This document shows positions 1 to 64,000 of a DNA stretch of 64,000 bases, piece after piece. A model generated the notes under the pieces. The model saw only the letters and a program-made list of their open reading frames with translations. It ran no database searches and was not told the origin of the DNA. Source of the DNA: a virus; the IMG/VR virus record IMGVR_UViG_3300037258_001185, positions 20,252-84,251 of that record. One strand, written 5' to 3'. The position numbers and the translations under genes are program-made. The number at the start of each line of letters is the position of its first letter. Position 1 is the stretch's first letter.

Positions 1-2
1 CT

Positions 3-1415
3 TACGAGCCGATCGTGCTCGCCTACAAGCCGGGCGGCACGCGGACGATGCAGGTCGATGAATGTCGAGTCGAGGGTGTGGTGCCCTCGACCACGCAGGG
101 ACAAGCTATTTCGGCGGGCGTCATCTACGGCAATGATCAACGCACGCTCCGACAATTAAATGGGCATAACGCCGGCCGCTGGCCCTCCAATGTCGCCACG
201 GACGGCAGCGACGAAGTGCTCGCGGCGTTCCCGCAGAGCGCCGGGCAGCAGGGCGACGTGCGCGGCAGCGAGCCGAGCGCCACGGGCGATAACGGCATCT
301 ACGGCCATTTTGACCGCGTGCCATTCAACAAGCGTGTCGGCGAGGCGTCTGCAGAGCGGCGTTACACCGATGCCGGTTCCTCTGACTCCGCGATGCTGCC
401 CGGCGCGCGGCGCGGTGACGCTGGCTCCGCCGCTCGATTCTTCTTTTCGGCACAGCCAGCCCCGGCCCCATGCGATCTTTGCGGGTGGCCGCGTGACGGA
501 TTTACAGGGACAATGGCCGAATGCAATGCACCTGTATCCAGCGCGGCCAGCACTTCATCGCAACCGGCCATAAATCCGAAGCCGCCCGCTTCTGTTCCAG
601 GCGATGTTCCGGGCTATTTACTGCTCGGCGACGGGGACACGAGCCGAGCGTCGAGCGCCCCTGCGAGCAATGCGGGAAGCCATTCATCGCCCCACCATCC
701 GACCACGCCAAGTTCTGCTCCGTTGCCTGCCGAGGTTTGGCCGCTGTCAAAGATCGTCCAAAATGTGGAGTCTGCGGCGCATCTGTGCGGCTCATGCGCA
801 ACCGCTATTGCTCAAAGTCTTGCAGCGTCAAGGCTCGGCCTCGCCCCGGAGTTACCACCCTTTCCGGCGTCTATATCCGAAACATCAAGGCAAATCCTGA
901 CCCGCAGCCTTGTGCTATATGTGGCGGGCCGGGAAAGCACAGACACCATCCTGACTACGCCGAGCTTGAGCGAATTGTTTGGCTCTGTGTTCCATGCCAT
1001 CGCCGAGAACATCAACTCGGAAAGAAACGTGGGAAAGGTGAATATCGGGTCCGGCCAGAAACGATTCCATTTCTCAAGTAAGGCCCAAAAATCTGATCGT
1101 TGGGGCAGCCGCCACCCGACAATTAAACCGGTCGAGTTGATGAAGTGGCTGGTGAAATTGGTTTGCCCCGAAAATGGGACGCTGCTTGATCCGTTTGCCG
1201 GCAGCGGCACGACGGGCGTGGCCGCCCTTGCCACCGGCCGCAATGCGATCCTGATCGAACAGCAGGCCGCTTACGTCGCCGACATTCACGCGCGCCTCGA
1301 CCACTACCGCGGCGAGGGGCGCCATTCCCTCGCCGTCAAGAACAGGTCGCGCGGCGCCCAGCCGGCGGAAGACGGCGACCTGTTCTCATGCGCAACCAAA
1401 GAGGATGCCGCATGA
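3..1415 (+). CDS. DNA methyltransferase (5'-partial), interrupted by an HNH gene
   Basis: Beta-class site-specific DNA methyltransferase of the phage type (amino-methyl N4-C or N6-A). The frame is open from the first bases of the window (YEPIVLAYKP), so the true start lies to the left. Family landmarks are GRWPSNV, AARFFFS (nt 429-449), HPTIKP (nt 1113-1130) and the SAM-binding DPFAGSGTTG (about nt 1188-1217) before the C-terminus. Between AARFFFS and KAQKSDR, normally adjacent in this family, lie about 627 extra bases in which the in-frame translation is Ser/Ala/Pro-rich nonsense. That stretch holds an HNH gene in another frame. Whether the protein is made whole, spliced or lost cannot be told from sequence; the methylase frame is kept across the insert. 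The stop overlaps the next start (ATGA). Confidence 0.8.
   Translation, partial: YEPIVLAYKPGGTRTMQVDECRVEGVVPSTTQGQAISAGVIYGNDQRTLRQLNGHNAGRWPSNVATDGSDEVLAAFPQSAGQQGDVRGSEPSATGDNGIYGHFDRVPFNKRVGEASAERRYTDAGSSDSAMLPGARRGDAGSAARFFFSAQPAPAPCDLCGWPRDGFTGTMAECNAPVSSAASTSSQPAINPKPPASVPGDVPGYLLLGDGDTSRASSAPASNAGSHSSPHHPTTPSSAPLPAEVWPLSKIVQNVESAAHLCGSCATAIAQSLAASRLGLAPELPPFPASISETSRQILTRSLVLYVAGRESTDTILTTPSLSELFGSVFHAIAENINSERNVGKVNIGSGQKRFHFSSKAQKSDRWGSRHPTIKPVELMKWLVKLVCPENGTLLDPFAGSGTTGVAALATGRNAILIEQQAAYVADIHARLDHYRGEGRHSLAVKNRSRGAQPAEDGDLFSCATKEDAA
450..1076 (+). mobile_element. HNH endonuclease insert within the methyltransferase gene
   Basis: The insert is 627 bp (209 codons). It is bounded by imperfect repeats of methyltransferase coding sequence: nt 435-449 (encoding RFFFS) and nt 1062-1076 (encoding RFHFS). 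After the second copy the normal SKAQKSDR...HPTIKP sequence resumes in the same frame. The HNH gene fills almost the whole insert and its stop codon (1079-1081) lies within the resumed methylase sequence. Only about 58-70 nt of the insert lie outside it, too little for a conventional group I intron core unless that core overlaps the coding sequence. Confidence 0.6.
521..1081 (+). CDS. HNH homing-type endonuclease with zinc-binding clusters
   Basis: 186 aa in a frame different from the host methyltransferase. Cys pairs of the form FCSRRC, CEQCGKPF/FCSVAC and CGVCGASV/YCSKSC (residues about 24-85) suggest stacked zinc ribbons for DNA binding. The C-terminal HNH core reads CAICGG, HRHHPDY, then WLCVPCHRREH (residues about 130-165), with paired Cys ligands and His catalytic positions. 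An AGGGA ten bases upstream supports the ATG at 521; an in-frame stop at 494-496 excludes a much longer protein. Such proteins cleave a target allele and spread into it. Position and frame argue against an intein. Confidence 0.8.
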   Translation: MQCTCIQRGQHFIATGHKSEAARFCSRRCSGLFTARRRGHEPSVERPCEQCGKPFIAPPSDHAKFCSVACRGLAAVKDRPKCGVCGASVRLMRNRYCSKSCSVKARPRPGVTTLSGVYIRNIKANPDPQPCAICGGPGKHRHHPDYAELERIVWLCVPCHRREHQLGKKRGKGEYRVRPETIPFLK

Positions 1416-1880
1416 GCGCCGTCGCATTGCCCACCTACCTGCGGCAACGGCTCGCCATCGAATTGCCGCCATATCTACAAGGCCCTCTCGACAGGTTCCT
1501 TTTGGATTTGGCGCAGCAGGCCTTTGAAAACGGGAGGAAAGCGGGGGAGAAAGAAGCCTTCGAGCGTCTGACGGGGCACCGCGACCTGAAGCCGACGATC
1601 GGTGCCATCCAGCGCATCGTGGCTGAGGATTTCGCGCTGCCGCTAATCGACATGACGTCGGACCGACAGTCGCGGAACGTCGCGCGCCCGAGGCAAGTTG
1701 CCATCTTCCTGTGCCGCCAATACACTGATTTCAGCCTGAAGGTCATCGGCAAACACTTCGGCGGAAGAGACCATACGACTGTCAGTCACGCCATTTCCAC
1801 CGTTAACAGACTGGCGAAATCCGATCTGCAATTTGCCGATAGGATCGCGCGGATACGGTCCGCCGTGGAGTCTGCCTTTA

Positions 1881-1888
<8 letters not shown>
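1412..1888 (+). CDS. DnaA domain IV-like DNA-binding protein
   Basis: 158 aa. The C-terminal half resembles domain IV of the initiator DnaA: RPRQVAIFLCRQYTDFSL leads into the DnaA signature GRDHTTVSHA (residues about 118-127), the helix-turn-helix that contacts DnaA boxes. No AAA+ ATPase domain is present, so this is not a full initiator; it may bind origin-like sites or compete with host DnaA. The ATG at 1412 is preferred over the in-frame ATG at 1388 because it gives an ATGA overlap with the upstream stop and has GAGG upstream. The adjacent DUF1376, loader-like and SSB genes support a replication role. Confidence 0.8.
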
Positions 1889-2876
<988 letters not shown>

Positions 2877-3315
2877 GGGCTGGGAAATCCAGGTCGGGCT
2901 GTATCACCGCCTGCTGAACGATATTCCGCGCGACCTTCTCGCCGAAGGCATGTACCTGGCGCTGCGCGACGGCAAGTGGTTTCCCAAGCCGGCGGAAATT
3001 CGCGAGCCGATCAGAAGCGTCCTCGCGCGCCGGCAACTCACCGCGAAACGCCTTGATCTGGCGCTCAGCCGCGCTCGCCGGGAGAGCAGGAGTCAACCCA
3101 CGCGGCGGCCGAGCGAGGAGGAGAAGCGCGAGGTGGAAGCGATCATCGCGACGCTGTGCGCCAGATCGCCGCGCCACGAACGGCCGCGCGAATCCGAGCG
3201 GATGACAGGCGCCGAGCGCGAGCGTGTTGCCGCGGAGACCAAGAGTTTTCGTTTGCCGGGAGCGGATGATCCCGGCGTCAAAAAATGGCTGCGGGCCATG
3301 GGAGAGGAGTGAGCA

Positions 3316-3813
3316 ATGGCGGGTTCGATCAACAAGGTTATCCTGCTCGGCAACGTCGGTAAGGATCCGGAAATCAGGTCGACACAGGACGGACGCCGTA
3401 TCGCGAACTTCTCGATCGCGACATCGGAGACGTGGAAAGACCGCGCCTCCGGCGAGCGCAAGGAGCGCACGACCTGGCACAACATCGTGGTGTTCAACGA
3501 ACATCTCGTGCCGATCGTCGAGCAGTACGTCAAGAAGGGGTCGAAGCTCTACGTCGAGGGCGCGATGCAGACCCGCAAGTGGACCGACAACCAGGGCCAG
3601 GACCGCTACACGACCGAGGTCGTTCTGGCGCAATACCGCGGCGAGATCGCGCTGCTCGGCGACAGCCACAGCAACCGCCCGCCCGCCGCCGGCAGCGCGG
3701 ACGACTATGGTCAGGAATCCGCTCGTCCGGGTTACAGCGCCAGGCACGGCCTCGGCGCCGGCGTTCCACAGAGCGGGTCCGGAAGCGATCTCGACGACGA
3801 CATCCCATTTTGA
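3316..3813 (+). CDS. ssb: Single-stranded DNA-binding protein
   Basis: 165 aa. The N-terminal OB-fold is textbook: INKVILLGNVGKDPEIR, then ANFSIATSETWKD, TTWHNIVVFN and YVKKGSKLYVEGAMQTRKW (residues 1-110). A flexible linker leads to the acidic tail DLDDDIPF at the C-terminus, the conserved peptide that docks SSB partners. It would coat single-stranded DNA at the phage fork. GGAGAGGAG upstream is a strong ribosome site. It is the most secure functional call in the left arm. Confidence 0.97.
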   Translation: MAGSINKVILLGNVGKDPEIRSTQDGRRIANFSIATSETWKDRASGERKERTTWHNIVVFNEHLVPIVEQYVKKGSKLYVEGAMQTRKWTDNQGQDRYTTEVVLAQYRGEIALLGDSHSNRPPAAGSADDYGQESARPGYSARHGLGAGVPQSGSGSDLDDDIPF

Positions 3814-3989
3814 AGCTGATCATCTGCAACGGGCGCGAACTCGAGGTGCGAGACCTGGGTCCACCGCTTTTGCGGCTTCGCGCCGGAGCCGTGCCCATCA
3901 AGATCAACGGTCACTTGGTTGTCGAAGACGACGAGGCGCGCCGCCAGATAGCGGCGCTGCTGGCGACGGGCCTGTATCAGCGCGAGTGA
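3810..3989 (+). CDS. Small hypothetical protein (TTG start)
   Basis: 59 aa reading from TTG at 3810, which overlaps the ssb stop. The sequence (KLIICNGRELEVRDLG, then INGHLVVEDDEARRQIAALL) has normal hydrophobic patterning and GC3 bias. The frame is open upstream without an ATG, so translational coupling to ssb is the likely way it starts. No family is recognised. Confidence 0.5.
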   Translation: MKLIICNGRELEVRDLGPPLLRLRAGAVPIKINGHLVVEDDEARRQIAALLATGLYQRE

Positions 3990-3992
3990 CCG

Positions 3993-4241
3993 ATGCTGGC
4001 CGATGACACGATGATCGACGCGGCGCTTTGCCGGGCGGCGCGCGGGCTGCTCGACTGGTCACAGGATCAGCTCGCCGAGGCGGCGCAGGTCTCCCGCGGC
4101 ACGATCCTCAGCTTCGAGCGCGGCCTGTCGTTGCCGTGGCGGGTCAATAGGCTGGCGATCGAAGCTGCATTCGCCGCGGCGGGGATACGATTCGTTAAAT
4201 CCGCAGACGGAGCAGGGTGCATCCTGGCCGGCCGTCCTTAA
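3993..4241 (+). CDS. XRE-type helix-turn-helix regulator
   Basis: 82 aa. ARGLLDWSQDQLAEAAQVSR followed by GTILSFERG is a Cro/CI-type HTH (residues about 14-45). The remainder, ending near AAGIRFVKSADGAG, matches a common small prophage regulator in alphaproteobacteria. It has no oligomerisation or cleavage domain. It sits just left of an intergenic palindrome at 4240-4291 and could act there; that is inference from position only. Confidence 0.8.
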   Translation: MLADDTMIDAALCRAARGLLDWSQDQLAEAAQVSRGTILSFERGLSLPWRVNRLAIEAAFAAAGIRFVKSADGAGCILAGRP

Positions 4242-4291
4242 AAGAAGCGCAAAATGCGCACCTTGTACCTTGGATTTGGCAAAAGGTGCGC
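4240..4291 (+). promoter_or_regulatory. Palindromic intergenic site, operator-like
   Basis: GCGC-AAAAT-GCGC at 4247-4259 resembles the core of the repeated leftward-promoter operators. An overlapping perfect 9-bp inverted repeat, GCGCACCTT (4256-4264) and AAGGTGCGC (4283-4291), could be a second operator or a hairpin. The 158-nt gap between the XRE gene and the next gene has no other feature; no good sigma-70 promoter was found. Confidence 0.45.
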
Positions 4292-4399
4292 CGCCGATGA
4301 AGTTAAGGCGATTTTTGTTTCATAGTATTCCCAAGCAATAAACAATGTGCCAGCGGTCCGCCGGGGGGCGGAACGCCTTGACATGCGGCGCGGGGGCGC

Positions 4400-5377
4400 A
4401 TGAGGAAGAAACGCGGGAGACCGGCGGCGATCGACCGTCCGCATTATTCCAGCGGACGCGTCGAGAACCCGGCACATCAGGATATCGCCTCGCCATTTGC
4501 CGCAGCGCGCCGCGTCGCGCTCGCCGACCCGCGAGCCGCCGGCACCGCGGTAAACAAAGCGGAGGCCGCCGCCGGCGCCGCCGGCAAGGCATTCGGTCCG
4601 GAAGACGCAGCTCGCGCCATCGCGGGTATCGCGGTCGATGCCGACCGCGCGAGCACCGCCATCGGCCGCTACTTCCTGTGGTCGTTGCATCACGGCACCA
4701 AACACCGCCTGACCGAAGCGCAATACCTGGCCGGCTGCCGATACGCCAGCCAGCACGGCATGGCCTGGGCGGGCTTGCATGATGACCTCAAACGGGTCAG
4801 CGGCGACGTCCTGAGGGACATCGTGGTGCCGCGGCGACACCCGCCTGCGGCTCTCGGCAACCACGTCGCGACCACGCCGGCGACAGACCTTAACCCCCGG
4901 CCGAAACCCAGCCCGGACGAGCTGATCGAGTATCGGCAGCGGCAGTGGCATCGGTACATCGCGGCCAGGGAAACGCTGCTCCAGATCGGCTTGGCCGTGA
5001 CCCTGGCCGTCGAGGATCTCGTCATCGAGGGACACGATCCATGGTGGCTCAGTCCGTCGTCCTGCCGTCTTGGGGAGACCGAGGCGCGGCACCGCGCGGC
5101 CGAGGTGTTTCATCAGCGCTCGATGCTGGTCGACGGCCTGACGGCGCTGGCCCAACTCTTCGGCACCGATAAAGAGGTCGCCAGCAGAGAGGGCGGCGAT
5201 CCATCGGGCGCATCCGACACGCCGCGCGCTCCGCCCCCTCAGGCGACGCGACGAGCGCAGGCCAGGCTGCCGATCATTCTCACCAGGGACGACGCAAACC
5301 TTAGCGCCGGCGCCATCGTGGCATCGGTGAACCGCCTGAAGCAGCAGCGCAATAGCGTGGGGGGTTGCGATGGATAA
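4400..5377 (+). CDS. Hypothetical protein with basic AT-hook-like N-terminus
   Basis: 325 aa. It begins RKKRGRPAAIDRPHY, with a KRGRP core like that of AT-hooks. An alanine-rich stretch (residues about 40-75) and a helical central region (AIGRYFLWSLHHG, LTEAQYLAGCRYASQ, YRQRQWHRYIAARE) follow. The C-terminal 80 residues are low-complexity and Pro/Arg-rich. No catalytic motif or known family is recognised. A long reverse-strand frame covers the same DNA but has the composition of an antisense shadow. It overlaps the next gene by 8 nt. Confidence 0.65.
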   Translation: MRKKRGRPAAIDRPHYSSGRVENPAHQDIASPFAAARRVALADPRAAGTAVNKAEAAAGAAGKAFGPEDAARAIAGIAVDADRASTAIGRYFLWSLHHGTKHRLTEAQYLAGCRYASQHGMAWAGLHDDLKRVSGDVLRDIVVPRRHPPAALGNHVATTPATDLNPRPKPSPDELIEYRQRQWHRYIAARETLLQIGLAVTLAVEDLVIEGHDPWWLSPSSCRLGETEARHRAAEVFHQRSMLVDGLTALAQLFGTDKEVASREGGDPSGASDTPRAPPPQATRRAQARLPIILTRDDANLSAGAIVASVNRLKQQRNSVGGCDG

Positions 5378-5579
5378 CTTGAACAGGGCCGGGGCTACCG
5401 AGTTGGCCGGTCGCATTTGCGATTACTGGATCAGCAACGGCTTTGCCGGCATCAGCGCCATTGTCGTGCCGATCGGAAACGTCGGCGGCGAACAAGTGTA
5501 TGGCGTCCGCAGCAACATCGGCGGCAGCGGCTTCCCGCCGCGCCGGACGACCGCGACCAGCACGCGGGAGGCGGCATGA
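5370..5579 (+). CDS. Small hypothetical protein
   Basis: 69 aa, starting inside the end of the previous gene (8-nt overlap) and ending over the next start, as expected for a tightly coupled operon. The central segment (ICDYWISNGFAGISAIVVPI) is hydrophobic and may form a beta-rich core. No family is recognised. Confidence 0.6.
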   Translation: MDNLNRAGATELAGRICDYWISNGFAGISAIVVPIGNVGGEQVYGVRSNIGGSGFPPRRTTATSTREAA

Positions 5580-5854
5580 GAAACTTCATCGAGCTGGACG
5601 GCGTGAGCGCCATCGAGCGGGATATTCTGATTGCCTCGCGATGGGCGGCAGCGATGGCCATGAAGGCGATCTCCGCCTCGGCGGTCTGGGGCGCCGATTT
5701 TAACGCGGACACCCACCGGGGGCGCCCCTCGCCGGCAATCGTGCGCATCAACGCTCCGGGTTACCCCAAGGTTGTCCGCGACCGCCTCGGGCGCGAGTTC
5801 GTGGTTCACCGCGGCGTCGACCGCGCCACGTTCCGGGGGATGCAGTCCAGATGA
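5576..5854 (+). CDS. Small hypothetical protein
   Basis: 92 aa from ATG 5576 (ATGA overlap with the upstream stop). SAIERDILIASRWAAAMAM is amphipathic helical. The C-terminal half (VRINAPGYPKVVRDRLGREF) is mixed. No family is recognised. The ATGA-style junctions on both sides support expression as part of the 4.4-6.4 kb operon. Confidence 0.6.
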   Translation: MRNFIELDGVSAIERDILIASRWAAAMAMKAISASAVWGADFNADTHRGRPSPAIVRINAPGYPKVVRDRLGREFVVHRGVDRATFRGMQSR

Positions 5855-6444
5855 TACTGGCAGCAGATCATCCAGCCGCCAGCACGGCCCGCATCCATGG
5901 CAACGGCTTCCTGCAGATCGACCTGCTGGACGGATCGCGGCTGCATCTTTGGGATGACCGGCTGCCGAGGCAGGCGGTCAACTCGGCGATCCACAACCAC
6001 CGCTTCGGCTTCATCAGCGAGGTGCTGCGCGGCACGATCATCAATACCGAGCTCGCGTGGGTGCCGGCCGCTTCCAACGGCGATGGTCGCGCGACGCACG
6101 CGCTCTACCGGACCGAGCGCCGTGCCGGCACCGAGGACACGCACCTCGTCGACACCGGCCACCGCGGCACCTTCGTCGCGACCAAATCCCATATCGTGCA
6201 CGCCGGCAATCGCTACCGGTTCCCGGCGGCTCGTTTCCACACGACGCACCACCTCGGCCTGACGGTAACGCGGCTGCACAAGCGCCACATCGACGAGACA
6301 GTGGCGGTGATCGCGGCCCTGCGTCTCGGCGAGCAGCCCGACAACGAGTTCAATCGCGACACAGCCCCGATCCCCGGATGGGTGTGGAGCGTCGTGGCGC
6401 CCTACCTGACTGCCGCGCCAGCCGAACTGCCGGTGGCTGCCTGA
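5851..6444 (+). CDS. Cupin-like hypothetical protein
   Basis: 197 aa. IHNHRFGFISEVLRG (residues about 48-62) followed by later histidines in SHIVHAGNRYRF and FHTTHHLGLTV has the spacing and beta-strand pattern of a cupin or cysteine-dioxygenase-like barrel, with HxH as candidate metal ligands. Comparable proteins occur in phage early operons without known function. Substrate and reaction cannot be inferred. It overlaps the upstream gene by 4 nt. Confidence 0.55.
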   Translation: MILAADHPAASTARIHGNGFLQIDLLDGSRLHLWDDRLPRQAVNSAIHNHRFGFISEVLRGTIINTELAWVPAASNGDGRATHALYRTERRAGTEDTHLVDTGHRGTFVATKSHIVHAGNRYRFPAARFHTTHHLGLTVTRLHKRHIDETVAVIAALRLGEQPDNEFNRDTAPIPGWVWSVVAPYLTAAPAELPVAA

Positions 6445-6482
6445 TGGACGCGCACGTCCGGCCCAACTGACGGAGAACGTAG

Positions 6483-6683
6483 ATGCCGACAATCGGATTC
6501 CTACCGCTGCTTGGTCTGCTGTTCATCGGCCTCAAGCTCGGGGGCGTGATCGCCTGGTCGTGGTTCTGGGTAACGCTGCCGCTCTGGGCCGGCCTCTTCG
6601 TCGCGCTTGCGATATTTGGCGTCATCGCGGTCATCACCACACTCGCCGGCATATCGATCAAGGCCACGACACACCGCCGATAA
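6483..6683 (+). CDS. Small membrane protein
   Basis: 66 aa with two hydrophobic segments, LLGLLFIGLKLGGVIAW and WAGLFVALAIFGVIAVITTL, separated by a short aromatic turn and followed by a basic tail (ATTHRR), as in a two-pass inner-membrane protein. GGAGAA lies six bases upstream. Function unknown; its position just before the integrase is not that of a lysis gene. Confidence 0.65.
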   Translation: MPTIGFLPLLGLLFIGLKLGGVIAWSWFWVTLPLWAGLFVALAIFGVIAVITTLAGISIKATTHRR

Positions 6684-6789
6684 TAGCGGCCCGGCGCCCT
6701 CCCTTCGGGGCACTGAAAGAGGTCTGAGAATGGTAGTTATCGTCGCTCACGCAGGCGTTTCCTGGGGCCGGTTCTGACCGGCGATAACC

Positions 6790-7761
6790 ATGGAAACCCG
6801 ATCCCACGAAATGCCCGAAAACGCCAACCTTCCTGCGCGCCTCGGCGACCTGCCGGCCATCGGCCAAAGGGCGGCCGATTTTGCGCGCTCGGCGAGGTCG
6901 CCGGCGACGCTGCGCGCATACGAGTGGGATTGGGCCGATTTCGTCGCGTGGTGCGATGCGCTTGACCTCGCTTCCCTGCCGGCCGAACCGACGACAGTCG
7001 GGGCCTACCTCTCTGACCGTGCAGGGAAATTGAAGGTCGCGACGCTCGAACGGCGGCGCGCCGCGATCGCGTTTTATCATCGGCGCGCCGGGCATGGGTT
7101 CGATAATGAGCATTTGGCCATCGCCAGCGTCATGTCCGGCATCCGCCGAACGCTCGGATCTCGCCAGGACGGCAAGGCGGCGATTCTGACCGAGGATCTG
7201 CGCGCAATGGTGCGAACCCTGCCGGACACGCTGCGCGGCGTGCGCGACCGCGCCGTCCTGCTGATCGGCTTCGGCGGCGCCTTCCGACGCTCCGAACTGG
7301 TCGCCCTCGATCGCGAGGATTGCCAGATCAGCTCCGGTGGCATCGTCATCACCGTACGGAAATCGAAAACCGACCAGGAGGGCCGCGGCCGCGAGGTTGG
7401 CATTCCGCGCTCGAAGCGCACTTGCCCGGTCGCCGCGCTTGAGCACTGGCTGCGGATGGCTGGGATCGAGGACGGCCCGGTGTTCTGCGCTGTCGTGCAC
7501 AACACCAAGCCCGGCGCCAGGCTGGCTGGCAAAGCCGTCGCCGACATCGTAAAGGCCGCCGCCAAGGCCGCCGGATACGACCCGGCGAAATACGGCGCCC
7601 ATTCACTGCGCAGCGGCTTTGCCACATCGGCGGCCCGGGCCGGCGCCGATATCGCGCACATCATGCAGCAGACCGGCCACAAGAGCGTCGACGTCGCGCG
7701 CCGCTATGTCCGTCGCGGCAACCTGTTTGAAAACCCGGCGTCCAAGGCGGTGCGACTGTGA
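6790..7761 (+). CDS. Tyrosine recombinase / phage integrase
   Basis: 323 aa. A SAM-like core-binding domain (RSPATLRAYEWDWADFVAW, residues about 37-55) precedes the catalytic domain. Catalytic residues are visible in order: Arg in FRRSELVAL (about 165), Lys in KSKTDQEG (about 192), HSLRSGF (about 270), GHKS (about 296) and the nucleophile Tyr in RRYVRRG (about 306). The XerC/D-like length fits a phage integrase. The 100 nt upstream contain an imperfect inverted repeat (near 6729 and 6779) that could be arm sites, but no attP core can be assigned. Confidence 0.93.
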   Translation: METRSHEMPENANLPARLGDLPAIGQRAADFARSARSPATLRAYEWDWADFVAWCDALDLASLPAEPTTVGAYLSDRAGKLKVATLERRRAAIAFYHRRAGHGFDNEHLAIASVMSGIRRTLGSRQDGKAAILTEDLRAMVRTLPDTLRGVRDRAVLLIGFGGAFRRSELVALDREDCQISSGGIVITVRKSKTDQEGRGREVGIPRSKRTCPVAALEHWLRMAGIEDGPVFCAVVHNTKPGARLAGKAVADIVKAAAKAAGYDPAKYGAHSLRSGFATSAARAGADIAHIMQQTGHKSVDVARRYVRRGNLFENPASKAVRL

Positions 7762-7955
7762 GTTTGGTTATCGCCGAGCTGCTGCAGATCGCACTTCAGG
7801 GCGCGATCATCCTGCTCATGGCGCAGGGTTATTGGCTGTTCCTGGCAGCCCATCTGCCGCTCGCCGCGCTTGCCGGCTACTGCGGAACCACCGCGACGCT
7901 GATTGCCGCCAATCTCCACGTAGCGCTGACACGGGGGAAGGGACATGCCAACTAA
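7758..7955 (+). CDS. Small membrane protein (GTG start)
   Basis: 65 aa, with the GTG start overlapping the integrase stop. Two hydrophobic stretches (LLQIALQGAIILLMAQGYWL and LAALAGYCGTTATLIAA) indicate a two-pass membrane protein. It overlaps the start of the next gene by 11 nt. No family is recognised. Confidence 0.55.
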   Translation: MSLVIAELLQIALQGAIILLMAQGYWLFLAAHLPLAALAGYCGTTATLIAANLHVALTRGKGHAN

Positions 7956-9327
7956 GCCGCGATCGCCGGACAGAATTGCCGCCATCACCGCCGCGGTCGA
8001 GGATTGCCTGCGGGAGGGCTTCACGCCGCCCGGCCAATTCGGCGGGCGCGGCTCAGCCATTCGGGAGGCCGCACGTCGCCTGGACGTCAACCCGACGACG
8101 CTTCTCGGCACGGTTCGGGGCGAGGAAGAAAAATTCCGCTGCAACAAGCCGGCCCGCGTGCCGGACTGGAGCCTGTACGCGCCGCCGGACGAGAGCTCGC
8201 GGGTAGTCGGCGCCAGCGGTCACACGCTGAAGGGCGTCTCGATCCTGACCGACGCCAAGGGCGTCGAGATGGGGCGCTGGACAAAAACCGCGCGGGCCGG
8301 CCGCGATGATGCGGACGTCCAGCACCTCCCTGACCCCAAGACGATCAGCAAGATCAGCACGCTCAAGGACCAGGACGGCAAGGTCACCCAGCAATGGGTA
8401 ACGGAGAAGCCGGCAGATGCCGAGCGGGAGGCGCTGTGGTTTGCTGCGGCTGCGGCGCTGGCCGCGGCGTTGCCGCCGGCGCCTCCGATAGCCGGGCCCG
8501 CGAACCAGCCGAGCGCTGACCTGCTCGCGCTCTATCCGGTCGGTGACCACCACAATGGCCTCTATGCCTGGTGGCGAGAAACTGGCGCATCCTACGACCT
8601 CGATATCGCCGAGAAGCTGCTGGCGCGGGCGACCGACGAATTGATCGCGTTGCTGCCACCCTGCGAGACATCGCTGATCGCGCTGCTGGGCGATTATTTC
8701 CACTACGACAGCCTGGAGCCGGTGACGCCGACGAGCCGCAACATGCTCGACAGCGACGGCCGCTACGCCAAGATGATCGACGTCGGCATGCGCAGCGTGC
8801 GCCGGATGATCGAGCGCGCTGCCGAGCGCCACAGCCGCGTCCATGTCATCGTCGAAACCGGCAATCACGACCTGTCGAGTTCGATCTTTCTCGCGCTGGC
8901 GCTCCACCAGATTTACCGCGACAACCCGCGGATCACCATCGACACGTCGCCGGCGCATTTCCACTACTTCGAGTGGGGCAAGGTGCTGATCGCCACGCAT
9001 CACGGCCACGGCGTCAAGATGCAAAACCTGCCGCTGATCATGGCCGCCGATCGACGTGAGGCGTGGGGCCGAACCAAATACGGCTACTGGCTGACCGGCC
9101 ACGTCCACCATGCCGAGACGCAATCGGCAGTCGTCAACAAGGATTTTGCCAACGTTTCGGTCGAGAGCTTCCGTGTCCTCGCCCCGGTCGACGCCTGGGC
9201 AGCCCAGAAAGGCTACCGCTCGATCCGGGACATGAAAGCCATCGTGATGCACCGTGAGTTCGGCGAGGTCGCGAGATTTTCGGTGAAACCAGAAATGTTT
9301 GATACGGGGATGGAGTTGGCCGCATGA
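7945..9327 (+). CDS. Metallophosphoesterase with N-terminal HTH
   Basis: 460 aa. The N-terminus has a winged or simple HTH (SAIREAARRLDVNPTTLLGT, residues about 36-55). The C-terminal two-thirds is a calcineurin-like phosphoesterase with the metal-binding motifs in order: VGDHH (about 198), LGDYFHYDS (about 248), TGNHD (about 305), THHGHG (about 350) and GHVHH (about 385). This domain pairing is recurrent in alphaproteobacterial phages, where substrate and role are unknown; nuclease or phosphatase activity is equally possible. It is in an operon with the downstream nucleotide enzymes (4-nt overlap). Confidence 0.8.
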   Translation: MPTKPRSPDRIAAITAAVEDCLREGFTPPGQFGGRGSAIREAARRLDVNPTTLLGTVRGEEEKFRCNKPARVPDWSLYAPPDESSRVVGASGHTLKGVSILTDAKGVEMGRWTKTARAGRDDADVQHLPDPKTISKISTLKDQDGKVTQQWVTEKPADAEREALWFAAAAALAAALPPAPPIAGPANQPSADLLALYPVGDHHNGLYAWWRETGASYDLDIAEKLLARATDELIALLPPCETSLIALLGDYFHYDSLEPVTPTSRNMLDSDGRYAKMIDVGMRSVRRMIERAAERHSRVHVIVETGNHDLSSSIFLALALHQIYRDNPRITIDTSPAHFHYFEWGKVLIATHHGHGVKMQNLPLIMAADRREAWGRTKYGYWLTGHVHHAETQSAVVNKDFANVSVESFRVLAPVDAWAAQKGYRSIRDMKAIVMHREFGEVARFSVKPEMFDTGMELAA

Positions 9328-9695
9328 GCTATTGGTACATCGGTTCTCCATACGCCAAATACCCCGGCGGCCCCGACGCGGCCTTCGATGAAATCTGCCG
9401 CGTCATGGGCGAGTTCGCGAAAGCCGGAGTGCCGGCATTTTCGCCAATCGCGCATTGCCATCCGATCGCCAAGGCGGCCGGCCTCGATCCGCTCGACTAC
9501 AGAATCTGGCTGCCGTTTATGGAGCCGATTATGACCGGCGCCAAAGGCCTCGTCGTCGTCAAGATGGCGACCTGGGAAGACAGCTACGGCCTGAAGCAGG
9601 AGATCATCAGCTTCGACTCGGCCCGCAAGCAGATCCGCTATCTCGACCCGGACATGCTGTTCCTCGACAATGTGCCCCTGCGGAGGGTGGCGTGA
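9324..9695 (+). CDS. DUF1937 protein, nucleoside deoxyribosyltransferase-like
   Basis: 123 aa. The opening YWYIGSPYAKYPGGPDAAFD, the middle FSPIAHCHPIAKA, and the later MEPIMTGAKGLVVV and SYGLKQEI match DUF1937, related to nucleoside 2-deoxyribosyltransferases. In that fold the SPY region binds nucleotide and an acidic residue in the middle is catalytic. A role in salvage or remodelling of dNTP pools is likely, together with the next gene. Start and stop overlap both neighbours. Confidence 0.75.
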   Translation: MSYWYIGSPYAKYPGGPDAAFDEICRVMGEFAKAGVPAFSPIAHCHPIAKAAGLDPLDYRIWLPFMEPIMTGAKGLVVVKMATWEDSYGLKQEIISFDSARKQIRYLDPDMLFLDNVPLRRVA

Positions 9696-10408
9696 TGGCG
9701 GATTCACGGACATGGGCCGCTGCTGGCGAAGAGGTATGCGCGACGGCCGCGGCGCCCGGCGAGCCGCAGATGAACCCCAAGGATCGCGTCGCCAAGGGCA
9801 AGGTGCCGCTGAGCCTGATCCCGCCGTCGGCGCTGGTCTACTGCGCGATGGCGCTCCGCTCCGGGGCCTACGAGTCGCCGCGGGCTGATGGCGGCATTGG
9901 GTACGATCCGTATAACTGGCGCGCCATCGCGATCCAGTACATGACCTATCTCGATGCCGACCTGCGGCACAGCGCTCGGCTGATCGATCGCGAGGATTTT
10001 GATCCGGTCAGCGCCGTGCACGCGCTCGGTCACAAGATGGCCTGCTGCGCCATTCTGATCGATGCCATCGAGGGCGGATGGCTGATCGACGACCGGCCGC
10101 TACGCGGTCCGGCGCCGGCATTGCTCGACCGGATGAAGACGTTCATCGCGGAACGGACGGCGGCGGCCGAGCAAACGGCCACGCCACCGGCCGATCTCTC
10201 GATGGTCGAGCCGGAAGCGCGCCGGCTCAGGCCGACCGACAGCGCAGGTGATCGCCGCGGGCTCGACGAACAGGGCGAACCGATCGGCAATGTGCGGGAG
10301 CCGCGCGACAGCATGATCCAGGATTTGCTCAGCAAAAGCGCGGCCGCCTTCACTGCCATGCCGCCGGAGCAACGCCGCACGCGCCGGATATGGCACCACC
10401 AGGTCTGA
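9695..10408 (+). CDS. dATP/dGTP diphosphohydrolase-like (MazG-related all-alpha) enzyme
   Basis: 237 aa. Residues about 25-125 follow the phage dATP/dGTP diphosphohydrolase N-terminal domain: KVPLSLIPPSALVYCAMALR, YDPYNWRAIAIQYMTYLDA, LRHSARLIDREDFDPVS and HALGHKMACCAILIDAI. The conserved E/D and H residues of that helical NTP pyrophosphatase fold are present. It would hydrolyse purine dNTPs to dNMP, shaping nucleotide pools. The C-terminal 100 residues are disordered-looking. ATG 9695 overlaps the DUF1937 stop. No PurZ or DpoZ homologue is seen, so 2-aminoadenine DNA is not implied. Confidence 0.7.
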   Translation: MADSRTWAAAGEEVCATAAAPGEPQMNPKDRVAKGKVPLSLIPPSALVYCAMALRSGAYESPRADGGIGYDPYNWRAIAIQYMTYLDADLRHSARLIDREDFDPVSAVHALGHKMACCAILIDAIEGGWLIDDRPLRGPAPALLDRMKTFIAERTAAAEQTATPPADLSMVEPEARRLRPTDSAGDRRGLDEQGEPIGNVREPRDSMIQDLLSKSAAAFTAMPPEQRRTRRIWHHQV

Positions 10409-10412
10409 TGCC

Positions 10413-10604
10413 ATGACCGATCCGACCGTCATCCTGGATCCTCATGCCGTCTGGATGCTGATCGTCTGCAGCGGCCTGGCTCTGTTTTTCTCGATCGTGC
10501 AGCTCGCAATCGATGTCCGCCGGCCGCCGCCGCCACCGTTGCCGCCGCGCGACAAGCGTGACGATCCGGACCCGGCCAACTACCCGATCTTCCCGATTTT
10601 CTGA
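10413..10604 (+). CDS. Small single-pass membrane protein with proline-rich tail
   Basis: 63 aa. One hydrophobic span (AVWMLIVCSGLALFFSIVQL) is followed by a cytosolic or periplasmic tail with PPPPPLPPRDKRDD. This layout is common for tiny phage membrane proteins. No function is assignable. Confidence 0.55.
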   Translation: MTDPTVILDPHAVWMLIVCSGLALFFSIVQLAIDVRRPPPPPLPPRDKRDDPDPANYPIFPIF

Positions 10605-10610
10605 GGGCAT

Positions 10611-10811
10611 ATGACCGAGGACGATCTCGCTGAAGCAACAGGCCTCGTGAGCCGCTTCTATCGGGCGAAGAAACACGGAGCGCCGCACGAGACGCTGTTT
10701 GCGATCCAGCGCCGGCTATTGGTGCTGAACGTGACGCTGAACACGCCCGTCGAGGCGCCCGATCCGCACGCGCCGCCTGGCGGATCAGTCCTCGCCCAGA
10801 AAGCAGCCTAA
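10611..10811 (+). CDS. Small hypothetical protein
   Basis: 66 aa. The N-terminal half is helical and charged (DDLAEATGLVSRFYRAKKHG), the tail Pro-rich. Six bases from the upstream gene and sixteen from the downstream one, it belongs to the same operon. No family is recognised. Confidence 0.55.
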   Translation: MTEDDLAEATGLVSRFYRAKKHGAPHETLFAIQRRLLVLNVTLNTPVEAPDPHAPPGGSVLAQKAA

Positions 10812-10826
10812 GAGGAGAACTGGCTC

Positions 10827-11111
10827 ATGGCAGACAACAGGCACGACGCCGCGACCGAGTATGCCGAGACGCAATCTGCGATCGCCGCGGCGCTGACGGA
10901 AGACGCGGTCTCCCGGCTGCGCGCCAGCAACCTCGACGCCCCGACGGAATGGCCGCTCCGGTTGGCGTGGTGGGGCGCCCCCATCGGCTTGATGATCGAA
11001 ACCGAACAAGGGACGTACTGCCTTTCGCCCGACGACCCGATCAAGCCAGCGGACGCCCTGCGCCGGCTGTTCCATCCGGGATTTGCCTCGCCGCATGGCG
11101 GCTGGTGCTGA
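10827..11111 (+). CDS. Small hypothetical protein
   Basis: 94 aa with AAGAGGAG upstream, a strong ribosome site. The first half is helical (ATEYAETQSAIAAALTEDA); the second half (EWPLRLAWWGAPIGLMIETE) is probably beta-structured. No family is recognised. Confidence 0.6.
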   Translation: MADNRHDAATEYAETQSAIAAALTEDAVSRLRASNLDAPTEWPLRLAWWGAPIGLMIETEQGTYCLSPDDPIKPADALRRLFHPGFASPHGGWC

Positions 11112-11123
11112 AGGAGGACCACG

Positions 11124-11588
11124 ATGGCATCCAAGTTCAACATCTTCAACAAGGGCGACATCGTGGTGGTGTCATACGCGGAACGGCAGCCGCATCTGTT
11201 TCGGTACGTCAAAGGCTTTGTCGCCGATGACGGCGAGATACTGCATCGGGTCGACTCGATCGAGACGGATTTTGGCGCGCACCAGGCCATCGTCCCGGAT
11301 GAGCATATCGAACTCGCTGGCGAACTCCGGTTCTTTGCCGTCGATCATTGGGTCTACGAGCTGGAGAACGACACCATTCGCCAAGCCGCCAATTTCGATA
11401 CGAGCGAGGCCGCCGGTCGTTGCGCGCAGTTGATGCAGGCCGGTCTCGATGCGGCGCAATCCGAGCTACGGCCGAGCGCGGGAAAGCTGTTCTTGGCGCT
11501 CGAACACGGGAACGCCGAGCATCGCGCATGGCTGCGCACCGCGATCAACGCCATTTTCGCCGGCGAGCCCGTCCCGCTGCCGGCTTAA
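11124..11588 (+). CDS. Hypothetical protein at the end of the rightward early operon
   Basis: 154 aa with GGAGG upstream. The N-terminal half (FNIFNKGDIVVVSYAERQPH, LFRYVKGFVADDG) looks like a small beta-barrel; the C-terminal half (AGRCAQLMQAGLDAAQSEL, AWLRTAINAIF) is helical. No family is recognised. Its stop abuts the end of the leftward operon, so the two transcripts converge here. Confidence 0.6.
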   Translation: MASKFNIFNKGDIVVVSYAERQPHLFRYVKGFVADDGEILHRVDSIETDFGAHQAIVPDEHIELAGELRFFAVDHWVYELENDTIRQAANFDTSEAAGRCAQLMQAGLDAAQSELRPSAGKLFLALEHGNAEHRAWLRTAINAIFAGEPVPLPA

Positions 11589-11707
11589 GCAGCCGCCAGC
11601 AGGTCTGCCTGGACGGCCGACGAGCGCAGCGCCTGCTCCATCTGCGCGAGGTGCTTCTGGATCAGCGCCAGCTTGTCGGCGTAGGTTATGGCGCGGCTCG
11701 GATCAAT
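11585..11707 (-). CDS. Possible tiny protein with ATT start
   Basis: An open frame of about 40 codons with convincing composition: DPSRAITYADKLALIQKHL followed by AQMEQALRSSAVQADLLAA. It begins right after a stop and has no ATG/GTG/TTG near its start. An ATT at 11705-11707 preceded by AAAAGG could start it; alternatively it is a 5'-truncated remnant. It is the last element of the leftward block. Confidence 0.3.
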   Translation of the reverse strand: MDPSRAITYADKLALIQKHLAQMEQALRSSAVQADLLAAA

Positions 11708-11720
11708 GCGCGCCTTTTAT

Positions 11721-11942
11721 TTATGGAACCACGCGGGTAACCCTAGCGTCCATCGGGACGATCTTGTCTGAGCGGACGCTTCGCATCGCGAGGTCGATCG
11801 CCCGAGCCCAATCGCCGGCCATGACCTTGATGACGGAGATTTGCCGCTTTTCGCCGTCGGTCCAGTGGATCTTGACGTCGAACGGCCGCGCCGGCGGCAA
11901 CGCGATGGGCGTCTCGATGGTCTCCGGGCGGCGCGCGCTCAT
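11721..11942 (-). CDS. Small hypothetical protein
   Basis: 73 aa from ATG 11942, overlapping the upstream stop (ATGA). The segment FDVKIHWTDGEKRQISVIKV looks like a beta-hairpin and AGDWARAIDLAMRSVRS a helix. No family is recognised. It is in the leftward block driven from 13.6 kb. Confidence 0.6.
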   Translation of the reverse strand: MSARRPETIETPIALPPARPFDVKIHWTDGEKRQISVIKVMAGDWARAIDLAMRSVRSDKIVPMDARVTRVVP

Positions 11943-12172
11943 AAGGTCGCCCCCGCCCAATCGATCTGGGATTCGGTGTGAGGCGGTATCTCCAGATCAG
12001 CCTCGTCGATCAGCTCGCCCTCGATCTCTTCTTCGCCGGTGGCGCGGCAGATCGGGCACGGCTCCCAATAGCCGAGCGGCGAGCCATCGTGCCGATCATA
12101 GCCTCCGGTCAGCACGCCCCAGCCGCGCTCCCCGTCACAGGTGCGGCATTCGATGATGAGCGGGCGGCACAT
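11939..12172 (-). CDS. Small zinc-ribbon-like hypothetical protein
   Basis: 77 aa. Two CxxC pairs, CRTCDGERGWG and CPICRATGEEE, are spaced like a DnaJ-type zinc-binding hairpin, so it is probably a small zinc-stabilised protein. The acidic C-terminus is EGELIDEADLEI. The start ATG at 12172 overlaps the previous stop (TGATG). Confidence 0.6.
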   Translation of the reverse strand: MCRPLIIECRTCDGERGWGVLTGGYDRHDGSPLGYWEPCPICRATGEEEIEGELIDEADLEIPPHTESQIDWAGATL

Positions 12173-12381
12173 CACCGGGGCGCCGCGATGCGAACGATGC
12201 GGCAGGTGATCGGTCGGCCGAGCTTCGCGGCACCGTCACAAAGATGGCGCTTGGCTGTCTCGGCCTCTTCGCGCGACAGCGGCTTGCAATACGCCACCGT
12301 GTCATGCACGCGAAGGTCCATGCCGATATACTGGAACGGCCCGGATTTACCTTTCTCGCGCACCGCTACCGTGTAATCCAT
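12172..12381 (-). CDS. Small hypothetical protein
   Basis: 69 aa. DYTVAVREKGKSGPFQYIGM and SREEAETAKRHLCDGAAKL suggest a beta-strand pair followed by a helix. ATG 12381 overlaps the upstream stop (TGATG). No family is recognised. Confidence 0.55.
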   Translation of the reverse strand: MDYTVAVREKGKSGPFQYIGMDLRVHDTVAYCKPLSREEAETAKRHLCDGAAKLGRPITCRIVRIAAPR

Positions 12382-12599
12382 CACTCGCCCTCCAGTTCGG
12401 CGCTGCTGTCGAAGATTTCGAAGCCGTGATCCAACGGTGGGACGCCAGGGTCGATCAGTTCCCGCAGGGCGCGCTCGACGGTCGTGATGCCATCGCCCAT
12501 CCCGGGATCCTGCTCATTGGCGTATCGCTGTGCCGCAGCAATCACTTTCTTCGGGTCATGCACCTCGACGACGACCGTCACGACGTAACGGGACATCAT
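12381..12599 (-). CDS. Small hypothetical protein
   Basis: 72 aa starting MMSRYVVTVVVEVHDPKKVI, with a strong beta-strand opening and then a helix (IAAAQRYANEQ). The start ATG at 12599 overlaps the upstream stop and follows GGAGGGCGA. The fold may be ferredoxin-like; that is a guess from pattern only. Confidence 0.6.
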   Translation of the reverse strand: MMSRYVVTVVVEVHDPKKVIAAAQRYANEQDPGMGDGITTVERALRELIDPGVPPLDHGFEIFDSSAELEGE

Positions 12600-13045
12600 T
12601 CGCCCTCCACGATGTAGCGCTGGGCACGGCCAGCGTCGGTGATCTCGAAACAATCGGCGTTCGGCTGATCGCAGCGGCGCAGCAGGCCCAAGCCTGCCAG
12701 GTTGGCGCAGTCGGCGTCCGTGGCGTCGCCGGGCGGCAGCCAACCGCCGGGGCCGCCGCGCCCGTAGTAGCCGACGATCAGGTGATCGCGGTAGGTGATC
12801 TCTGGACCCTCCGGATGGAGGGCCCGGTAAGCCTCAGCGGTGGCGCGGGCATCTTCCCACCGTCCCCGGGACCGCTCATCGAGCTGTTCGTTATTCCAGG
12901 ACTTCCCGCACCCATCGCAGGTACAGGAAATGAATGGGCCGAGCGTCGGATGGAGGGTGTCGCATTGCAATCGTCCGCAGCCGGGGCACTGCCACTCTTC
13001 GACGGAAAATTCCGTCCCGTCCTTCGTGGTGATCTGTTCAGCCAC
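12596..13045 (-). CDS. Hypothetical protein with zinc-ribbon
   Basis: 149 aa from GTG 13045, chosen because GGAGGGCGAG lies just upstream. CPGCGRLQCDT and CTCDGCGKSW form a two-pair zinc ribbon (residues about 19-53). The C-terminal part (ANLAGLGLLRRCDQPNADCF, then EITDAGRAQRYIV) looks like a winged-helix. This combination suggests nucleic-acid binding; the target is unknown. Confidence 0.6.
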   Translation of the reverse strand: MAEQITTKDGTEFSVEEWQCPGCGRLQCDTLHPTLGPFISCTCDGCGKSWNNEQLDERSRGRWEDARATAEAYRALHPEGPEITYRDHLIVGYYGRGGPGGWLPPGDATDADCANLAGLGLLRRCDQPNADCFEITDAGRAQRYIVEGE

Positions 13046-13056
13046 CTCGCCCTCCC

Positions 13057-13587
13057 TTATGCGGCCGCGATGATTTCGGCGAGGCGCCGGCCGTCCGAGA
13101 CACCATCCCAATGCGGGAGGGCGCCCTCGTTCCACAGCACACAATGCTGTTCGGGCGTCAGCGCCTTCCAGGCGCGCTCGGCCTTCGCCTCGAAAACGGG
13201 CGAGATTTCGCGGCTGAGGCTCGGCATCGAGCCGTGGAAATGCACCAGCTTGGCGTCCGGGTCCGGCCGGTCGACCTTATGCGCCGGGACCGACCCCATC
13301 GAGCCTACGGTGCCGCTGGTTCCGGCATAGACGACCGAGCCGTCCGGCAGCAGCCAGGAATTTGTCGAGTAGCGCATGTCGATCATGCCGTCGAAGCTGT
13401 CGCCGCTATAGGGGTCCACGAGATCGCGAACCGCCCTCTTCGGCGGCCCGTCGGTCCATTTGACCTCCAGGTGCGAGCCCATGCTGTAGGACTCGGTGCG
13501 CACCGAGAACTTGACGCCGGGGAAGGCGCGCTTCAGCGCGGCGCGCACCATCTTGGCGGCATCCTTAGTCTGGATGTATTCGAACAT
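13057..13587 (-). CDS. LPD29-like domain protein
   Basis: 176 aa from ATG 13587 (CGGAG upstream). The pattern TKDAAKMVRAALKRAFPGVK, then KFSVRTESYSMGSHLEVKWT and DGPPKRAV, followed by SFDGMIDMRY matches the LPD29 domain, first described in large polyvalent proteins of phages and conjugative elements and also found alone in phage early regions. Function is unknown. It is the first gene behind the leftward promoter at 13628-13655. Confidence 0.7.
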   Translation of the reverse strand: MFEYIQTKDAAKMVRAALKRAFPGVKFSVRTESYSMGSHLEVKWTDGPPKRAVRDLVDPYSGDSFDGMIDMRYSTNSWLLPDGSVVYAGTSGTVGSMGSVPAHKVDRPDPDAKLVHFHGSMPSLSREISPVFEAKAERAWKALTPEQHCVLWNEGALPHWDGVSDGRRLAEIIAAA

Positions 13588-13627
13588 CGGAAACTCCGTG
13601 GAAGGATCAAGCAGTCTCAACGGCTTG

Positions 13628-13680
13628 ATAATACCACAACCACGGTATCGGTCAACATAAAAGCGCGTAATGTGCGCTTT
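13628..13680 (-). promoter_or_regulatory. Leftward promoter with palindromic operator (unit 1)
   Basis: On the minus strand: -35 TTGACC (13655-13650), 16-bp spacer, -10 TATTAT (13633-13628), then the shared leader GTTGAGACTGCTTG. Immediately upstream of the -35 is the palindrome AAAGCGC-GTAATGT-GCGCTTT (13660-13680). Drives the 13.6-11.6 kb block. The same layout recurs at 18.4, 23.3 and 24.6 kb. Confidence 0.8.
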
Positions 13681-14056
13681 ATTTCTTGTCTGCCGGCAGT
13701 ATCCTTGGCGTGCGAGGCGGCGCAGGCCGATAGGTGGGGACGGCGCCGGCGGCGTCTTCGAGCGAGACGACGATACGACTATAGGCGGCCCGCAATTCCT
13801 GATCCGACAGGCGGGTCGCTCCCATTTCCACGTCGAGCCCTTTGACCGCGAGCTCGAGTTGGCGCGGGACTGTGATCAGGACGTTGCTGCCACGGGTCTT
13901 GCCGCGCTCGGCGTATTGGTAAGTGCGGCGCGCGACGCCCAAGAGGGCGGCGGCAGCGCGCTGAATCAAGCCGCGCGACCGGCGCCACGCCCGCAGCTCG
14001 GCCGGCGTCATCTTGCCCTGGATCGGGTCAATCTCAAGGAGCGAGCGGTTTTCCAT
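13679..14056 (-). CDS. HTH (XRE-like) DNA-binding protein
   Basis: 125 aa from ATG 14056. TPAELRAWRRSRGLIQRAAA followed by ALLGVARRTYQYAERGK is an HTH of the kind found in phage Cro-like and antitoxin-like proteins (residues about 17-53), with a Pro/Arg-rich tail. It resembles the C-terminal half of the upstream gene product (ITVPRQLELAVKGLDVE versus VPRLIELATKGLDAE), so the two are diverged duplicates. It ends within the palindrome at 13660-13680, a position compatible with binding it. Confidence 0.7.
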   Translation of the reverse strand: MENRSLLEIDPIQGKMTPAELRAWRRSRGLIQRAAAALLGVARRTYQYAERGKTRGSNVLITVPRQLELAVKGLDVEMGATRLSDQELRAAYSRIVVSLEDAAGAVPTYRPAPPRTPRILPADKK

Positions 14057-14502
14057 CAACCATCGGGCACCGCGGCGCGCAATGCGCGCTCCGCCATCCG
14101 AAATTTCACGAGGCGCAACTCCGCGTCAAGCCCCTTCGTCGCGAGCTCGATCAGACGCGGCACCTTTGGCACCCTCATGCGGCAGCGGGTATTGCCGTTC
14201 TCGGCGTGAACCAGGGTTCGCTTCGATATGCCGAGCAACTTGCTGGCGGCGTCTTGGGTAAAGCCATGGCTCTTACGCCAGAGGACCAGGTCGTCCGGCT
14301 TCATGCTGCTCGGGACGGCATGAACCACCTGCGGCGGCCGGCCCCTGACCTGGATGCCGGCTCTCTTCGCCAGCGCGCTCGCGGTGGAGGGGTGGATGCC
14401 AAGATCGGAGGCGATGGCGGTGAGGGTGCGCCTGGCGTCGACGCCGGTCCGGATGGCTTCGATCTTCGCGTCCCGTATTGCGTCAGTTTCCTTGGGCATC
14501 AT
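14056..14502 (-). CDS. Double-HTH DNA-binding protein
   Basis: 148 aa from ATG 14502 (ATGA overlap). The N-terminal half has a resolvase-type HTH (RRTLTAIASDLGIHPSTASA), the C-terminal half an XRE-type HTH (VLWRKSHGFTQDAASKLLGI, then SKRTLVHAENGN). The shared tail with the downstream protein indicates duplication. It is a candidate regulator of the leftward promoters; no direct evidence. Confidence 0.7.
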   Translation of the reverse strand: MMPKETDAIRDAKIEAIRTGVDARRTLTAIASDLGIHPSTASALAKRAGIQVRGRPPQVVHAVPSSMKPDDLVLWRKSHGFTQDAASKLLGISKRTLVHAENGNTRCRMRVPKVPRLIELATKGLDAELRLVKFRMAERALRAAVPDG

Positions 14503-15275
14503 GCCTTCGCCACCTCCCAGAGACCCGGTCCGCGACGGCAGAATGCGGCACTCAATTGCAGGGTCTGCCGGATCTTCGCCTTGTAGTGGCGATTGCGGGC
14601 CGCCTTCGGGTGCGTGGCGACGGCGCGATACAGGTCCGCAAGCGGCACTGGACCATCGCTCCCCTCGAGCAGTTTCTCGACGATCTCGCGCCACGACGGC
14701 AACTCGATCACGGCGCCGAGGAAGGATCTCGGGATGCGGAGCGGCACGAATTGACCGGCGAGCAGGCAGCACGCCAGGATGTCAGCATCGGACTTGCCAT
14801 AGGCGATCAACACCGAGGGGGCGCCGCTATTGTGCGGCGCCCGACTGCCGTCCGGAAAATGGAAGTTGATCCGGCCTCGCAGGAATAGCATGGCGGCGGC
14901 GCGCTCCCAGGCATGGGAAAAGAACGCCTCCGTCTCGGTGCGCGCGAAGATGAACGCGGTCCCCTGGTTATGCTGCCCCATGCGGCCGAGCCATCGGCCG
15001 ATTTCGGCCGCGCTGTATGGCGGGTTCAGCCAGACACGGCCGAACCACGGCAGCATCAGGCCATTGTCGCGTCTCGTGTAGTGCCGCTGCGCGGTCGACC
15101 ACGGCCGGCTCTCCGGGCTGCACGGGTCCAGGTCGAACGACTCGGCGCCACCCAGCGCGCCAATGATCTCGGGGGGCGTCAGCCACTCCACCGTGCCGGC
15201 TGCGGGGCTGTGATGAGAGCCCATGCCGTGAGCGATCGACGCCGCGTTGCCCGCGAACAGGTTTCCTTGGCCCAT
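14499..15275 (-). CDS. Phage DNA N-6-adenine methyltransferase (Dam-type)
   Basis: 258 aa. VEWLTPPEIIGAL, then FDLDPCSPESRPW and RVWLNPPYSAAEI (catalytic NPPY, residues about 82-85) identify the phage N6-adenine methyltransferase family, with the order of motifs seen in those short enzymes. The C-terminal 80 residues (DGPVPLADLYRAVATHP, NRHYKAKIRQTLQ) resemble a winged-helix target-reading module. It would methylate adenine to evade restriction. It lies in an operon with the C5 methyltransferase, 3 nt apart. Confidence 0.9.
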   Translation of the reverse strand: MGQGNLFAGNAASIAHGMGSHHSPAAGTVEWLTPPEIIGALGGAESFDLDPCSPESRPWSTAQRHYTRRDNGLMLPWFGRVWLNPPYSAAEIGRWLGRMGQHNQGTAFIFARTETEAFFSHAWERAAAMLFLRGRINFHFPDGSRAPHNSGAPSVLIAYGKSDADILACCLLAGQFVPLRIPRSFLGAVIELPSWREIVEKLLEGSDGPVPLADLYRAVATHPKAARNRHYKAKIRQTLQLSAAFCRRGPGLWEVAKA

Positions 15276-15278
15276 CGC

Positions 15279-17573
15279 TCAATTCCCCATGATGGCGGTG
15301 ACGAGGGCGCAGGCCGTATTGACGGGCACCGCGTTGCCGATCTGCTTGGTGATCTCGGTCTTCGTCCCGACGAACTCGTATTCGATCTCTCCTTCGCTGA
15401 AGCCCATCGCCCTGGCCAACTCCTTCGGATCGAGCATGCGGAAGCGGATGTCATAGCGGCGCTCGCCGGCGGCGCCCTCGACCAGTTGCACGCGGCCGGC
15501 GGCGCAGATCGTCGGCGCCGGGTCGTCGATGCTGTGCACGCGCGGCGCCTGCCCTGGCCGCTCGCCAAAGGCGGCGGCGATGAAGGCCAGCTCGCCGCGC
15601 GGCGCGGCGGTGATCGTCGGCAGCGGATCATCTGGCGAGCGGACGCGGCCCTTGTCGCCGCCGTGCGTGACCGGCATGACCAGCGCGAACTCGCCGCCCT
15701 TGGCCGTCGTCATGGTCGGCAGCGGGTCGTCGATCGCGCGCGGGCCCGGGCCGCCGGTGCTGTTCGTGACCGGGACGACGAGGCCGAAGCGTGCCTTGGT
15801 CGTGACGGTCGGCAACGGCGTCTCGGTCGAGCCGCAGGTCTCGCCCGAGCCCGAGCCGTAATAAGGGGCGATGAGGGCGTGGGCGCCGCCGTGGCCGCCC
15901 GTAGTGATCGTTGGGACCGGCTGATCAACGCTGCGCGGCGCGCCGCAAGAGGCTTGCGAAAGCACGAACGGCTGGACCACGGCGATTTGCGATTTCGTGG
16001 TCAGCGCCGGGACTGGATCGCCGATCGCCGATGGCACATTGCCATCGCGCATTGCCGAGACGAACGGCTCGACGATGCCGAACTTCCCTCCTCCGGCGTG
16101 GATGGTCTGCAGCGGGTCGTCCAGGCTGCGGCACCGCCGGCTATCGGGATCGCGCTCATGCGCTGGGTTGCCATGCGCCAAGGTCGCGATAAACGGCTCG
16201 ACGACCAGCGGCTCGCAGAGAAACTGGCCGCCGCCGGTTGTCGTGGTGATCCCGCCGACCGGATCATCGACGCTCTTCGGCGTGTTGTTGGTCCGGTTGC
16301 CGCAGACGAACGGATCGAGGCGCCATTCCTCGCCGCAGCGCGGGCATTCTGGCGACGACAAGCCTCCTGGCTCACTTCCGGCGTACCTATCGGTGAACAT
16401 CTCGCCGCAGGCCTGACAACGCCATGCGGTCGTCGGCTCCACCATATAGCCGGCGCCGCGGCAGTCAGCCGTCGGCATCGGCTCGTCGAGCGGATGCGCA
16501 CGGGTCGCGCCGTTGTCGCCATGCCGGTTCAGGATGAACGGCTCGACGACGGCCGGCCGCGCGCACCCGGGGCGCCGCTCATTCGAGGCTCCCCCCGTGG
16601 TAATCGTCATCAACGGGTCTTCGACCGAGCGCGCCGCACCGCTGCTGCTGTTCGACAGCGTGAACGGCATGGGCACAGCCAGCGCGATATGCGTGCCGCC
16701 GGCGCAGATCGCCGGGACCGGCTCGTCGATGCTTTGCGCGTCCATGTGGTTACGCAGGATGACGAGGAACGGATCAGGCCACTTGAATTTGACGGCGCCG
16801 GCGTAGATCCGCGCCAGCGTCTTCGGGCTGAGCGGCCGCTTGCGGTCGAAGATCGACTTGCCGGAGAGCGACCAGTCGATGATTTCTCGGGCCGCACGCC
16901 ATTTCTCGGTCGCATGGCCGAGCAGGTCGCCGACGGCGCCCTTGCGGCTGTGGGTCGGCGTCGGCCAGACGATGCGTTTGCCGTCCGACCGCGCCATCAG
17001 GAAGAAACGCTCGCGGGTCGTCGCGTCGCCAAAGTCGGCAGCGTTCAGGACGCGCCACTCAACCTTGAACCCGGCGCCGCGCAGCGCGTTGACCCAGGCG
17101 AGGAAATACTCGCCCTCATGGCGCTTTGACGGCCGGCCAGTGCGCAGGTTGACCCTCCCCCAGCGCACAAATTCCGGGACGTTCTCGACGATCAGTCGCT
17201 TGATCCTGAGCTCGGTGCACCAGTGGATGATCGCCCACGGGTCCATGCGCTGCTGGTCGTTGATCGGCTTGCCGCCGCGGGCGCGCGAGTGATAGGTGCA
17301 GCTCGGGCTCGCCATCAGCAGGTCGAGCTTGCCCTCGGGGACCAGTTCGATCGGCTTGGCGACATTGACGTCCTGGCAATAGTGACGCGCCTCCGGGTGA
17401 TTGCGGCTGTGGGATTCAATGGCGAGCGGCCAATGGTTGACGGCACAAAGGTCCATCCGGTAGCCAAGGCCGAGCAGAGCCCGGCGCGCGCCGGTCGAAC
17501 TGCCGCCAGCTCCGCAAAACAGATCGGCGACTAGCGCGGTGCGGGTCGGGGCCGGGAGCGTGTCATGCGGCAT
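15279..17573 (-). CDS. DNA cytosine-5 methyltransferase with repeated central domain
   Basis: 764 aa, nearly twice a usual C5 enzyme. Motif I is DLFCGAGGSSTG (residues 17-28); the catalytic loop is ASPSCTYHSRARGG (about 88-101), the phage variant with Ser-Cys replacing Pro-Cys; motif VI is ENVPEF (about 128); motif X is QIGNAVPVNTA near the C-terminus. The extra length comes from about eleven copies of a D-(E/D)-P-x-P-T-I-T-T unit between motifs VIII and IX, where target recognition sits. It likely protects DNA against restriction; the target is unknown. It overlaps the upstream gene by 11 nt. Confidence 0.9.
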   Translation of the reverse strand: MPHDTLPAPTRTALVADLFCGAGGSSTGARRALLGLGYRMDLCAVNHWPLAIESHSRNHPEARHYCQDVNVAKPIELVPEGKLDLLMASPSCTYHSRARGGKPINDQQRMDPWAIIHWCTELRIKRLIVENVPEFVRWGRVNLRTGRPSKRHEGEYFLAWVNALRGAGFKVEWRVLNAADFGDATTRERFFLMARSDGKRIVWPTPTHSRKGAVGDLLGHATEKWRAAREIIDWSLSGKSIFDRKRPLSPKTLARIYAGAVKFKWPDPFLVILRNHMDAQSIDEPVPAICAGGTHIALAVPMPFTLSNSSSGAARSVEDPLMTITTGGASNERRPGCARPAVVEPFILNRHGDNGATRAHPLDEPMPTADCRGAGYMVEPTTAWRCQACGEMFTDRYAGSEPGGLSSPECPRCGEEWRLDPFVCGNRTNNTPKSVDDPVGGITTTTGGGQFLCEPLVVEPFIATLAHGNPAHERDPDSRRCRSLDDPLQTIHAGGGKFGIVEPFVSAMRDGNVPSAIGDPVPALTTKSQIAVVQPFVLSQASCGAPRSVDQPVPTITTGGHGGAHALIAPYYGSGSGETCGSTETPLPTVTTKARFGLVVPVTNSTGGPGPRAIDDPLPTMTTAKGGEFALVMPVTHGGDKGRVRSPDDPLPTITAAPRGELAFIAAAFGERPGQAPRVHSIDDPAPTICAAGRVQLVEGAAGERRYDIRFRMLDPKELARAMGFSEGEIEYEFVGTKTEITKQIGNAVPVNTACALVTAIMGN
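15502..16736 (-). repeat. Eleven degenerate repeats within the C5 methyltransferase
   Basis: In protein order the repeated core reads IDEPVPAICAG, VEDPLMTITTG, LDEPMPTADCRG, VDDPVGGITTT, LDDPLQTIHAG, IGDPVPALTTK, VDQPVPTITTG, TETPLPTVTTK, IDDPLPTMTTA, PDDPLPTITAA and IDDPAPTICAAG, with VEPFV-like segments between. Units are 90-180 nt apart. Boundaries are approximate. Confidence 0.75.
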
Positions 17574-18153
17574 GATCGGCTCCCGTCTCCGGAGCGGCCA
17601 GCGGCCGGTTTAGCCGCTCACAGAGGGCTTCGGTCTCGCTGCTCGTCAGCGGCTCAAGCTGCTCTCCGCTTGTCGCGATGTTGCCGATATCGGCCATCGT
17701 TGGACCGGCAGGGGGAATCGTCACGACGCAGACCGGCCAGTCTACCGAGCCGCCGAAATCGCTCGCGATGGACTGAAACAGCCGCAGCCCCGCCAGGACT
17801 GCAGCCAACTCGCGATCATGCAGGACTGCAGCCCACTCGCGATCATGCAGCGCCAGCTCGTCACCGGCAAACTCGGCTGGGATTGGCAGCTTCGGCAGAC
17901 CAGCGCTATAGAGCGCGTGCGCCGCCGGACTGCCGACGGCCGCAAACTTGTTATAGTCGGGCTGGTAATCTTCGGGGATCTCGACCGCCTCGGTGATCGC
18001 GGTCGCCCGGGCGTTGTCGTAATCGTTTTCGGCGAAATCCCAATTGTCGTTGTCGATCACGCCGCGGCACGCCGTCGCCAAATCCGGCGCCTCGACGACC
18101 TCGTGCTTGTAGACGGGCAGCAGGTATTGCGCCTCGATGACGAATTTGGGCAT
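17563..18153 (-). CDS. Hypothetical protein
   Basis: 196 aa. The N-terminus FVIEAQYLLPVYKHEVVEA, then DLATACRGVIDNDNWDFAEN, has a beta-strand then helix pattern common in small phage proteins. The middle contains a 9-residue tandem duplication (HDREWAAVL HDRELAAVL) from a 27-bp repeat. No family is recognised. It follows an AAGGGAAAGG-like leader and precedes the C5 methyltransferase. Confidence 0.6.
   Translation of the reverse strand: MPKFVIEAQYLLPVYKHEVVEAPDLATACRGVIDNDNWDFAENDYDNARATAITEAVEIPEDYQPDYNKFAAVGSPAAHALYSAGLPKLPIPAEFAGDELALHDREWAAVLHDRELAAVLAGLRLFQSIASDFGGSVDWPVCVVTIPPAGPTMADIGNIATSGEQLEPLTSSETEALCERLNRPLAAPETGADHAA
17794..17847 (-). repeat. 27-bp tandem duplication
   Basis: Two copies of a 27-bp unit beginning CAGGACTGCAGCC (17794-17820 and 17821-17847) differ at one base. 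The unit is in frame and encodes nine residues of the surrounding protein, so it looks like a recent slippage event. Confidence 0.9.
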
Positions 18154-18176
18154 GGCAGATTCTCCAAGGGAAAGGA

Positions 18177-18395
18177 TCAGGCGGCCGGCTTCAGCGCTCG
18201 CTCAATGATGTGCATTGCGTCGCCGTAGCGCCGCCACTCGGCGGCGGTCAGGACGACGTGATATTCGGCGGCATCGGGCACATCAAAATCGGCCTTTGCC
18301 TGCTCGGGATAGATTTGCCTATCGAGAGCGGCCTCGACATCGCCAAGCGCCTCAAAGGCCTCGGCCAGCGGGTTCGTCGGTGTAGTTTTGGGCAT
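18177..18395 (-). CDS. Small hypothetical protein, first gene of the 18.4 kb leftward operon
   Basis: 72 aa. LAEAFEALGDVEAALDRQIY and VVLTAAEWRRYGDAMHIIER are helical. ATG 18395 follows CCCGAGG at a suitable distance and lies about 40 nt from the promoter's -10. No family is recognised. Confidence 0.6.
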   Translation of the reverse strand: MPKTTPTNPLAEAFEALGDVEAALDRQIYPEQAKADFDVPDAAEYHVVLTAAEWRRYGDAMHIIERALKPAA

Positions 18396-18434
18396 CTTGG
18401 CCTCGGGAAGGGAAAAGCAAAACTCAACAGCGCA

Positions 18435-18492
18435 ACAATAACATATTGCGGGTTCCCGTCAACAAAAAGCGCACTATACGCGCTTTTTGTTG
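18435..18492 (-). promoter_or_regulatory. Leftward promoter with palindromic operator (unit 2)
   Basis: Minus strand: -35 TTGACG (18462-18457), 16-bp spacer, -10 TATTGT (18440-18435), leader GTTGAGTTTTGC. The palindrome is perfect with 13-bp arms, CAACAAAAAGCGC and GCGCTTTTTGTTG around ACTATAC (18460-18492), and overlaps the -35. It should drive the methyltransferase operon down to 13.7 kb. Confidence 0.85.
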
Positions 18493-18690
18493 CTGGCTCT
18501 GCGGCCTTGCCAGGGCGCTCGGCCCGTGGCATAAGGAGCGACTCCTTGGAAGGGAGTCGGCGCCTTAAGCAAGCGCCATCGGGCTCCCCGGCTCGGCTCA
18601 ACACGGGACCGGGGCCTCGGCGGGCCGAGGATTGGCAGAGACGGGCGCGTTCGCGCGACGCCCCAAGCCTTCCTCGGCCCCGCCCGATCA
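18493..18690. other. Non-coding structured region
   Basis: No convincing gene lies between 18396 and 19011. Within it, hairpins stack closely: CGACTCC/GGAGTCG near 18540, GGCGC/GCGCC near 18558, and GC-rich pairs through 18650. This could be a small RNA, a replication origin or leader structure; nothing distinguishes these. Confidence 0.35.
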
Positions 18691-18726
18691 TCTCCGAATA
18701 AAGTTGAGGCGATTTCTCTTCGCGTT

Positions 18727-18765
18727 CCGGGAATCATCCCGGACACTGTGAAAATTCTCAATCGA
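18727..18765 (+). promoter_or_regulatory. Inverted repeat and shared 16-bp motif upstream of a rightward block
   Basis: CCGGGA-ATCA-TCCCGG (18727-18742) is a perfect inverted repeat. Eight bases downstream, GAAAATTCTCAATCGA (18750-18765) is identical to 28737-28752 upstream of the terminase block; here it also forms TTCTC-AATC-GAGAA. It is probably a regulator or sigma-factor site for rightward transcription. No classical sigma-70 boxes are evident. Confidence 0.5.
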
Positions 18766-19011
18766 GAACTCCGAGTGGGCAGGGGAGGACGCCATGCGCG
18801 CGATCTGATTCCTGAGCCGGCGGCAACCGATGAATCCGGGCGCTCTCTGGATCGCCAAGGTGCGGTCCAAGATGTCAGGTGGAGGGCGCCGCCGGGGCAA
18901 GCGCTTGGTGCCTAATGCCAGCGCCTCGAACGCCGGATGGATTCCAGGCGTGACGGCCGCCAGAGGCGGCGCTCCATGCTACGTCGACTTCACGCCAGCG
19001 GAGTAAACGCG

Positions 19012-19341
19012 ATGGACAACCTGTTCGAAGGTGAGCCGGACGCCCGGCAGACTGACGCGCCGGTGACGGCGCCGCAGCATTCGCTGTTCCGCAAGCGCTA
19101 CCGCAAGTTGACGGAACCCGAGGTCGCGCTGCAGGACGCCATCAAGGACAAGGCCGATGAGCTCGCGGTGCTGATCGGCCTCCTCAATCCGGCCACCGCC
19201 AATCGGCTCGGCGTCCATTCCGTGACGACCGGATGCTCGCTTGCGATTGAGCTGGGCGACCGCGATCCCGCGAACGTGACGCTGGCCATTCGCCACCTTG
19301 AGGACGCCGTCTATCGCGCCGTCAAAGCACTGACTGCATAG
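19012..19341 (+). CDS. Acb2/Tad1-like protein, candidate cyclic-nucleotide sponge
   Basis: 109 aa from ATG 19012 (GCGGAG upstream). RYRKLTEPEVALQDAIKDKA followed by DELAVLI, then a C-terminal LAIRHLEDAVYRAVKALTA, fits the helical hairpin of the Acb2/Tad1 family. Phage members of that family bind signalling nucleotides and block CBASS or Thoeris. An insertion of about 25 residues (ATANRLGVHSVTTGCSLAIE) separates the helices and is longer than in typical members. The assignment rests on motif memory only. It is the first gene of the block with the ECF sigma factor. Confidence 0.6.
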   Translation: MDNLFEGEPDARQTDAPVTAPQHSLFRKRYRKLTEPEVALQDAIKDKADELAVLIGLLNPATANRLGVHSVTTGCSLAIELGDRDPANVTLAIRHLEDAVYRAVKALTA

Positions 19342-19350
19342 GCGACGCCA

Positions 19351-19830
19351 ATGTCGGGGGCGCGAGCGTTCGCAGATGCCGAGCTGATCGAGCACCTGCC
19401 GCGCTTGCGCCGCTACGCGCTGGCGCTGACGAGAGACGGCGATCGAGCCGACGACCTGGTGCAGGACACGATCATGCGCGCGCTCGACAAGCATGAGCTA
19501 TGGCGGCCCGGCAGCAGCCTGCGCGCATGGCTTTTCACGCTCTTACACAACACCTACGTCAACCAGATCAGGGCCATCAAAAGGCGCCCCGAGACGGTCG
19601 AGTTGACCGAGACGAACGGCGGTTCCCGGCCGGCGGCGGCCGAAGGGCTGCTATTCGCGAACGATCTCGCCTCGATCATTTCGGGCCTCGATATCAGCAC
19701 GCGCCGGCTGCTGGCGCTGATCTCCGACGGTCACTCCTACGAGGCGGTAGCCGGCATGCTCGACGTTCCGACCGGAACTGTCCGATCGCGCCTCTCTCGC
19801 GTCCGCGCCATGCTTTCGGGGGCCGCATGA
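19351..19830 (+). CDS. ECF-type RNA polymerase sigma factor
   Basis: 159 aa. Region 2 is clear: LPRLRRYALALTRDGDRADD, LVQDTIMRALDKHELW and LRAWLFTLLHNTYVNQIR (residues about 15-75). Region 4 has the HTH SYEAVAGMLDVPTGTVRSRL and SRVRAML (about 130-155). This is the general alphaproteobacterial ECF layout, without an extra C-terminal domain. It would redirect host RNA polymerase to phage promoters; no adjacent anti-sigma factor is recognisable. It overlaps the ParB-like gene by 4 nt. Confidence 0.9.
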   Translation: MSGARAFADAELIEHLPRLRRYALALTRDGDRADDLVQDTIMRALDKHELWRPGSSLRAWLFTLLHNTYVNQIRAIKRRPETVELTETNGGSRPAAAEGLLFANDLASIISGLDISTRRLLALISDGHSYEAVAGMLDVPTGTVRSRLSRVRAMLSGAA

Positions 19831-20606
19831 ATCTTGGTGACAAGCCTGAGTTGCGGTGGCTCCCCGTCGACTGCCTGTCGGTCGACAACCGCTATCAGCG
19901 AACGCTCAACACCCGCGCCGGCAGGAAGCTCGTCGCCGAGATCGTCGCGAATTTCGCATGGTCCGCCTTCCAGGCGATCCTCGCGACGCCAGCCGGAGCC
20001 GGTTGGCTGATCGTTGATGGACAGCATCGCGTTGAGGCGGCTCGCCAGTTGGGTATCGCGGAGGTGCCGGCCGTTGTCGTCACCTCGGTCAGCGTCGTCG
20101 AGCAGGCCCTGGCCTTCGTGACCGCAAACAAACAGCGCGTCGCCGTCAACAACTACGCGCTGCATCACGCGGCCGTGGTCGGCGGCGATCCGCTTGCGAC
20201 CGAGGTCGACCGGGTGTGCCGCGAGGCCGGCGTCTCGGTGCCCCGCTATCCCATACCGGAGATCAACCTTGTGCCGGGCCAGACGCTCGCGCTCAGCACA
20301 ATCACCAGCCTCGTCAAAAATGACGCGGCGCTTGCGACTCTAACGCTGCGCTGTCTCGCCGAAGCCTACCGCCGCACTAAGGGAGCGCTCCGCGCGCCGA
20401 CGATCGCCGCCGCGGCTCTGGTGCTGGAAAGGCGCCCAAAGCCAGACCGGCCGGCCTCGGCCGGCATCATCACCAGTTTTCTCAGCCAGCGCACCTCAGC
20501 CGATCTGGCTATCGAGGCCCTGAAGCATCGCGGTAAGTACGGGGGCACGATGAAGGAAGCCATCGCCGGCATGCTGCGCCGCCGCGTCGAGGCGCCGCGC
20601 CGGTGA
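19827..20606 (+). CDS. ParB-like nuclease domain protein
   Basis: 259 aa. The N-terminal ParB/sulfiredoxin-type domain shows LRWLPVDCLSVDNRYQR, then LIVDGQHRVEAARQLGI and EVPAVVV (residues about 9-90), the DGQHR-type motif replacing GxHR. The C-terminal part is helical and may bind DNA (ALKHRGKYGGTMKEAIAGM). Phage proteins of this class may act as nucleases or nucleotide-dependent switches rather than in segregation; no ParA is nearby. Confidence 0.75.
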   Translation: MNLGDKPELRWLPVDCLSVDNRYQRTLNTRAGRKLVAEIVANFAWSAFQAILATPAGAGWLIVDGQHRVEAARQLGIAEVPAVVVTSVSVVEQALAFVTANKQRVAVNNYALHHAAVVGGDPLATEVDRVCREAGVSVPRYPIPEINLVPGQTLALSTITSLVKNDAALATLTLRCLAEAYRRTKGALRAPTIAAAALVLERRPKPDRPASAGIITSFLSQRTSADLAIEALKHRGKYGGTMKEAIAGMLRRRVEAPRR

Positions 20607-20887
20607 GCGCCTTCATCGTCGCCACCGCGGCCGACAAGCTGCGCGCCTTCGACGACCTCGATCCCGCACTGCGCGAACTGATCGATTACGGACCCTTCAA
20701 TCCGGACAGCGTCTTCATCATGCGCCAGATGCAGAGCGACCTTGGCGTGGCCGAAACGGCGCGTCGGATGCGCGCGCAGATCGCCGAGACGCCGGAGACC
20801 TGGGCCGCGAACACCGCGCACGCCTGGAAACCCGAGCGAGGCAGTCCGCTCGCCGGCAGGGCGCCCAATCGGAGGAACGCCGCATGA
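20603..20887 (+). CDS. Small hypothetical protein (GTG start)
   Basis: 94 aa; GTG 20603 overlaps the previous stop. LRAFDDLDPALRELIDYGPF, then VFIMRQMQSDLGVAETARRM, are helical. The C-terminus is basic. No family is recognised. Confidence 0.55.
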   Translation: MSAFIVATAADKLRAFDDLDPALRELIDYGPFNPDSVFIMRQMQSDLGVAETARRMRAQIAETPETWAANTAHAWKPERGSPLAGRAPNRRNAA

Positions 20888-21375
20888 GCACGGGCCTTTG
20901 GGGATTCCCGGCCAGCGGTCAGAAGGGTCGCTGGACCGCTCTCGTCGAGCCGATGGTGTCGCGCGCGACACGCTTCCACACCCTGAAACGCTCCCACGCG
21001 AGCGACGGAACGGCTGTCATGCGCCGCGTCGGCGAGGGACCGACCGCGCAAAACGTCATAGAGGCGGTGCGCGAATACGAGATCCGCTTCGAGCTCGTCC
21101 AAATCGAGGAAGGGGGGCCCTTAAGCGAGCCGACGATCGTCGGGAGGTCGCACGATGGCCTCAGCCTCAACGGCACCGACGACGTACGCGATTTCCTCCA
21201 GGCGATCGTCGACTGCGCCGCTCAGATGGGGATCGAGGCAACCGAGGCGGCCAAGCTCGACCTGACCGGCGAACTCGACGCCACCCTCAACCACCTCGAC
21301 GACATGCGCCGCCTCGCCATGGGCGATAAATACGCCGGCCAGGTGCGGAAAACGCCTAAGGAACGCCGAGGATGA
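20884..21375 (+). CDS. Hypothetical protein
   Basis: 163 aa. The middle (AQNVIEAVREYEIRFELVQI) and DFLQAIVDCAAQMGIEATEA are well-patterned helices and strands; the tail DDMRRLAMGDKYAGQVRK is basic. ATGA overlap with the upstream gene. No family is recognised. Confidence 0.55.
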   Translation: MSTGLWGFPASGQKGRWTALVEPMVSRATRFHTLKRSHASDGTAVMRRVGEGPTAQNVIEAVREYEIRFELVQIEEGGPLSEPTIVGRSHDGLSLNGTDDVRDFLQAIVDCAAQMGIEATEAAKLDLTGELDATLNHLDDMRRLAMGDKYAGQVRKTPKERRG

Positions 21376-21575
21376 CGGCAAAAGGTCTCCCTGCGCAGCT
21401 CGCCGACATCGACGGCGAGGCGGAACCCGATCCTGACATCGGGGGCGCGACGGTGACCCACGACCCCATGCAGAGCCGCCAGACCGGAATGAGCGACCTG
21501 CTCGACGCCACCCTCAACTGCTCTCAGATCGTCATACTCGACGGCGAGACCGACAGGGGGGCGCACAAGGAATGA
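21372..21575 (+). CDS. Small hypothetical protein
   Basis: 67 aa, acidic, with few hydrophobic segments (DLLDATLNCSQIVILDGE at the end). Overlaps of 4 nt on both sides keep it in the operon. No family is recognised. Confidence 0.5.
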   Translation: MTAKGLPAQLADIDGEAEPDPDIGGATVTHDPMQSRQTGMSDLLDATLNCSQIVILDGETDRGAHKE

Positions 21576-21754
21576 TCGCGGAATTGCTGCACTACGCCGT
21601 CGGCTTTGTCCTGATGATGGCAGCCGCAAAGTGCACCGCGATCGCCTGGTGGCTGACGACACCAATCGGCCGCGCTCGCTGGGACAAGGTGTATCAGGCC
21701 GAAGTGGAGAGACGGCGCGTCAACAAGCTGATCCGCGAAAGCCTCAGGCGATGA
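21572..21754 (+). CDS. Small single-pass membrane protein
   Basis: 60 aa. One hydrophobic span (LLHYAVGFVLMMAAAKCTAI) is followed by a basic, charged tail (KVYQAEVERRRVNKLIRESL), a type seen in small phage membrane proteins. Function unknown. Confidence 0.55.
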   Translation: MIAELLHYAVGFVLMMAAAKCTAIAWWLTTPIGRARWDKVYQAEVERRRVNKLIRESLRR

Positions 21755-21872
21755 CGGCCGCGCGGCGGCGACGTTGCGTCCATAAAACACGCGCGTGAGT
21801 TTGGTTCAGGAGTTGGCGCGGGCTGGCCGCGTCTTGATGCCGATCGGGGGATTGGCGAAGGGGAGAGGCGTT

Positions 21873-22145
21873 ATGGGATTGCGTGACATGGTGGCGGCGG
21901 CGTCGGGCTGGCTGCATGCGCGGCGCGACACGGCCGTCCACAACAAGCTCGGCTTCATGGCGAGTTTGTTCGACCCGATGAAGGAAATGCTGGCCGAGCA
22001 CATGGCGGCGGCCGAGGCTCGGAAGCGCGAACACGAGGCGGCGGCGGCGGTGCACACGGCGCAGGCGCAGGCGCACCAGACGGCGATCGACCAGTCGGCG
22101 ATGCTGGCCGCGAACGTCGAGAAGCTGTTCACCCAGCCGCTCTGA
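21873..22145 (+). CDS. Alanine-rich coiled-coil protein
   Basis: 90 aa from ATG 21873, chosen for the GGGGAGAGG just upstream; upstream in-frame starts (21795, 21837) lack one. Residues 45-80 (HMAAAEARKREHEAAAAVHT) are an uninterrupted amphipathic helix typical of coiled coils. No family is recognised. Confidence 0.6.
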   Translation: MGLRDMVAAASGWLHARRDTAVHNKLGFMASLFDPMKEMLAEHMAAAEARKREHEAAAAVHTAQAQAHQTAIDQSAMLAANVEKLFTQPL

Positions 22146-22158
22146 GAGGGCAACGCCG

Positions 22159-22323
22159 ATGGCCTGGTTTCTCCTGGCGATTTTGGTCCTCCGTGGCTTC
22201 GGGCTGCTGGTCGAAGGCGTCGGGAAAAACCTGGTCGCCGAGCGCGCCGCGGCTTTGATTGGCGCGGCATGCTTCGGCGCCTGCGCCGGATGGCTCTACT
22301 TCGCAAGCGGGCTGTTCGCATGA
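22159..22323 (+). CDS. Tiny membrane protein
   Basis: 54 aa with GAGAGGG upstream. Two hydrophobic segments, AWFLLAILVLRGFGLLVEGV and LIGAACFGACAGWLYFASGL, flank a short polar stretch. The stop overlaps the ATG of the next gene (ATGA). A convincing short gene by composition and junctions. Confidence 0.6.
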   Translation: MAWFLLAILVLRGFGLLVEGVGKNLVAERAAALIGAACFGACAGWLYFASGLFA

Positions 22324-22925
22324 GGGGCGCCGACCTGATCGTGCCGCGCTCAACCACCGCGCTGATCCCCTACGTCGGGAACAGCCGGACGCACAGCCCG
22401 GAGCAGGTGCAGCAGATCGCGGGCTCGATCCGCGAATTCGGCTTCACCAATCCGGTGCTGATCGACCAGGACAACGGCATCATCGCCGGGCACGGCCGCG
22501 TCCTGGCCGCTCAGTTGCTTGGCCTGTCTGAAGTGCCCTGCATCGTGCTCAGCCACCTCTCGCCGGCGCAGCGGCGCGCCTACGTCATCGCCGACAACAA
22601 GCTGGCGCTCAACGCCGGCTGGGACGAGAAAATGCTCGCCCTCGAGCTCGACGAGCTGAAGGCGGGCGGCTTCGACCTCGACCTCACCGGGTTCGGCGAG
22701 GTCGAGCGCGCCGATCTGGAGTTGCGGCTGAATGATCCTGCGCCGTCGGGCGGCAATGACGCGCCGCCCGACGCGGAGCCGATGGAGTTGCGCTGGGGCA
22801 ATACCCGGCTGCCGATCACGGCGACCGAGAAACTGGCGCTGACCGGCCGGCTCGATCAGCACTTGAAGGATTTCGGCGCGCCCTACGGCTTCGTTCGGGA
22901 AGGGCTGGGGCTCGGCGCCGAATAG
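22320..22925 (+). CDS. ParB-like nuclease domain protein (paralogue A)
   Basis: 201 aa from ATG 22320. The domain is canonical for phage ParB-like proteins: IREFGFTNPVLIDQDNGIIA followed by GHGRVLAAQLLGLSEVPCIV, then AQRRAYVIADNKLALNAGW. It is closely related to the protein at 25886, sharing most of residues 10-130. The C-terminal section diverges. Such proteins often accompany DNA methyltransferases in phages. Confidence 0.8.
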   Translation: MRGADLIVPRSTTALIPYVGNSRTHSPEQVQQIAGSIREFGFTNPVLIDQDNGIIAGHGRVLAAQLLGLSEVPCIVLSHLSPAQRRAYVIADNKLALNAGWDEKMLALELDELKAGGFDLDLTGFGEVERADLELRLNDPAPSGGNDAPPDAEPMELRWGNTRLPITATEKLALTGRLDQHLKDFGAPYGFVREGLGLGAE

Positions 22926-22928
22926 CGA

Positions 22929-23213
22929 TCAGGCCGGGCGCGGCCGGTGAGCCGCACGAACACGCTGCGCCATGGCGGCGGCGGCGTGGCACATCGGAGC
23001 GAACGCCGGCTCGCTGGCACGGGAGGCGGCCCAGCGTGCCATATCGGCGGCCAACGCGACTTCCCTGGCCGGCGTCATGTTGTCGTTCATCTGCTCCACG
23101 TCACGCCGCTGGCTCCAAACGCCAGACGCCTCAGTGCCCCTACCGAAGAACACTTGGGGCCAAGCCTGCCTAAAACCTTGGCGACGCGGACGGTCGAACA
23201 CGGCCTTTGCCAT
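22929..23213 (-). CDS. Small hypothetical protein
   Basis: 94 aa from ATG 23213 (GGGGAG upstream); ATG 23090 with GGAGCAG is an equally good alternative and would give a 53-aa protein. REVALAADMARWAASRASEP and CHAAAAMAQRVRAAHR are Ala-rich helices. It lies 45 nt behind leftward promoter unit 3. Confidence 0.5.
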   Translation of the reverse strand: MAKAVFDRPRRQGFRQAWPQVFFGRGTEASGVWSQRRDVEQMNDNMTPAREVALAADMARWAASRASEPAFAPMCHAAAAMAQRVRAAHRPRPA

Positions 23214-23255
23214 CACCAATCTCCCCTCGAACCGCAAGCAATCTCAACGCTGTGG

Positions 23256-23315
23256 ATAATAACACAACCCGCTAATCGATCAACATAAAAGCGCGTTATA
23301 CGCGCTTTTATGTTG
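23256..23315 (-). promoter_or_regulatory. Leftward promoter with palindromic operator (unit 3)
   Basis: Minus strand: -35 TTGATC (23283-23278), 16-bp spacer, -10 TATTAT (23261-23256), leader GTTGAGATTGCTTGC. The palindrome has perfect 14-bp arms, CAACATAAAAGCGC and GCGCTTTTATGTTG around GTTATAC (23281-23315), overlapping the -35. It also overlaps the 3' end of the gene at 23308. Confidence 0.85.
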
Positions 23316-23484
23316 GCAGCTCCTTCAATCGACGGACGATCGCTTGCGCTGCGTAAAGGCCGCAGCCATAGGCTTCGAGGTAGGAGATGATCGGGCCGGC
23401 TGCATAGCCGGCGGCGAACATGCGCGCGGCCGTGGCGCGGCACCAATCGTCGGCCGGCGCGGTCCAGGGGATTGTTCGGCTCAT
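23308..23484 (-). CDS. Small hypothetical protein
   Basis: 58 aa. WCRATAARMFAAGYAAGPII, then YLEAYGCGLYAAQAIVRRLK, make two helices. The start overlaps the upstream stop. Its last codons run into the operator palindrome of promoter unit 3. No family is recognised. Confidence 0.55.
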   Translation of the reverse strand: MSRTIPWTAPADDWCRATAARMFAAGYAAGPIISYLEAYGCGLYAAQAIVRRLKELPT

Positions 23485-23708
23485 CGATCCGCCCTCATCG
23501 CTACGCGGGTGACGTCGCCGCGGACACCGTCGTCGCGGCCATTGAGATAGGCATCGAGCCAATCTGCGCTGGCCGCCGGGTAGAGATCGCAAGCTTCGCG
23601 AGGGCTGACGAATTGCCGCGAAACATGACCGTCGAGCCAACCGCGCAGGCCAGGTTCGTCGCGGTGCGCGCGGCAGAACTTGGCCGCCGCCGAGATGGCG
23701 CCCTTCAT
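23481..23708 (-). CDS. Small hypothetical protein
   Basis: 75 aa. The sequence FCRAHRDEPGLRGWLDGHVS, then CDLYPAASADWLDAYLNGRD, is compact with aromatic positions. Overlaps of 4 nt on both sides. No family is recognised. Confidence 0.55.
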   Translation of the reverse strand: MKGAISAAAKFCRAHRDEPGLRGWLDGHVSRQFVSPREACDLYPAASADWLDAYLNGRDDGVRGDVTRVAMRADR

Positions 23709-23956
23709 TGCTCGCTGTCCTCGATCAGCGTGAGCAGGTCGGCGATCGCCTCCTCCTCGGTCGCACCGTAGCCGACCTGGCCGCGATTGCAGGAGTCCGG
23801 CGCGCCGTCATATCGGTCGTCATCGATCGCGGCATAGTCGAACGCGCGGGTCGGCAGGCAGCCGGCCTCGGTGGCCGAGACGCGGACATTGACGATCCTG
23901 GTTGATGCGTCGGGAAGTGCGCCGGTCGGGCCGGCCTGGACAGCGTAGATGGTCAT
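23705..23956 (-). CDS. Small hypothetical protein
   Basis: 83 aa from ATG 23956 (TTGGAGTCC upstream). TIYAVQAGPTGALPDASTRI, then VNVRVSATEAG, suggest beta-strands, and GYGATEEEAIADLLTLIEDS a C-terminal helix, a pattern seen in small alpha/beta phage proteins. No family is recognised. Confidence 0.6.
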   Translation of the reverse strand: MTIYAVQAGPTGALPDASTRIVNVRVSATEAGCLPTRAFDYAAIDDDRYDGAPDSCNRGQVGYGATEEEAIADLLTLIEDSEQ

Positions 23957-24117
23957 TTCGGACTCCAATCAGACGGGAAGACCTCGGCGGCTGCAGCCCA
24001 CGGGCTGACGCCCTCTAGCCGCAGCGCCTCGGCTGTCTTGCGGGTATTTGCGGTCATCCGCGCCGCCAGGGCCGCGCGGCAACGGTCGAGCGCCGCCCAC
24101 CATTCATCGTGTGCCAT
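23953..24117 (-). CDS. Tiny hypothetical protein
   Basis: 54 aa (AHDEWWAALDRCRAALAARM, then TANTRKTAEALRLEGV, ending EVFPSDWSPK). GAGGAG nine bases upstream and an ATGA junction with the downstream gene support it strongly. Function unknown. Confidence 0.65.
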   Translation of the reverse strand: MAHDEWWAALDRCRAALAARMTANTRKTAEALRLEGVSPWAAAAEVFPSDWSPK

Positions 24118-24129
24118 CGCCGTTGCTCC

Positions 24130-24552
24130 TCAGACCGCCATGAAGCGGATCTTGCGGCCCTGTGCGTCTTTCGCCGGCAGGTCGAGGTGCTTGGCGGCGA
24201 TTACCGTGATCCAGTAGAAGCCGCCGCGATCGGCGCGGACGATCCACTTCTGCTGCTCGGCGTAGCGGATGACGCCAGGGCTGACGAACTGCAGCAGGTC
24301 TTCGCGCTCGACGACGTGGGTGCGCAGCAGCGCGGTCCGCAGGTCGTCATTGGTCAACCGCTCGTGCGGCAGCGACCAGTCGCGGATCAGGTGGCCGTCG
24401 GCATCCTCGCTGTAGACCGGCTTGTCGGCGACGGCCCGCGCCATGGTCTTGGCGGCGCGGCTGGCCATCCCGCAGCGATCTTCGTAGGCGCGGCGCTTGT
24501 TCGCGACGGTCGGGAGCGACAGGGTCGAGCGAGTAGCGATTTTGCGGGGCAT
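24130..24552 (-). CDS. Hypothetical protein
   Basis: 140 aa. The N-terminus is basic (RKIATRSTLSLPTVANKRRA); a middle HLIRDWSLPHERLTNDDL and a C-terminal IRYAEQQKWIVRADRGGFYW resemble a winged-helix fold. ATG 24552 follows CACGGAG and lies about 40 nt from the -10 of promoter unit 4. No family is recognised. Confidence 0.6.
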   Translation of the reverse strand: MPRKIATRSTLSLPTVANKRRAYEDRCGMASRAAKTMARAVADKPVYSEDADGHLIRDWSLPHERLTNDDLRTALLRTHVVEREDLLQFVSPGVIRYAEQQKWIVRADRGGFYWITVIAAKHLDLPAKDAQGRKIRFMAV

Positions 24553-24592
24553 CGTCGTCTCCGTGGAAAAGCAAACAATCTCAACGCCGTGG

Positions 24593-24648
24593 ATAATAAC
24601 ATATCCGGCAAACTCGTCAACAAAAAGCGCGCTATGCGCGCCTTTTTA
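24593..24648 (-). promoter_or_regulatory. Leftward promoter with palindromic operator (unit 4)
   Basis: Minus strand: -35 TTGACG (24620-24615), 16-bp spacer, -10 TATTAT (24598-24593), leader GTTGAGATTGTTTGC. The operator AAAAAGCGCGC-TAT-GCGCGCCTTTTT (24622-24647) is palindromic with one extra C. It drives the 24.5-23.3 kb block. Confidence 0.85.
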
Positions 24649-24718
24649 TTAGGAAAAATGCGATGAATACGATGTCGCGGGCCGGTGACGGCCGCCTGAA
24701 ATCCGGGGAGAGACGCTG

Positions 24719-25165
24719 ATGGCCGCTAAGGGCACCTGCCCGGATTGCCGGGGCAGCGGGAGCCGCCCGCGGCCGCCTGGGCACGACGGCCGGTCGAATC
24801 CATTCCGGCAGCTATGCCAGCGCTGCCAGGGCGTTGGTATCGCGACCCTGACGGCGGATGAGCACGCTACCGATTTTCGCATGCGACAGACCGCCGGGAC
24901 GACGATGGCCTCGCGTCGCGCGACATCTTCCACCAGCAGCGGCGATCGCAGCTTCCGGTCCGGTATCGAGGTCGCGGGCGACATTCGTCGGCGGCGCGAT
25001 CAGATCAGAAATGAGGAAGGGCGCGGCGCTCCGTCTTGTGAACCAACGCCAGACCCGCCGGCGACAGGTTCTGTCACAGAGTCTGTCACAGCCCCAGCGA
25101 CAAGCCGCGGTGACCTCGGTTGTCCCTATGGCTGTGTCGACGACTGCGCCGGCCTGTGCATGTGA
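24719..25165 (+). CDS. DnaJ-like zinc-ribbon hypothetical protein
   Basis: 148 aa with GGGGAGAG upstream. CPDCRGSGSR and CQRCQGVGIATL (residues about 7-42) form a zinc hairpin like the DnaJ cysteine-rich repeat. The rest is low-complexity, Ser/Arg/Pro-rich, ending in CPYGCVDDCAGLCM. Only the zinc hairpin is convincing. The 166-nt gap upstream holds leftward promoter unit 4 and an 18-codon open frame at 24662 with no other support. Confidence 0.5.
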   Translation: MAAKGTCPDCRGSGSRPRPPGHDGRSNPFRQLCQRCQGVGIATLTADEHATDFRMRQTAGTTMASRRATSSTSSGDRSFRSGIEVAGDIRRRRDQIRNEEGRGAPSCEPTPDPPATGSVTESVTAPATSRGDLGCPYGCVDDCAGLCM

Positions 25166-25176
25166 GGAGAATGCCA

Positions 25177-25344
25177 ATGGCCATGACAAAGCGCCGGTGG
25201 CATCCCCGGCGCCCGACGGAGTTGCTCGAGATCGAGGACGCCGACGAGCTGCCGGACGGCTCTGGCGTCGACGATCGCTCGACCTTCAACCTTGGCGACG
25301 GCACCCGCTGGATCGAGCCGCATTACGAGGAGGACGTCCAATGA
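25177..25344 (+). CDS. Small hypothetical protein
   Basis: 55 aa from ATG 25177, preferred over ATG 25171 because the GAGGAG then sits at normal distance. Basic N-terminus (KRRWHPRRPTELLEIEDADE), acidic middle. The stop overlaps the next ATG. No family is recognised. Confidence 0.55.
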   Translation: MAMTKRRWHPRRPTELLEIEDADELPDGSGVDDRSTFNLGDGTRWIEPHYEEDVQ

Positions 25345-25541
25345 AGGCGGCTCGAATTCGGGCGATCATCACGGTGAATGATCAGTGGGGGCGGCCGCAC
25401 ACCGCAGGCGGCGAGGTCGTCATCGAGCAGGACAAGTCGCCGACGTTCATCGGGCTGCTCGACGCCAGCGGCCAGCCGCTCTACCGCTTCCCCCAACAGA
25501 ACCGGATCGGCTTCGATCTGGGATGGGACGACGACGGATGA
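25341..25541 (+). CDS. Small hypothetical protein
   Basis: 66 aa. KAARIRAIITVNDQWGRPHT, then GGEVVIEQDKSPTFIGLLDA and GQPLYRFPQQNRIGFDLGW, have a strong alternating beta pattern, so a small beta-barrel is likely. No family is recognised. Confidence 0.55.
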   Translation: MKAARIRAIITVNDQWGRPHTAGGEVVIEQDKSPTFIGLLDASGQPLYRFPQQNRIGFDLGWDDDG

Positions 25542-25554
25542 CGCGCGCCGCCGC

Positions 25555-25788
25555 TCATCGCAGCTTTGCGACCGAAAACTTCCATCCAAGCATCCGCAGC
25601 TCGTGCCTTTTCTGTACGGCTTTGCGGCACCAATGGTCGTCTGGAATGACACAATGTTCCATCGCAAGATGGTAGATCAGAATCAGTCTTTCGACGTGCG
25701 TCGGGCGCACTGGATGCGCCACAACGGCCGCGATCACCAGCGCCAAAGCCAGGGTCGGTAGGATCATGCTGCGCCAGACGCCCGCCAT
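25555..25788 (-). CDS. Possible exported small protein
   Basis: 77 aa. A hydrophobic N-terminal span (MILPTLALALVIAAVVAHPV) looks like a signal anchor and is followed by HVERLILIYHLAMEHCVIP and a basic tail. GAAGG lies nine bases upstream of the ATG at 25788. The region 25550-25860 is visibly less GC-rich than its surroundings. Forward-strand readings of the same DNA are less protein-like, but none is certain. Confidence 0.4.
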   Translation of the reverse strand: MAGVWRSMILPTLALALVIAAVVAHPVRPTHVERLILIYHLAMEHCVIPDDHWCRKAVQKRHELRMLGWKFSVAKLR

Positions 25789-25885
25789 CCCTTGCCGCCT
25801 TCGATCGTAAACGTCGCGCCATCATGCCTCCAGGCACAAGGCGCTGCAAGGTCGGGCGAGCAAACCCAGAAGTGGAAAGGGTAGA

Positions 25886-26485
25886 ATGAACATCCCAGAC
25901 AGGATCGTTCAGCGGCCGACGGCGGCGCTGATTCCCTACGCCCGCAACAGCCGGACCCACAGCGAGCGCCAGGTCGCGCAGATCGCCGCCAGCATCCGGG
26001 AGTTCGGCTTTACCAACCCCGTGCTGATCGACGCCGAGGACGGCATCATCGCCGGGCACGGCCGCGTCCTGGCGGCGCACACGCTCGGCGTGATCGAGGT
26101 GCCGTGCATCGTGCTGGCGCACCTGACTGAGCTGCAAAAGCGCGCCTATGTGATCGCCGACAACCGCCTCGCCGAGAGCGCCGGCTGGGATGACGCGGCG
26201 CTGTCGGCGGAACTGGCGCGACTTGAGGAAGACGGCTTCAACCTCGGCCTGACCGGCTTCGATCCGATCGAGCTACGCGGCCTGATGGGCAGCAAGGATC
26301 TGCTCGACCCAACCGACGGCCGGGCCGAACACGGCGCCACCTTGCCGCGGCTGTTCATCGACGACCGCGCCGTCCTGATAACCTCGGAGGAACGCGACAT
26401 GCTGCAGGATGCCTACGACCGGCACATGGAGACCTACGGCGTCACCGACGGCTTTGTCGCGACGCTGCTGAGCAGCGGCCGATGA
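25886..26485 (+). CDS. ParB-like nuclease domain protein (paralogue B)
   Basis: 199 aa. TAALIPYARNSRTHSERQVA, then IREFGFTNPVLIDAEDGIIA, GHGRVLAAHTLGVIEVPCIV and LQKRAYVIADNRLAESAGW are almost superimposable on paralogue A at 22320, so the pair arose by duplication within the phage lineage. The C-terminal 60 residues (LFIDDRAVLITSEERDML) differ in detail but end alike (YGVTDGFVA versus APYGFVREG). Confidence 0.8.
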   Translation: MNIPDRIVQRPTAALIPYARNSRTHSERQVAQIAASIREFGFTNPVLIDAEDGIIAGHGRVLAAHTLGVIEVPCIVLAHLTELQKRAYVIADNRLAESAGWDDAALSAELARLEEDGFNLGLTGFDPIELRGLMGSKDLLDPTDGRAEHGATLPRLFIDDRAVLITSEERDMLQDAYDRHMETYGVTDGFVATLLSSGR

Positions 26486-26661
26486 CCGCCGACTATCGCG
26501 GCCTGTCATACGAGCAGGCGTCTCGCGAAGGGCTGAGGCTGGTCCGACAGGCGGCCGAGACTGGCGCTTGGCACAAGATCCTCGAACCGCTCACCGCGCT
26601 GCGCGAAATCATGGCGCTCATGGTGCGTCGGCCGCCGTCACAGGAAGACGACGGCGCTTGA
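26482..26661 (+). CDS. Small hypothetical protein
   Basis: 59 aa, ATGA overlap with the ParB-like gene. YRGLSYEQASREGLRLVRQA, then AWHKILEPLTALREIMALM, make two or three amphipathic helices. The compact overlap and helical patterning make it convincing despite its length. No family is recognised. Confidence 0.6.
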   Translation: MTADYRGLSYEQASREGLRLVRQAAETGAWHKILEPLTALREIMALMVRRPPSQEDDGA

Positions 26662-26692
26662 TGAGTTGCCCACATACCTGGCGAGGGTCGCG

Positions 26693-28105
26693 ATGATCTT
26701 CCACCTCAACTACCCGCTCGAAGGCCTGCGCGGCGCCGACTACAACCCGCGCCACATCGGCGAGACCGAGCTCGCCCGGCTGCGTCATTCGCTCGAACGC
26801 CTCAGCGTCTGCAAGCCGATCATCGTGCACGGCAAGACGATCGTCGCCGGCCACCAGCGCACGCGGTCGTTGCGGGCGCTCGGCCGGACGCACGCGCCGG
26901 CGATCGTCTTGGAGACGATCACGGCGACCGACGAAATCCGCTTCAACCAGCTCCACAACGGCACCGATTTTGACGCCGGTGACGAGAACTGCACGGTCGG
27001 GCCGGCTGGCTGCGAGCCGCTCCATTTCGAGGATGTGGCCTATCGCGCCATCCAGGGCAACCTGCGCGGCCGGCTCGCGCCGGTACGGGGCGAAATCTGC
27101 CGCCTCGTCGAGCGCTACGGCAATTGGGGTGCCGCGACCGCGACGATGTCCGGCAAGGTCATCCATGCCGCGCAGTTCGCGCTGGCCTGCCGCCTGACCG
27201 GGCGGCCGTGCCGGGTCTACCGGATCCCCGACGAGATGGAGGAGGAGGCGGCAGCGCTGCTCGGCGCGAGCTACGGCAAGTTCTCCTACGAGCACCTGCC
27301 GCGCGCGACCTACATCCAGACCCGCGCCCAGATGTTCCGGCTACGGGAGAACGGGTCGCCGAAGCTCAACCTGTCGGCGCTCTACGAGACGCGCGTCAAG
27401 CCGGAATTGGCGCCCTCTGAGCGCATTCTCGATTTCGGCTGCGGCGAGGGCGATTACGTGCAGGCGCTATGCGCACGCGGCCACCCGATATTCGGGATCG
27501 AGTTCTTTTTCCGCGATGGCCAGAGCATCGACGCGACAACGGTGCATCGGATGATCGACGCCGCGACGGCCGACATGGAACGCAACGGCCTGTTCGATGT
27601 CGTCCTGGCCGACAGCGTGATGAACAGCATCGACTCGAAGCTGGCCGAGGCGGATGTCCTGACCTGCCTCAACGCGTTCTGCCGGCCGGGCGGCCGCATC
27701 TACTTCTCGGGCCGGCCGATGTATCGCGTCGAGAAGTCGCTGCGGGCGACCTTGCGGGCCGATCAGCGGCGCGGCATCGAGTTCCTCGACGCCGACGGTT
27801 TCACCGGCCTCTACCGGGAAGGCAACTGGTTCTACCAGAAATTCCACTCCGACGAGGAGGCGCGCGCGCTTGGTGCCCGCTTCGTCGGCGAGCGGGCGAG
27901 CTTCAGCGGGGGCAAAAACTCCTGGCAGGTCGGCGGCGTCAAGACCATCGAGTTGCCGGCAGAGGAATGCCGCGCGTCGATCGCCCGCGAGTTCGACCTT
28001 ATCTGGCCGGCAGGACGCCGCGTTGGCCGAGCGGATCAAATGCTCGCCGCATGGGATCGAGCCCGTAATATGCCACTCCGAACCGCCAATTCCGACAGGT
28101 CGTGA
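26693..28105 (+). CDS. ParB-like domain fused to SAM-dependent methyltransferase
   Basis: 470 aa from ATG 26693 (GCGAGGG upstream). Residues about 1-90 are a ParB-like domain (LARLRHSLERLSVCKPIIVH, then GKTIVAGHQRTRSLRALG). A helical linker follows. Residues about 240-400 are a class I methyltransferase: motif I is ILDFGCGEGDYVQAL, then FGIEFFF, DVVLADSVMNSIDS and LTCLNAFCRPGGRIYFSGR. The substrate is unknown; the ParB part may confer DNA or nucleotide binding. Its 3' end overlaps the opposing gene by 107 nt. Confidence 0.75.
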   Translation: MIFHLNYPLEGLRGADYNPRHIGETELARLRHSLERLSVCKPIIVHGKTIVAGHQRTRSLRALGRTHAPAIVLETITATDEIRFNQLHNGTDFDAGDENCTVGPAGCEPLHFEDVAYRAIQGNLRGRLAPVRGEICRLVERYGNWGAATATMSGKVIHAAQFALACRLTGRPCRVYRIPDEMEEEAAALLGASYGKFSYEHLPRATYIQTRAQMFRLRENGSPKLNLSALYETRVKPELAPSERILDFGCGEGDYVQALCARGHPIFGIEFFFRDGQSIDATTVHRMIDAATADMERNGLFDVVLADSVMNSIDSKLAEADVLTCLNAFCRPGGRIYFSGRPMYRVEKSLRATLRADQRRGIEFLDADGFTGLYREGNWFYQKFHSDEEARALGARFVGERASFSGGKNSWQVGGVKTIELPAEECRASIAREFDLIWPAGRRVGRADQMLAAWDRARNMPLRTANSDRS

Positions 28106-28556
28106 ATTCCTTGCCGCGGCTGTCGTAGCCGAGCGGCAGGTCGGGGATCTCGACGCGCCGCGCACCGGCGATGCGAAACACGGTCCCGGTGGAGGCGCGG
28201 ACCTCGGCGACGCTGTGCGGGTCGGGGATCGCGACCAGGTGCAGGTTCTTCGACCAATCCCATGACTGATGCACGCCGCACAGGTAGATCGCGTCATAGG
28301 CGAGGCTGGATCGTCCCCACGGCCGGCTGGTGCCCGGGGCGCCGGGCGCAAGGCCCATCGGGGTGCCGGGAACGAGCTTTTTGGCGAGTGACGGCAGCGT
28401 CCAGCCGATGATGCAGGTCTGGCAATGACAGTGCGGATCGAAGCCATTTGCGAATTTGACCCATAGGGTTCGCCAGCCGGCGAGCGGGCCATCGGCGGTC
28501 AGGGTCGGGGTCGGGGTCGGTTCCGCGGGAGACGGAGCGGACGGCTCTTGCGACAT
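27999..28556 (-). CDS. Hypothetical protein, convergent with the ParB-methyltransferase
   Basis: 185 aa from ATG 28556 (TGAGG upstream). A Pro/Thr-rich N-terminus leads into VKFANGFDPHCHCQTCIIGW, with Cys/His suited to metal binding, then AYDAIYLCGVHQSWDWSKNL and RRVEIPDLPLGYDSRGKEF. It reads as a real folded protein. Its last 107 nt overlap the opposite-strand gene, an unusual tail-to-tail overlap. No family is recognised. Confidence 0.6.
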   Translation of the reverse strand: MSQEPSAPSPAEPTPTPTLTADGPLAGWRTLWVKFANGFDPHCHCQTCIIGWTLPSLAKKLVPGTPMGLAPGAPGTSRPWGRSSLAYDAIYLCGVHQSWDWSKNLHLVAIPDPHSVAEVRASTGTVFRIAGARRVEIPDLPLGYDSRGKEFTTCRNWRFGVAYYGLDPMRRAFDPLGQRGVLPAR

Positions 28557-28664
28557 GATCATCCTCAGAGGGGACATTAGCCGCACAACATATCACAGTC
28601 AGTGGCAAGATGCCACAATCATCGCGCTCGATTCGTGGAGCCCATCAAGTGACCCCCTCTCATA

Positions 28665-28690
28665 GAGGCGCGCAACACGCGCTTTTCTGC
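28665..28690. promoter_or_regulatory. Degenerate operator-like palindrome
   Basis: GAGGCGCG-CAACA-CGCGCTTTT resembles the AAAGCGC-N7-GCGCTTT sites of the leftward promoters, but is not placed next to a matching -35/-10. It lies between the divergent gene at 28556 and the terminase block. The remaining DNA here (28557-28873) holds the 16-bp motif and a hairpin cluster, and no gene. Confidence 0.4.
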
Positions 28691-28736
28691 GGATCAGGTG
28701 ATTGGGCTGGCGTTTTTTGGTCAATTGGTTTACTGA

Positions 28737-28752
28737 GAAAATTCTCAATCGA
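28737..28752 (+). promoter_or_regulatory. 16-bp motif shared with 18750-18765
   Basis: GAAAATTCTCAATCGA is identical to 18750-18765. Here it sits in GAGAA-AA-TTCTC, a short inverted repeat, 122 nt before the small-terminase ATG. It could be a late-promoter element or operator. Confidence 0.45.
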
Positions 28753-28812
28753 TCAGTCCGCCTAGAGATTGGGCTGCCGGGAGCCCGGACGGTCGAGCTC
28801 TGATTGATCCCG

Positions 28813-28861
28813 CCGGCGGCATGAGCCGCTGGCCTGCCGCCGGTCCCGGCCGGCGGTTTTT
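28813..28861 (+). terminator. Terminator with competing antiterminator pairing before the terminase genes
   Basis: CCGCCGG (28837-28843) pairs with CCGGCGG (28850-28856) across a 6-nt loop, followed by TTTTT: a rho-independent terminator. An upstream CCGGCGGC (28813-28820) pairs perfectly with GCCGCCGG (28836-28843), so the two hairpins exclude each other, as in an attenuator. The terminase block starts 13 nt downstream. Confidence 0.6.
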
Positions 28862-28873
28862 CTGTTCAGGCCG

Positions 28874-29341
28874 ATGACCAAGAGACACGTACCGAGCGAC
28901 CGGACGCGGGCGACGGTCGAGGCGCTTGCCGCCTACGGCATCCCCGAGGAACACATCGCGGCTGACATCGGCGTCTCGCCGCCGACGCTGCGCAAGCACT
29001 ACCGCGCCGAACTCGATACCGCCGCGACCCGCGCCAACGCCAAGGTCGGCGAGTTTCTGTTCTCGATGGCCACCGGCCGCAACGGGCCGCTTGCTCGCGA
29101 CAAGGATGGCTCGGTCATCCGCGACGCCAACGGCGTTCCAATCCGGGAGGCCGATTACCGCGCCTCGACGACAGCAGCGATCTTCTGGGCGAAGACTCGG
29201 ATGCTTTGGCGCGAGGTCTCCGGTGTAAATCTGAGTGTCGAAGATGATTCGTCCGGCGCGCGAGAACTGCTCACTCGCGCAATCGATCGCCTCGCTCCCG
29301 CCGGAGGAGAGGAGACGGCTACTACGGCGCCTGAAGCCTGA
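28874..29341 (+). CDS. Terminase small subunit-like protein
   Basis: 155 aa. VEALAAYGIPEEHIAADIGV followed by SPPTLRKHYRAELD is an HTH typical of small terminases (residues about 16-50), which recognise phage DNA for packaging. The middle contains DGSVIRDANGVPIREADYRA. It ends 106 nt into the large terminase gene. Adjacent TerL and portal genes support the role. Confidence 0.75.
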   Translation: MTKRHVPSDRTRATVEALAAYGIPEEHIAADIGVSPPTLRKHYRAELDTAATRANAKVGEFLFSMATGRNGPLARDKDGSVIRDANGVPIREADYRASTTAAIFWAKTRMLWREVSGVNLSVEDDSSGARELLTRAIDRLAPAGGEETATTAPEA

Positions 29342-30671
29342 AGCCGTCAAGGAACTGCTCTACGATTGGAAGTTCTGGGCGCGGCCCAACCAGCTCGCGC
29401 CGCCGGGCGACTGGAGAACCTGGCTGGTGCTCGCGGGGCGCGGCTTCGGCAAGACCCGCACAGGCGCCGAGTTGGTCCGCGATCGCGTGGCGGCCGGCTA
29501 TAAGCGCATCGCGCTCGTCGGCGCGACGGCGGCCGACACCCGCGACGTCATGGTCGAGGGCGAGAGCGGTATCCTGGCGATTTCTCCGGCCAACAACCGG
29601 CCGCGCTACGTTTCAACGGTACGGCGCCTGATGTGGCCCAACGGGGCAATCGCCACAACCTATTCGGCAGAAGAGCCGGAGCGCCTTCGCGGTCCGCAGC
29701 ACGATTTCGCCTGGTGCGACGAGATTGCCGCGTGGCGATATCCGGAAGCGTGGGACATGCTGATGTTCGGGCTGCGCCTCGGGCGCGACCCGCGGTCCGT
29801 CGTGACGACAACGCCGAAGCCGATCAAGCTGGTGCGGGATCTGCTGGCCGACCCGACGACAAAAATCACTCGCGGTTCGACCTACGACAACCGCGGCAAC
29901 CTGGCGCCGGCGTTCTTCACCCAGATCATCCGCAAATACGAAGGCACGCGCCTCGGGCGACAGGAAATCGAGGCCGAGTTGCTCGCCGACACGCCGGGCG
30001 CGCTGTGGACCATGAAGCGGATCGATGAGTTGCGCGTCAATCGTGGCGCCTATCCCGAGCTCACGCGGATCGTCGTCGCGATCGACCCGGCCGTTTCAAC
30101 CGGCGAGGATTCGGACGAAACGGGCATCGTGGTGGCCGGCAAGAGCGCCGCCGGCCACGGCTATGTGCTGCATGACGGCTCCGGTCGGATGATGCCGACC
30201 GAGTGGGCGCGCGCGGCAATCAAGGCCTATCGGGACCATCACGCCGACCGTGTTGTCGCGGAGGTCAATCAAGGCGGCGATATGGTCGAGACGACCGTGC
30301 GCATGGTCGACCCCAATGTTTCCTATACCGCCGTCCACGCCAGCCGGGGAAAGGTCGTCCGGGCCGAGCCGGTCGCGGCGCTCTACGAGCAGGGCAGAAT
30401 CCATCACGTCGGCGCGTTCCCGCAACTCGAAGATCAGATGTGCGCGTTCACCAGCGATTTCGACAGGAAATCGTCGGGGTCGCCGGATCGCGTTGACGCG
30501 CTGGTCTGGGCATTCACCGAATTGCTGGTCGACCAGGCGGCGGGCGCTGGCGTCGCTGGCTTTACCCGCCGCCTTGCCGACGAGACCCGGGCTGCCGCCC
30601 AGAAACCGCTAGCGACAAAGGTTATTCCGGCCCGCGGCTCGAAGGAATGGCAAGAGCTGTACGGGGAGTGA
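29235..30671 (+). CDS. Terminase large subunit
   Basis: 478 aa from GTG 29235; ATG 29244 is an alternative start. The ATPase has Walker A GRGFGKT (residues about 67-73), Walker B with FAWCDE (about 157-162) and a coupling motif near TTTPKP. The nuclease domain starts at VAIDPAVSTGEDSDETG (about 282) with later acidic residues in EVNQGGD and SPDRVDALVW. This is the DNA-packaging motor of an HK97/GTA-like phage. It overlaps the small subunit by 106 nt. Confidence 0.95.
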   Translation: MSKMIRPARENCSLAQSIASLPPEERRRLLRRLKPEAVKELLYDWKFWARPNQLAPPGDWRTWLVLAGRGFGKTRTGAELVRDRVAAGYKRIALVGATAADTRDVMVEGESGILAISPANNRPRYVSTVRRLMWPNGAIATTYSAEEPERLRGPQHDFAWCDEIAAWRYPEAWDMLMFGLRLGRDPRSVVTTTPKPIKLVRDLLADPTTKITRGSTYDNRGNLAPAFFTQIIRKYEGTRLGRQEIEAELLADTPGALWTMKRIDELRVNRGAYPELTRIVVAIDPAVSTGEDSDETGIVVAGKSAAGHGYVLHDGSGRMMPTEWARAAIKAYRDHHADRVVAEVNQGGDMVETTVRMVDPNVSYTAVHASRGKVVRAEPVAALYEQGRIHHVGAFPQLEDQMCAFTSDFDRKSSGSPDRVDALVWAFTELLVDQAAGAGVAGFTRRLADETRAAAQKPLATKVIPARGSKEWQELYGE

Positions 30672-30769
30672 TGTACCGCCGCTCTCGCCGGCATATCCGG
30701 CGATCGGCATATGGCAGGGCGGACGCGCCCCGCCACCCATGACCGGAAGCTGACAGGGAGCGGCCCACA

Positions 30770-32269
30770 ATGCCACCTGCCGGCGCTCCGCGGACAACGC
30801 TAACCGAACTGGTATCGACCGTCACGGGATACCAGCAGCGGGTCGTGTTCGGACAGAGCGGCGTCTTCTCGCCGGGCTCGCCGATCAGTCCCGTCGTCAA
30901 AGAGCCGGTCCGCGCGATCGACTTTCGGGTCGGCGAGAACACGTTCTGGACGCCTCGCTCCGGCGAGGCTTGGTCGTTCCAGCAATTGCGCAACCTGGTC
31001 GAGCCTGGCGGCTTTGACATTGCACGTCTCGCGATCGAGACCCGCAAGGACCAGCTTGAACGGCTCGACTACACAGTTCGGCCAATCGACACGAAGAAGC
31101 GCAAGGACAAAGACGCGCGCGCCATCGCGCTGACGAAGATGATCCGGCGCCCGGACGGCGTTCGGGATTTTGCCACCTGGACCCGCCTGCTGCTCGAAGA
31201 CCTGTTCGTCATCGACGCGCCGGCCGTCGAGGTGCGCCGCAACCGCGGCGGCAAGATCATCGGCTTTGACGTCGTCGACGGCGCGACCTTCAAGCTGCTG
31301 CTCGACGACACGGGCCGCACGCCCCAGCCGCCGGCGCCGGCCTACGAGCAGGTCATCAAGGGGCGCCCTTGGAACCTGCTGACGACCGACGACCTGATCT
31401 ACCGTCCGCGCAACCAGCGCCCGCACAAGATTTACGGCCTCAGCCCGGTCGAGCAGATCCTGACGACGATCCATATCGGACTGTCGCGCCAGCTCAGCCA
31501 GCTCAACTATTTCACCGACGGCACGACACCGCCCGGCTTCCTCAATGCGCCGGAGGGCTGGTCGCCCGATCAGGTGAAGGAATACTACGACAACCTGATG
31601 GCCGTGCTGTCCGGTAACCTCGATGCCCGCCGTCGCATCTGGATGGCGCCGCACGGTGCGACCTACCAGTCGATCAAGGATGCGCCGCTCAAGGACGAGT
31701 TCGACGAGTGGATCGCGCGCGTCGTCTGTTACGCCTTCTCGCTGCCGCCGACGGCCTTCATCAAGCAGCTCAACCGCTCGTCGTCGGAGACCTCCGACGA
31801 AACCTCGCAGGAAGAGGGGCTTGAGCCGCTGAAGGGCTGGGTCAAGCGCTGGTGGGACGAAGTCATCCAGTTGCGGATGGGCTATGACGACCTCGAATTC
31901 GCCTGGGTCGACGACAGGCCGATCGATCCGCAGGTACAGGCCACCATCGACAACCTGAACCTGCGCAACGGCCTGCTGTGCATTAACGACGTGCTGGATC
32001 ACCACGGCTTCGACCCCATCGCCAACGGCAACCGCCACCTGATCTACACCGCGAGCGGCGCGGTATTGCTCGACACGATCGTCGCCAGCGATGACCCGAG
32101 CAATCAATTGACGCCGCCGGCGCACCCCGGCGCGGTCGCCCATGATCCGGCGGCCGTCCTGCCCAATCCGACGGCCACGCCGCCGACCGACGGAGGCGCG
32201 AACGATGACTCCGAGGCGGCTGCACCTGATGGTAAGGGCCGAGGTACACCGGCCGCCGACCAACCTTGA
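30770..32269 (+). CDS. HK97-type portal protein
   Basis: 499 aa. LARLAIETRKDQLERLDYTV-like helical N-terminal wing, then LTTDDLIYRPRNQRPHKIYG, LSPVEQILTTIHIGLSRQLS and the C-terminal EEGLEPLKGWVKRWWDEVIQ are typical of dodecameric phage portals. The tail end is Pro/Ala/Asp-rich. GGGAGCGG upstream. It forms the ring through which DNA enters and to which connectors bind. Confidence 0.85.
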   Translation: MPPAGAPRTTLTELVSTVTGYQQRVVFGQSGVFSPGSPISPVVKEPVRAIDFRVGENTFWTPRSGEAWSFQQLRNLVEPGGFDIARLAIETRKDQLERLDYTVRPIDTKKRKDKDARAIALTKMIRRPDGVRDFATWTRLLLEDLFVIDAPAVEVRRNRGGKIIGFDVVDGATFKLLLDDTGRTPQPPAPAYEQVIKGRPWNLLTTDDLIYRPRNQRPHKIYGLSPVEQILTTIHIGLSRQLSQLNYFTDGTTPPGFLNAPEGWSPDQVKEYYDNLMAVLSGNLDARRRIWMAPHGATYQSIKDAPLKDEFDEWIARVVCYAFSLPPTAFIKQLNRSSSETSDETSQEEGLEPLKGWVKRWWDEVIQLRMGYDDLEFAWVDDRPIDPQVQATIDNLNLRNGLLCINDVLDHHGFDPIANGNRHLIYTASGAVLLDTIVASDDPSNQLTPPAHPGAVAHDPAAVLPNPTATPPTDGGANDDSEAAAPDGKGRGTPAADQP

Positions 32270-32603
32270 TGCGGCTAAGGCCTGGCTGCTCCGGCTGATT
32301 GACGCAGTCGGCATGACGCTGGCGACGGGCCCGGAGGCCAATCCGATCGCCTACTACTGCGACACGCCGGGCAACCGCGGCCTGACGGCCTCGGCGATCA
32401 TCGAAACCAGCAACATCACGCTGCACACCTGGGATGAGGCGAGCCCCGGCGAATTGCAGCTCGACCTGTTCACCTGCGGCGATCTCGATACCGAGACGGC
32501 GCTTGGCTTTCTCGACGAGTTCGGCCCCGAGAGGGTCGACCACCTGCTCATCAATCGCCGCGATGGCCTCGGGGTCGCGCGGCTTTGGAGTGACCGCCGA
32601 TGA
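32205..32603 (+). CDS. S-adenosylmethionine decarboxylase-like (SpeD) protein
   Basis: 132 aa from ATG 32205 (GGAGGCG upstream); ATG 32226 is an alternative. IAYYCDTPGNRGLTASAIIE, then TSNITLHTWDEA, and LQLDLFTCGDLDTETALGFL align by eye with bacterial SpeD. The pyruvoyl-forming Ser, the catalytic His of HTW and the Cys of FTCGD are all kept. The residue before the Ser is Thr instead of Glu, and the following His is Asn. Real SpeD self-cleaves to decarboxylate AdoMet; some homologues act on ornithine or arginine. Its place between portal and structural genes is unexpected. It overlaps the portal by 65 nt. Confidence 0.65.
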   Translation: MTPRRLHLMVRAEVHRPPTNLDAAKAWLLRLIDAVGMTLATGPEANPIAYYCDTPGNRGLTASAIIETSNITLHTWDEASPGELQLDLFTCGDLDTETALGFLDEFGPERVDHLLINRRDGLGVARLWSDRR

Positions 32604-33265
32604 CCTTCACGATGATTGCCCCCGGCCCCTATCAGGTCTTCGAAACGCTCGGCGCGACCTACACGTCGGACACCCATGGGATCATCACCGGCGTCGCGCA
32701 GGCCGATGTCTCCGACATGATCAACATGGGCTGCCGGCAGCAGGTAGCGAGCACCCAGGCGGCGGGCGCCAACGGGCTGATGCCGGCGCCGCTCGCGCTG
32801 AGCCATTTCCGGAACGCGGACGGTTCGACCGTGGCCGCTGCCGCTGCCGCCGGCAAGTTCGGGTATTCGATCACGCTGGGCACCTCGTTCGGCCTGATCG
32901 GTGAGGCCGCGAACAACAACACCAAGACCGACGACGCGATCGTCGAGTTTGTGCTGCCGCCCTGGTATCTGGCCGGCCAGAACCTCACTGTCACGGTCAA
33001 CGCCAAGCTGACCGGCGCCGGCACGCCGGGCACCAAGACGGCGCAGATCAAGGCATACCGGACCGCCAGCGACGGCACGCAGGGCGCCGACATTGGCCCG
33101 GGCGCGGCCTCCGCGATCACCGCGGCCGGCGCCGACATCGCCTTTACGGTGACCGGCACGACGCTCAACCCAGGCGACCGCTTGGTGTTCGAACTGGAAG
33201 CGGTGCTTCAGGAGACCGCCTCCTCGAACCTCGACGTGGTGATCGACTCGGTGCGGGTCAGCTAA
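32600..33265 (+). CDS. Virion structural protein, candidate head decoration
   Basis: 221 aa, beta-rich and low in charge: GKFGYSITLGTSFGLIGEA, LTVTVNAKLTGAGTPGTKTA, DRLVFELEAVLQETASSNL. Gene position between portal and protease suggests a head component such as a decoration protein. No domain is recognised. ATGA overlap with the SpeD-like gene. Confidence 0.5.
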   Translation: MTFTMIAPGPYQVFETLGATYTSDTHGIITGVAQADVSDMINMGCRQQVASTQAAGANGLMPAPLALSHFRNADGSTVAAAAAAGKFGYSITLGTSFGLIGEAANNNTKTDDAIVEFVLPPWYLAGQNLTVTVNAKLTGAGTPGTKTAQIKAYRTASDGTQGADIGPGAASAITAAGADIAFTVTGTTLNPGDRLVFELEAVLQETASSNLDVVIDSVRVS

Positions 33266-33286
33266 GGCGCTAGGAGGGCCGCGCCC

Positions 33287-35368
33287 ATGCGCTTCTATGC
33301 CTCGATCGCCAAGGTTGATGCCGAGCAGCGCATGGTGTGGGGTTACGCCTCGACCGAAGCGGTTGACGGCGAGGGCGAGACGATCCTGCGCTCGGCCATC
33401 GAGGGCGCGCTCGACGACTACATGAAGTTCGCGAACATCCGCGAGATGCACCAGCTCTCCGCGGTCGGCGTCGCGAAAGAGGCGGCCATCGACGACAAGG
33501 GCCTCTATCTCGGCGCGAAGATCGTTGATGACGACGCCTGGCAGAAAGTCATCGAGGGCGTCTACAAGGGATTTTCGATCGGCGGCAAGGCGCTCGCGCG
33601 CGATCCCGCCAACCGCAAGACCATCACTCAGCTCCGCCTTTTCGAAATCAGCTTGGTCGACCGGCCCTGCAACCCAGAGGCCGTGTTCGACTGCTGGAAA
33701 GCGGCCGATGCCGCGGCATCCATCACAGGAGACACGCCCTTGACCACCGAAACTCCGGCGGATGCCGCCGCGGTCGTCGCCGCGTTCATCGCGGGCGAAG
33801 AGATCCCCGTCGTCAAGGTCGCACCGGTCGACGGCAAGACCGTTGCATTGTCGGAGGGCGAGGTGCCGAACGTGGCGTCCGGCGCTTCCGGCGAGACGAC
33901 CGTCGGCGCGCCGGTGGATGGCGCGGCAGTCGATCCGCCGACCGGCGAGGTTCCCGTTGTCACGCCCGTCGCGTCCGGCGAGGCCGTTGTCGAGACGCCG
34001 GTCGACGGCAGCCGGCCGGCCGCGATGATCCCGAGCGGCGACGGTTCGCCCGTCCAGGTGGTCAACCCTGAGGGCGAGGTTGTCGATATCGACGCCGCTC
34101 TCACCAAGCTCGACGAGGCCGGCGAGGACGACCCGATCGTCAAGCGCAAGTTCACCGCCGCGCAGCGCCGCGACGCCGCCAAGGCCGGGACGGCGATGAA
34201 GGACGGCTCGTTCCCGATCGAGAACAAGCAGGATCTCAAGGACTCGATCCAGGCGCTCGGCCGCGCCAAGGACCGCAACGCGACGATCGCGCATATCAAG
34301 CGCCGCGCCAAGGCGCTCAACCTTGAGGATGAGTTGCCGCCCTGGCTCGGCGGCCCGAAGCCCGATGCCAAGAAGACCGAGCGTCATGTGCCGGGCCAGG
34401 TCTGGACTTGCGGCGATCCCGCGCACCAGCACCTCGCCAAGGCCGAAGCCGTGGCCTGCCTCGACCAGCGCGACGCGATCGCCAAGGCGGCGGCGTCCGC
34501 GAAGCCGGCAGCCGATGCGGTGGCGCAGTTGCGCGATGTCGTCGGCGCGGCGTTGGCGGCCGCCGGCAAAGATCCGACCATCGCCACGGTCGCCGACACC
34601 ACCACCGTCCGCAAGGGCCTCTACACCCTGAGCGACCTCGCCTGCATGGTGCTGCAGCTCCGCTCGATGGTGTGCAACGTCGATTACGAAGAGACCAGCG
34701 AAAAGGACAGCGACTCCCGGCTGCCGCAGTTGATGCGCGACGCGCTGGCCTCGCTCGTCACCGCCTTCCGGGCGATGTCCGATGAGGAGACCGCGGAGCT
34801 GCTGGAATCGGTCGCGACCAACACGGCCGAGCCCGACAACGCGGCGACATTCCTCTACATGGCCGCCCATTCCGGCGATCTCTTCAAGGCCGGCGCGCGG
34901 CACAGCAAGGCCGACATGGCCACCATCCAGAAGTGCCACGACATGCTGTCCGACCTCGGCGCGCAGTGCGCGATGCCCGAGGATGACACCGACAAGGTCG
35001 CCAAGGTGCTCGGCGACAAGGACGCCGAGATCAACGAGTTGCGCAAGGTGCTCGACCAAGTCGAGCCGTTGACCAAGGCTGTCACCGAGCTGGGCACGAC
35101 GATCGCCGACCTGCGCAAGACGGCCGAGACGCAGGCTGCGGAGATCGCGATGCTGAAGGCGCAGCCGATGCCGGCCAAGACCGCAACGACCCAGCACGCG
35201 GTCGAAAAGGCATTCGACAACGGCGGCGGGCCGGCCACAACCGATGAAGACATGCTGAAGCGCCTCGGCGAGATGTCCGAGGAGGAACGCACCATGCTGC
35301 TCATCAAGGCGGCGAAGACCAATCCGGTCGCGCCGCGCTTTGCCGGCGCCCGACCGGACGCTGGCTAA
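33287..35368 (+). CDS. XkdF-like prohead protease with scaffold-like extension
   Basis: 693 aa. The N-terminal 130 residues match the XkdF-type putative serine protease: RMVWGYASTEAVDGEGETIL, DDDAWQKVIEGVYKGFSIGG and RLFEISLVDRPCNPEAVF. A Val/Pro/Gly repeat stretch (GEVPNVASGASGETTVGAPV) follows, then a helical block (DLKDSIQALGRAKDRNATIA) and a coiled-coil C-terminus (ELGTTIADLRKTAETQAAEI). This layout suggests protease and internal scaffold on one chain. GGAGGG upstream. Confidence 0.7.
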   Translation: MRFYASIAKVDAEQRMVWGYASTEAVDGEGETILRSAIEGALDDYMKFANIREMHQLSAVGVAKEAAIDDKGLYLGAKIVDDDAWQKVIEGVYKGFSIGGKALARDPANRKTITQLRLFEISLVDRPCNPEAVFDCWKAADAAASITGDTPLTTETPADAAAVVAAFIAGEEIPVVKVAPVDGKTVALSEGEVPNVASGASGETTVGAPVDGAAVDPPTGEVPVVTPVASGEAVVETPVDGSRPAAMIPSGDGSPVQVVNPEGEVVDIDAALTKLDEAGEDDPIVKRKFTAAQRRDAAKAGTAMKDGSFPIENKQDLKDSIQALGRAKDRNATIAHIKRRAKALNLEDELPPWLGGPKPDAKKTERHVPGQVWTCGDPAHQHLAKAEAVACLDQRDAIAKAAASAKPAADAVAQLRDVVGAALAAAGKDPTIATVADTTTVRKGLYTLSDLACMVLQLRSMVCNVDYEETSEKDSDSRLPQLMRDALASLVTAFRAMSDEETAELLESVATNTAEPDNAATFLYMAAHSGDLFKAGARHSKADMATIQKCHDMLSDLGAQCAMPEDDTDKVAKVLGDKDAEINELRKVLDQVEPLTKAVTELGTTIADLRKTAETQAAEIAMLKAQPMPAKTATTQHAVEKAFDNGGGPATTDEDMLKRLGEMSEEERTMLLIKAAKTNPVAPRFAGARPDAG

Positions 35369-35500
35369 ACCCTTTCGCCGGCGGTATCCCGCGACGCGGG
35401 AACGGCCGGCCAACGAACGGCCCCCGGGGGCCGCATCCGAATGCCCGGGACTCACGTCATGCCGCCGCGAGGCGCCGCATCCCTTCGATGGAGCATATCG

Positions 35501-36988
35501 ATGACGCCCCAGGAAACCCTCGACGAACTGAAGAAGTCGCTCGGCGCGCCGAGCGATACTGTCGCCAAGACCATCTCGACCGGCACCGGCATCGTCGCCT
35601 ACGACTTGCAGGCCCCGGCCAAGAACCTCTACCCGGTCGTGACCCCGATCCGCAACGCGCTGCCGCGCGTCGGCGGCGGCACCGGCCTGATGACCAACTG
35701 GCGTCAGGTCAACGCCATCATCGGCTCTGGCTTCGATAACATGGGCTGGGTCAAGGAAGGCCAGCGCTCCGGCCAGATGAACTACAGCACGTCCAACAAG
35801 TCGGCGTCGTACATGACGATCGGCGAGGAAGACGCGGCGACCTACGAGGCGATCAGCGCCGGCCGGGGTTTCGAAGACATCCAGGCCCGCATGACCATGC
35901 GCCTGCTGCAGAAGATGATGCTGAAGGAAGAGGTCGCCCTGCTCGGCGGCAATTCCAGCATCGCTCTCGGCACGCCCGGCACGATCGCGCACTCGGCTTC
36001 GGGTTCGGGCGGCACGCTGCCCGGCTCGCCGACCACCTATTACGCCCAGGTCGTCGCGCTGACGCTCGAGGGCTACCTGAATTCGAGCCTGACGGGCGGC
36101 GTCGCCATCGCCAAGACGATCACCGGCGCCGACAGCAACACCTACACGCTGAACGGCGGCTCGTCCGCGGCGGCGGATGAGGTCAGCCAGGCGGTCACCC
36201 TCGGGCAGACGCTGTTCCTGTCGGTCCCGGCGATCCAGGGCGCGGTGGCCTATGCCTGGTTCGTCGGCGCCACGTCCGGCGCAACCAAGCTGGAGGTGAT
36301 CACCACGATCAACAGCGCCGCGTTCTCGGCGCCGCTGCTCGGCACCGGGCAGGTGGTCACCGCGATCACCGGCGACCATTCGAACAACCCGGACCTGGCG
36401 TTCGACGGCCTGCTGACCGCCGCGCTCAATCCGGCGAATGCCGCCTACGTCAGCATCATGGCGACCGGCACCGCCGGCACCGGCACGGTGTTGACCTCCT
36501 CGGGGCGCGGCTCGGTCGTCGAGATCGACACGATGCTGGAGGCCATGTGGAACAACTTCGAGTTGTCCCCGACGGTTCTCTACATGAACGCGCAGGAGCT
36601 GCGGAACATCACCAGCAAGGTGCTGACCAACGACTCCGGTCCGCTGGTGCGGTACGAGGCGGGCCCCGACGGCGTGCGCGCCACGGCCGGCGGGTTCGTC
36701 GAGTTCTACTACAACCCGTTCGCGCTCGGCGGCGGCATCAAGATCCCACTGAAGATCCACCCGCGCGTCCCGCCGGGCACGATCATCGGCTGGACCGAGA
36801 ACCTGCCGATCCAGTACCAGTCGAACGAGGTGCCGAACGTCGCCGAGGTCAAGACCCGCGTCGACTATTACCAGGTCGACTGGCCGGTCGTGACCCGCCA
36901 GCGCGCCGTCGGCGTCTACGCCGAGGAAGTGCTGGCCGTCTACGCCCCGTTCGCGATGGGTGTCATCACCAACATCGCGAACGGCTAA
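35501..36988 (+). CDS. Major capsid protein
   Basis: 495 aa from ATG 35501, preferred because GGAGC precedes it. It has the HK97-like features of a capsid: a helical N-arm (TPQETLDELKKSLGAPSDTV), an E-loop/P-domain section (NWRQVNAIIGSGFDNMGWVK) and a C-terminal A-domain (GGFVEFYYNPFALGGGIKI). Residues about 165-290 (PGSPTTYYAQVVALTLEGYL and following) look like an inserted Ig-like domain exposed on the shell. Order behind protease/scaffold fits. GC-rich palindromes lie in the 130 nt upstream. Confidence 0.8.
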   Translation: MTPQETLDELKKSLGAPSDTVAKTISTGTGIVAYDLQAPAKNLYPVVTPIRNALPRVGGGTGLMTNWRQVNAIIGSGFDNMGWVKEGQRSGQMNYSTSNKSASYMTIGEEDAATYEAISAGRGFEDIQARMTMRLLQKMMLKEEVALLGGNSSIALGTPGTIAHSASGSGGTLPGSPTTYYAQVVALTLEGYLNSSLTGGVAIAKTITGADSNTYTLNGGSSAAADEVSQAVTLGQTLFLSVPAIQGAVAYAWFVGATSGATKLEVITTINSAAFSAPLLGTGQVVTAITGDHSNNPDLAFDGLLTAALNPANAAYVSIMATGTAGTGTVLTSSGRGSVVEIDTMLEAMWNNFELSPTVLYMNAQELRNITSKVLTNDSGPLVRYEAGPDGVRATAGGFVEFYYNPFALGGGIKIPLKIHPRVPPGTIIGWTENLPIQYQSNEVPNVAEVKTRVDYYQVDWPVVTRQRAVGVYAEEVLAVYAPFAMGVITNIANG

Positions 36989-37038
36989 GGCACCCGCGCC
37001 GGAGCGTGCTCCGACGCCCGACGCCGGGAGGAACGCCA

Positions 37039-37614
37039 ATGGCCGACATGACCCTGGTCGTTCCTCCCGGCGCCCTCGGCTTCCCGATCAGCTACGGTAC
37101 GCAAGCCTACCAGCCCTATCGGGAAGACCACACCAACCCCAGCGGCCGCTGGCTGATCGACATGCCGCCCGACGTGGCGCGCCATTTCATCGGCGTAGGA
37201 GGTTTCATCGTGGCAGACAGGATCGCGCCGTCGGCGGCGCGCGCGAAGATTTCGATCATCCGCATGTTCCATCCCAAGGGCGGCAGCGCCGACGACTACC
37301 CGGTCGATCAGGACGGATTCTTGCTGGTGCCGAACGGCCCGGACGTGGCCGCCATGCGCTCGCACGGCTTCAAGATCGAGGGCGAGGAACCCGCGCCCGC
37401 GCCGCCGCCGCAGATGGTGCCGCTTGAAGATCACCAGCGCGCGGTCGACCATATCAATGCGCTTGGCGAAACGATCCGTGAACGCGATCGCGACGCGAAG
37501 ATGGCGCGCGACCAGCTCGACGCCAATCAGGGCGAGATCACTGAGTTGCGGGAGAAGCTCGCGGCGGCCGAAAAGGCCCTCGCCGAGGCAACGAAGCCTC
37601 CGCCGGCGGCGTAG
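37039..37614 (+). CDS. Head-associated protein with coiled-coil tail
   Basis: 191 aa. The N-terminal part (FPISYGTQAYQPYREDHTNP, then GRWLIDMPPDVARHFIGVGG) resembles small phage head-closure or fibritin-type proteins. Residues about 140-190 (HINALGETIRERDRDAKMAR) are a coiled coil. GGGAGGAA upstream. Function inferred from position only. Confidence 0.5.
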   Translation: MADMTLVVPPGALGFPISYGTQAYQPYREDHTNPSGRWLIDMPPDVARHFIGVGGFIVADRIAPSAARAKISIIRMFHPKGGSADDYPVDQDGFLLVPNGPDVAAMRSHGFKIEGEEPAPAPPPQMVPLEDHQRAVDHINALGETIRERDRDAKMARDQLDANQGEITELREKLAAAEKALAEATKPPPAA

Positions 37615-37617
37615 CGA

Positions 37618-38466
37618 ATGCCCCTCAACCTGACCACGCTGGCAAATGCCGAGGCGTGGATCGGGGATTTGACGCCCGGCGACAGCGCGGCCACGGACGC
37701 GCTGATCAATCGCCTGATCACCGCCGCATCCGGCCTGATCCTGTCATTCGTGAACCGGCCGACCCTGCTGCCGCAGACCTACACGGAGACGCGCGACGGC
37801 ACTGGCGGCCCGCGGCTGATGCTGCGGAACTGGCCGGTGACCGCGGTCGCGGCGGTGACGATCGGCGGCACGGCGATCCTGGCCGGTTCCTATTCCGGCC
37901 AGCCCACGACGAACGGCTGGGCCGGCTATTTCTTCTCGGGCTGGGACGGCATGCCGCCCGGCAGGCGCGTCAACCTCGAGCTCAACGGCCAGCGCTTCTG
38001 CCGCGGCATCCAGAACGTGTCGGTCACCTACACGGCCGGCTATCTGGTCGACAATGAAGCGGGCACGGTCGATGGCGCCGCGGATCCGGCCAATTCTGTA
38101 ACGGTGCAGGCGCCCTACGGTTCGTGGGGCTCCGACCAGGGCGTCACCTATGCCAACGGCACGCCGCTGGTCGCGGTGAAGGCGGCGCCCTCCGCCGGCC
38201 AGTACCAGCTCGACACGACGCCGGGCATCTACGTCTTCAACGCGGCCGACGCTGGCGCGGACGTCCTGATCAGTTACGGCTTCGTCCCCGCGGTGATCGA
38301 GGAAGCGTGCGTTCAGATGGTCGCCGAGCGCTACAGCTACCGCGCCCGGGTCGGATCGCGCTCCAAGACCCTCGGAGGCCTGGAAACCATGTCCTACGAC
38401 CGCAGCCCGATCCCGCCCGAGGTGACGGCGATGCTGCGGTCCTATTGCTCGGTCGCGCCGGTCTGA
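37618..38466 (+). CDS. Head-tail connector protein (gp6-like)
   Basis: 282 aa. The helical start (ANAEAWIGDLTPGDSAATDA, then LINRLITAASGLILSFVNRP) and the end EEACVQMVAERYSYRARVGS match the gp6-type connector family, with a beta-rich insert between. It follows the capsid genes in standard order. It would extend the portal and receive the tail. The stop overlaps the next ATG. Confidence 0.65.
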   Translation: MPLNLTTLANAEAWIGDLTPGDSAATDALINRLITAASGLILSFVNRPTLLPQTYTETRDGTGGPRLMLRNWPVTAVAAVTIGGTAILAGSYSGQPTTNGWAGYFFSGWDGMPPGRRVNLELNGQRFCRGIQNVSVTYTAGYLVDNEAGTVDGAADPANSVTVQAPYGSWGSDQGVTYANGTPLVAVKAAPSAGQYQLDTTPGIYVFNAADAGADVLISYGFVPAVIEEACVQMVAERYSYRARVGSRSKTLGGLETMSYDRSPIPPEVTAMLRSYCSVAPV

Positions 38467-38975
38467 TGGTGCACGTCGAGATCAGCGTCACTGGCGACAC
38501 CGAGGTCGCCGGCTATTTCGGCGCGCTCCCCGAAGAGTTGCGCCTGGCGATCGCGAAGAAGGTCGCCGACTTCACCGGCCAGCTTTGGGACAAGATCGTC
38601 AACCAGAACCTGAACGGCGTCATCTTGCAGCGCCGCAGCGGCAAGCTGGCGGACTCGATCAAGTCCAAGGTCGACGACAAGGGCGACGTTATCACCGGCA
38701 CGGTTTTTTCGGACGGCAGCGCGCCCTACGCCGCAATTCAGGAGTATGGCGGCAAGACATCGCCGCACGACATTGTTCCGGATAAGGCGAAGGCGCTGCA
38801 TTTCCTGATGGGCGGCAAAGACACCTTTGCGACCATCGTGCACCACCCAGGCTCGACAATCCCGGCGCACGCGTTCATGCGCTCAGCTCTCGCTGACATG
38901 GTGCCGGTCATCGAAGAGGGTTTCCGGGAGGCGGTGGCCAGAGCCGTCGCGGACCGGCCCGTGCCGACGGAGTAA
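38466..38975 (+). CDS. HK97 gp10-like head-tail connector protein
   Basis: 169 aa. LRLAIAKKVADFTGQLWDKI, then LQRRSGKLADSIKSKVDDK, DGSAPYAAIQEYGGKT, and PAHAFMRSALADMVPVIEEG are characteristic of the gp10/minor tail completion family. Position between gp6-like and tail-terminator-like genes agrees. Confidence 0.8.
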   Translation: MVHVEISVTGDTEVAGYFGALPEELRLAIAKKVADFTGQLWDKIVNQNLNGVILQRRSGKLADSIKSKVDDKGDVITGTVFSDGSAPYAAIQEYGGKTSPHDIVPDKAKALHFLMGGKDTFATIVHHPGSTIPAHAFMRSALADMVPVIEEGFREAVARAVADRPVPTE

Positions 38976-38979
38976 ACGC

Positions 38980-39441
38980 ATGGCCACCCGCGAAGATGTC
39001 CTGAACGCCCTGGTGACAAAACTCCAGGGCATGACCTTTGCGGCGCCGATCAACGGCAAGACAACATGGGTCGGCACCGTAGGACGCCGCATCAAGCTGT
39101 GGGGCAACGTGCCGCCCGACCGCCGGCCGGCCGCCTTCCTGGTCGAGCGCGGCGAGCGCGACGAGCGCCGTCATCTGGGCACGCCGCCGCTGCGCACGCT
39201 GACGCCGCGACTGGTCGCCTACACCAGCGTCAAGGATCAAACGCAGATCGGCGGAACGCACCTCAACCTGATCCTCGAGTCGCTTGAAGCGGCGCTGACG
39301 CCGGACAATTGGGGCCGCGGCACGCTGACCCTGGCTGGCGAATCCTACTTCGTGCGGATCGAAGGCGAAATCTTCAAGGATGCTGGCGATCTCGACGGCG
39401 ACGCGATGCTCGTCGTGCCGATCGCCATCCAGATGCCGTAA
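38980..39441 (+). CDS. Probable tail terminator-like protein
   Basis: 153 aa from ATG 38980. REDVLNALVTKLQGMTFAAP, then RRPAAFLVERGERDE, LVAYTSVKDQTQIGGTHLNL and ILESLEAALTPDN are typical of proteins that cap the tail tube in siphoviruses. Placed between gp10-like and major tail protein genes, the usual place for a terminator. No formal family hit was available. Confidence 0.6.
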   Translation: MATREDVLNALVTKLQGMTFAAPINGKTTWVGTVGRRIKLWGNVPPDRRPAAFLVERGERDERRHLGTPPLRTLTPRLVAYTSVKDQTQIGGTHLNLILESLEAALTPDNWGRGTLTLAGESYFVRIEGEIFKDAGDLDGDAMLVVPIAIQMP

Positions 39442-39457
39442 CCCGGAGAAGACCGAC

Positions 39458-39712
39458 ATGGATGATTTGCGGGCGCCCATCGAAGCAATTGCCGACGCAA
39501 CGAACGAGGCCGCGCTCGGCGCGCCTGAAGCGCCTGCCGCCGCGCCAGCGACGCCTCCCGCGGTGCCGGCCATCAATCTGGAGATGCTGGTCGAGGATTG
39601 GTGGCGCGAGCATTTCCCCGGCTCAGCCGTCGGCCGCTTCACCGATGGGTGGAACGTCGCTCTGAAGGCGAAGGACGAACTGAAGAAGCGGCTTGTGGCC
39701 GCCCTCAGCTAA
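39458..39712 (+). CDS. Small hypothetical protein in the tail module
   Basis: 84 aa. A Pro/Ala-rich linker (APAAAPATPPAVPAINLE) separates an N-terminal helix from a C-terminal LVEDWWREHFPGSAVGRFTD. GGAGAA upstream. No family is recognised. Confidence 0.55.
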   Translation: MDDLRAPIEAIADATNEAALGAPEAPAAAPATPPAVPAINLEMLVEDWWREHFPGSAVGRFTDGWNVALKAKDELKKRLVAALS

Positions 39713-39802
39713 CCGCAGACGCCCCTTCAAAACGCGCTTTGGGGCAAGCGCGCCCGCGACCGTCGGATGACAGGCCGCATTCCCTCTTGATGGAGCCCCA
39801 AC

Positions 39803-40552
39803 ATGCAAGTCGGGTTCAGTGCAGGCGCGGCCTTTGGCCAGCGCACCGATGTCTCGGCCGTCAGCCCCGACCAGTTCGCCCTGCTTCAGAGCGTGAGCGT
39901 CGATTTCGACTTCAGCCTGAAGGAGCTGTACGGCGAATATCAGTTCCCGCCGGTCATCGCTCGCGGGCAGGCCAAGGTCAGCGGCAAGATCAGCTTCGCG
40001 CGGATCTTCGGCGCGATCTATGCCGACCTGTTCTTCGGCGAGACCGCGGCGATTGGCGCCGGGCTCGTCGCGATCGAGAACGAATTCGGCACGATCCCGG
40101 GCAGCTCGACCTATATCGTCACGGTTGCCAATTCGGCGACCTGGACGGAAGACCTCGGCGTCTACTACGCGGCGACCGGGAAGCGACTGGCTCAGGTCGC
40201 CTCCGGGCCGACGGCCGGCCAATACAGCGTCGCCGCCGGCGTCTATACCTTCGCTGCCGCCGACGCCAGCCTCGGGGTGAATATCAGCTACCTCTACAAC
40301 GCGGCGTCGGGCCAGGTGAAATTCACGATCAACAATCACTTGATGGGCGTCACGCCGACCTGGAAGGGCGTCTTCTACAATCCGGGCGTGGTCATGGGCG
40401 CCGCCAACGGCCGGACCCTTGTTCTCAACCGCTGCGTGTCGAGCAAGCTGTCGATCCCCGACAAGATCGACGACTTCCAGATGAACGAGATGGATTTCTC
40501 GGCCTTCGCGGACGACAGCGGCGTCATCGGCACCTGGACCTCGGTGGAGTAG
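39803..40552 (+). CDS. Major tail tube protein
   Basis: 249 aa. SVDFDFSLKELYGEYQFPPV, then ISFARIFGAIYADLFFG, followed by a beta-rich middle (YIVTVANSATWTEDLGVYYA) and LSIPDKIDDFQMNEMDFSAF fit a major tail protein with an inserted beta domain, as in related alphaproteobacterial phages. The order, next to the tail assembly chaperones, supports this. Confidence 0.75.
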   Translation: MQVGFSAGAAFGQRTDVSAVSPDQFALLQSVSVDFDFSLKELYGEYQFPPVIARGQAKVSGKISFARIFGAIYADLFFGETAAIGAGLVAIENEFGTIPGSSTYIVTVANSATWTEDLGVYYAATGKRLAQVASGPTAGQYSVAAGVYTFAAADASLGVNISYLYNAASGQVKFTINNHLMGVTPTWKGVFYNPGVVMGAANGRTLVLNRCVSSKLSIPDKIDDFQMNEMDFSAFADDSGVIGTWTSVE

Positions 40553-40555
40553 AGC

Positions 40556-40837
40556 ATGGCAGACCTGATCACACTCGGCGACCGGACGTACGAATTCCGC
40601 AAGCTGAAGCTCGGCGAGTTGCGCGCGGTGCAGGCGGCGCTGCGCGCCGACGCCGAGGACTCGATCGGCTATGCGGCTGGGATCATCGCGGCCGCGTTGC
40701 CGGATCACAACCTCACCCCAGAGGCGCTCGACGGCCTGGAGGCGCTGCGGTACGAGATCGATGACGCGGCGACAAAGCTTCTCAAGCTGACCGGGTTTCA
40801 GCGGTCGGGGGAAGTGGAGCCGCAGCCGGCAGCCTAG
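40556..40837 (+). CDS. Tail assembly chaperone, first frame
   Basis: 93 aa. YEFRKLKLGELRAVQAALRA, then GYAAGIIAAALPDHNLTPEA, are like gpG-type tail chaperones that coat the tape measure. GGAGTAG upstream. The next gene lies in the -1 frame with no ribosome site, so a -1 frameshift near the end is likely. Confidence 0.7.
   Translation: MADLITLGDRTYEFRKLKLGELRAVQAALRADAEDSIGYAAGIIAAALPDHNLTPEALDGLEALRYEIDDAATKLLKLTGFQRSGEVEPQPAA
40807..40813 (+). other. Candidate -1 frameshift site
   Basis: In the sequence TCGGGGGAAG, the zero frame reads TCG GGG GAA; stepping back one base keeps GGG in the P site and enters the frame of the second chaperone (GGA AGT GGA). That frame is open from here to 41187. 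Confidence 0.45.
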
Positions 40838-40872
40838 CCGATATCTACTCGGCGCTGGCAACCGGCTGCGGC

Positions 40873-41187
40873 ATGTCTCACCGTCAGATCGACGAGCTCT
40901 ATCTCGACGAGGCGCAAGAGACCTTCGCCTATTGGGAGCGCAACCCGCCGACCTACCAGATGGTCAGCATCATCGCTCAGATGCTCGGCTGGAAGCGCCC
41001 TGTCGGAGAAGCGCCGCCGCTGCCGACGTTGACAGCCGCCGAGGCGGCGGCGATCGGCAAAGCCGCCGGGCTGCCGGGCCCGGTTGCCACCAGCTTCGAG
41101 GACATGAAGGCCCGCAACCTGGCGCGCATGGTCGAGATCGCCAAGCGCAACGCGGCCAAGGGCCTCAGTACTGGATCCCCACCATGA
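40873..41187 (+). CDS. Tail assembly chaperone, second frame
   Basis: The open frame extends upstream of ATG 40873 as GSLADIYSALATGCG, which reads as protein, and no ribosome site precedes the ATG. It is therefore probably made as a -1 frameshift extension of the first chaperone (gpG-T type). SHRQIDELYLDEAQETFAYW and PTYQMVSIIAQMLG are typical of such C-terminal domains. It overlaps the antisense gene at 41165. Confidence 0.65.
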   Translation: MSHRQIDELYLDEAQETFAYWERNPPTYQMVSIIAQMLGWKRPVGEAPPLPTLTAAEAAAIGKAAGLPGPVATSFEDMKARNLARMVEIAKRNAAKGLSTGSPP

Positions 41188-41590
41188 CGCCGTCGCGGAA
41201 ATAGACGTAGATCGCATCGGCGCCCCCGCCTCGGATCACGTAGGCGCAATCGCTGTCGCTGCTGGGATAGATCCACTGCTGGACCGCCTGGCCCGAAACG
41301 ACACTGATGTTGGTTTTGGCCGGACGCCCAAGCATCGAGTTCCGAACCTGATCTTCGGTCATCCCGTCGTGCGGGAGCTGCGACACGCATTGCTGGCGAG
41401 ATGGCAGCACGGGCGCCGTCGCCGGACGCGCATGGAACACACCGCGCGCGCGCTCCCGGAGTTCGGCGCCCATGCGCTTCTCCGCAGCGATTAGCGCGTC
41501 AATCGACTGCGGCTCAGCCGACATAGTTGGCCGGGCCGCCAATAGCGCCAGCGCCAGCGCGCCGATCGTGACTCGCGTTCCCTGCCTCAT
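41165..41590 (-). CDS. Exported BamE/SmpA-like protein encoded antisense in the tail module
   Basis: 141 aa from ATG 41590. VTIGALALALLAARPTMSA is a signal peptide with a cleavage site near MSA. The mature part ends DGMTEDQVRNSMLGRPAKTN, then QWIYPSSDSDCAYVI and AIYVYFRDGVMVGIQY, resembling the small outer-membrane BamE/SmpA fold (GMTxxQV, then YxF-DG). No ribosome site is obvious. The orientation opposes all neighbours, as for a moron gene expressed from a lysogen. Confidence 0.6.
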   Translation of the reverse strand: MRQGTRVTIGALALALLAARPTMSAEPQSIDALIAAEKRMGAELRERARGVFHARPATAPVLPSRQQCVSQLPHDGMTEDQVRNSMLGRPAKTNISVVSGQAVQQWIYPSSDSDCAYVIRGGGADAIYVYFRDGVMVGIQY

Positions 41591-41616
41591 GGGCATCAAT
41601 CGTATCAGGAGGTGCC

Positions 41617-44600
41617 ATGCCTGAGAACATCGGCGTCTCGATTGGTGCAGACAGTTCCAAGCTGCGCGCCGACCTGGCGATCGCCCAGGCGCAGGTGCGC
41701 GCGTTTGGCGCCGAGCTGCGCAAGGCGGCATCATCGTCGCTGTCCGGCGGCGATGTCAGCGGCCTGCAGAAGATGGCCGCGGCGACGCAGGCGGCCGAGC
41801 AGAACGTCAAGCGGCTCCGCTCCACGCTGAACAGCGGCGGTTCCTCGCCGTTCGGCAAGACGATCAAAGACATGAAGATGCTCGGCGAAGGGGTCGAGAA
41901 GGGCCTGACCGCGATCACCTCGATGCGCGGCGCCTTCCGCGAGCTGGGCGAGACGGTCGGTGTCGCCTTCGCGGCCGAAAAGATCATTGAATGGACCGCC
42001 GCGGCAGCCGAGGGCGCCGAGACGATCAAGAACCTTGCACTCGCCACCGGCATCTCGGCGCAGGAGTTTGCGCAGTTCTCGGCAGCGGAGAAGCTCGTCG
42101 GCGGCAATGCCGAGGCGGCGGCGCGGTCGATGATCACGCTGCGCCAGAAGATGCAACAGGCCGTCGAACAACCGGATTCGGGCGCAATGGACGCCTTCGG
42201 CCACCTCGGCCTATCGGTGACAGAGGTGAAGGCCGGGCTGACGGATCTCTTCCCTTTCATGCGGCGGTTGATCGCACTTTACGGAGAGTTCTCCGCAAGC
42301 CAGCAACACGCCGCGGATTTCGCTCAACTCTTCGGGTCGCGCGGCTTGGTCCAAATCGCCCGGCTGAGCGAGGGACTTGACGAGCTGATCAAGAAGGGCA
42401 CGGACCTCGGGATGGTCCCTTCCCCGGAGATGCTCGACAACCTCGACAAGACTGCTGGCAAAATCCACGAGCTCGGCGGCGCATGGGAGGGGTTCAAGAA
42501 CGAGGTCGCCAACAGCGGCGTATTCACGGCTCCGCTCGAAAACTTGACCGACCTTCTACAGAAGCTTCGCGGCGCAAGATCATGGCTGGCGGCCGCCCCT
42601 GGCCAGAAACAAATGTCGGTAGCCGACGTCGCCGCCTTCACTGGCCACGCTGCTGTTCCGGATATGGCCGTTGTGGGCGCCGGCAAGTCGGCGGCCTACG
42701 CGACGCTGCCGCCGCCAATCCCGGACTTGCCGTTCAGCATGCGCTCCGGTGTACGCACCGATGCCGGCCAGGAAACCGCCATCGCCGACATCATCGCCCA
42801 TGCTGCGGCGACCCTGCCGCAAGGCTACCGGGTTGAGATGACCTCGGGATATCGGCCGCAGGGGTCAAATTCGCCGGTCGGGAAAAACTCGCAGCACACG
42901 CTCGGGTTGGCCGGCGACTTCGCAATCATCGGCCCCAATGGCCAGATCCCGAACGAGGGTGCCGACACGACCGGCATGTACGGCAATCTATCCACCGCGG
43001 CGCAGGCCTACCAGAAGAGCACATACCCGCAGTTTTCACCCTATTGGCGATGGGGCGGCCAATTCGGCGCCAACGGGGGACCGGCCGGTCCCGGCTCGCC
43101 CGCTGACCTGATGCACTTTGACCTGCGCGGCTATTCGGCAAGCGCACCGGCGGCGCAGCCGATGCCGAGCGACTACACCACCGGGGCCGCGAAGAAGCGC
43201 TATGACGCCGACATGGAAAAGCGCCAGTCGGCGGCCGAGGAAATCCACGATCAACAGGCGTTGCTCGCGATCGCCAAGGAACGCGCCGATTTCGAGAAGA
43301 AGACGCCGGATCAACAACACACATTCTTGGCCCAGAAATACCCTTACGGCAGCGCCGAAAACACGGCGGGCGCCGCTGGCGCGAAGGCAGACACCGAGGT
43401 CCACAAGACCGAGGTCGCCGCGCAGCAATACGAGATCAGGACGCGGCTCGCTCAGCTCGACATGCAGCAGGACGAGGCGCGCCGCCGCAGCGACCTCGCT
43501 ACGGTCGCCCAGATCGAGCAGCAGAAAACCGCCATCATCCAGGCGAACAGCTCGGCGACCGCGGCCGAGAAGATCCAGGCCGAGAGCCGGGTCCGCGCGG
43601 CGCAGTTGGAGACGGCGCAACAGGCCTTCAACCTGGCCGAGCAGGGGACGGCGGCGCAGCAGCACGCCGACGCCGACATCGAGAAAGGCTTCGCGGCGCG
43701 CCAGAACGCGCTCGTCACGCGCGGCGCGATCACGCCGCAACAGGGCACCAGCGCGCAGATTGCCGAGGTGCAACAGATCGCCGCGGCAGAGCAGGCCGCC
43801 CTCGAAAGACTGATGGCGATGGCCGATGCCACCAGCAATCTGACCGAGCGCACCCGGGTCTATTGGCAGGAATGGGAACTCGGCACCCAGACCCAGGCCA
43901 AGGTGCTGGAACTGCAAAAGCAGATGACGGACGAGGCCAAGAAACTCGCCGAAGCCTACGCGCAGCCGTTCAAGCAGGCCATGAGTTCGGTCTCCGGCAG
44001 CATCGAGAGCGCCCTCACCGGCGTCATCACTAGAACGACGACCCTGCAGAAGGCCTGGCAGGACGTCGACAAGGCGATCATCTCGGCCGGCGTCCACCTG
44101 GCCGGCTCCGTCCTGTCGAAGGCGGCCGGCGGCATGCTGGGCGGCAAGCCCGGCGAGGGCATCGAGGACGTGCTCGGCAACATGGCGAGCAACTGGCTCG
44201 GCAAGCAGGTGAGCGGCCTGTTGCCGGGGCTGGCGACCAGCACGGCGGCAGACACCGCGGGCGCGACCGCCTCGGCGCCGATCCTGAGCGCCGGCATGGT
44301 TGCTGGCGCCACGGCGGCAGCCCCGATCCTGACGGCCGCCATGGCGGCAGGCGGCGCGAGCAGCGGCATCGGTTCGGCCGCTGGCGGGCTGCTGGGCGCT
44401 TCCGGCGGTATCGGCGCGATGGTCGACGCGATCCCGCTGGGGTTCAGCCAGGGCGGCATCGTGCCGTCGGCAGCCGGCGGCTGGGCATTGCCGTCCTTTG
44501 CCGGGGCGCAGCCGGCGCTGCTGCACTCGAAGGAGATGGTCCTGCCGCAGCATCTCAGCGAGGGCATCCAGAACATGATCGGCAGCGGCGGCGGCGGCGG

Positions 44601-44730
44601 CGGCCAGTTCAACGCGCACTTCCACGGCCCCGCCGACGCGCCGTCGATGGAGCGCTGGTTCCGCGACAACATGATGCGTAATTCGAGCGTCATGGAGCGC
44701 GCGGTCCGCTCGAACCGCGTGAGGATCTGA
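41617..44730 (+). CDS. Tail tape measure protein with embedded M15-like peptidase
   Basis: 1037 aa with AGGAGG upstream. N-terminal coiled coil (LRADLAIAQAQVRAFGAELR), a long helical middle and a Gly/Ala-rich hydrophobic C-terminal region (residues about 850-950) are standard for tape measures, whose length sets tail length. Residues about 390-500 contain an inserted D-Ala-D-Ala carboxypeptidase-like domain: TSGYRPQGSN, SQHTLGLAGDF (about 426) and ADLMHFDL (about 497), i.e. an SxHxxGxAxD zinc site. It would open peptidoglycan during DNA entry. Confidence 0.85.
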   Translation: MPENIGVSIGADSSKLRADLAIAQAQVRAFGAELRKAASSSLSGGDVSGLQKMAAATQAAEQNVKRLRSTLNSGGSSPFGKTIKDMKMLGEGVEKGLTAITSMRGAFRELGETVGVAFAAEKIIEWTAAAAEGAETIKNLALATGISAQEFAQFSAAEKLVGGNAEAAARSMITLRQKMQQAVEQPDSGAMDAFGHLGLSVTEVKAGLTDLFPFMRRLIALYGEFSASQQHAADFAQLFGSRGLVQIARLSEGLDELIKKGTDLGMVPSPEMLDNLDKTAGKIHELGGAWEGFKNEVANSGVFTAPLENLTDLLQKLRGARSWLAAAPGQKQMSVADVAAFTGHAAVPDMAVVGAGKSAAYATLPPPIPDLPFSMRSGVRTDAGQETAIADIIAHAAATLPQGYRVEMTSGYRPQGSNSPVGKNSQHTLGLAGDFAIIGPNGQIPNEGADTTGMYGNLSTAAQAYQKSTYPQFSPYWRWGGQFGANGGPAGPGSPADLMHFDLRGYSASAPAAQPMPSDYTTGAAKKRYDADMEKRQSAAEEIHDQQALLAIAKERADFEKKTPDQQHTFLAQKYPYGSAENTAGAAGAKADTEVHKTEVAAQQYEIRTRLAQLDMQQDEARRRSDLATVAQIEQQKTAIIQANSSATAAEKIQAESRVRAAQLETAQQAFNLAEQGTAAQQHADADIEKGFAARQNALVTRGAITPQQGTSAQIAEVQQIAAAEQAALERLMAMADATSNLTERTRVYWQEWELGTQTQAKVLELQKQMTDEAKKLAEAYAQPFKQAMSSVSGSIESALTGVITRTTTLQKAWQDVDKAIISAGVHLAGSVLSKAAGGMLGGKPGEGIEDVLGNMASNWLGKQVSGLLPGLATSTAADTAGATASAPILSAGMVAGATAAAPILTAAMAAGGASSGIGSAAGGLLGASGGIGAMVDAIPLGFSQGGIVPSAAGGWALPSFAGAQPALLHSKEMVLPQHLSEGIQNMIGSGGGGGGQFNAHFHGPADAPSMERWFRDNMMRNSSVMERAVRSNRVRI

Positions 44731-45386
44731 TGTCGGATCCGATCTTTCCGGATCTGGCTGGCCTCGCCTGGACGGTGACGAAGACGCCGAATTTCTCGAC
44801 CCGCACGCAGCGCGGCACCTCCGGGCGCGAATTGCGCCTCATCGACCAGCCGCTCGCGATCTGGGATTTCAGCCTCAACTACGATTTCCTGCGCGATCAG
44901 AACGACACGCGGGCCGGCGCCGGCATTGGCCCGGGCGTGGGCCACAACGAGCTGCGCACGCTGATGGGTTTCTACCTGTCGCGGCAGGGCAGCTTCGCGA
45001 CGTTCCTGTTCGACGATCCAACCGACAATACCGTCGTGGGTCTCGGCGACGCGACCGGGGTCATGGGGCCGGGTGACGGCGTTTCCGTGAGCACGTCGCT
45101 GTTGCGCCAGTTGCTCCCGGGCGCCGGCCAGTACACCGAGCCGGTCGCCGCGACCAACACGGTGACCGCCGTCTATGTGAACGGCGTCGACCCCGGCGGC
45201 TGGACCGTCGACGCGGACACCGCGGTCGTCACTTTCGGATCGGCGCCTCCCGCGGGCGCGACGCTCAGTTGGGATGGGACGTTCTATTTCCGCTGCCGGT
45301 TCGCCCTCGATCAGGCCGAGTTCAGCAACTTTCTCTATCAGCTCTGGTCCCTGAAGCAGCTCAAGTTTTCGTCGGTCCTTTCCTAA
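44730..45386 (+). CDS. DUF2460 tail protein (copy 1)
   Basis: 218 aa. WTVTKTPNFSTRTQRGTSG, then RELRLIDQPLAIWDFSLNYD, FLRDQNDTRAG, and the end FSNFLYQLWSLKQLKFSSV define DUF2460, a distal-tail protein of GTA-like tails. A second copy with an N-terminal extension lies at 49770. The stop-start junction with the tape measure is direct. Confidence 0.85.
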   Translation: MSDPIFPDLAGLAWTVTKTPNFSTRTQRGTSGRELRLIDQPLAIWDFSLNYDFLRDQNDTRAGAGIGPGVGHNELRTLMGFYLSRQGSFATFLFDDPTDNTVVGLGDATGVMGPGDGVSVSTSLLRQLLPGAGQYTEPVAATNTVTAVYVNGVDPGGWTVDADTAVVTFGSAPPAGATLSWDGTFYFRCRFALDQAEFSNFLYQLWSLKQLKFSSVLS

Positions 45387-45396
45387 GGAGAAATCC

Positions 45397-45705
45397 ATGC
45401 TCAGCCGTGAAATGACGATCGTTGCCATCCACGGCGAGGGTGACGCCGCTACCGCGCACAACCTGCTCCGCACGCCGAAGAACCCGACGCCGCCGATGCC
45501 GCGGCCCGATGTCGTTGCGGTCCTGCGCGATGACGCTGGCAATCTGCACGAAATCCGCATGGCGGATTGGGACGACGTCAAGGAGCTGCAGCAGCTTGCC
45601 GGCTACGACACCAGCCCCAACGACCAGAAGCAGCCGAAAAACCACTGGAAGTTCGGCGCCAAGGTCAAGGTGACAGTAGGCGCCATCGAGGCGCCAGCGG
45701 CATAG
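45397..45705 (+). CDS. Small hypothetical tail-module protein
   Basis: 102 aa. MTIVAIHGEGDAATAHNLLR, then DVVAVLRDDAGNLHEIRMAD, have alternating strands and a basic end. AAGGAG upstream. A strong terminator follows 22 nt after its stop, so it may be the last gene of the core tail transcript. No family is recognised. Confidence 0.6.
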   Translation: MLSREMTIVAIHGEGDAATAHNLLRTPKNPTPPMPRPDVVAVLRDDAGNLHEIRMADWDDVKELQQLAGYDTSPNDQKQPKNHWKFGAKVKVTVGAIEAPAA

Positions 45706-45726
45706 CCTGCCGCCGGGTTTGCACCA

Positions 45727-45750
45727 GGGCGCCTTGCAGCGCCCTTTTTT
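45727..45750 (+). terminator. Rho-independent terminator inside the tail module
   Basis: GGGCGC (45727-45732), loop CTTGCA, GCGCCC (45739-45744), then six T. It separates the core tail genes from the fibre-like cassette at 45.8-51 kb. Confidence 0.8.
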
Positions 45751-45790
45751 GTGCCGCAAGGCGCCATCCCATCCCTGAGAGGAAAACCGC

Positions 45791-46261
45791 ATGTCGAGCG
45801 GCCGCACTTACAACGTCACCTTTCGCAGCGTGAGCGTCGCCGCGGCGCAAGACCTGATCGCGGTGTACGCCGGCGCCTCGATGGCCTTCGAGGTCATCGG
45901 CTTTGGCTTGTCGCCCGGCAACACGACGGTCGAAAACCTGCTGATCAACCTGAAGCACCTGCCGGCCACCGTCACGGCCGGCTCGGGCGGGTCGGCCGGT
46001 ACGATGCAAAAGGACAACCCGACGGATGCCGCCGCGACGGTTACCTCGCGCATCAACGACACGACCCCGGCGACCACCGGCGGCACGGCCGACTACCCGC
46101 ATTCGGACGGCTACAACGAGGTCAACGGCTTCGAGTGGATTTTCCCCGAGCGCTCGCGCCCGGTTGCCAAGCTCAGCGAGGCGATGGTGTTCGAGGTCGT
46201 AACGGCGCCCGGCGCCGGCCGCACGTTGAGCGGCTGGATGAAGATCCGCGAGCTGTTCTAG
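45791..46261 (+). CDS. Virion-associated hypothetical protein
   Basis: 156 aa. TYNVTFRSVSVAAAQDLIAV, then MAFEVIGFGLSPGNTTVENL, and the end VTAPGAGRTLSGWMKIRELF are beta-rich; the whole may be a small jelly-roll-like fold. Position in the fibre cassette suggests a tail accessory protein. No family is recognised. Confidence 0.55.
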   Translation: MSSGRTYNVTFRSVSVAAAQDLIAVYAGASMAFEVIGFGLSPGNTTVENLLINLKHLPATVTAGSGGSAGTMQKDNPTDAAATVTSRINDTTPATTGGTADYPHSDGYNEVNGFEWIFPERSRPVAKLSEAMVFEVVTAPGAGRTLSGWMKIRELF

Positions 46262-46274
46262 GCCGGGAGGTCCG

Positions 46275-47846
46275 ATGGCCTATCACGCAAACCCGCTCGT
46301 CGAGGATTTCAAACTCTACAGCGCGATTGCGGATGCGGCCACCGGACCGGCGCCGATGTGGAACTCGTCACAGTATTGGTCCTTCGCGGCCGGCCGGTTT
46401 TCCGGCGAACAGGGCATGACCCCCAATGGCCTCGCCACGGGTGCCGCGACGATGCTCTACAAGGATCTGGGCGAGACTGACGCCTCGATCATCTGCGCGC
46501 TGTCCTTCATCCAGAACATCGCCCTCGGCGGCGCGACCGAAGGCTTGGGCATCCAGTTGCTCGACGGCGTCACCGCCCAAGTCACGGTCATGTTCCGTAC
46601 CGATGGCTCCGTCATCGTGCGGTCGGGCGGCACGAGCGGCACGATCGTGGCGACTTTCCCGGGCGTGTTCACGCAAGCGACCTGGCTTCCGCTCCAGATC
46701 GAGATCGTGGTCGGGACAAGCGGCTCGGTCAGCATCTGGAAAAACGGCCAGACGGGCGCGCTGACCAGCCCCGACCATAGCGCCACCGGCATCAACACGC
46801 AGGGCGGCACCGGAGCGGCCCAATACAGCCGCGTGTCCCTCGTCTCGTTCGGCTTTGTGCCTTTCGGGATGGGCGCCGGCAACCAGGTTGTCGATTCCTT
46901 CCGCTGCTGGAACGAAACCGACAGCGGCGTGGCAGCCGGCCCCTATCAGCTCGTCGGCGATTGCCGCCCGGAAATCCTGCTGCCCGACAACGATGCGGCG
47001 ATCCAGTTCTCCGACACCGCGCCCTTTGAGGACGCGAACACCTTTCCCTATGCCGCGAGCACCGACAGCCGCGGCGCCGGAACGGTGACCTACAGCGCCT
47101 ACACCCCGGCGCGGAATTTCGACATTTCCGAGGTCCAGATCTCCCTCAACGCGCCGATTACGGGGCATGTCTCCTTCGCCGTCTGGGATAGCGACGGCCT
47201 GCCGCGCGGGTCGACGGCGACGCCCGGCACCGTCCTCGGTTCGGGCACGATCACAAACCCGGTTGGCGGCAACAACGTCATCACCATGACGTCGCCGGTG
47301 CGGCTCGTCCGCGGCCATCTCTATTTCGTGGCGCTCGATCAGGACGTGACCACCGTCTACCAGTGCACCTTCGGTTTTCCACCGACGTATCCGACATACA
47401 CGGGCACGACGTCCTACGGCAGTTTCCCGGCGGCCAATCCGGCACCGCTCACCACCTTCACCAGCGGCAACATCGATGCGATGACCCTGATCTCGGTCGA
47501 GAATTACGCCTCGCTGGCCGAGCCAAAGCAAGACGGTTCCGCCACCTATGTTACGAGCCAGACGGCGGGCGACCGGGATCTCTATGGCCTCGACGACCTG
47601 ACCGACACCCCAACGAACATCGATACCGTCGTTGTTCGCCTCCTTGCCTGGAAAACCGATGCCGGTGCGCGCGAGGGCCAGATCGAGTGGCTCTCCGGCG
47701 CGACGACGGCTGACAGCACGGCAGAGGAATTGGCCTCGACCCCGGGCTACCTGAACGACGTGCGCGGCGCCGACCCCAACACCGGCGCCGCATGGACGGC
47801 GGGCGCGGTGAACGCGCTCGAGATCGGGCCCAAGGTCGCCGCCTAA
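46275..47846 (+). CDS. Probable tail fibre / appendage protein
   Basis: 523 aa, almost entirely beta-strand: residues about 20-200 resemble a concanavalin-like lectin shell (MWNSSQYWSFAAGRFSGEQG, LPLQIEIVVGTSGSVSIWKN) and residues about 275-380 another jelly roll (DISEVQISLNAPITGHVSFA, LVRGHLYFVALDQDVTTV). Such domains bind sugars on host surfaces. No collagen-like or chaperone motif was seen. GGGAGG upstream. Confidence 0.55.
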   Translation: MAYHANPLVEDFKLYSAIADAATGPAPMWNSSQYWSFAAGRFSGEQGMTPNGLATGAATMLYKDLGETDASIICALSFIQNIALGGATEGLGIQLLDGVTAQVTVMFRTDGSVIVRSGGTSGTIVATFPGVFTQATWLPLQIEIVVGTSGSVSIWKNGQTGALTSPDHSATGINTQGGTGAAQYSRVSLVSFGFVPFGMGAGNQVVDSFRCWNETDSGVAAGPYQLVGDCRPEILLPDNDAAIQFSDTAPFEDANTFPYAASTDSRGAGTVTYSAYTPARNFDISEVQISLNAPITGHVSFAVWDSDGLPRGSTATPGTVLGSGTITNPVGGNNVITMTSPVRLVRGHLYFVALDQDVTTVYQCTFGFPPTYPTYTGTTSYGSFPAANPAPLTTFTSGNIDAMTLISVENYASLAEPKQDGSATYVTSQTAGDRDLYGLDDLTDTPTNIDTVVVRLLAWKTDAGAREGQIEWLSGATTADSTAEELASTPGYLNDVRGADPNTGAAWTAGAVNALEIGPKVAA

Positions 47847-47870
47847 AACCCGCCCCAAAAGGAGGCCGGC

Positions 47871-49751
47871 ATGGCCAGCCCTTATGCCTCCAATCCAACG
47901 GCCGCGGACAGGGTCAAGGAAACCACGACCGCAACGCCGACGCTGTCTGTTGGGGCGACGATCAACCTCGCCGGCGCCGTCACTCAGTTCCAGTCCTTTG
48001 TCGCTGGGATCGGGAACGGGCATGCCTGCTTTTATTGCGTCCTGTCCGGGAACGGCACTGACTGGCAGGTCTCCCGCGGCACGGTCGTCAGCGGCTCACC
48101 GAACACGATCAGCGTCGACGCCTTCCTGGCATCGAGCACCGGGTCACCGATTACGCTCAGTGGCACCAGCTCCATCTTCCAGACCCATCCGGCTCACGGG
48201 ACGGACTTCTATACCGGCGGCGCTTGGGACGCGACGGGGGCGACCTCCTACCTGAAGGGCGCCATCGTCACCTTCGGGGGATTGTGGTGGCTGGCGCGCG
48301 AGAACGTGCCGGCGCCGAACTACAACGCGCCCCCCGCTATCGATGGGTCTGCCTCTGGTTCCGCCAGCGGCAGCAGCTTGACCGTGACCCTGACGACGAC
48401 CCAAGCCGATGACGTGGTCTATCTCGCGATCAACGGCAACGCCTCGGCTTCGGTGTCTGGCGTCTCAAGCACGAATACCACCGGGTGGGTTCGTCGCCAG
48501 CGCGTGACCCAAGGAACAGAGTGGGTCGAGATCTGGAGGGGATCGGCGGCTGCGGCCCTGACGTCGGAAGCGATCGGGATCACCCTGACCGGGTCGGACT
48601 ACCCCGCCGGCATTGCCATTGGCGTATCCGGGGCCAACTATTCGGCGCCGGGTGACACCAACGCCGCCCACCGCGTGAGCGCCAGCGGCACCTCGTCCAC
48701 AACCCCAGCGGTAACCGGGCTCTCCACCGACGAGGCCTATGACCTGCTGTTATGCTTCATCGGCGTCGGCGGCGCGAGCGGGGCGAACCCGAGCGCCTTC
48801 ACAGACATAACCCACACCACGTCCGTCAACCCGTCCAACATCCGGGCCGGCTACCTCAGCGTTACGACGACGGAGACCAACGCCGGATGGACGGCGGCTG
48901 GCGGCGCTGTTGCGAACTGGGGTATGGTCGTGGACGCGATTACCGCAGGCGCCGGCCCTCCGGGCGTCGACCCGCGGTGGGTCGCCACGGGCGGCCTGAC
49001 CAGTGCGGCCCTCGACGCGGTCATCGGCTCGACCCAGGGGATGCTCCTCTACCGCGACGCCTCGGCGTGGAAGGCGCTCTCCCCGGGCGCCGCCGGCTAC
49101 CTGCTCCAGACCGGCGGCACGGCCGCAAACCCATCCTGGATCTCCGGCGGCGGCGTCGCGAGCGGCCTCTACAGCCAGGTCATGTCGGGCGTGGCGCCGA
49201 CCCAGGCCTCGACGGGCTTCGGCACCTGGGTGAACCAGGGGAGCGCCACCGTAACCAACGGAACCACCGGCGTCAGCCTCTACGGACCGAGCGGAGGGAA
49301 CAGCGAGAACTGGCACGGACTCACCAAGACGGCCCCCACCCCGCCCTACACGGTGAAGGCGCTTCTCGCCGCCGGCCTGGACGTCCAGGGCACGACGTTC
49401 CCGAACGTGGGCATTGGCTGGACCGACGGCACCAAGCTGCACATCTTCTCCTTGAACTTCAGGAACTACTTACCCTTCTGCTGGGTAATGAAGTACAATA
49501 GCGTTACTTCGTACAATAACGCCGACTCCAGCATAAGCGTCCCCATAGCCAACCCAATTTGGATTTGGCTCACGAACAGCGGCACGAACATCACCTTTGC
49601 CTACGCCATCGACGGGGCCAACCCCACCACCTTGTTCACCGTCGCGATCGGCAGCGGGTTCCTCGGCAGCGGCGGATACGGAACGCTGTTCTTCGGGATT
49701 GACACCTTCAACACAGGCGTCCGGGGGACGCTCATGGCCTACTCGGATTAG
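47871..49751 (+). CDS. Probable tail fibre, receptor-binding candidate
   Basis: 626 aa, Ser/Thr/Gly-rich beta structure. The N-terminal 150 residues (FQSFVAGIGNGHACFYCVLS, then GTDFYTGGAWDATGATSYL) resemble baseplate-proximal fibre parts. The C-terminal 200 residues (TVKALLAAGLDVQGTTFPNV, NPTTLFTVAIGSGFLGSGGY) look like a lectin-like head. Codons near 49440-49640 are slightly less GC-rich than the rest, as is usual for exchangeable fibre tips. GGAGG upstream. Confidence 0.55.
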   Translation: MASPYASNPTAADRVKETTTATPTLSVGATINLAGAVTQFQSFVAGIGNGHACFYCVLSGNGTDWQVSRGTVVSGSPNTISVDAFLASSTGSPITLSGTSSIFQTHPAHGTDFYTGGAWDATGATSYLKGAIVTFGGLWWLARENVPAPNYNAPPAIDGSASGSASGSSLTVTLTTTQADDVVYLAINGNASASVSGVSSTNTTGWVRRQRVTQGTEWVEIWRGSAAAALTSEAIGITLTGSDYPAGIAIGVSGANYSAPGDTNAAHRVSASGTSSTTPAVTGLSTDEAYDLLLCFIGVGGASGANPSAFTDITHTTSVNPSNIRAGYLSVTTTETNAGWTAAGGAVANWGMVVDAITAGAGPPGVDPRWVATGGLTSAALDAVIGSTQGMLLYRDASAWKALSPGAAGYLLQTGGTAANPSWISGGGVASGLYSQVMSGVAPTQASTGFGTWVNQGSATVTNGTTGVSLYGPSGGNSENWHGLTKTAPTPPYTVKALLAAGLDVQGTTFPNVGIGWTDGTKLHIFSLNFRNYLPFCWVMKYNSVTSYNNADSSISVPIANPIWIWLTNSGTNITFAYAIDGANPTTLFTVAIGSGFLGSGGYGTLFFGIDTFNTGVRGTLMAYSD

Positions 49752-49769
49752 CCGCGGCGAGAGCGCCCG

Positions 49770-50954
49770 ATGAGTATTTCCGAAGGCGCGATCTCCGAAC
49801 TTGCAATCTCGGAGTCTTCCTCCTCCGCCCCGCCAGCGGTTGTGGTGCCTTTTGTTCCGCGGCTGGCGATCGCCGTCGCCCTCCAGACGACCGAAGCCGA
49901 CGAGCTGATTGCGCCGCGGCGGCGGGCGCCGCTGCTGGCAGCGGCCCACTACCCGCGACGGCCTCGGGTTTTCAACGAGCCCTTCGACCCTGAGGACGAC
50001 GACGCGATCGTCCGGCTGCTGGCCGCGCGGCATGCTCTTGTTGTCCATAGCGGGCACATGGCGGCGGGACACGCCGCCGCCGCGGTCTACCGCACTGGCC
50101 ACGCTGGCGACGCGCCGCCGATGGCGGCCGGCCACGTCGCTGCCGCGGTCTACCGCACTGGCCACGCTGGCGACGCGCCGCCGATGGCGGCCGGCCACGT
50201 CGCTGCCGCGATTTGGCGCAGCGGCCAGGCGGGACTTCAGGCGGCGATGGCCGCCGGGCAGATCGCCGCCGTCATCTGGCGCAACGCGCCATATCAGACG
50301 GGGCCGGTTGGCGTGCCGCCGCCGCTGTTTCCGCCGCCGCTGCCGCCGCTGCTGTACGCCTGGCCGATCAAAAAGCGGATGCAGTTCCACACGCGCCTAC
50401 AGCGCTCGGTCAACGGTCGCGATTTTCGCCTGCTCGATCAGCCGTTGCCGATCTGGACCTGGACGCTGACCTTCCCGGTGCTGCGCGATCAAAACGACAG
50501 CCGCGCGGCATCGCCCTACTCCTATGCCGAGTTGCGCGACCTGATGGCGGCCTTCCTCGGCGGCTTTGGCCCCTACGGCCTGTACGGTTTTGACGACGTG
50601 ACCGATGACAAGGTCGCCGGGCAATACCTGACGACCGGCGACGGGCTGAACTCGACCTACCAGGCGCAGCGCACGATGGGCTCTGGCGCGGGCAGCTTCA
50701 CCGAGCCGATCACGCTCCTCAACGTCGTGTCGGCGCTCTACTACAACGGGATCGACGCCGGCGCCTTCCGCTACGACGTGTCGACGGGGCTGATTTATGC
50801 GGCGGCAGCGGCGCCGAGCGGCGCCCGCGTCACCGCCGACTTCACTTACTATTTCCGGGTCCGCTTCACCGATGATCTGCAGGATTTCGAGAACCTGATG
50901 CTCGACCTGTGGCAACTGAAGCAGTGCGCCATCCAGTCGGTCATCTACCCTTAA
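49770..50954 (+). CDS. DUF2460 tail protein (copy 2) with repeat-bearing extension
   Basis: 394 aa. Residues about 195-394 are DUF2460 (RDFRLLDQPLPIWTWTLTFP, VLRDQNDSRAA, ending LMLDLWQLKQCAIQSVIYP). The first 190 residues are new: an opening ISEGAISELAISESSSS, then 3.5 copies of a 21-residue unit (AAGHVAAAVYRTGHAGDAPP), then a Pro-rich hinge (PPPLFPPPLPPLL). It probably carries an appendage on the distal tail. Unlike copy 1 it is next to DUF2163. Confidence 0.8.
   Translation: MSISEGAISELAISESSSSAPPAVVVPFVPRLAIAVALQTTEADELIAPRRRAPLLAAAHYPRRPRVFNEPFDPEDDDAIVRLLAARHALVVHSGHMAAGHAAAAVYRTGHAGDAPPMAAGHVAAAVYRTGHAGDAPPMAAGHVAAAIWRSGQAGLQAAMAAGQIAAVIWRNAPYQTGPVGVPPPLFPPPLPPLLYAWPIKKRMQFHTRLQRSVNGRDFRLLDQPLPIWTWTLTFPVLRDQNDSRAASPYSYAELRDLMAAFLGGFGPYGLYGFDDVTDDKVAGQYLTTGDGLNSTYQAQRTMGSGAGSFTEPITLLNVVSALYYNGIDAGAFRYDVSTGLIYAAAAAPSGARVTADFTYYFRVRFTDDLQDFENLMLDLWQLKQCAIQSVIYP
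50058..50267 (+). repeat. 63-bp in-frame tandem repeats
   Basis: Unit boundaries 50058-50120, 50121-50183 and 50184-50246 plus a degenerate partial copy to about 50267. Copies 1 and 2 are near-identical over most of their length. The encoded 21-residue unit is MAAGHVAAAVYRTGHAGDAP plus one Pro. Confidence 0.9.
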
Positions 50955-50988
50955 CAAGCCTCGTAGCCTTTCAAAGAGGGGTGACCCC

Positions 50989-51924
50989 ATGAGGCCTGCG
51001 CCGTCCGCGCTCGTTGCGTATCTGGCGGACCGTTCGAACAAATCGGCCGCCGTCATCGACCTCTACACCTTCGCTTTGCTCGACGGCTCGACGCTGCGCT
51101 ACGCCGAATGGACGACGGCAATCAGCACCATCGGCGCCAATTTCCCGGCCGGAAGCCTGAACGCTGGCGGCCCCGCCGTCTTTGCGATCGGGCCGCGGTT
51201 TCAGCGCTCGAAGGCGACCTTCAAGACCGGCGTCGACCCCACCGAACTCGACCTGACAATCGGCGTCGGCGTCAACGACCTGATCGGCACGGTGAACTTC
51301 GCCAATGCCTGCCGCCTCGGCATTTTCGACGGCGCCACGGTCGAGCATGACCGCCTATGGGCGACCGACTCCAGCCTCGCAACGATCCTCGGCGCGGTGA
51401 ATTGGTTCACCGGCCGAGTGGCCGAAATCGACTTCGGCCGCTCGCGCGTCGATATGAAGGTGAAGTCGCTCCTCAACCTGCTGTCGATCAACCAGTTTCC
51501 GCGCCGGCTCTACGGGTCGCCCTGCACGCACCTCTACGGCGGCGCGATGTGCGGCTATGACCGGGTCAACGGCAAGAACGCGCTCGGCGTGGCGACGGGT
51601 GTCGGCCAGTTTTCGATCACCGCGCAGACCGGCACGACGCAGGGCACGATCAATACCGGATCGACGCTGGCGAGCTGGGTGTCGCAAGGAACCGTGGTCG
51701 GCCTCACCGGAGCGAACGCCGGGATCACGCGGACGATCGCCAATACCGGCGACGGGACGCAGATCGGGATGTTCGTGCAATACCTCTACCCGGTCACGGT
51801 CGGCGACACCTTCAACGTGTTGCCGGGCTGCGACCATAGCCCCCCGACCTGCGATGGCGTCATGCAGAACCTCGGGCGGTTCGGCGGCTTCCCGCACATC
51901 CCGCCGCCAGAGTCGGCTGTATAG
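50989..51924 (+). CDS. DUF2163 tail protein
   Basis: 311 aa. RPAPSALVAYLADRSNKSAA, then IGPRFQRSKATFKTGVDPTE, VNWFTGRVAEIDFGRSRVDM and the Cys-rich YGSPCTHLYGGAMCGYD and LPGCDHSPPTC identify DUF2163, a hub-associated protein of GTA-like tails. The cysteines probably hold iron-sulfur or disulfide structure. AGAGGGGTG upstream. Confidence 0.85.
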   Translation: MRPAPSALVAYLADRSNKSAAVIDLYTFALLDGSTLRYAEWTTAISTIGANFPAGSLNAGGPAVFAIGPRFQRSKATFKTGVDPTELDLTIGVGVNDLIGTVNFANACRLGIFDGATVEHDRLWATDSSLATILGAVNWFTGRVAEIDFGRSRVDMKVKSLLNLLSINQFPRRLYGSPCTHLYGGAMCGYDRVNGKNALGVATGVGQFSITAQTGTTQGTINTGSTLASWVSQGTVVGLTGANAGITRTIANTGDGTQIGMFVQYLYPVTVGDTFNVLPGCDHSPPTCDGVMQNLGRFGGFPHIPPPESAV

Positions 51925-51940
51925 CGCTCAGGGGGATCAC

Positions 51941-52396
51941 ATGACCGAAGCGGAAATGCGCGCGGCCGTCGTGACCGAGGCCGGAGCGTGGCTGCGCACG
52001 CCGTTTCACCATGAGGGGCGGCTGAAGGGCATCGGCGTCGATTGCCTGATGCTGCTCGCCGAGGTCTATGAACGCGCCGGCATCATTCCCCACCTGGCCG
52101 TGCCGCATTACACGCCCGATTGGTTTCTTCACCGCAACGAGGAACTCTACCTCGGCGGCATGGAAAACCACGCCGCCGAGGTAGCTGGGCCGCCCGACCG
52201 CGCGCCGCAGCCGGGCGACATCATCATCGCGAAGATCGGCCGGTGCTTCAGCCACGCCGGCATCGTCATTCAGTGGCCGCGGCTGGTGCACGCCTATTTC
52301 GCGCAGGGCTGCGTCTGCTGGGGCAACGGAACCCTTGAGCCGTTCGCGCACAAGGAGTTGAGGTTCTTCAACCCGTTCGCCGGCGCGGCCCCATGA
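51941..52396 (+). CDS. NlpC/P60 tail peptidase
   Basis: 151 aa from ATG 51941. Catalytic Cys in GVDCLMLL (about residue 33) and His in SHAGIVIQW (about 105) fit the NlpC/P60 fold. In GTA-like tails this enzyme at the tip cuts the peptide cross-links of peptidoglycan. GGGGGA upstream; the stop overlaps the hub gene. Confidence 0.85.
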   Translation: MTEAEMRAAVVTEAGAWLRTPFHHEGRLKGIGVDCLMLLAEVYERAGIIPHLAVPHYTPDWFLHRNEELYLGGMENHAAEVAGPPDRAPQPGDIIIAKIGRCFSHAGIVIQWPRLVHAYFAQGCVCWGNGTLEPFAHKELRFFNPFAGAAP

Positions 52397-54576
52397 GCGG
52401 CTCGGCCCCGAAGCCGTTCTCGAACGCCTTTCGCGGCGCGAGCACCAATTCGCTGCGCTACAACACCAGCCAAAAGGGGTCGCCGGTCTACGTCGTTTAT
52501 GGGACCGAGCGCTGCAGCGTCAACATGATCGCCGGCAGCAACTTTCAGCAGCACGGCACCTCGAGCGGCAAGGGCGGCAAGGGCGGCTCGAAATCGTCGA
52601 AAAAGGGCGGCCCGCAATACAGCGTCGACGTTGATTTTGCGCTGTGCGAAGGGCCGGTCAGCTTTACCGGATCGTCGCGAGGCGACGATGCCACCGGCAG
52701 CAATCAGATTTGGTCGGATGGCGGCGTCGCCAACGTCTTGAGCGCTGGGCTGAACCTCTATACCGGCGAGGACGGCCAAGACCCCGATCCGGTGTTTGCC
52801 ACCCTCGGCGACTTGCCGATCCTCGGGTATTCCGGAACAGCGCACGTCACGGCGACGCCGATGAATCTCGGCTCGACGCCGATGGTGCCCAACATCCAGA
52901 TCGAGATCCGCGGCTTTGGCGCCGGCACGGCTGGCACGAGCTTCCCCGATGACGCGCGGCCCGACTACATCGTCGTCGACATGCTGACCGACAGCCGGCA
53001 CGGTGCCGGCTTCCCGCTGGCGAACCTCGACACCGGCGGCAGCTTCGGCGGCGGCGGCTCGGTCGCCGATTGGGGCAATTATTGCCAGGGCGCGCAATTC
53101 GCCATGTCGATCGTCATCGATCGGCAGCAGCCGGCGGCGCGCTGGCTCGACGAGATCGCCAACCTCACGGTATCCGCCGTCGTCTGGTCGCCGCCGCTGC
53201 TGAAAATCATCCCCTACGCCGACGGCGGCGTCAGCGCCAACGGCTCGACCTGGAACCCCGATCTGACTTGGCGCTATTCGCTCGGCGACGACGACTTCCT
53301 GCCCTGGCAGACCTCGCAAGGCAACGGCAGCCAGAACGAACAAGACCCGGTCATCATCACCAGATCCGACCCGACCGGCACGACCAACTGGATGACCGTC
53401 GAGTATGACGACCCAATCTACAACTACGACACCGAGTCGGTGCCGGTGTGGGACCAGGGCTCGATCGATCTTTACGGCCTGCATTCCGAGCCGGCCGTGC
53501 TCGGCGATTTCTTCGCCAACACAACGAGCGCGTCGCTTTCGGCGCAAACCCAGATCCAGCGCAAGCAATACATTCGCAACACCTACAAGTTCAAGTTGTC
53601 GCAGCGGTATTGCCTGCTGGAGCCGATGGATATCGTGCTCCTGACGGACACGAACACCGGCCTCGAAGGCGCTGCGGCGCGCATTCTTCAGATCGACGAG
53701 GACGACAACGGCGAGCTCACCATCAGCGCCGAGGAAATCCCCGGGATAGGCGGGCCGCCGTCGGGATCTACGATCAACCCCATCGGCGCCGGCGTGGCCA
53801 CCTTCATCTCGACCGGCGTTACTGCGGCGCCGCCGGTATACGATCCGGGGATCAGCCCGGGCTTCACCAATCCGCCGATCATCTTCGACCCACCTGCGGC
53901 ACTGACCGCCGGCACGAGCGAATTGTGGATTGTCGCGACGGGAGGGCCGGAGTGGGGCGGCTGCGCCATTTACGTGTCGACCGACAATGAAACGTACGCG
54001 CCCGCCGGGCAAATCTATCAGGGCGGTCGCCAGGGCGTGCTGATGGCGGCGCTGCCGACCGGCAGCGACCCCGATACCGTCAACACGCTCTCGGTCAACC
54101 TGGCGGAAAGCGACGGCACGATGACCTCCGGCTCGCAGAGCGACGCCGACAACCTCGTGACGCTTTGCTACTGCGACGGTGAGTTGATCTCCTACGAGAC
54201 GGCCGCGCTCGTCGGCGCCAACGAATACAACCTGACCTATCTGCGCCGCGGTGCCTACGGCACAACGATCGGATCTCACAATATCGGCACGCAGTTCGCC
54301 CCGCTCGGCCATGTCAATCCGGCGCTGTTCCAGTGGCAATACCCGTCCAGCTTTGCCGGCCAGACGATCTATTTCAAGTTTCCGGCGTTCAACCTGTTCT
54401 TCGGGAACCTGCAGGATCTCGCAGACGTGCCGTATTACACCTATTCACTTGGATCGAACGGTGGGGTTGGCATTGAAGGCCTGCCGCTACGGCCTGCCAT
54501 CACCCGGGCGCCGCTCAGGCTCGTCACAATCGAAACTGCCGCCGAAGAGCGGTTCCGGATCAGGGGGATGCGATGA
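52393..54576 (+). CDS. Tail hub / host-specificity protein
   Basis: 727 aa. After an N-terminal glycine/lysine-rich segment (GKGGKGGSKSSKKGG), the protein shows hub-type domains: VPNIQIEIRGFGAGTAG, AMSIVIDRQQPAARWLDEIA, then NTYKFKLSQRYCLLEPMDIV and an EIPG-containing barrel. It ends with YLRRGAYGTTIGSHNIGTQF. This matches the large central tip protein next to NlpC/P60 and DUF2163 in GTA-like tails. It contacts the receptor or carries fibres. Confidence 0.8.
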   Translation: MSGSAPKPFSNAFRGASTNSLRYNTSQKGSPVYVVYGTERCSVNMIAGSNFQQHGTSSGKGGKGGSKSSKKGGPQYSVDVDFALCEGPVSFTGSSRGDDATGSNQIWSDGGVANVLSAGLNLYTGEDGQDPDPVFATLGDLPILGYSGTAHVTATPMNLGSTPMVPNIQIEIRGFGAGTAGTSFPDDARPDYIVVDMLTDSRHGAGFPLANLDTGGSFGGGGSVADWGNYCQGAQFAMSIVIDRQQPAARWLDEIANLTVSAVVWSPPLLKIIPYADGGVSANGSTWNPDLTWRYSLGDDDFLPWQTSQGNGSQNEQDPVIITRSDPTGTTNWMTVEYDDPIYNYDTESVPVWDQGSIDLYGLHSEPAVLGDFFANTTSASLSAQTQIQRKQYIRNTYKFKLSQRYCLLEPMDIVLLTDTNTGLEGAAARILQIDEDDNGELTISAEEIPGIGGPPSGSTINPIGAGVATFISTGVTAAPPVYDPGISPGFTNPPIIFDPPAALTAGTSELWIVATGGPEWGGCAIYVSTDNETYAPAGQIYQGGRQGVLMAALPTGSDPDTVNTLSVNLAESDGTMTSGSQSDADNLVTLCYCDGELISYETAALVGANEYNLTYLRRGAYGTTIGSHNIGTQFAPLGHVNPALFQWQYPSSFAGQTIYFKFPAFNLFFGNLQDLADVPYYTYSLGSNGGVGIEGLPLRPAITRAPLRLVTIETAAEERFRIRGMR

Positions 54577-54815
54577 AAGAGAAGCCGGAGACTGATCGCG
54601 GCGTTGGATGGACGGACGACCGGAAGATCGAGTGGGACACGATCGATCCCGCCGAGCGGGCCTTTCTGGTCGCTTTCGCTCGGGATTACCTCGCCGGCCG
54701 CCGAATGCTGTGTCACCTCGCGCACATGATCGTCGGGCTCGGCATGTTGGCGGCGGCGCTCGCGGCGATCATCGCCCTCAGCGGCCAGTTCATCGGACTG
54801 CGGCCGCACCCGTAA
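54573..54815 (+). CDS. Small membrane protein, holin candidate
   Basis: 80 aa. A charged N-terminal half (DRGVGWTDDRKIEWDTIDPA) and one hydrophobic C-terminal span (MIVGLGMLAAALAAIIALSG). Its location immediately before the endolysin suggests a holin or pinholin, but a single transmembrane span and long cytosolic part are not decisive. Confidence 0.5.
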   Translation: MKEKPETDRGVGWTDDRKIEWDTIDPAERAFLVAFARDYLAGRRMLCHLAHMIVGLGMLAAALAAIIALSGQFIGLRPHP

Positions 54816-54853
54816 AAATCGCCGGCCCGCGCCGGCACCACCAGAGGAAGACC

Positions 54854-55702
54854 ATGACCGTTTTGTGGAGCTTGCCCAGCAAGCCTCAGTGCATCGACCT
54901 GTTCCATGGCAGCAACAACGCGGACCGTGACGGCCCGATCGACTTCGCGGCGCTGCGCGCCGACGGCATCGATTTGGTCATCCACAAGGCCTCGCAGGGC
55001 GTCGACATGGTTGACCCGCTCTACGCCAGCCGCCGACAGGCGGCACTCGCGGCCGGCTTGAGGTGGGAAGCCTATCATTTCTGCACCAGCGATCCGGTCA
55101 ACGCGCAACTCGCGCACTTCCTCGCCGCCGCCACGCCGGACGCCACGATGCGGCTCGGGATCGATATCGAGCCGAACCGCGGCGCGACGATCTCGCCGGC
55201 GCAGGCGGACGCCTTTGCCGCGGCGCTCGACAGCAAGCGCGGCCTCCAGACCTGGCGCTACAGCGGCATGGGATTCATGACGCCGGGCCTGATCGCGGTG
55301 ACCACGAACCTGCGCAACGGGCCGTGGTGGTGGGCGAAATACGGCCCCGCACCGACGCCGGCCCAGCTCGCCTCGGTCGGCATCGATTTCGCCATGCTGC
55401 TGATGTGGCAGGAGACGGCAACCGGCGCACGCCCCGGCGTCACCGGCCAGATCGACGAGAGCTATTGGGTCGCAGGCGACCTCGCCAACTATCCGGCGCT
55501 GCCCGGCGCCACGGCTCCGATTGCGCCCGCCGCTCCCACCACCGTAGCGGCACCGACCGCCGCACCCGCCGACCCGGTCGAGTTGCAACGGCAGGTGCAG
55601 CGCCTGCTCGCGGCCGCCGGCAACTACAGAGGGCCAATCGACGGCGATCCCGGGCCGCAAACCGAGGCGGCAATGTCCGCCTACCGGCGCTCCCATGCCT
55701 GA
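54854..55702 (+). CDS. Endolysin, GH25 muramidase with peptidoglycan-binding tail
   Basis: 282 aa from ATG 54854 (GAGGAAG upstream). CIDLFHGSN, LVIHKASQG, WEAYHFCTSD and LGIDIEP (acidic pair near residue 101) are GH25 lysozyme motifs; later KYGPAPTPAQLAS and LLMWQETATG complete the barrel. Residues about 240-282 (LQRQVQRLLAAAGNYRGPID) form a PG_binding_1-type repeat. It would degrade the cell wall at lysis. No signal peptide, so a holin is needed. Confidence 0.9.
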   Translation: MTVLWSLPSKPQCIDLFHGSNNADRDGPIDFAALRADGIDLVIHKASQGVDMVDPLYASRRQAALAAGLRWEAYHFCTSDPVNAQLAHFLAAATPDATMRLGIDIEPNRGATISPAQADAFAAALDSKRGLQTWRYSGMGFMTPGLIAVTTNLRNGPWWWAKYGPAPTPAQLASVGIDFAMLLMWQETATGARPGVTGQIDESYWVAGDLANYPALPGATAPIAPAAPTTVAAPTAAPADPVELQRQVQRLLAAAGNYRGPIDGDPGPQTEAAMSAYRRSHA

Positions 55703-56297
55703 GATCAGGCTGCAATTCGTCGCCGCGCGCGACATCGGCTCGTCGCTGATCCGCTGGTTCTCGGCCGGTCCATTCTCCCACGTCGACGCGATCGTCGACG
55801 AGGCGGCGCTGCGCCTTTTGGAACCCGGAACCGGCGGCGCCATGCCGGCAGGCGCGGTATGCCTTGTGCGGCCCGGCTGGCTGTTTGGCTCCCGCTCTGA
55901 TCGCGTCGGCGGCCAGCCGCCTGGCGTGCAGATCAGGCCGCCCGGCTACGCCACATTCTCGCGGCGCGTCGTCGCGACGATCCCGGCCACCGAGGCGCAA
56001 CTCGCCGGCTTCTGGCGCTTCCAGCGGGCGCAGCTTGGCAAACCTTACGACAGCACCGCGATTTGGGGGTTCGCCGCCGGCCGGGATTGGCGCGAAACCG
56101 ATAGCTGGTACTGCTCAGAGGACCAGGCGCGCGCGCTCGAACCGCCCGAAACCGGCAGTTGGCTCGACCCGAACAAGGACGGCGCGGGCATCTTCCCGGA
56201 ACCGCTCTACCTCGCCGCCAACAAGGTGACGCCGGTCGCGCTCGCGCTGGCGATCAGCGCGACTCCCGCCGCGAGCTTCACCGAATTGGCCACCTGA
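55695..56297 (+). CDS. Permuted NlpC/P60-like hydrolase
   Basis: 200 aa. The order of catalytic elements is reversed: FSHVDAI (His, about residue 28) comes first and WYCSEDQ (Cys, about 139) later, as in permuted NlpC/P60 or YiiX-type enzymes. LGKPYDSTAIWGFAAGRDW between them is also typical. It may cut cell-wall peptides or lipid-linked substrates. It overlaps the endolysin by 8 nt, so it could be a lysis accessory. Confidence 0.7.
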   Translation: MPEIRLQFVAARDIGSSLIRWFSAGPFSHVDAIVDEAALRLLEPGTGGAMPAGAVCLVRPGWLFGSRSDRVGGQPPGVQIRPPGYATFSRRVVATIPATEAQLAGFWRFQRAQLGKPYDSTAIWGFAAGRDWRETDSWYCSEDQARALEPPETGSWLDPNKDGAGIFPEPLYLAANKVTPVALALAISATPAASFTELAT

Positions 56298-56323
56298 CAC
56301 CTTTGTGACTGAGGAGGAACACC

Positions 56324-56575
56324 ATGGACCCGACCAACACGGTGGCGCTCGTATGCGCCCACCAAGACACCATCGTTAACGCCCTCGCCTGGATGGGCGG
56401 CGTCATGCCGGTTGCCTCGGCACTCGCCTGGGCAACGGCGCGGTGGAACAAGATGCCTGCCGGCTTGCAGACGATGCTTCAGGTCGCCGCCGGCAACCTG
56501 CTGCATGCCGCACTCGGCGAGCCGCAGGCGGCCCCGCACCTGGCGGAGCGTCACACGACCCCAGCCGCCAGTTAA
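56324..56575 (+). CDS. Small hypothetical lysis-region protein
   Basis: 83 aa with GAGGAGG upstream. One moderately hydrophobic segment (IVNALAWMGGVMPVASALAW) could be membrane-inserted, and the region also fits a second holin component. It is followed 22 nt later by a strong terminator. Confidence 0.5.
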   Translation: MDPTNTVALVCAHQDTIVNALAWMGGVMPVASALAWATARWNKMPAGLQTMLQVAAGNLLHAALGEPQAAPHLAERHTTPAAS

Positions 56576-56596
56576 GGCGGTCCCCGACCACAACCG

Positions 56597-56621
56597 AAAG
56601 CCGCCATGTTGGCGGCTTTTT
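56597..56621 (+). terminator. Rho-independent terminator after the lysis genes
   Basis: AAAGCCGCC (56597-56605), loop ATGTT, GGCGGCTTT (56611-56619), then further T. The lipoprotein gene starts 19 nt downstream, so it needs its own promoter or read-through. Confidence 0.85.
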
Positions 56622-56639
56622 CTTTGGGAGAAACCACCC

Positions 56640-57059
56640 ATGAAGATCCGCGCATTCATCACCGCAACGGCGCTCGTGGTGAGCCTTGCCGCCTGCGGGA
56701 GCGCACCGTCCGGCCTTGCGACGTCGCCGGTCGTCGATTCCGTCGGCGCCTCGCTGATCAACGCGCTGACGGACACCCTGGCGCCTGGCCTCAACGCCGC
56801 GATCGCCGAGGGCGCCCAGGCCAGTCAGGCCGACCTGAACACGATCGCCTATTGGCTCCCGTGGGCCCAGAAGGCGGTCGACTATTTCGGCCCGACGCTG
56901 AAGATGCCGGCGGCCGACATCGCCGCGATCGACGCTGGGGTCGCCCAGGTCACCGCCGACCTTGCCAACCCGCCATCGAACGTCGGCAGCGTCGTCGCCG
57001 AAGCGGCTGCGCTGGCGACCAAGGTCACGGCGGCCCTGCAGCCCGTGACGTCGCCGTGA
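56640..57059 (+). CDS. Lipoprotein
   Basis: 139 aa. RAFITATALVVSLAACG is a lipoprotein signal with lipobox LAAC (Cys about residue 20). The mature helical part (SLINALTDTLAPGLNAAIAE, LNTIAYWLPWAQKAVDYFG) resembles small periplasmic lipoproteins found after phage lysis genes. GGGAGAAA upstream. It could be spanin-like or a superinfection-exclusion factor; no hallmark decides. It overlaps the next lipoprotein by 4 nt. Confidence 0.65.
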   Translation: MKIRAFITATALVVSLAACGSAPSGLATSPVVDSVGASLINALTDTLAPGLNAAIAEGAQASQADLNTIAYWLPWAQKAVDYFGPTLKMPAADIAAIDAGVAQVTADLANPPSNVGSVVAEAAALATKVTAALQPVTSP

Positions 57060-57400
57060 AGCGGCTCGCTGGGGCGGCGGCAGCAATAGCGCTGTCGCTC
57101 GCCCTCGGCGGCTGCGCCGCGCCGGCCCTTCTCGCAGGGGTCAGCGCGGCCGCCTCCATAGCCTCGGCGGCGCACCAGTTTGCGCTGGTCGGCGGCGACA
57201 TCGTAGCCGCGACGGCGCTCGCCTGCCAGGAACTGCCGGCCGCCACGGCGGCCGAGCAGCAGCGAGCCGCCGCGCCCGGCACCGCCGCAGCGCCATGGTA
57301 CGCGGCGCTGTGCGGCAATCTGCGCCCCGACAACCCCAACCTCAACACCGGCAGTCCCGCATGGGTCGCGGCCGGCCTTGCCCGCATGGAGAAGCCGTGA
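57056..57400 (+). CDS. Second lipoprotein (GTG start)
   Basis: 114 aa; GTG 57056 overlaps the previous stop. RLAGAAAAIALSLALGGC is a signal with lipobox LGGC. The mature part is Ala-rich and helical (LLAGVSAAASIASAAHQFAL). Two tandem, overlapping lipoproteins after the endolysin suggest a paired function; in classical spanins only one partner is a lipoprotein. Confidence 0.6.
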   Translation: MKRLAGAAAAIALSLALGGCAAPALLAGVSAAASIASAAHQFALVGGDIVAATALACQELPAATAAEQQRAAAPGTAAAPWYAALCGNLRPDNPNLNTGSPAWVAAGLARMEKP

Positions 57401-57443
57401 CGGGTGGTTCGGACCCACTTCAGCGCAAAAATCGGAGAAGCGA

Positions 57444-58649
57444 ATGACCAGCACTCTCACGATCGCCGCCGGCCAGATCTTTGACCTGACGACGCTGACG
57501 GTCGACCCGACGGGCACCGTGAACAGCGACGGCTCGATCTCGTATGACGTGCTCAACAACAGCGGCACGCTGATGATCCTGGCGGGCGACGCCGACCGCT
57601 TCGGGACCATCGTCGGCAACGGGGTCATCAGCATGCACCCCGGTGGCCTTCTGGAGGCGAAAGGGCCCGTCGACACGCGGCACGCCCTCAACTTCGTCGT
57701 GGCCGGCGCGGAGCTCCTCGTCGACCGCCCGGACCTCAACCCGTACATCGTCGAGCAGATCGCGGGCTACAGGATGGGATCGACGGTCCTGCTGGGCTCC
57801 CCAGGCACGCCGACCGGCCACGCCCTCGCGATCAGCGGCGTGCTGCCGTCCGGCAGTTGGATGACAAGCCCCACCGGGACCTACGTCCTGTGGATGCACC
57901 CGAACGGCAACCTCGTCGCCTACCGCAACCCGGTGTTCGGCGGGTCCTTCGCCACAGCGGCCTGGTCGACAGGCACGAGCGGGCACGCGGGCGCCTACGC
58001 CAAGCTCGCGTCCAATGGCGCGCTCTGCGTCTACGACGCGTCCAACAACCTGCTGTGGGCCGCTGGCGCAGGCCTCGGCGGCACGACGGCCGGGATCGAG
58101 GATACGGGCAACGTCGTCCTCTACGACTCGACCGGGCTGCCCGTGTGGTGTGCCAGCGACGCCAAGTTCACCTGGAGCTACGCCGGCCAGACCGGCGACG
58201 CGACCGGCGTCATCCTCGGCCAGGCGTACGTCACTGACCCGGTGACAGTGCCGGCGGGGGCCTGCGTCGTGCGCAACGGCGGGACCAACATGCAGGGAAC
58301 GCTGCTGGCGGCGTCGATGGGCTACGCCCTCGTGATGGCCACGGGGGGCGCCGCGCAGCTCTACTACACCGGCTCGGCCTCCCTGCTCCCGGAGGTCGGC
58401 CAGGCAACGCCGCCCACCTGGAACCTGCTCTGGTCGACGGGGTCGGTCTGCACCCACGGCAAGCCCCACATGGACATGTGCGCCAACGGCACCCTGACCG
58501 TCTACGACGGGGATGGCTCCGTGAAGTGGTCGGTCGGCTCCGGCCTTGGCGCCACCAAGTTCGTCCTGACCGACAGCGGCGCCATGCAGTTGCAAAAGGC
58601 GGACGAAACGGTCGTCTGGGATAGCGGCACCGCCGGCCGCACGAGCTGA
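57444..58649 (+). CDS. Bulb-type lectin domain protein
   Basis: 401 aa from ATG 57444 (GGAGAAG upstream). Two tandem mannose-binding bulb-lectin-like domains: first about residues 150-240 (YVLWMHPNGNLVAYRNPVFG, LASNGALCVYDASNNLLWAA, GNVVLYDSTGLPVWCAS), second about 290-395 (GTLLAASMGYALVMATGGAA, MDMCANGTLTVYDGDGSVKW, AMQLQKADETVVWDSG). It probably binds glycans, as a virion-attached accessory or a secreted factor. The N-terminal 110 residues are beta-helical in look. Confidence 0.75.
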   Translation: MTSTLTIAAGQIFDLTTLTVDPTGTVNSDGSISYDVLNNSGTLMILAGDADRFGTIVGNGVISMHPGGLLEAKGPVDTRHALNFVVAGAELLVDRPDLNPYIVEQIAGYRMGSTVLLGSPGTPTGHALAISGVLPSGSWMTSPTGTYVLWMHPNGNLVAYRNPVFGGSFATAAWSTGTSGHAGAYAKLASNGALCVYDASNNLLWAAGAGLGGTTAGIEDTGNVVLYDSTGLPVWCASDAKFTWSYAGQTGDATGVILGQAYVTDPVTVPAGACVVRNGGTNMQGTLLAASMGYALVMATGGAAQLYYTGSASLLPEVGQATPPTWNLLWSTGSVCTHGKPHMDMCANGTLTVYDGDGSVKWSVGSGLGATKFVLTDSGAMQLQKADETVVWDSGTAGRTS

Positions 58650-58707
58650 TCCCACCATATCGCCCCGCTTCCCCGATCCGATCACCCTCACCTGAAGGAG
58701 CTTCGAC

Positions 58708-58914
58708 ATGAACTACATCATCCAGATCAACGCCGAGGCCGCGACGCTCGTGGCCCAGGCCGACGCCACCGCGACCGCCGTGAGCCTGATGGTCGACAGC
58801 AACCAGCAGGCGCATTGGGCGCCGTACAACACCTCCGGGATGTCGGCGCTCGCAACCAGCGACCATAGCTTCGGGCAACTCCTGGTCTGGGCGCTCAACA
58901 ACAAGTGGTCGTAG
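58708..58914 (+). CDS. Small hypothetical protein
   Basis: 68 aa with GAAGGAG upstream. IIQINAEAATLVAQADATAT, then AVSLMVDSNQQAHWAPYNTS, suggest a small beta-alpha protein. No family is recognised. Confidence 0.55.
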   Translation: MNYIIQINAEAATLVAQADATATAVSLMVDSNQQAHWAPYNTSGMSALATSDHSFGQLLVWALNNKWS

Positions 58915-58963
58915 GCGGCGTCACCGTCGCGCGGCTCGCGTCACACAAAAACAGGAGAAGCCC

Positions 58964-59635
58964 ATGACAGACATATCGATCGTCAACCGTTCGACTGTCG
59001 TGACGGACGCCGGTATTGCGACGCTGCTGCCGGCGCTACAGACCCAGATCAGCCGTGATTTCGCGCCGTTCTGGGGGACCGGCACCACCCTTCATTTCGT
59101 CGGAAGCGGCCAGCCTGACCCGGGGCATTGGCGATGCCTCGTGCTGGATCACAGCGACCAAGCCGGCGACCTCGGGTATCACATCGACAACAACGGCGTT
59201 CCCGAGGCTCGGATCTTCGCCGCCGAAGACATGAAAGACGGCAGCCTGCTCAGCGTCACGGTCAGCCACGAGCTGCTCGAGATGCTCGCGGACCCGACGG
59301 CCAATCGCGTCTTCCAGATCGGCACCACGACCTATATCGTCGAGGTCGCCGATCCGGTGGAGGCCGATGATGACGGCTACGACATCGACGGCGTGCGCGT
59401 GTCGAATTTCGCGACGCCGCGATATTTCGGGATGACGAACCCGGGCAATGACCCGCGGTTCGATTTCCGCTGGCTGCTGACGGCCGGCATCCCGACGCTG
59501 CGACCGGGCGGCTACGTCATGTTCGATTCCGGCGGCGTGTGGCACAGCACGATGGCGCGGCACGCCGACGGGTCGCTCGGCTGTCGCGCCTTGCGGTCGG
59601 GGCGCTCACACTATCGAGCGTCGCTGCCGCACTAA
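58964..59635 (+). CDS. Zincin-like hypothetical protein
   Basis: 223 aa with GGAGAA upstream. SVTVSHELLEMLADPTANRV (residues about 96-115) contains a HExxE-type variant of the metallopeptidase motif with the SHELLE...DP context recurrent in phage and secreted bacterial proteins. RYFGMTNPGNDPRFDFRWLL and GGYVMFDSGGVWHSTMA complete the fold. It may bind metal; protease activity is not shown. It ends before a strong terminator. Confidence 0.65.
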   Translation: MTDISIVNRSTVVTDAGIATLLPALQTQISRDFAPFWGTGTTLHFVGSGQPDPGHWRCLVLDHSDQAGDLGYHIDNNGVPEARIFAAEDMKDGSLLSVTVSHELLEMLADPTANRVFQIGTTTYIVEVADPVEADDDGYDIDGVRVSNFATPRYFGMTNPGNDPRFDFRWLLTAGIPTLRPGGYVMFDSGGVWHSTMARHADGSLGCRALRSGRSHYRASLPH

Positions 59636-59657
59636 CCGATCAATCCCCCAAGCGAAC

Positions 59658-59688
59658 CGCCCGGCCCTCCGGGGTCGGGCGTTTTTTT
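59658..59688 (+). terminator. Rho-independent terminator of the structural/lysis block
   Basis: A stem CGCCCGGCCC with GGGTCGGGCG around a 4-nt loop (59658-59681), followed by seven T. It closes the rightward late transcript. Confidence 0.9.
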
Positions 59689-59957
59689 GATACCTGGGGC
59701 ATCACAGCGGAATACAAGTTGGGGTGATTTCGTTTGTGAAACTGCGCCGAATATGCCAGAAGTTCACCGATGTTCACGAAAGACCCCATAGCCCGCATCG
59801 CCCCGCGGGCGGTCGCGACACAGACGCCCGCCAGCCCCGAACACGGGCGGCAAGGCGGCTCATATCGCGCGACCTTTTGGAATTCGTGCGATCCGCGCCA
59901 GCGGGCCGAGGACGGGGGAACGGTGATCTGATCCGTTCCAATGATCGCAAGATCGCA
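59689..59957. other. Intergenic region between late genes and tRNA array
   Basis: No protein-coding gene is supported here; open frames read as shadow sequence. GAAAGACC-rich and GC-rich stretches precede the second terminator. No clear promoter for the tRNA array could be assigned. Confidence 0.5.
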
Positions 59958-59989
59958 AACCCGCCCGGTCCAGCCGAGGCGGGTTTTTT
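59958..59989 (+). terminator. Second rho-independent terminator upstream of the tRNA array
   Basis: AACCCGCC (59958-59965) and GGCGGGTT (59978-59985) around a 12-nt loop, followed by T. The tRNA array begins about 100 nt downstream. Confidence 0.85.
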
Positions 59990-60092
59990 GATGGGCGCGC
60001 AAGGCGCCACGACACGGCAGGTTCGGTGGAAGCCCCGAGCCCGAGACCGGAGAGATGCCGGCTGCAGCGACATTCGTTTGTCAATTTCACAT

Positions 60093-60169
60093 GGGCCTGT
60101 AGCTCAATCGGGAGAGCACCTGCTTTGCACGCAGGAGGTCGGGGGTTCGATTCCGCCCCAGGTCCACCA
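60093..60169 (+). tRNA. tRNA-Ala(TGC)
   Basis: Cloverleaf with acceptor GGGCCTG/CAGGTCC, anticodon stem CCTGC/GCAGG and loop TTTGCAC; T-loop TTCGATT; CCA encoded. First gene of the array. Confidence 0.92.
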
Positions 60170-60200
60170 ACCATTTCGGTGACGTCACCGAAATGATCAT

Positions 60201-60275
60201 GCGGCAGTAGCTCAGAGGTAGAGCGTCACGTTGCCAACGTGGATGTCGGCGGTTCGATTCCGCTTTGCCGCTCCA
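60201..60275 (+). tRNA. tRNA-Gly(GCC)
   Basis: Acceptor GCGGCAG/TTGCCGC, anticodon loop TTGCCAA, T-loop TTCGATT, CCA encoded. Confidence 0.9.
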
Positions 60276-60281
60276 GTTTGA

Positions 60282-60356
60282 TGCCGTGTAGCTCAGTGGG
60301 AGAGCAGCGCCCTCATAAGGCGCTGGCCGGCGGTTCGATCCCGCCCACGGCTACCA
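60282..60356 (+). tRNA. tRNA-Met(CAT), 1-72 mismatch
   Basis: Anticodon loop CTCATAA with stem GCGCC/GGCGC. The acceptor TGCCGTG/CACGGCT leaves positions 1 and 72 unpaired (T-T), as in initiators, but the GGG/CCC anticodon-stem pairs of a bacterial initiator are absent. Initiator, elongator or lysidine-Ile2 identity is open. CCA encoded. Confidence 0.8.
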
Positions 60357-60362
60357 GTTTGA

Positions 60363-60436
60363 TGCGGGCAGGCCAAGCGGCCCTTCCGGTCTCATAAGCC
60401 GGAACCGTCCAGGGGCAGTACCTGGGCCCGCAACCA
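60363..60436 (+). tRNA. tRNA(CAT), second copy, with T-loop GGCAGTA
   Basis: Acceptor TGCGGGC/GCCCGCA fully paired; D-stem GGCC/GGCC; anticodon loop CTCATAA; CCA encoded. The T-loop reads GGCAGTA instead of TTCRANN. Met or Ile2 cannot be decided. Confidence 0.7.
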
Positions 60437-60510
60437 ATCGTGGCGTCGGCTTAGTGGCGCGAGCCTATGTCGAAGCCGCACGGCCCGGCGGCGAAATTCA
60501 CCGGGCACCA
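60437..60510 (+). other. CCA-ended sequence, no cloverleaf closed
   Basis: The stretch contains a D-arm-like GGCTTAGTGGCGCGAGCC and ends in GGGCACCA, but no acceptor stem or anticodon arm pairs properly. A degraded tRNA or non-standard RNA is possible. Confidence 0.25.
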
Positions 60511-60514
60511 ATTC

Positions 60515-60590
60515 GCCGGTCTAGCAAAGGTGGTCCTCGCGCGTCGTTGAAAGCGACGACATCTCCGTTCGATCCGGAGGGCCGGCACCA
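60515..60590 (+). tRNA. tRNA-Phe(GAA)
   Basis: Acceptor GCCGGTC/GGCCGGC, anticodon stem CGTCG/CGACG, loop TTGAAAG, T-loop TTCGATC, CCA encoded. The D-arm is weakly paired. Confidence 0.85.
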
Positions 60591-60593
60591 ATC

Positions 60594-60668
60594 GCGGGCG
60601 TAGCTCAGTGGTAGAGCCGGAGTTTTCCAAACTTCGGGTCGTCGGTTCGATTCCGACCGTCCGCTCCA
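60594..60668 (+). tRNA. tRNA-Gly(TCC)
   Basis: Acceptor GCGGGCG/CGTCCGC, anticodon loop TTTCCAA, T-loop TTCGATT, CCA encoded. Confidence 0.9.
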
Positions 60669-60676
60669 GTTCTTAT

Positions 60677-60753
60677 TCCCATCGGTCCCTGCTGGTAGGG
60701 GAGCGAGCCTGTTAAGCTCGTCGGTCGTGGTTCGAGTCCACGGATGGGAGCCA
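60677..60753 (+). tRNA. tRNA-Asn(GTT)
   Basis: Acceptor TCCCATC/GATGGGA, anticodon stem CGAGC/GCTCG, loop CTGTTAA, T-loop TTCGAGT, discriminator G, CCA encoded. Confidence 0.92.
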
Positions 60754-60756
60754 TTT

Positions 60757-60829
60757 GCGGGCGAGCAGCGGCCTGCCGGCGGGACTCCAAACCCCGGCTG
60801 AGGGAGTTCGACACTCTCCGCCCGTGCCA
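60757..60829 (+). tRNA. tRNA-Trp(CCA)
   Basis: Acceptor GCGGGCG/CGCCCGT, anticodon loop CTCCAAA with one A-C mismatch in the stem, T-loop TTCGACA, discriminator G, CCA encoded. Confidence 0.85.
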
Positions 60830-60833
60830 GTAC

Positions 60834-60908
60834 GCGTCGCATCCCAAACGGTGAGGGCCCGGCCTGCAAAACCGGAGATACGCGGTTCAATTCCGCGGCG
60901 ACGCTCCA
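60834..60908 (+). tRNA. tRNA-Cys(GCA)
   Basis: Acceptor GCGTCGC/GCGACGC, anticodon loop CTGCAAA, T-loop TTCAATT, discriminator T, CCA encoded. Confidence 0.88.
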
Positions 60909-60910
60909 GT

Positions 60911-61022
60911 TCGCGCAGCGGCGTGGAGAACACGCATCATCGCATCGGGTGCCTGGGTCGGATGCACCGGCCTCTACGGAGACGGGCGGAAACAGGAAGC
61001 CGGCTTTGGCCGGCCTGCGCGA
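60911..61022 (+). other. Structured spacer between tRNA-Cys and tRNA-His
   Basis: An outer perfect 8-bp stem TCGCGCAG (60911-60918) with CTGCGCGA (61015-61022) encloses GCGTG/CACGC, GGTGC/GCACC and GCCGGC/GCCGGC hairpins. Too long and lacking an anticodon arm for a tRNA; an unknown small RNA or processing element is possible. Confidence 0.35.
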
Positions 61023-61030
61023 TACTCTAT

Positions 61031-61107
61031 GGTGACGTGAGGGAGCAGGCGAACCCGGCCGGCTGTGAACCGGCCTTCGAGCGGATCGATACCGCTACGT
61101 CACCCCA
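61031..61107 (+). tRNA. tRNA-His(GTG)
   Basis: Acceptor GTGACGT/ACGTCAC with encoded extra G at -1 (61031) facing C73, the His identity pair. Anticodon stem GCCGG/CCGGC, loop CTGTGAA, CCA encoded. Confidence 0.88.
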
Positions 61108-61108
61108 T

Positions 61109-61184
61109 GCCGGCGTAGCTCAGCGGTAGAGCAATCGCCTTGTAAGCGATCGGTCGCGGGTTCGATCCCTCGCCGCCGGCTCCA
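61109..61184 (+). tRNA. tRNA-Thr(TGT)
   Basis: Acceptor GCCGGCG/CGCCGGC, anticodon stem ATCGC/GCGAT, loop CTTGTAA, T-loop TTCGATC, CCA encoded. Confidence 0.92.
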
Positions 61185-61191
61185 GTTTTTT

Positions 61192-61267
61192 GGCGCGTTC
61201 GAGGACAGCTTCCTCCGCCCGGCTCTGACCCGGGTAGCACACCGGGCAGCATGGTGGCGCGCTTCCA
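61192..61267 (+). tRNA. tRNA-Gln(CTG) with T-loop GGCAGCA
   Basis: Acceptor GGCGCGT/GCGCGCT, anticodon stem CCCGG/CCGGG with loop CTCTGAC, T-stem CACCG/TGGTG, CCA encoded. The T-loop is GGCAGCA, not TTCRANN. Confidence 0.7.
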
Positions 61268-61270
61268 TTC

Positions 61271-61342
61271 GGCCCGTGGCCCAGGTGGGTAACGCGGCCC
61301 TTGAAGCCGCACGGCTTGGTTCGACACCGAGGCGGGCTCCCA
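61271..61342 (+). tRNA. tRNA-Gln(TTG), C33
   Basis: Acceptor GGCCCGT/GCGGGCT, anticodon stem GCGGC/GCCGC with loop CCTTGAA (C33 instead of T33), T-loop TTCGACA, CCA encoded. Identity is inferred from the loop frame. Confidence 0.7.
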
Positions 61343-61345
61343 TCT

Positions 61346-61421
61346 CGCCCGTTCGTCTAGCAGTTCTGGACACCCGCCCCTCAAGCGGGAGGTAAGGGGG
61401 CAGCACCCTTACGGGCGGCCA
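61346..61421 (+). tRNA. tRNA-Glu(CTC), C33, T-loop GGCAGCA
   Basis: Acceptor CGCCCGT/ACGGGCG, Glu-like D-arm (GTCTAGCAGTTCTGGAC), anticodon stem CCCGC/GCGGG with loop CCCTCAA (C33), T-stem AAGGG/CCCTT with loop GGCAGCA, CCA encoded. Confidence 0.7.
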
Positions 61422-61425
61422 ATCC

Positions 61426-61512
61426 GAGAGCGTGGCCTTGTAGGGAATCCTGGCACACCTTGCGCGTTCAGACCGCGTGGCTTTGCGAGTTCGAGTCTCG
61501 CCGCTCTCACCA
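61426..61512 (+). tRNA. tRNA-Leu(CAG)
   Basis: Acceptor GAGAGCG/CGCTCTC, anticodon loop TTCAGAC on stem GCGCG/CGCGT, T-loop TTCGAGT, CCA encoded. The D-region is longer than usual. Confidence 0.8.
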
Positions 61513-61516
61513 ATTC

Positions 61517-61605
61517 GGATGGTCAACCGGCCGCCCGGCCGGCCCCGGTTGGAAACCGGGCGGCACCCGCAAGGGCGTGCGGATCGAGACCGCGGCCATC
61601 CTCCA
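61517..61605 (+). tRNA. tRNA-Ser(GGA)
   Basis: Acceptor GGATGGT/GCCATCC, anticodon stem CCCGG/CCGGG, loop TTGGAAA, long variable arm (CACCCGCAAGGGCGTG), CCA encoded. Confidence 0.85.
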
Positions 61606-61610
61606 CAAAT

Positions 61611-61700
61611 GGGTGGTCAACCGGACAAGCGCGCCGGCTCGGCTTCGAAGCCCGGAGGCGCCCGCAAGGGCGTGGGGAGCATGCCCTCGGCCACCCGCCA
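61611..61700 (+). tRNA. tRNA-Ser(CGA)
   Basis: Acceptor GGGTGGT/GCCACCC, anticodon loop TTCGAAG, long variable arm (CGCCCGCAAGGGCG), discriminator G, CCA encoded. One mismatch closes the anticodon stem. Confidence 0.85.
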
Positions 61701-61706
61701 GACAAC

Positions 61707-61794
61707 GGAGAGCGAAGTGGACAAGCGCGCCACGGCCGGCCTGAACCCGGCGCGAGCCGCAAGGCTTGGAAGGCAGGATCTCCGCTCTCCGCCA
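61707..61794 (+). tRNA. tRNA-Ser(TGA), C33
   Basis: Acceptor GGAGAGC/GCTCTCC, anticodon stem GCCGG/CCGGC with loop CCTGAAC (C33), long variable arm (GAGCCGCAAGGCTT), discriminator G, CCA encoded. Confidence 0.8.
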
Positions 61795-61861
61795 GCTCGA
61801 GCATTGCGACGGCTCGGCCACCAGGTCGTGCCGAGCGGCAAGCGCTATTCGCGCAAGGGAA

Positions 61862-61952
61862 GGGTGGCACAAGCGGAAGGCGTACCGCGGCGGGTTGCTA
61901 ACCCGATCGTGCCTTTTGCAGGCATTCGGTTCAAATCCGAGGCCGCCCGCCA
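61862..61952 (+). tRNA. tRNA-Ser(GCT)
   Basis: Acceptor GGGTGGC/GCCGCCC, anticodon loop TTGCTAA, long variable arm (TGCCTTTTGCAGGCA), T-loop TTCAAAT, CCA encoded. Confidence 0.87.
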
Positions 61953-61953
61953 C

Positions 61954-62028
61954 GCTGGCGTAGCTCAGTGGCAGAGCACCTCATTGGTAATGAGGTGGCC
62001 GTCGGTTCGATCCCGACCGTCAGCACCA
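61954..62028 (+). tRNA. tRNA-Thr(GGT)
   Basis: Acceptor GCTGGCG/CGTCAGC, anticodon stem CCTCA/TGAGG, loop TTGGTAA, T-loop TTCGATC, CCA encoded. Highly similar to the last gene of the array, tRNA-Thr(CGT). Confidence 0.92.
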
Positions 62029-62033
62029 GTTTC

Positions 62034-62121
62034 GGGGAAGTGTCACCGGCGGGACGCCGGACGCGGGCTGTAAACCCGTCGCCCTTCGGGGCGCGCTGTT
62101 CGACTCAGCCTTTCCCCACCA
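62034..62121 (+). tRNA. tRNA-Tyr(GTA)
   Basis: Acceptor GGGGAAG/TTTCCCC, anticodon loop CTGTAAA, long variable arm (CGCCCTTCGGGGCG), T-loop TTCGACT, CCA encoded; a bacterial class II Tyr tRNA. Confidence 0.9.
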
Positions 62122-62122
62122 C

Positions 62123-62198
62123 GCTCCTGTAGCTCAATGGCAGAGCAGGCGGTCGATAACCGCCCGACGATGAGGTTCGATTCCTCCCGGGAGTACCA
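62123..62198 (+). tRNA. tRNA-Ile(GAT), C33
   Basis: Acceptor GCTCCTG/CGGGAGT, anticodon stem GGCGG/CCGCC with loop TCGATAA (C33), T-loop TTCGATT, CCA encoded. Confidence 0.82.
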
Positions 62199-62202
62199 GT
62201 TT

Positions 62203-62277
62203 GGGGGCGTAACTCAGCGGCAGAGTAGCGGCCTCTTAAGCCGTCACGCGTGGGTTCGAGTCCCACCGCCCCCACCA
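62203..62277 (+). tRNA. tRNA-Lys(CTT)
   Basis: Acceptor GGGGGCG/CGCCCCC, anticodon stem GCGGC/GCCGT, loop CTCTTAA, T-loop TTCGAGT, CCA encoded. Confidence 0.9.
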
Positions 62278-62338
62278 GTTCGCGCGCTCGACGGGGCGCG
62301 CGCCGCGGCATAGGTCCAATGGCGGCCGCGGCACCTTT

Positions 62339-62413
62339 GCGCACGTCGCACTCTGGGAGTGCCGCCGGCTGTCTACCGGCCGCAGGCGGGTTCGATTCCC
62401 GTCGTGCGCGCCA
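62339..62413 (+). tRNA. tRNA-Asp(GTC)
   Basis: Acceptor GCGCACG/CGTGCGC, anticodon stem GCCGG/CCGGC, loop CTGTCTA, T-loop TTCGATT, discriminator G, CCA encoded. Confidence 0.88.
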
Positions 62414-62417
62414 TTCG

Positions 62418-62492
62418 GCCGGCGTGGCGACAGGAGCGCCACCGAGAATCCTAGTCTCGGCTCTCCCGGTTCGAGTCCGGGCGTCGGCTCCA
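62418..62492 (+). tRNA. tRNA-Arg(CCT)
   Basis: Acceptor GCCGGCG/CGTCGGC, anticodon stem CGAGA/TCTCG, loop ATCCTAG, T-loop TTCGAGT, CCA encoded. Confidence 0.87.
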
Positions 62493-62493
62493 G

Positions 62494-62568
62494 CGGAGCG
62501 TAGCGCAGCGGTAGCGCGCCTGCTTTGGGAGCAGGACGTCGTCGGTTCGATCCCGACCGCTCCGACCA
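62494..62568 (+). tRNA. tRNA-Pro(TGG)
   Basis: Acceptor CGGAGCG/CGCTCCG, anticodon stem CCTGC/GCAGG, loop TTTGGGA, T-loop TTCGATC, CCA encoded. Confidence 0.92.
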
Positions 62569-62575
62569 GATTTAA

Positions 62576-62643
62576 CGGAGGGTAGCCCAGCGGCTAAGGC
62601 GCCTCGTTCGGGGCGAGGAGATCGAATCCCTTCCTTCCGCCCA
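62576..62643 (+). tRNA. tRNA-Pro(CGG), short
   Basis: Acceptor CGGAGGG/CCTTCCG, anticodon stem CCTCG/CGAGG, loop TTCGGGG, CCA encoded. The whole gene is about 68 nt; the variable region and T-arm are short and badly paired, so function is uncertain. Confidence 0.65.
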
Positions 62644-62649
62644 TTTTGT

Positions 62650-62722
62650 GCCCGGCTCGCCAAGCGGCAAAGGCATCGCGTTTACACCGCGACATTCGGG
62701 GGTTCGAGTCCCTCGCCGGGTA
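62650..62722 (+). tRNA. tRNA-Val(TAC), CCA not encoded
   Basis: Acceptor GCCCGGC/GCCGGGT, D-stem GCC/GGC, anticodon stem TCGCG/CGCGA, loop TTTACAC, T-loop TTCGAGT. It is followed by CGG rather than CCA; the next tRNA starts two bases after its end. Confidence 0.8.
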
Positions 62723-62723
62723 C

Positions 62724-62798
62724 GGGCGCGTAGCTCAGTGGCAGAGCGCCTGCTCGACATGCAGGAGGCGGCCGGTTCGATTCCAGCCGCGCCCACCA
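62724..62798 (+). tRNA. tRNA-Val(GAC), C33
   Basis: Acceptor GGGCGCG/CGCGCCC, anticodon stem CCTGC/GCAGG with loop TCGACAT (C33), T-loop TTCGATT, CCA encoded. Confidence 0.82.
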
Positions 62799-62801
62799 TT
62801 T

Positions 62802-62877
62802 CGCCCGGTCGTCTACAGGATAGGATTTCTGGCCTTTCAAGCCGGGGACACGGGTTCGAATCCCGTTCGGGCGCCCA
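62802..62877 (+). tRNA. tRNA-Glu(TTC)
   Basis: Acceptor CGCCCGG/TCGGGCG, Glu-like D-arm (GTCTACAGGATAGGAT), anticodon stem CTGGC/GCCGG, loop CTTTCAA, T-loop TTCGAAT, CCA encoded. Confidence 0.88.
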
Positions 62878-62883
62878 AACACT

Positions 62884-62957
62884 GCCCTCGCCGGCGGAAA
62901 CCGGCGGCAGGCCTACGAAGCCAGCTCGCGGGGGTTCGACTCCTCCCGGGGGCGCCA
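62884..62957 (+). tRNA. tRNA-Arg(ACG)
   Basis: Acceptor GCCCTCG/CGGGGGC, anticodon loop CTACGAA on a stem with one mismatch, T-loop TTCGACT, CCA encoded. Confidence 0.82.
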
Positions 62958-62963
62958 ATCACC

Positions 62964-63036
62964 GGCCTCTGCGCTGGGACGCGGGCGGGCCTTCTAAGCC
63001 TGCCGCCGCTCGGTTCGATCCCGAGAGAGGTCGCCA
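62964..63036 (+). tRNA. tRNA-Arg(TCT)
   Basis: Acceptor GGCCTCT/AGAGGTC, anticodon stem CGGGC/GCCTG, loop CTTCTAA, T-loop TTCGATC, CCA encoded. Confidence 0.85.
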
Positions 63037-63040
63037 TCAT

Positions 63041-63113
63041 GCGCTCGCCGGCGGATCCGGCGCCGCGGCTCCGAACCGCGGACGCGAAGGTTCGACTCCT
63101 TTCGGGCGCGCCA
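63041..63113 (+). tRNA. tRNA-Arg(CCG)
   Basis: Acceptor GCGCTCG/CGGGCGC, anticodon stem CGCGG/CCGCG, loop CTCCGAA, T-loop TTCGACT, CCA encoded. Confidence 0.87.
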
Positions 63114-63117
63114 ACAC

Positions 63118-63201
63118 GCGGCGGTGGCTGGAATTGGTAGACACGTCGGTCCCAAAAACCGATCCGCAAGGGTGAGGGTTCGAGTCCCTCCCGCCGCACC
63201 A
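63118..63201 (+). tRNA. tRNA-Leu(CAA), C33
   Basis: Acceptor GCGGCGG/CCGCCGC, anticodon stem TCGGT/ACCGA with loop CCCAAAA (C33), variable arm TCCGCAAGGGTGA, T-loop TTCGAGT, CCA encoded. Confidence 0.85.
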
Positions 63202-63206
63202 TCAAC

Positions 63207-63279
63207 GCCGCCGTGAACGGATTTCCGTGTCCGCCTTTTAAGCGGAAGCAAGCAGGTGAGAATCCTGTCGGCGGCACCA
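63207..63279 (+). tRNA. tRNA-Lys(TTT) with T-loop TGAGAAT
   Basis: Acceptor GCCGCCG/CGGCGGC, anticodon stem TCCGC/GCGGA, loop CTTTTAA, CCA encoded. T-stem GCAGG/CCTGT carries the loop TGAGAAT. Confidence 0.78.
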
Positions 63280-63281
63280 AT

Positions 63282-63356
63282 GCTGGCGTAGCTCAGTCGC
63301 AGAGCAGCCGCCTCGTAAGCGGCAGGTCGTCGGTTCAAGTCCGACCGTCAGCTCCA
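63282..63356 (+). tRNA. tRNA-Thr(CGT)
   Basis: Acceptor GCTGGCG/CGTCAGC, anticodon stem GCCGC/GCGGC, loop CTCGTAA, T-loop TTCAAGT, CCA encoded. Last gene of the array. Confidence 0.92.
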
Positions 63357-63373
63357 CTTTCACCGAGGTCGAG

Positions 63374-64000
63374 ATGCTCGCTGTCGCTGCTGATCGGCCT
63401 CAGGCCGAGCGAAGGCCGCTGCGCGGCCTCAGAACCCTTGTGCTCAACGCCGACTTCCGGCCCCTCAGCGCCTGGCCGCTGAGCCTGATGCCGGCGCAAG
63501 AGGCGGTGCACGCGCTGCTGCGCGATCGCGTCGCCGCCGTCGAGAACTGGCCGGATGCCTTCTATCGCTCGCCGTCGATGTCGATCGCGGTCCCCAAGGT
63601 CGTCGCGCTGCGCGAATACGCGCCCGTTCGCGGCGAGCCCAAGTGCACCCGGATCAACATCTACCTGCGCGACCGCTTCCGTTGCCAGTATTGCGGCGAG
63701 CGGTTCGAGCGCAGCGAGTTGACCTACGATCACGTCATCCCGCGCGCCAAGGGCGGCAAGACCGTGTGGACGAACATCCTGACGGCATGCGTCGGCTGCA
63801 ACGGCCGCAAGCGCGACCAGTTGCCGAACTTCTCCGGCCGCAAGGGCGTCGCCGGCCGGGACGGCTCGCTGCGGCCGCTCAAGGAGCCGCGGCGCCCAAC
63901 CGGCGCCGAGCTGGCGCGCGCCGGGCTGGAACTGCTGCCGGATGACGTGATTGCGGATTATGGTTCTTGGCTATATTGGCATACCGAGTTGAAGCAGTGA
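63374..64000 (+). CDS. HNH endonuclease flanking the tRNA array
   Basis: 208 aa. LRTLVLNADFRPLSAWPLSL opens the family of RRXRR/HNH-type proteins; RDRFRCQYCGERFERSELTY, then DHVIPRAKGGKTVWTNILTA and CVGCNGRKRDQ form the HNH core (residues about 98-148) with two CxxC pairs. It is complete, ending at the window edge. The gene lies 17 nt behind the last tRNA. Related proteins are widespread in bacterial genomes, so domestication or a homing role are both possible. Confidence 0.85.
   Translation: MLAVAADRPQAERRPLRGLRTLVLNADFRPLSAWPLSLMPAQEAVHALLRDRVAAVENWPDAFYRSPSMSIAVPKVVALREYAPVRGEPKCTRINIYLRDRFRCQYCGERFERSELTYDHVIPRAKGGKTVWTNILTACVGCNGRKRDQLPNFSGRKGVAGRDGSLRPLKEPRRPTGAELARAGLELLPDDVIADYGSWLYWHTELKQ

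What the first reader, a model, noticed from the sequence alone, without database searches (positions are those of the whole stretch)
60093..63356. A 36-gene tRNA array covering all 20 amino acids
Thirty-six cloverleaves lie on one strand within 3.3 kb, nearly all with encoded CCA. Reading anticodons gives Ala, Arg x4, Asn, Asp, Cys, Gln x2, Glu x2, Gly x2, His, Ile, Leu x2, Lys x2, CAT x2, Phe, Pro x2, Ser x4, Thr x3, Trp, Tyr and Val x2: every amino acid. Such sets are known mostly from phages with much larger genomes. A near-complete set suggests translation independent of host tRNAs, for example after host tRNA cleavage by defence nucleases.
Basis: partly seen in the sequence, partly recalled or inferred. 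Interest (0 to 1): 0.85.

Follow-up and report, generated by a model that had tools for sequence, protein, structure and literature searches.

The report
Phage tRNA array with rewritten elbows
A bacterial virus carries a packed row of 36 tRNA genes (35 intact) covering all 20 amino acids, and many of them, like those of its relatives, have replaced the almost universal tRNA contacts with matching substitutes, so they look like working tRNAs in disguise, perhaps to escape bacterial defences that destroy tRNAs.

Summary
At 60093-63356 of an 84-kb IMG/VR phage record, 36 tRNA genes lie on one strand: 35 intact cloverleaves plus Pro-CGG, which lacks half its T-arm. All 20 amino acids are covered and 35 encode CCA. 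ARAGORN defaults find 24; a relaxed cloverleaf scan finds 31, with none in 20 shuffles. The set reads about 96% of phage codons under generous wobble (Leu CUC/CUU/CUA/UUA are not read), so 'independent of host tRNAs' overstates it. An HNH endonuclease gene follows the array, and the same tRNA order plus HNH recurs on about 15 other viral contigs, mostly on unrelated phage backbones. This is a tRNA array unit, a known kind.

What I could not find described is the state of the tRNAs. Positions nearly invariant in cells are changed in compensated ways: G18-U55 to A18-G55, G19-C56 to A19-U56 or U19-A56, U54-A58 to G-G or A-U. Of 115 array tRNAs with altered 55/56, 109 hold the predicted D-loop partner (permutation maximum 59-73). 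All 57 chromosomal control tRNAs were canonical. These tRNAs are therefore selected to fold, not decaying. Most likely they are a functional replacement set that resists host tRNA-inactivating defences; that last step is inferred.

The parts
60093..63356 (+). tRNA array: 35 intact tRNA genes plus 1 truncated (Pro-CGG), all 20 amino acids
60363..60436 (+). tRNA CAT(b): four-base D-loop AAGC, T-loop GGCAGTA
61192..61267 (+). tRNA-Gln-CTG: D-loop without GG, T-loop GGCAGCA (G54 G55 C56 A57 G58)
61346..61421 (+). tRNA-Glu-CTC: T-loop GGCAGCA and C33 in place of U33
61611..61700 (+). tRNA-Ser-CGA: T-loop AGCATGC (G55) with AG, not GG, in the D-loop
61707..61794 (+). tRNA-Ser-TGA: acceptor 7/7, T stem only 3/5, T-loop GGCAGGA, C33
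   Evidence: sequence
63207..63279 (+). tRNA-Lys-TTT: D-loop cut to about 4 nt and T-loop TGAGAAT
62576..62645 (+). tRNA-Pro-CGG remnant: variable loop and 5' T stem missing
   Evidence: sequence
60440..60510 (+). relic in the slot of a third CAT tRNA; no clear anticodon arm
   Evidence: sequence; slot filled by a CAT tRNA in L032 and L043
63374..64000 (+). HNH endonuclease (208 aa) directly downstream; stop codon is the last codon of the record
   Evidence: PF14279/PF01844; 56-64% identical to HNHs next to syntenic arrays
59658..59681 (+). terminator-like hairpin between the structural genes and the array
   Evidence: one site found; shuffles give a mean of 3.7, so position is the only support

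Best explanation
This is a phage-borne tRNA array unit with its HNH companion. During infection it would supply processed tRNAs for all 20 amino acids, reading about 96% of the phage's own codons. The tRNAs still fold and work, but generic recognition surfaces shared by host tRNAs (the D-loop/T-loop elbow, U33, the 8-14 and 15-48 core contacts) have been exchanged for compensated alternatives, so that host nucleases or other tRNA-inactivating defences that read those surfaces would not destroy them. Shown: the array, its conserved order next to an HNH gene, and the compensatory tertiary changes. Inferred: transcription, processing, charging, resistance to defence, and the reason for the exchange.
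For: All 20 amino acids and 57 of 61 sense codons, under generous wobble. Same order plus HNH on about 15 viral contigs, mostly with unrelated terminases. Compensated contacts: 109/115 against permutation maxima of 59-73; 54-58 G-G seen 45 times against 2.8 expected; 8-14 and 15-48 also co-vary. Controls canonical: 57/57 chromosomal, XacN1. T5 tRNA-Ile carries an A19-U56 elbow and its record says an anticodon-changed version acts as amber suppressor. PARIS/AriB: a set of T5 tRNA variants is needed for rescue, and tRNA features distal to the cleavage site matter, with D-loop contacts suggested (PMC12409363). C1 mycobacteriophage anticodon-loop changes (PMC10264068). An Acb2/Tad1-type protein gene on the same phage.
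Against: No expression data. The host is unknown, so host-versus-phage tRNAs could not be compared. The changes are spread over the whole tertiary core and many isoacceptors rather than one cleavage site, which compensated drift would also give. One tRNA is broken and one slot is a relic. About 23 of the 35 intact tRNAs of the window keep a canonical T-loop and U33.
Confidence: 0.57

Rival explanations
1. The tRNAs are functional but under relaxed constraint. Phage tRNAs skip some host maturation and regulation, so the elbow drifts through compensated pairs with no selection for evasion; the array serves general translation supply after host shutdown.
For: U8, A14, U33 and the elbow all vary, over many isoacceptors; a broken Pro-CGG and a relic are present.
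Against: Such drift is absent from the XacN1 tRNAs sampled and nearly so in T5; the T-loop family GGCRGYA arises again in many isoacceptors on different contigs.
Confidence: 0.23
2. Codon compensation: the phage carries tRNAs for codons its host reads poorly.
For: Two tRNAs each for Lys and Gln, and Arg-TCT, supply rare codons (anticodons; codon use).
Against: Phage GC3 is 84% and the array serves the commonest codons as well as rare ones. The unread Leu codon CUC is common (2.9%).
Confidence: 0.1
3. The array is mainly a homing or recombination island: the HNH spreads it, and the T-arm (GGTTCGANTCC) is diversified to avoid recombination among 36 copies or attack by the HNH or tRNA-targeting integrases.
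For: An HNH is always next to the syntenic arrays used here (they were found through it), in mycobacterial arrays too, and a TnpB lies by the HNH in L005. Backbones differ.
Against: It does not explain why D-loop partners change with the T-loop unless function is kept; most T-loops remain canonical.
Confidence: 0.08
4. A decaying cluster of tRNA pseudogenes.
For: Pro-CGG truncated; relic at 60440-60510; low Rfam scores.
Against: Near-perfect stems, encoded CCA and compensated tertiary pairs in 109/115 variants.
Confidence: 0.02

Closest known systems
tRNA array units of mycobacterial plasmids, prophages and phages (PMC5966550, PMC12803027)
   Same: More than 20 tRNAs at >2 per kb, 19-20 amino acids, adjacent HNH, redundant with host sets, structurally divergent tRNAs noted in M. 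avium
   Different: Presumed alphaproteobacterial phage, different order, denser (36 in 3.3 kb); compensated elbow changes not described there
T5 tRNA cluster and PARIS resistance (PMC12409363)
   Same: Phage tRNA set with sequence changes relative to host; HNH genes in the cluster; one T5 tRNA has an A19-U56 elbow
   Different: T5 resistance is mapped to the anticodon stem of tRNA-Lys plus unmapped distal features; here the changes are in the elbow and U33
C1 mycobacteriophage tRNAs with anticodon-loop mutations (PMC10264068)
   Same: About 33-36 tRNAs per phage, proposed escape from tRNA nucleases
   Different: Genomes about 155 kb; that work considers anticodon loops, not the elbow
Elbow-variant tRNAs: tRNA-Pyl, mitochondrial type II tRNAs (PMC7609411); engineered suppressors with altered D/T loops (Steinberg laboratory, from memory, not read here)
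   Same: Lack the G18 G19 / TPsiC sequences
   Different: Here the contacts are substituted and kept, in a set covering many isoacceptors

Membership tests
tRNA array unit | at least 20 tRNA genes at 2 or more per kb | tested here: met
   24 by ARAGORN defaults in 3.26 kb; 36 in all
tRNA array unit | nearly all amino acid isotypes | tested here: met
   all 20
tRNA array unit | associated HNH endonuclease (common, not obligatory) | tested here: met
   63374-64000
tRNA array unit | conserved isotype order in related mobile elements | tested here: met
Nuclease-evading phage tRNAs | changes at nuclease sites relative to the host tRNAs | tested here: inconclusive
   host unknown; C33 and elbow changes absent from 57 alphaproteobacterial chromosomal tRNAs
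Nuclease-evading phage tRNAs | rescue of infection under a tRNA-cleaving defence | not testable with these tools
   needs infection experiments
Elbow-less tRNAs (mitochondrial type II, tRNA-Pyl) | 18-55 and 19-56 contacts lost without replacement | tested here: not met
   predicted partners kept in 109/115 variant array tRNAs; Lys-TTT and short-D-loop tRNAs could be exceptions
tRNA pseudogene cluster | broken stems, no compensation | tested here: not met
   35 of 36 intact

The most novel reading that the evidence does not exclude
Phages defeat defences that act on tRNAs in general by carrying complete tRNA sets in which the universal recognition features themselves (G18-Psi55, G19-C56, U54-A58, U33) are recoded through compensatory pairs, leaving fully functional tRNAs without target uridines for TruB (position 55) or TrmA (position 54).
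Probability: 0.33. Interest if true: 0.86.

Novelty: new variant of a known kind. Interest (0 to 1): 0.63.

Why it matters
The M. avium study says it is undetermined whether divergent array tRNAs still function (PMC12803027). Natural covariation at 18-55, 19-56 and 54-58 argues that they are selected to fold, and shows these near-invariant contacts being exchanged, which makes the elbow's role in translation and in defence recognition directly testable. It also means default tRNA finders undercount phage tRNAs: 24 of 36 here.

Tried and rejected
HNH as an array marker in plasmids and chromosomes: most alphaproteobacterial relatives are an ordinary chromosomal-type HNH, some next to gluQRS, with no tRNAs nearby, although Acidiphilium and Mycolicibacterium plasmid hits do carry arrays. 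Those two plasmid arrays show few elbow variants, so the phenomenon is not general to all arrays. Host by capsid search: nearest named phages infect Brevundimonas at 37% identity; no match in three alphaproteobacterial genomes. An apparent C33 in 6 chromosomal controls was a register error; with the right register all have U33. Sigma-70 promoter scan: nothing. Accession AY129337 is not held. Thermodynamic folding does not separate intact from odd tRNAs.

Full report
The record is an 84,251-base IMG/VR virus contig and the window is its bases 20252-84251. It is a tailed phage: large terminase, portal, head protease, a capsid protein 37% identical to that of Brevundimonas phages, Rcc01698-type tail protein, a tyrosine integrase and a PhyR-type sigma factor. 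A GapR-like protein and the nearest relatives suggest an alphaproteobacterial host; this is inference.

The array. ARAGORN gives 24 tRNAs by default and 28 at 95% threshold. A scanner that asks only for stems, spacing and CCA gives 31, against none at score >=36 in 20 shuffles. All 20 amino acids are present. Under generous wobble, 57 of 61 sense codons are read; Leu CUC, CUU, CUA and UUA (3.6% of codons) are not. Pfam scans of most predicted proteins showed no aminoacyl-tRNA synthetase, RNA ligase or peptidyl-tRNA hydrolase.

Relatives. The HNH gene right after the array led to about 15 viral contigs with the same tRNA order followed by a homologous HNH (type A: L030-L044) and ten with another order around the HNH (type B: L190-L199). 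Most of these contigs lack detectable relatives of this phage's terminase or tail protein, so the array-HNH module probably moves between phages; fragmentary contigs limit this.

The unusual part. T-loops such as GGCAGCA, GGCGGTA, TGCRAYT and TTTGATT recur in different isoacceptors. They co-vary with the D-loop. Over 671 array tRNAs with a readable D-loop, 115 have a changed base at 55 or 56; 109 of these contain the dinucleotide predicted to pair (A-G for G55 C56, G-A for U55 U56, G-U for U55 A56). Shuffling T-loops among all tRNAs, within anticodons, or within contigs gives at most 59, 65 and 73 in 2000 trials. A GG dinucleotide is present in only 24 of the 115. Position 54 co-varies with 58 (U-A 655, G-G 45, A-A 19, A-U 15, C-A 9; 2.8 G-G expected). 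The Asp slot alone shows GG/TTC, GT/TTA, GA/TTT and AG/GGC in different type A phages. Pairs 8-14 (U-A to G-G) and 15-48 (to C-G) also change together. C33 replaces U33 in 15.6% of type A tRNAs; in the window in Gln-TTG, Glu-CTC, Leu-CAA, Ile-GAT, Val-GAC and Ser-TGA. Controls: 57 distinct chromosomal tRNAs from Caulobacter, Azospirillum and Gluconobacter all have GG, TTC-R-A and U33; the 28 XacN1 tRNAs sampled have canonical T-loops; T5 has one A19-U56 tRNA; mycobacteriophage Rey has three variants. Limits: D-loop positions 18 and 19 are inferred from dinucleotide presence, array tRNAs are related by descent, and the chromosomal control is small.

Reading. Compensation at several tertiary pairs, repeated within the same slot in different phages, is what selection for a working L-shaped tRNA predicts, and decay does not. 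Why the contacts change is open. Escape from tRNA-inactivating defence fits the published proposal for phage tRNAs (PMC10264068) and the PARIS work, where a set of T5 tRNAs is needed and contacts beyond the cleavage site are indicated (PMC12409363). Compensated drift under relaxed constraint is the main rival. My literature searches found no report of this covariation in phage tRNAs, but the library lacks most subscription papers.

Verdict. The array belongs to the tRNA array unit kind. The compensated elbow rewriting is, as far as I could find, undescribed and is the reason for interest.

Noticed in passing
window 60172-60195: Perfect 24-bp palindrome CATTTCGGTGACGTCACCGAAATG between tRNA-Ala and tRNA-Gly; possible operator or processing site.
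   Followed up: no
L032:6408-6482 and L035:6291-6364: tRNAs with anticodon CTA (amber suppressor type) just after Thr-CGT in two type A arrays; the L035 one has T-loop GGCGGCA.
   Followed up: no
L005:4729-5952: TnpB-like RNA-guided nuclease gene beside the HNH of a type A array; a TnpB also lies near the array of Mycolicibacterium plasmid pTY66 (L028).
   Followed up: no
window 19012-19341: Small protein with an Acb2/Tad1 hairpin domain (cyclic-nucleotide sponge type anti-defence).
   Followed up: partly
window 32229-32603: S-adenosylmethionine decarboxylase-like protein among the head genes.
   Followed up: no
L030:3846-3940, L005:1579-1676, L009:4269-4364: Ile-TAT tRNAs of 95-98 nt in the slot where the window has CAT(a); suggests CAT(a) may be an Ile tRNA (lysidine type).
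   Followed up: no
L261 (phage T5), tRNA-Ile GAU: T-loop TTTAAAT with GA in the D-loop: an A19-U56 elbow in a tRNA whose record reports suppressor activity after anticodon change.
   Followed up: partly
L190-L199: A second array order (Thr-Thr-Thr-Leu...Met-HNH-Arg...) on 46-132 kb contigs, several from isolate genomes by their IMG ids.
   Followed up: partly
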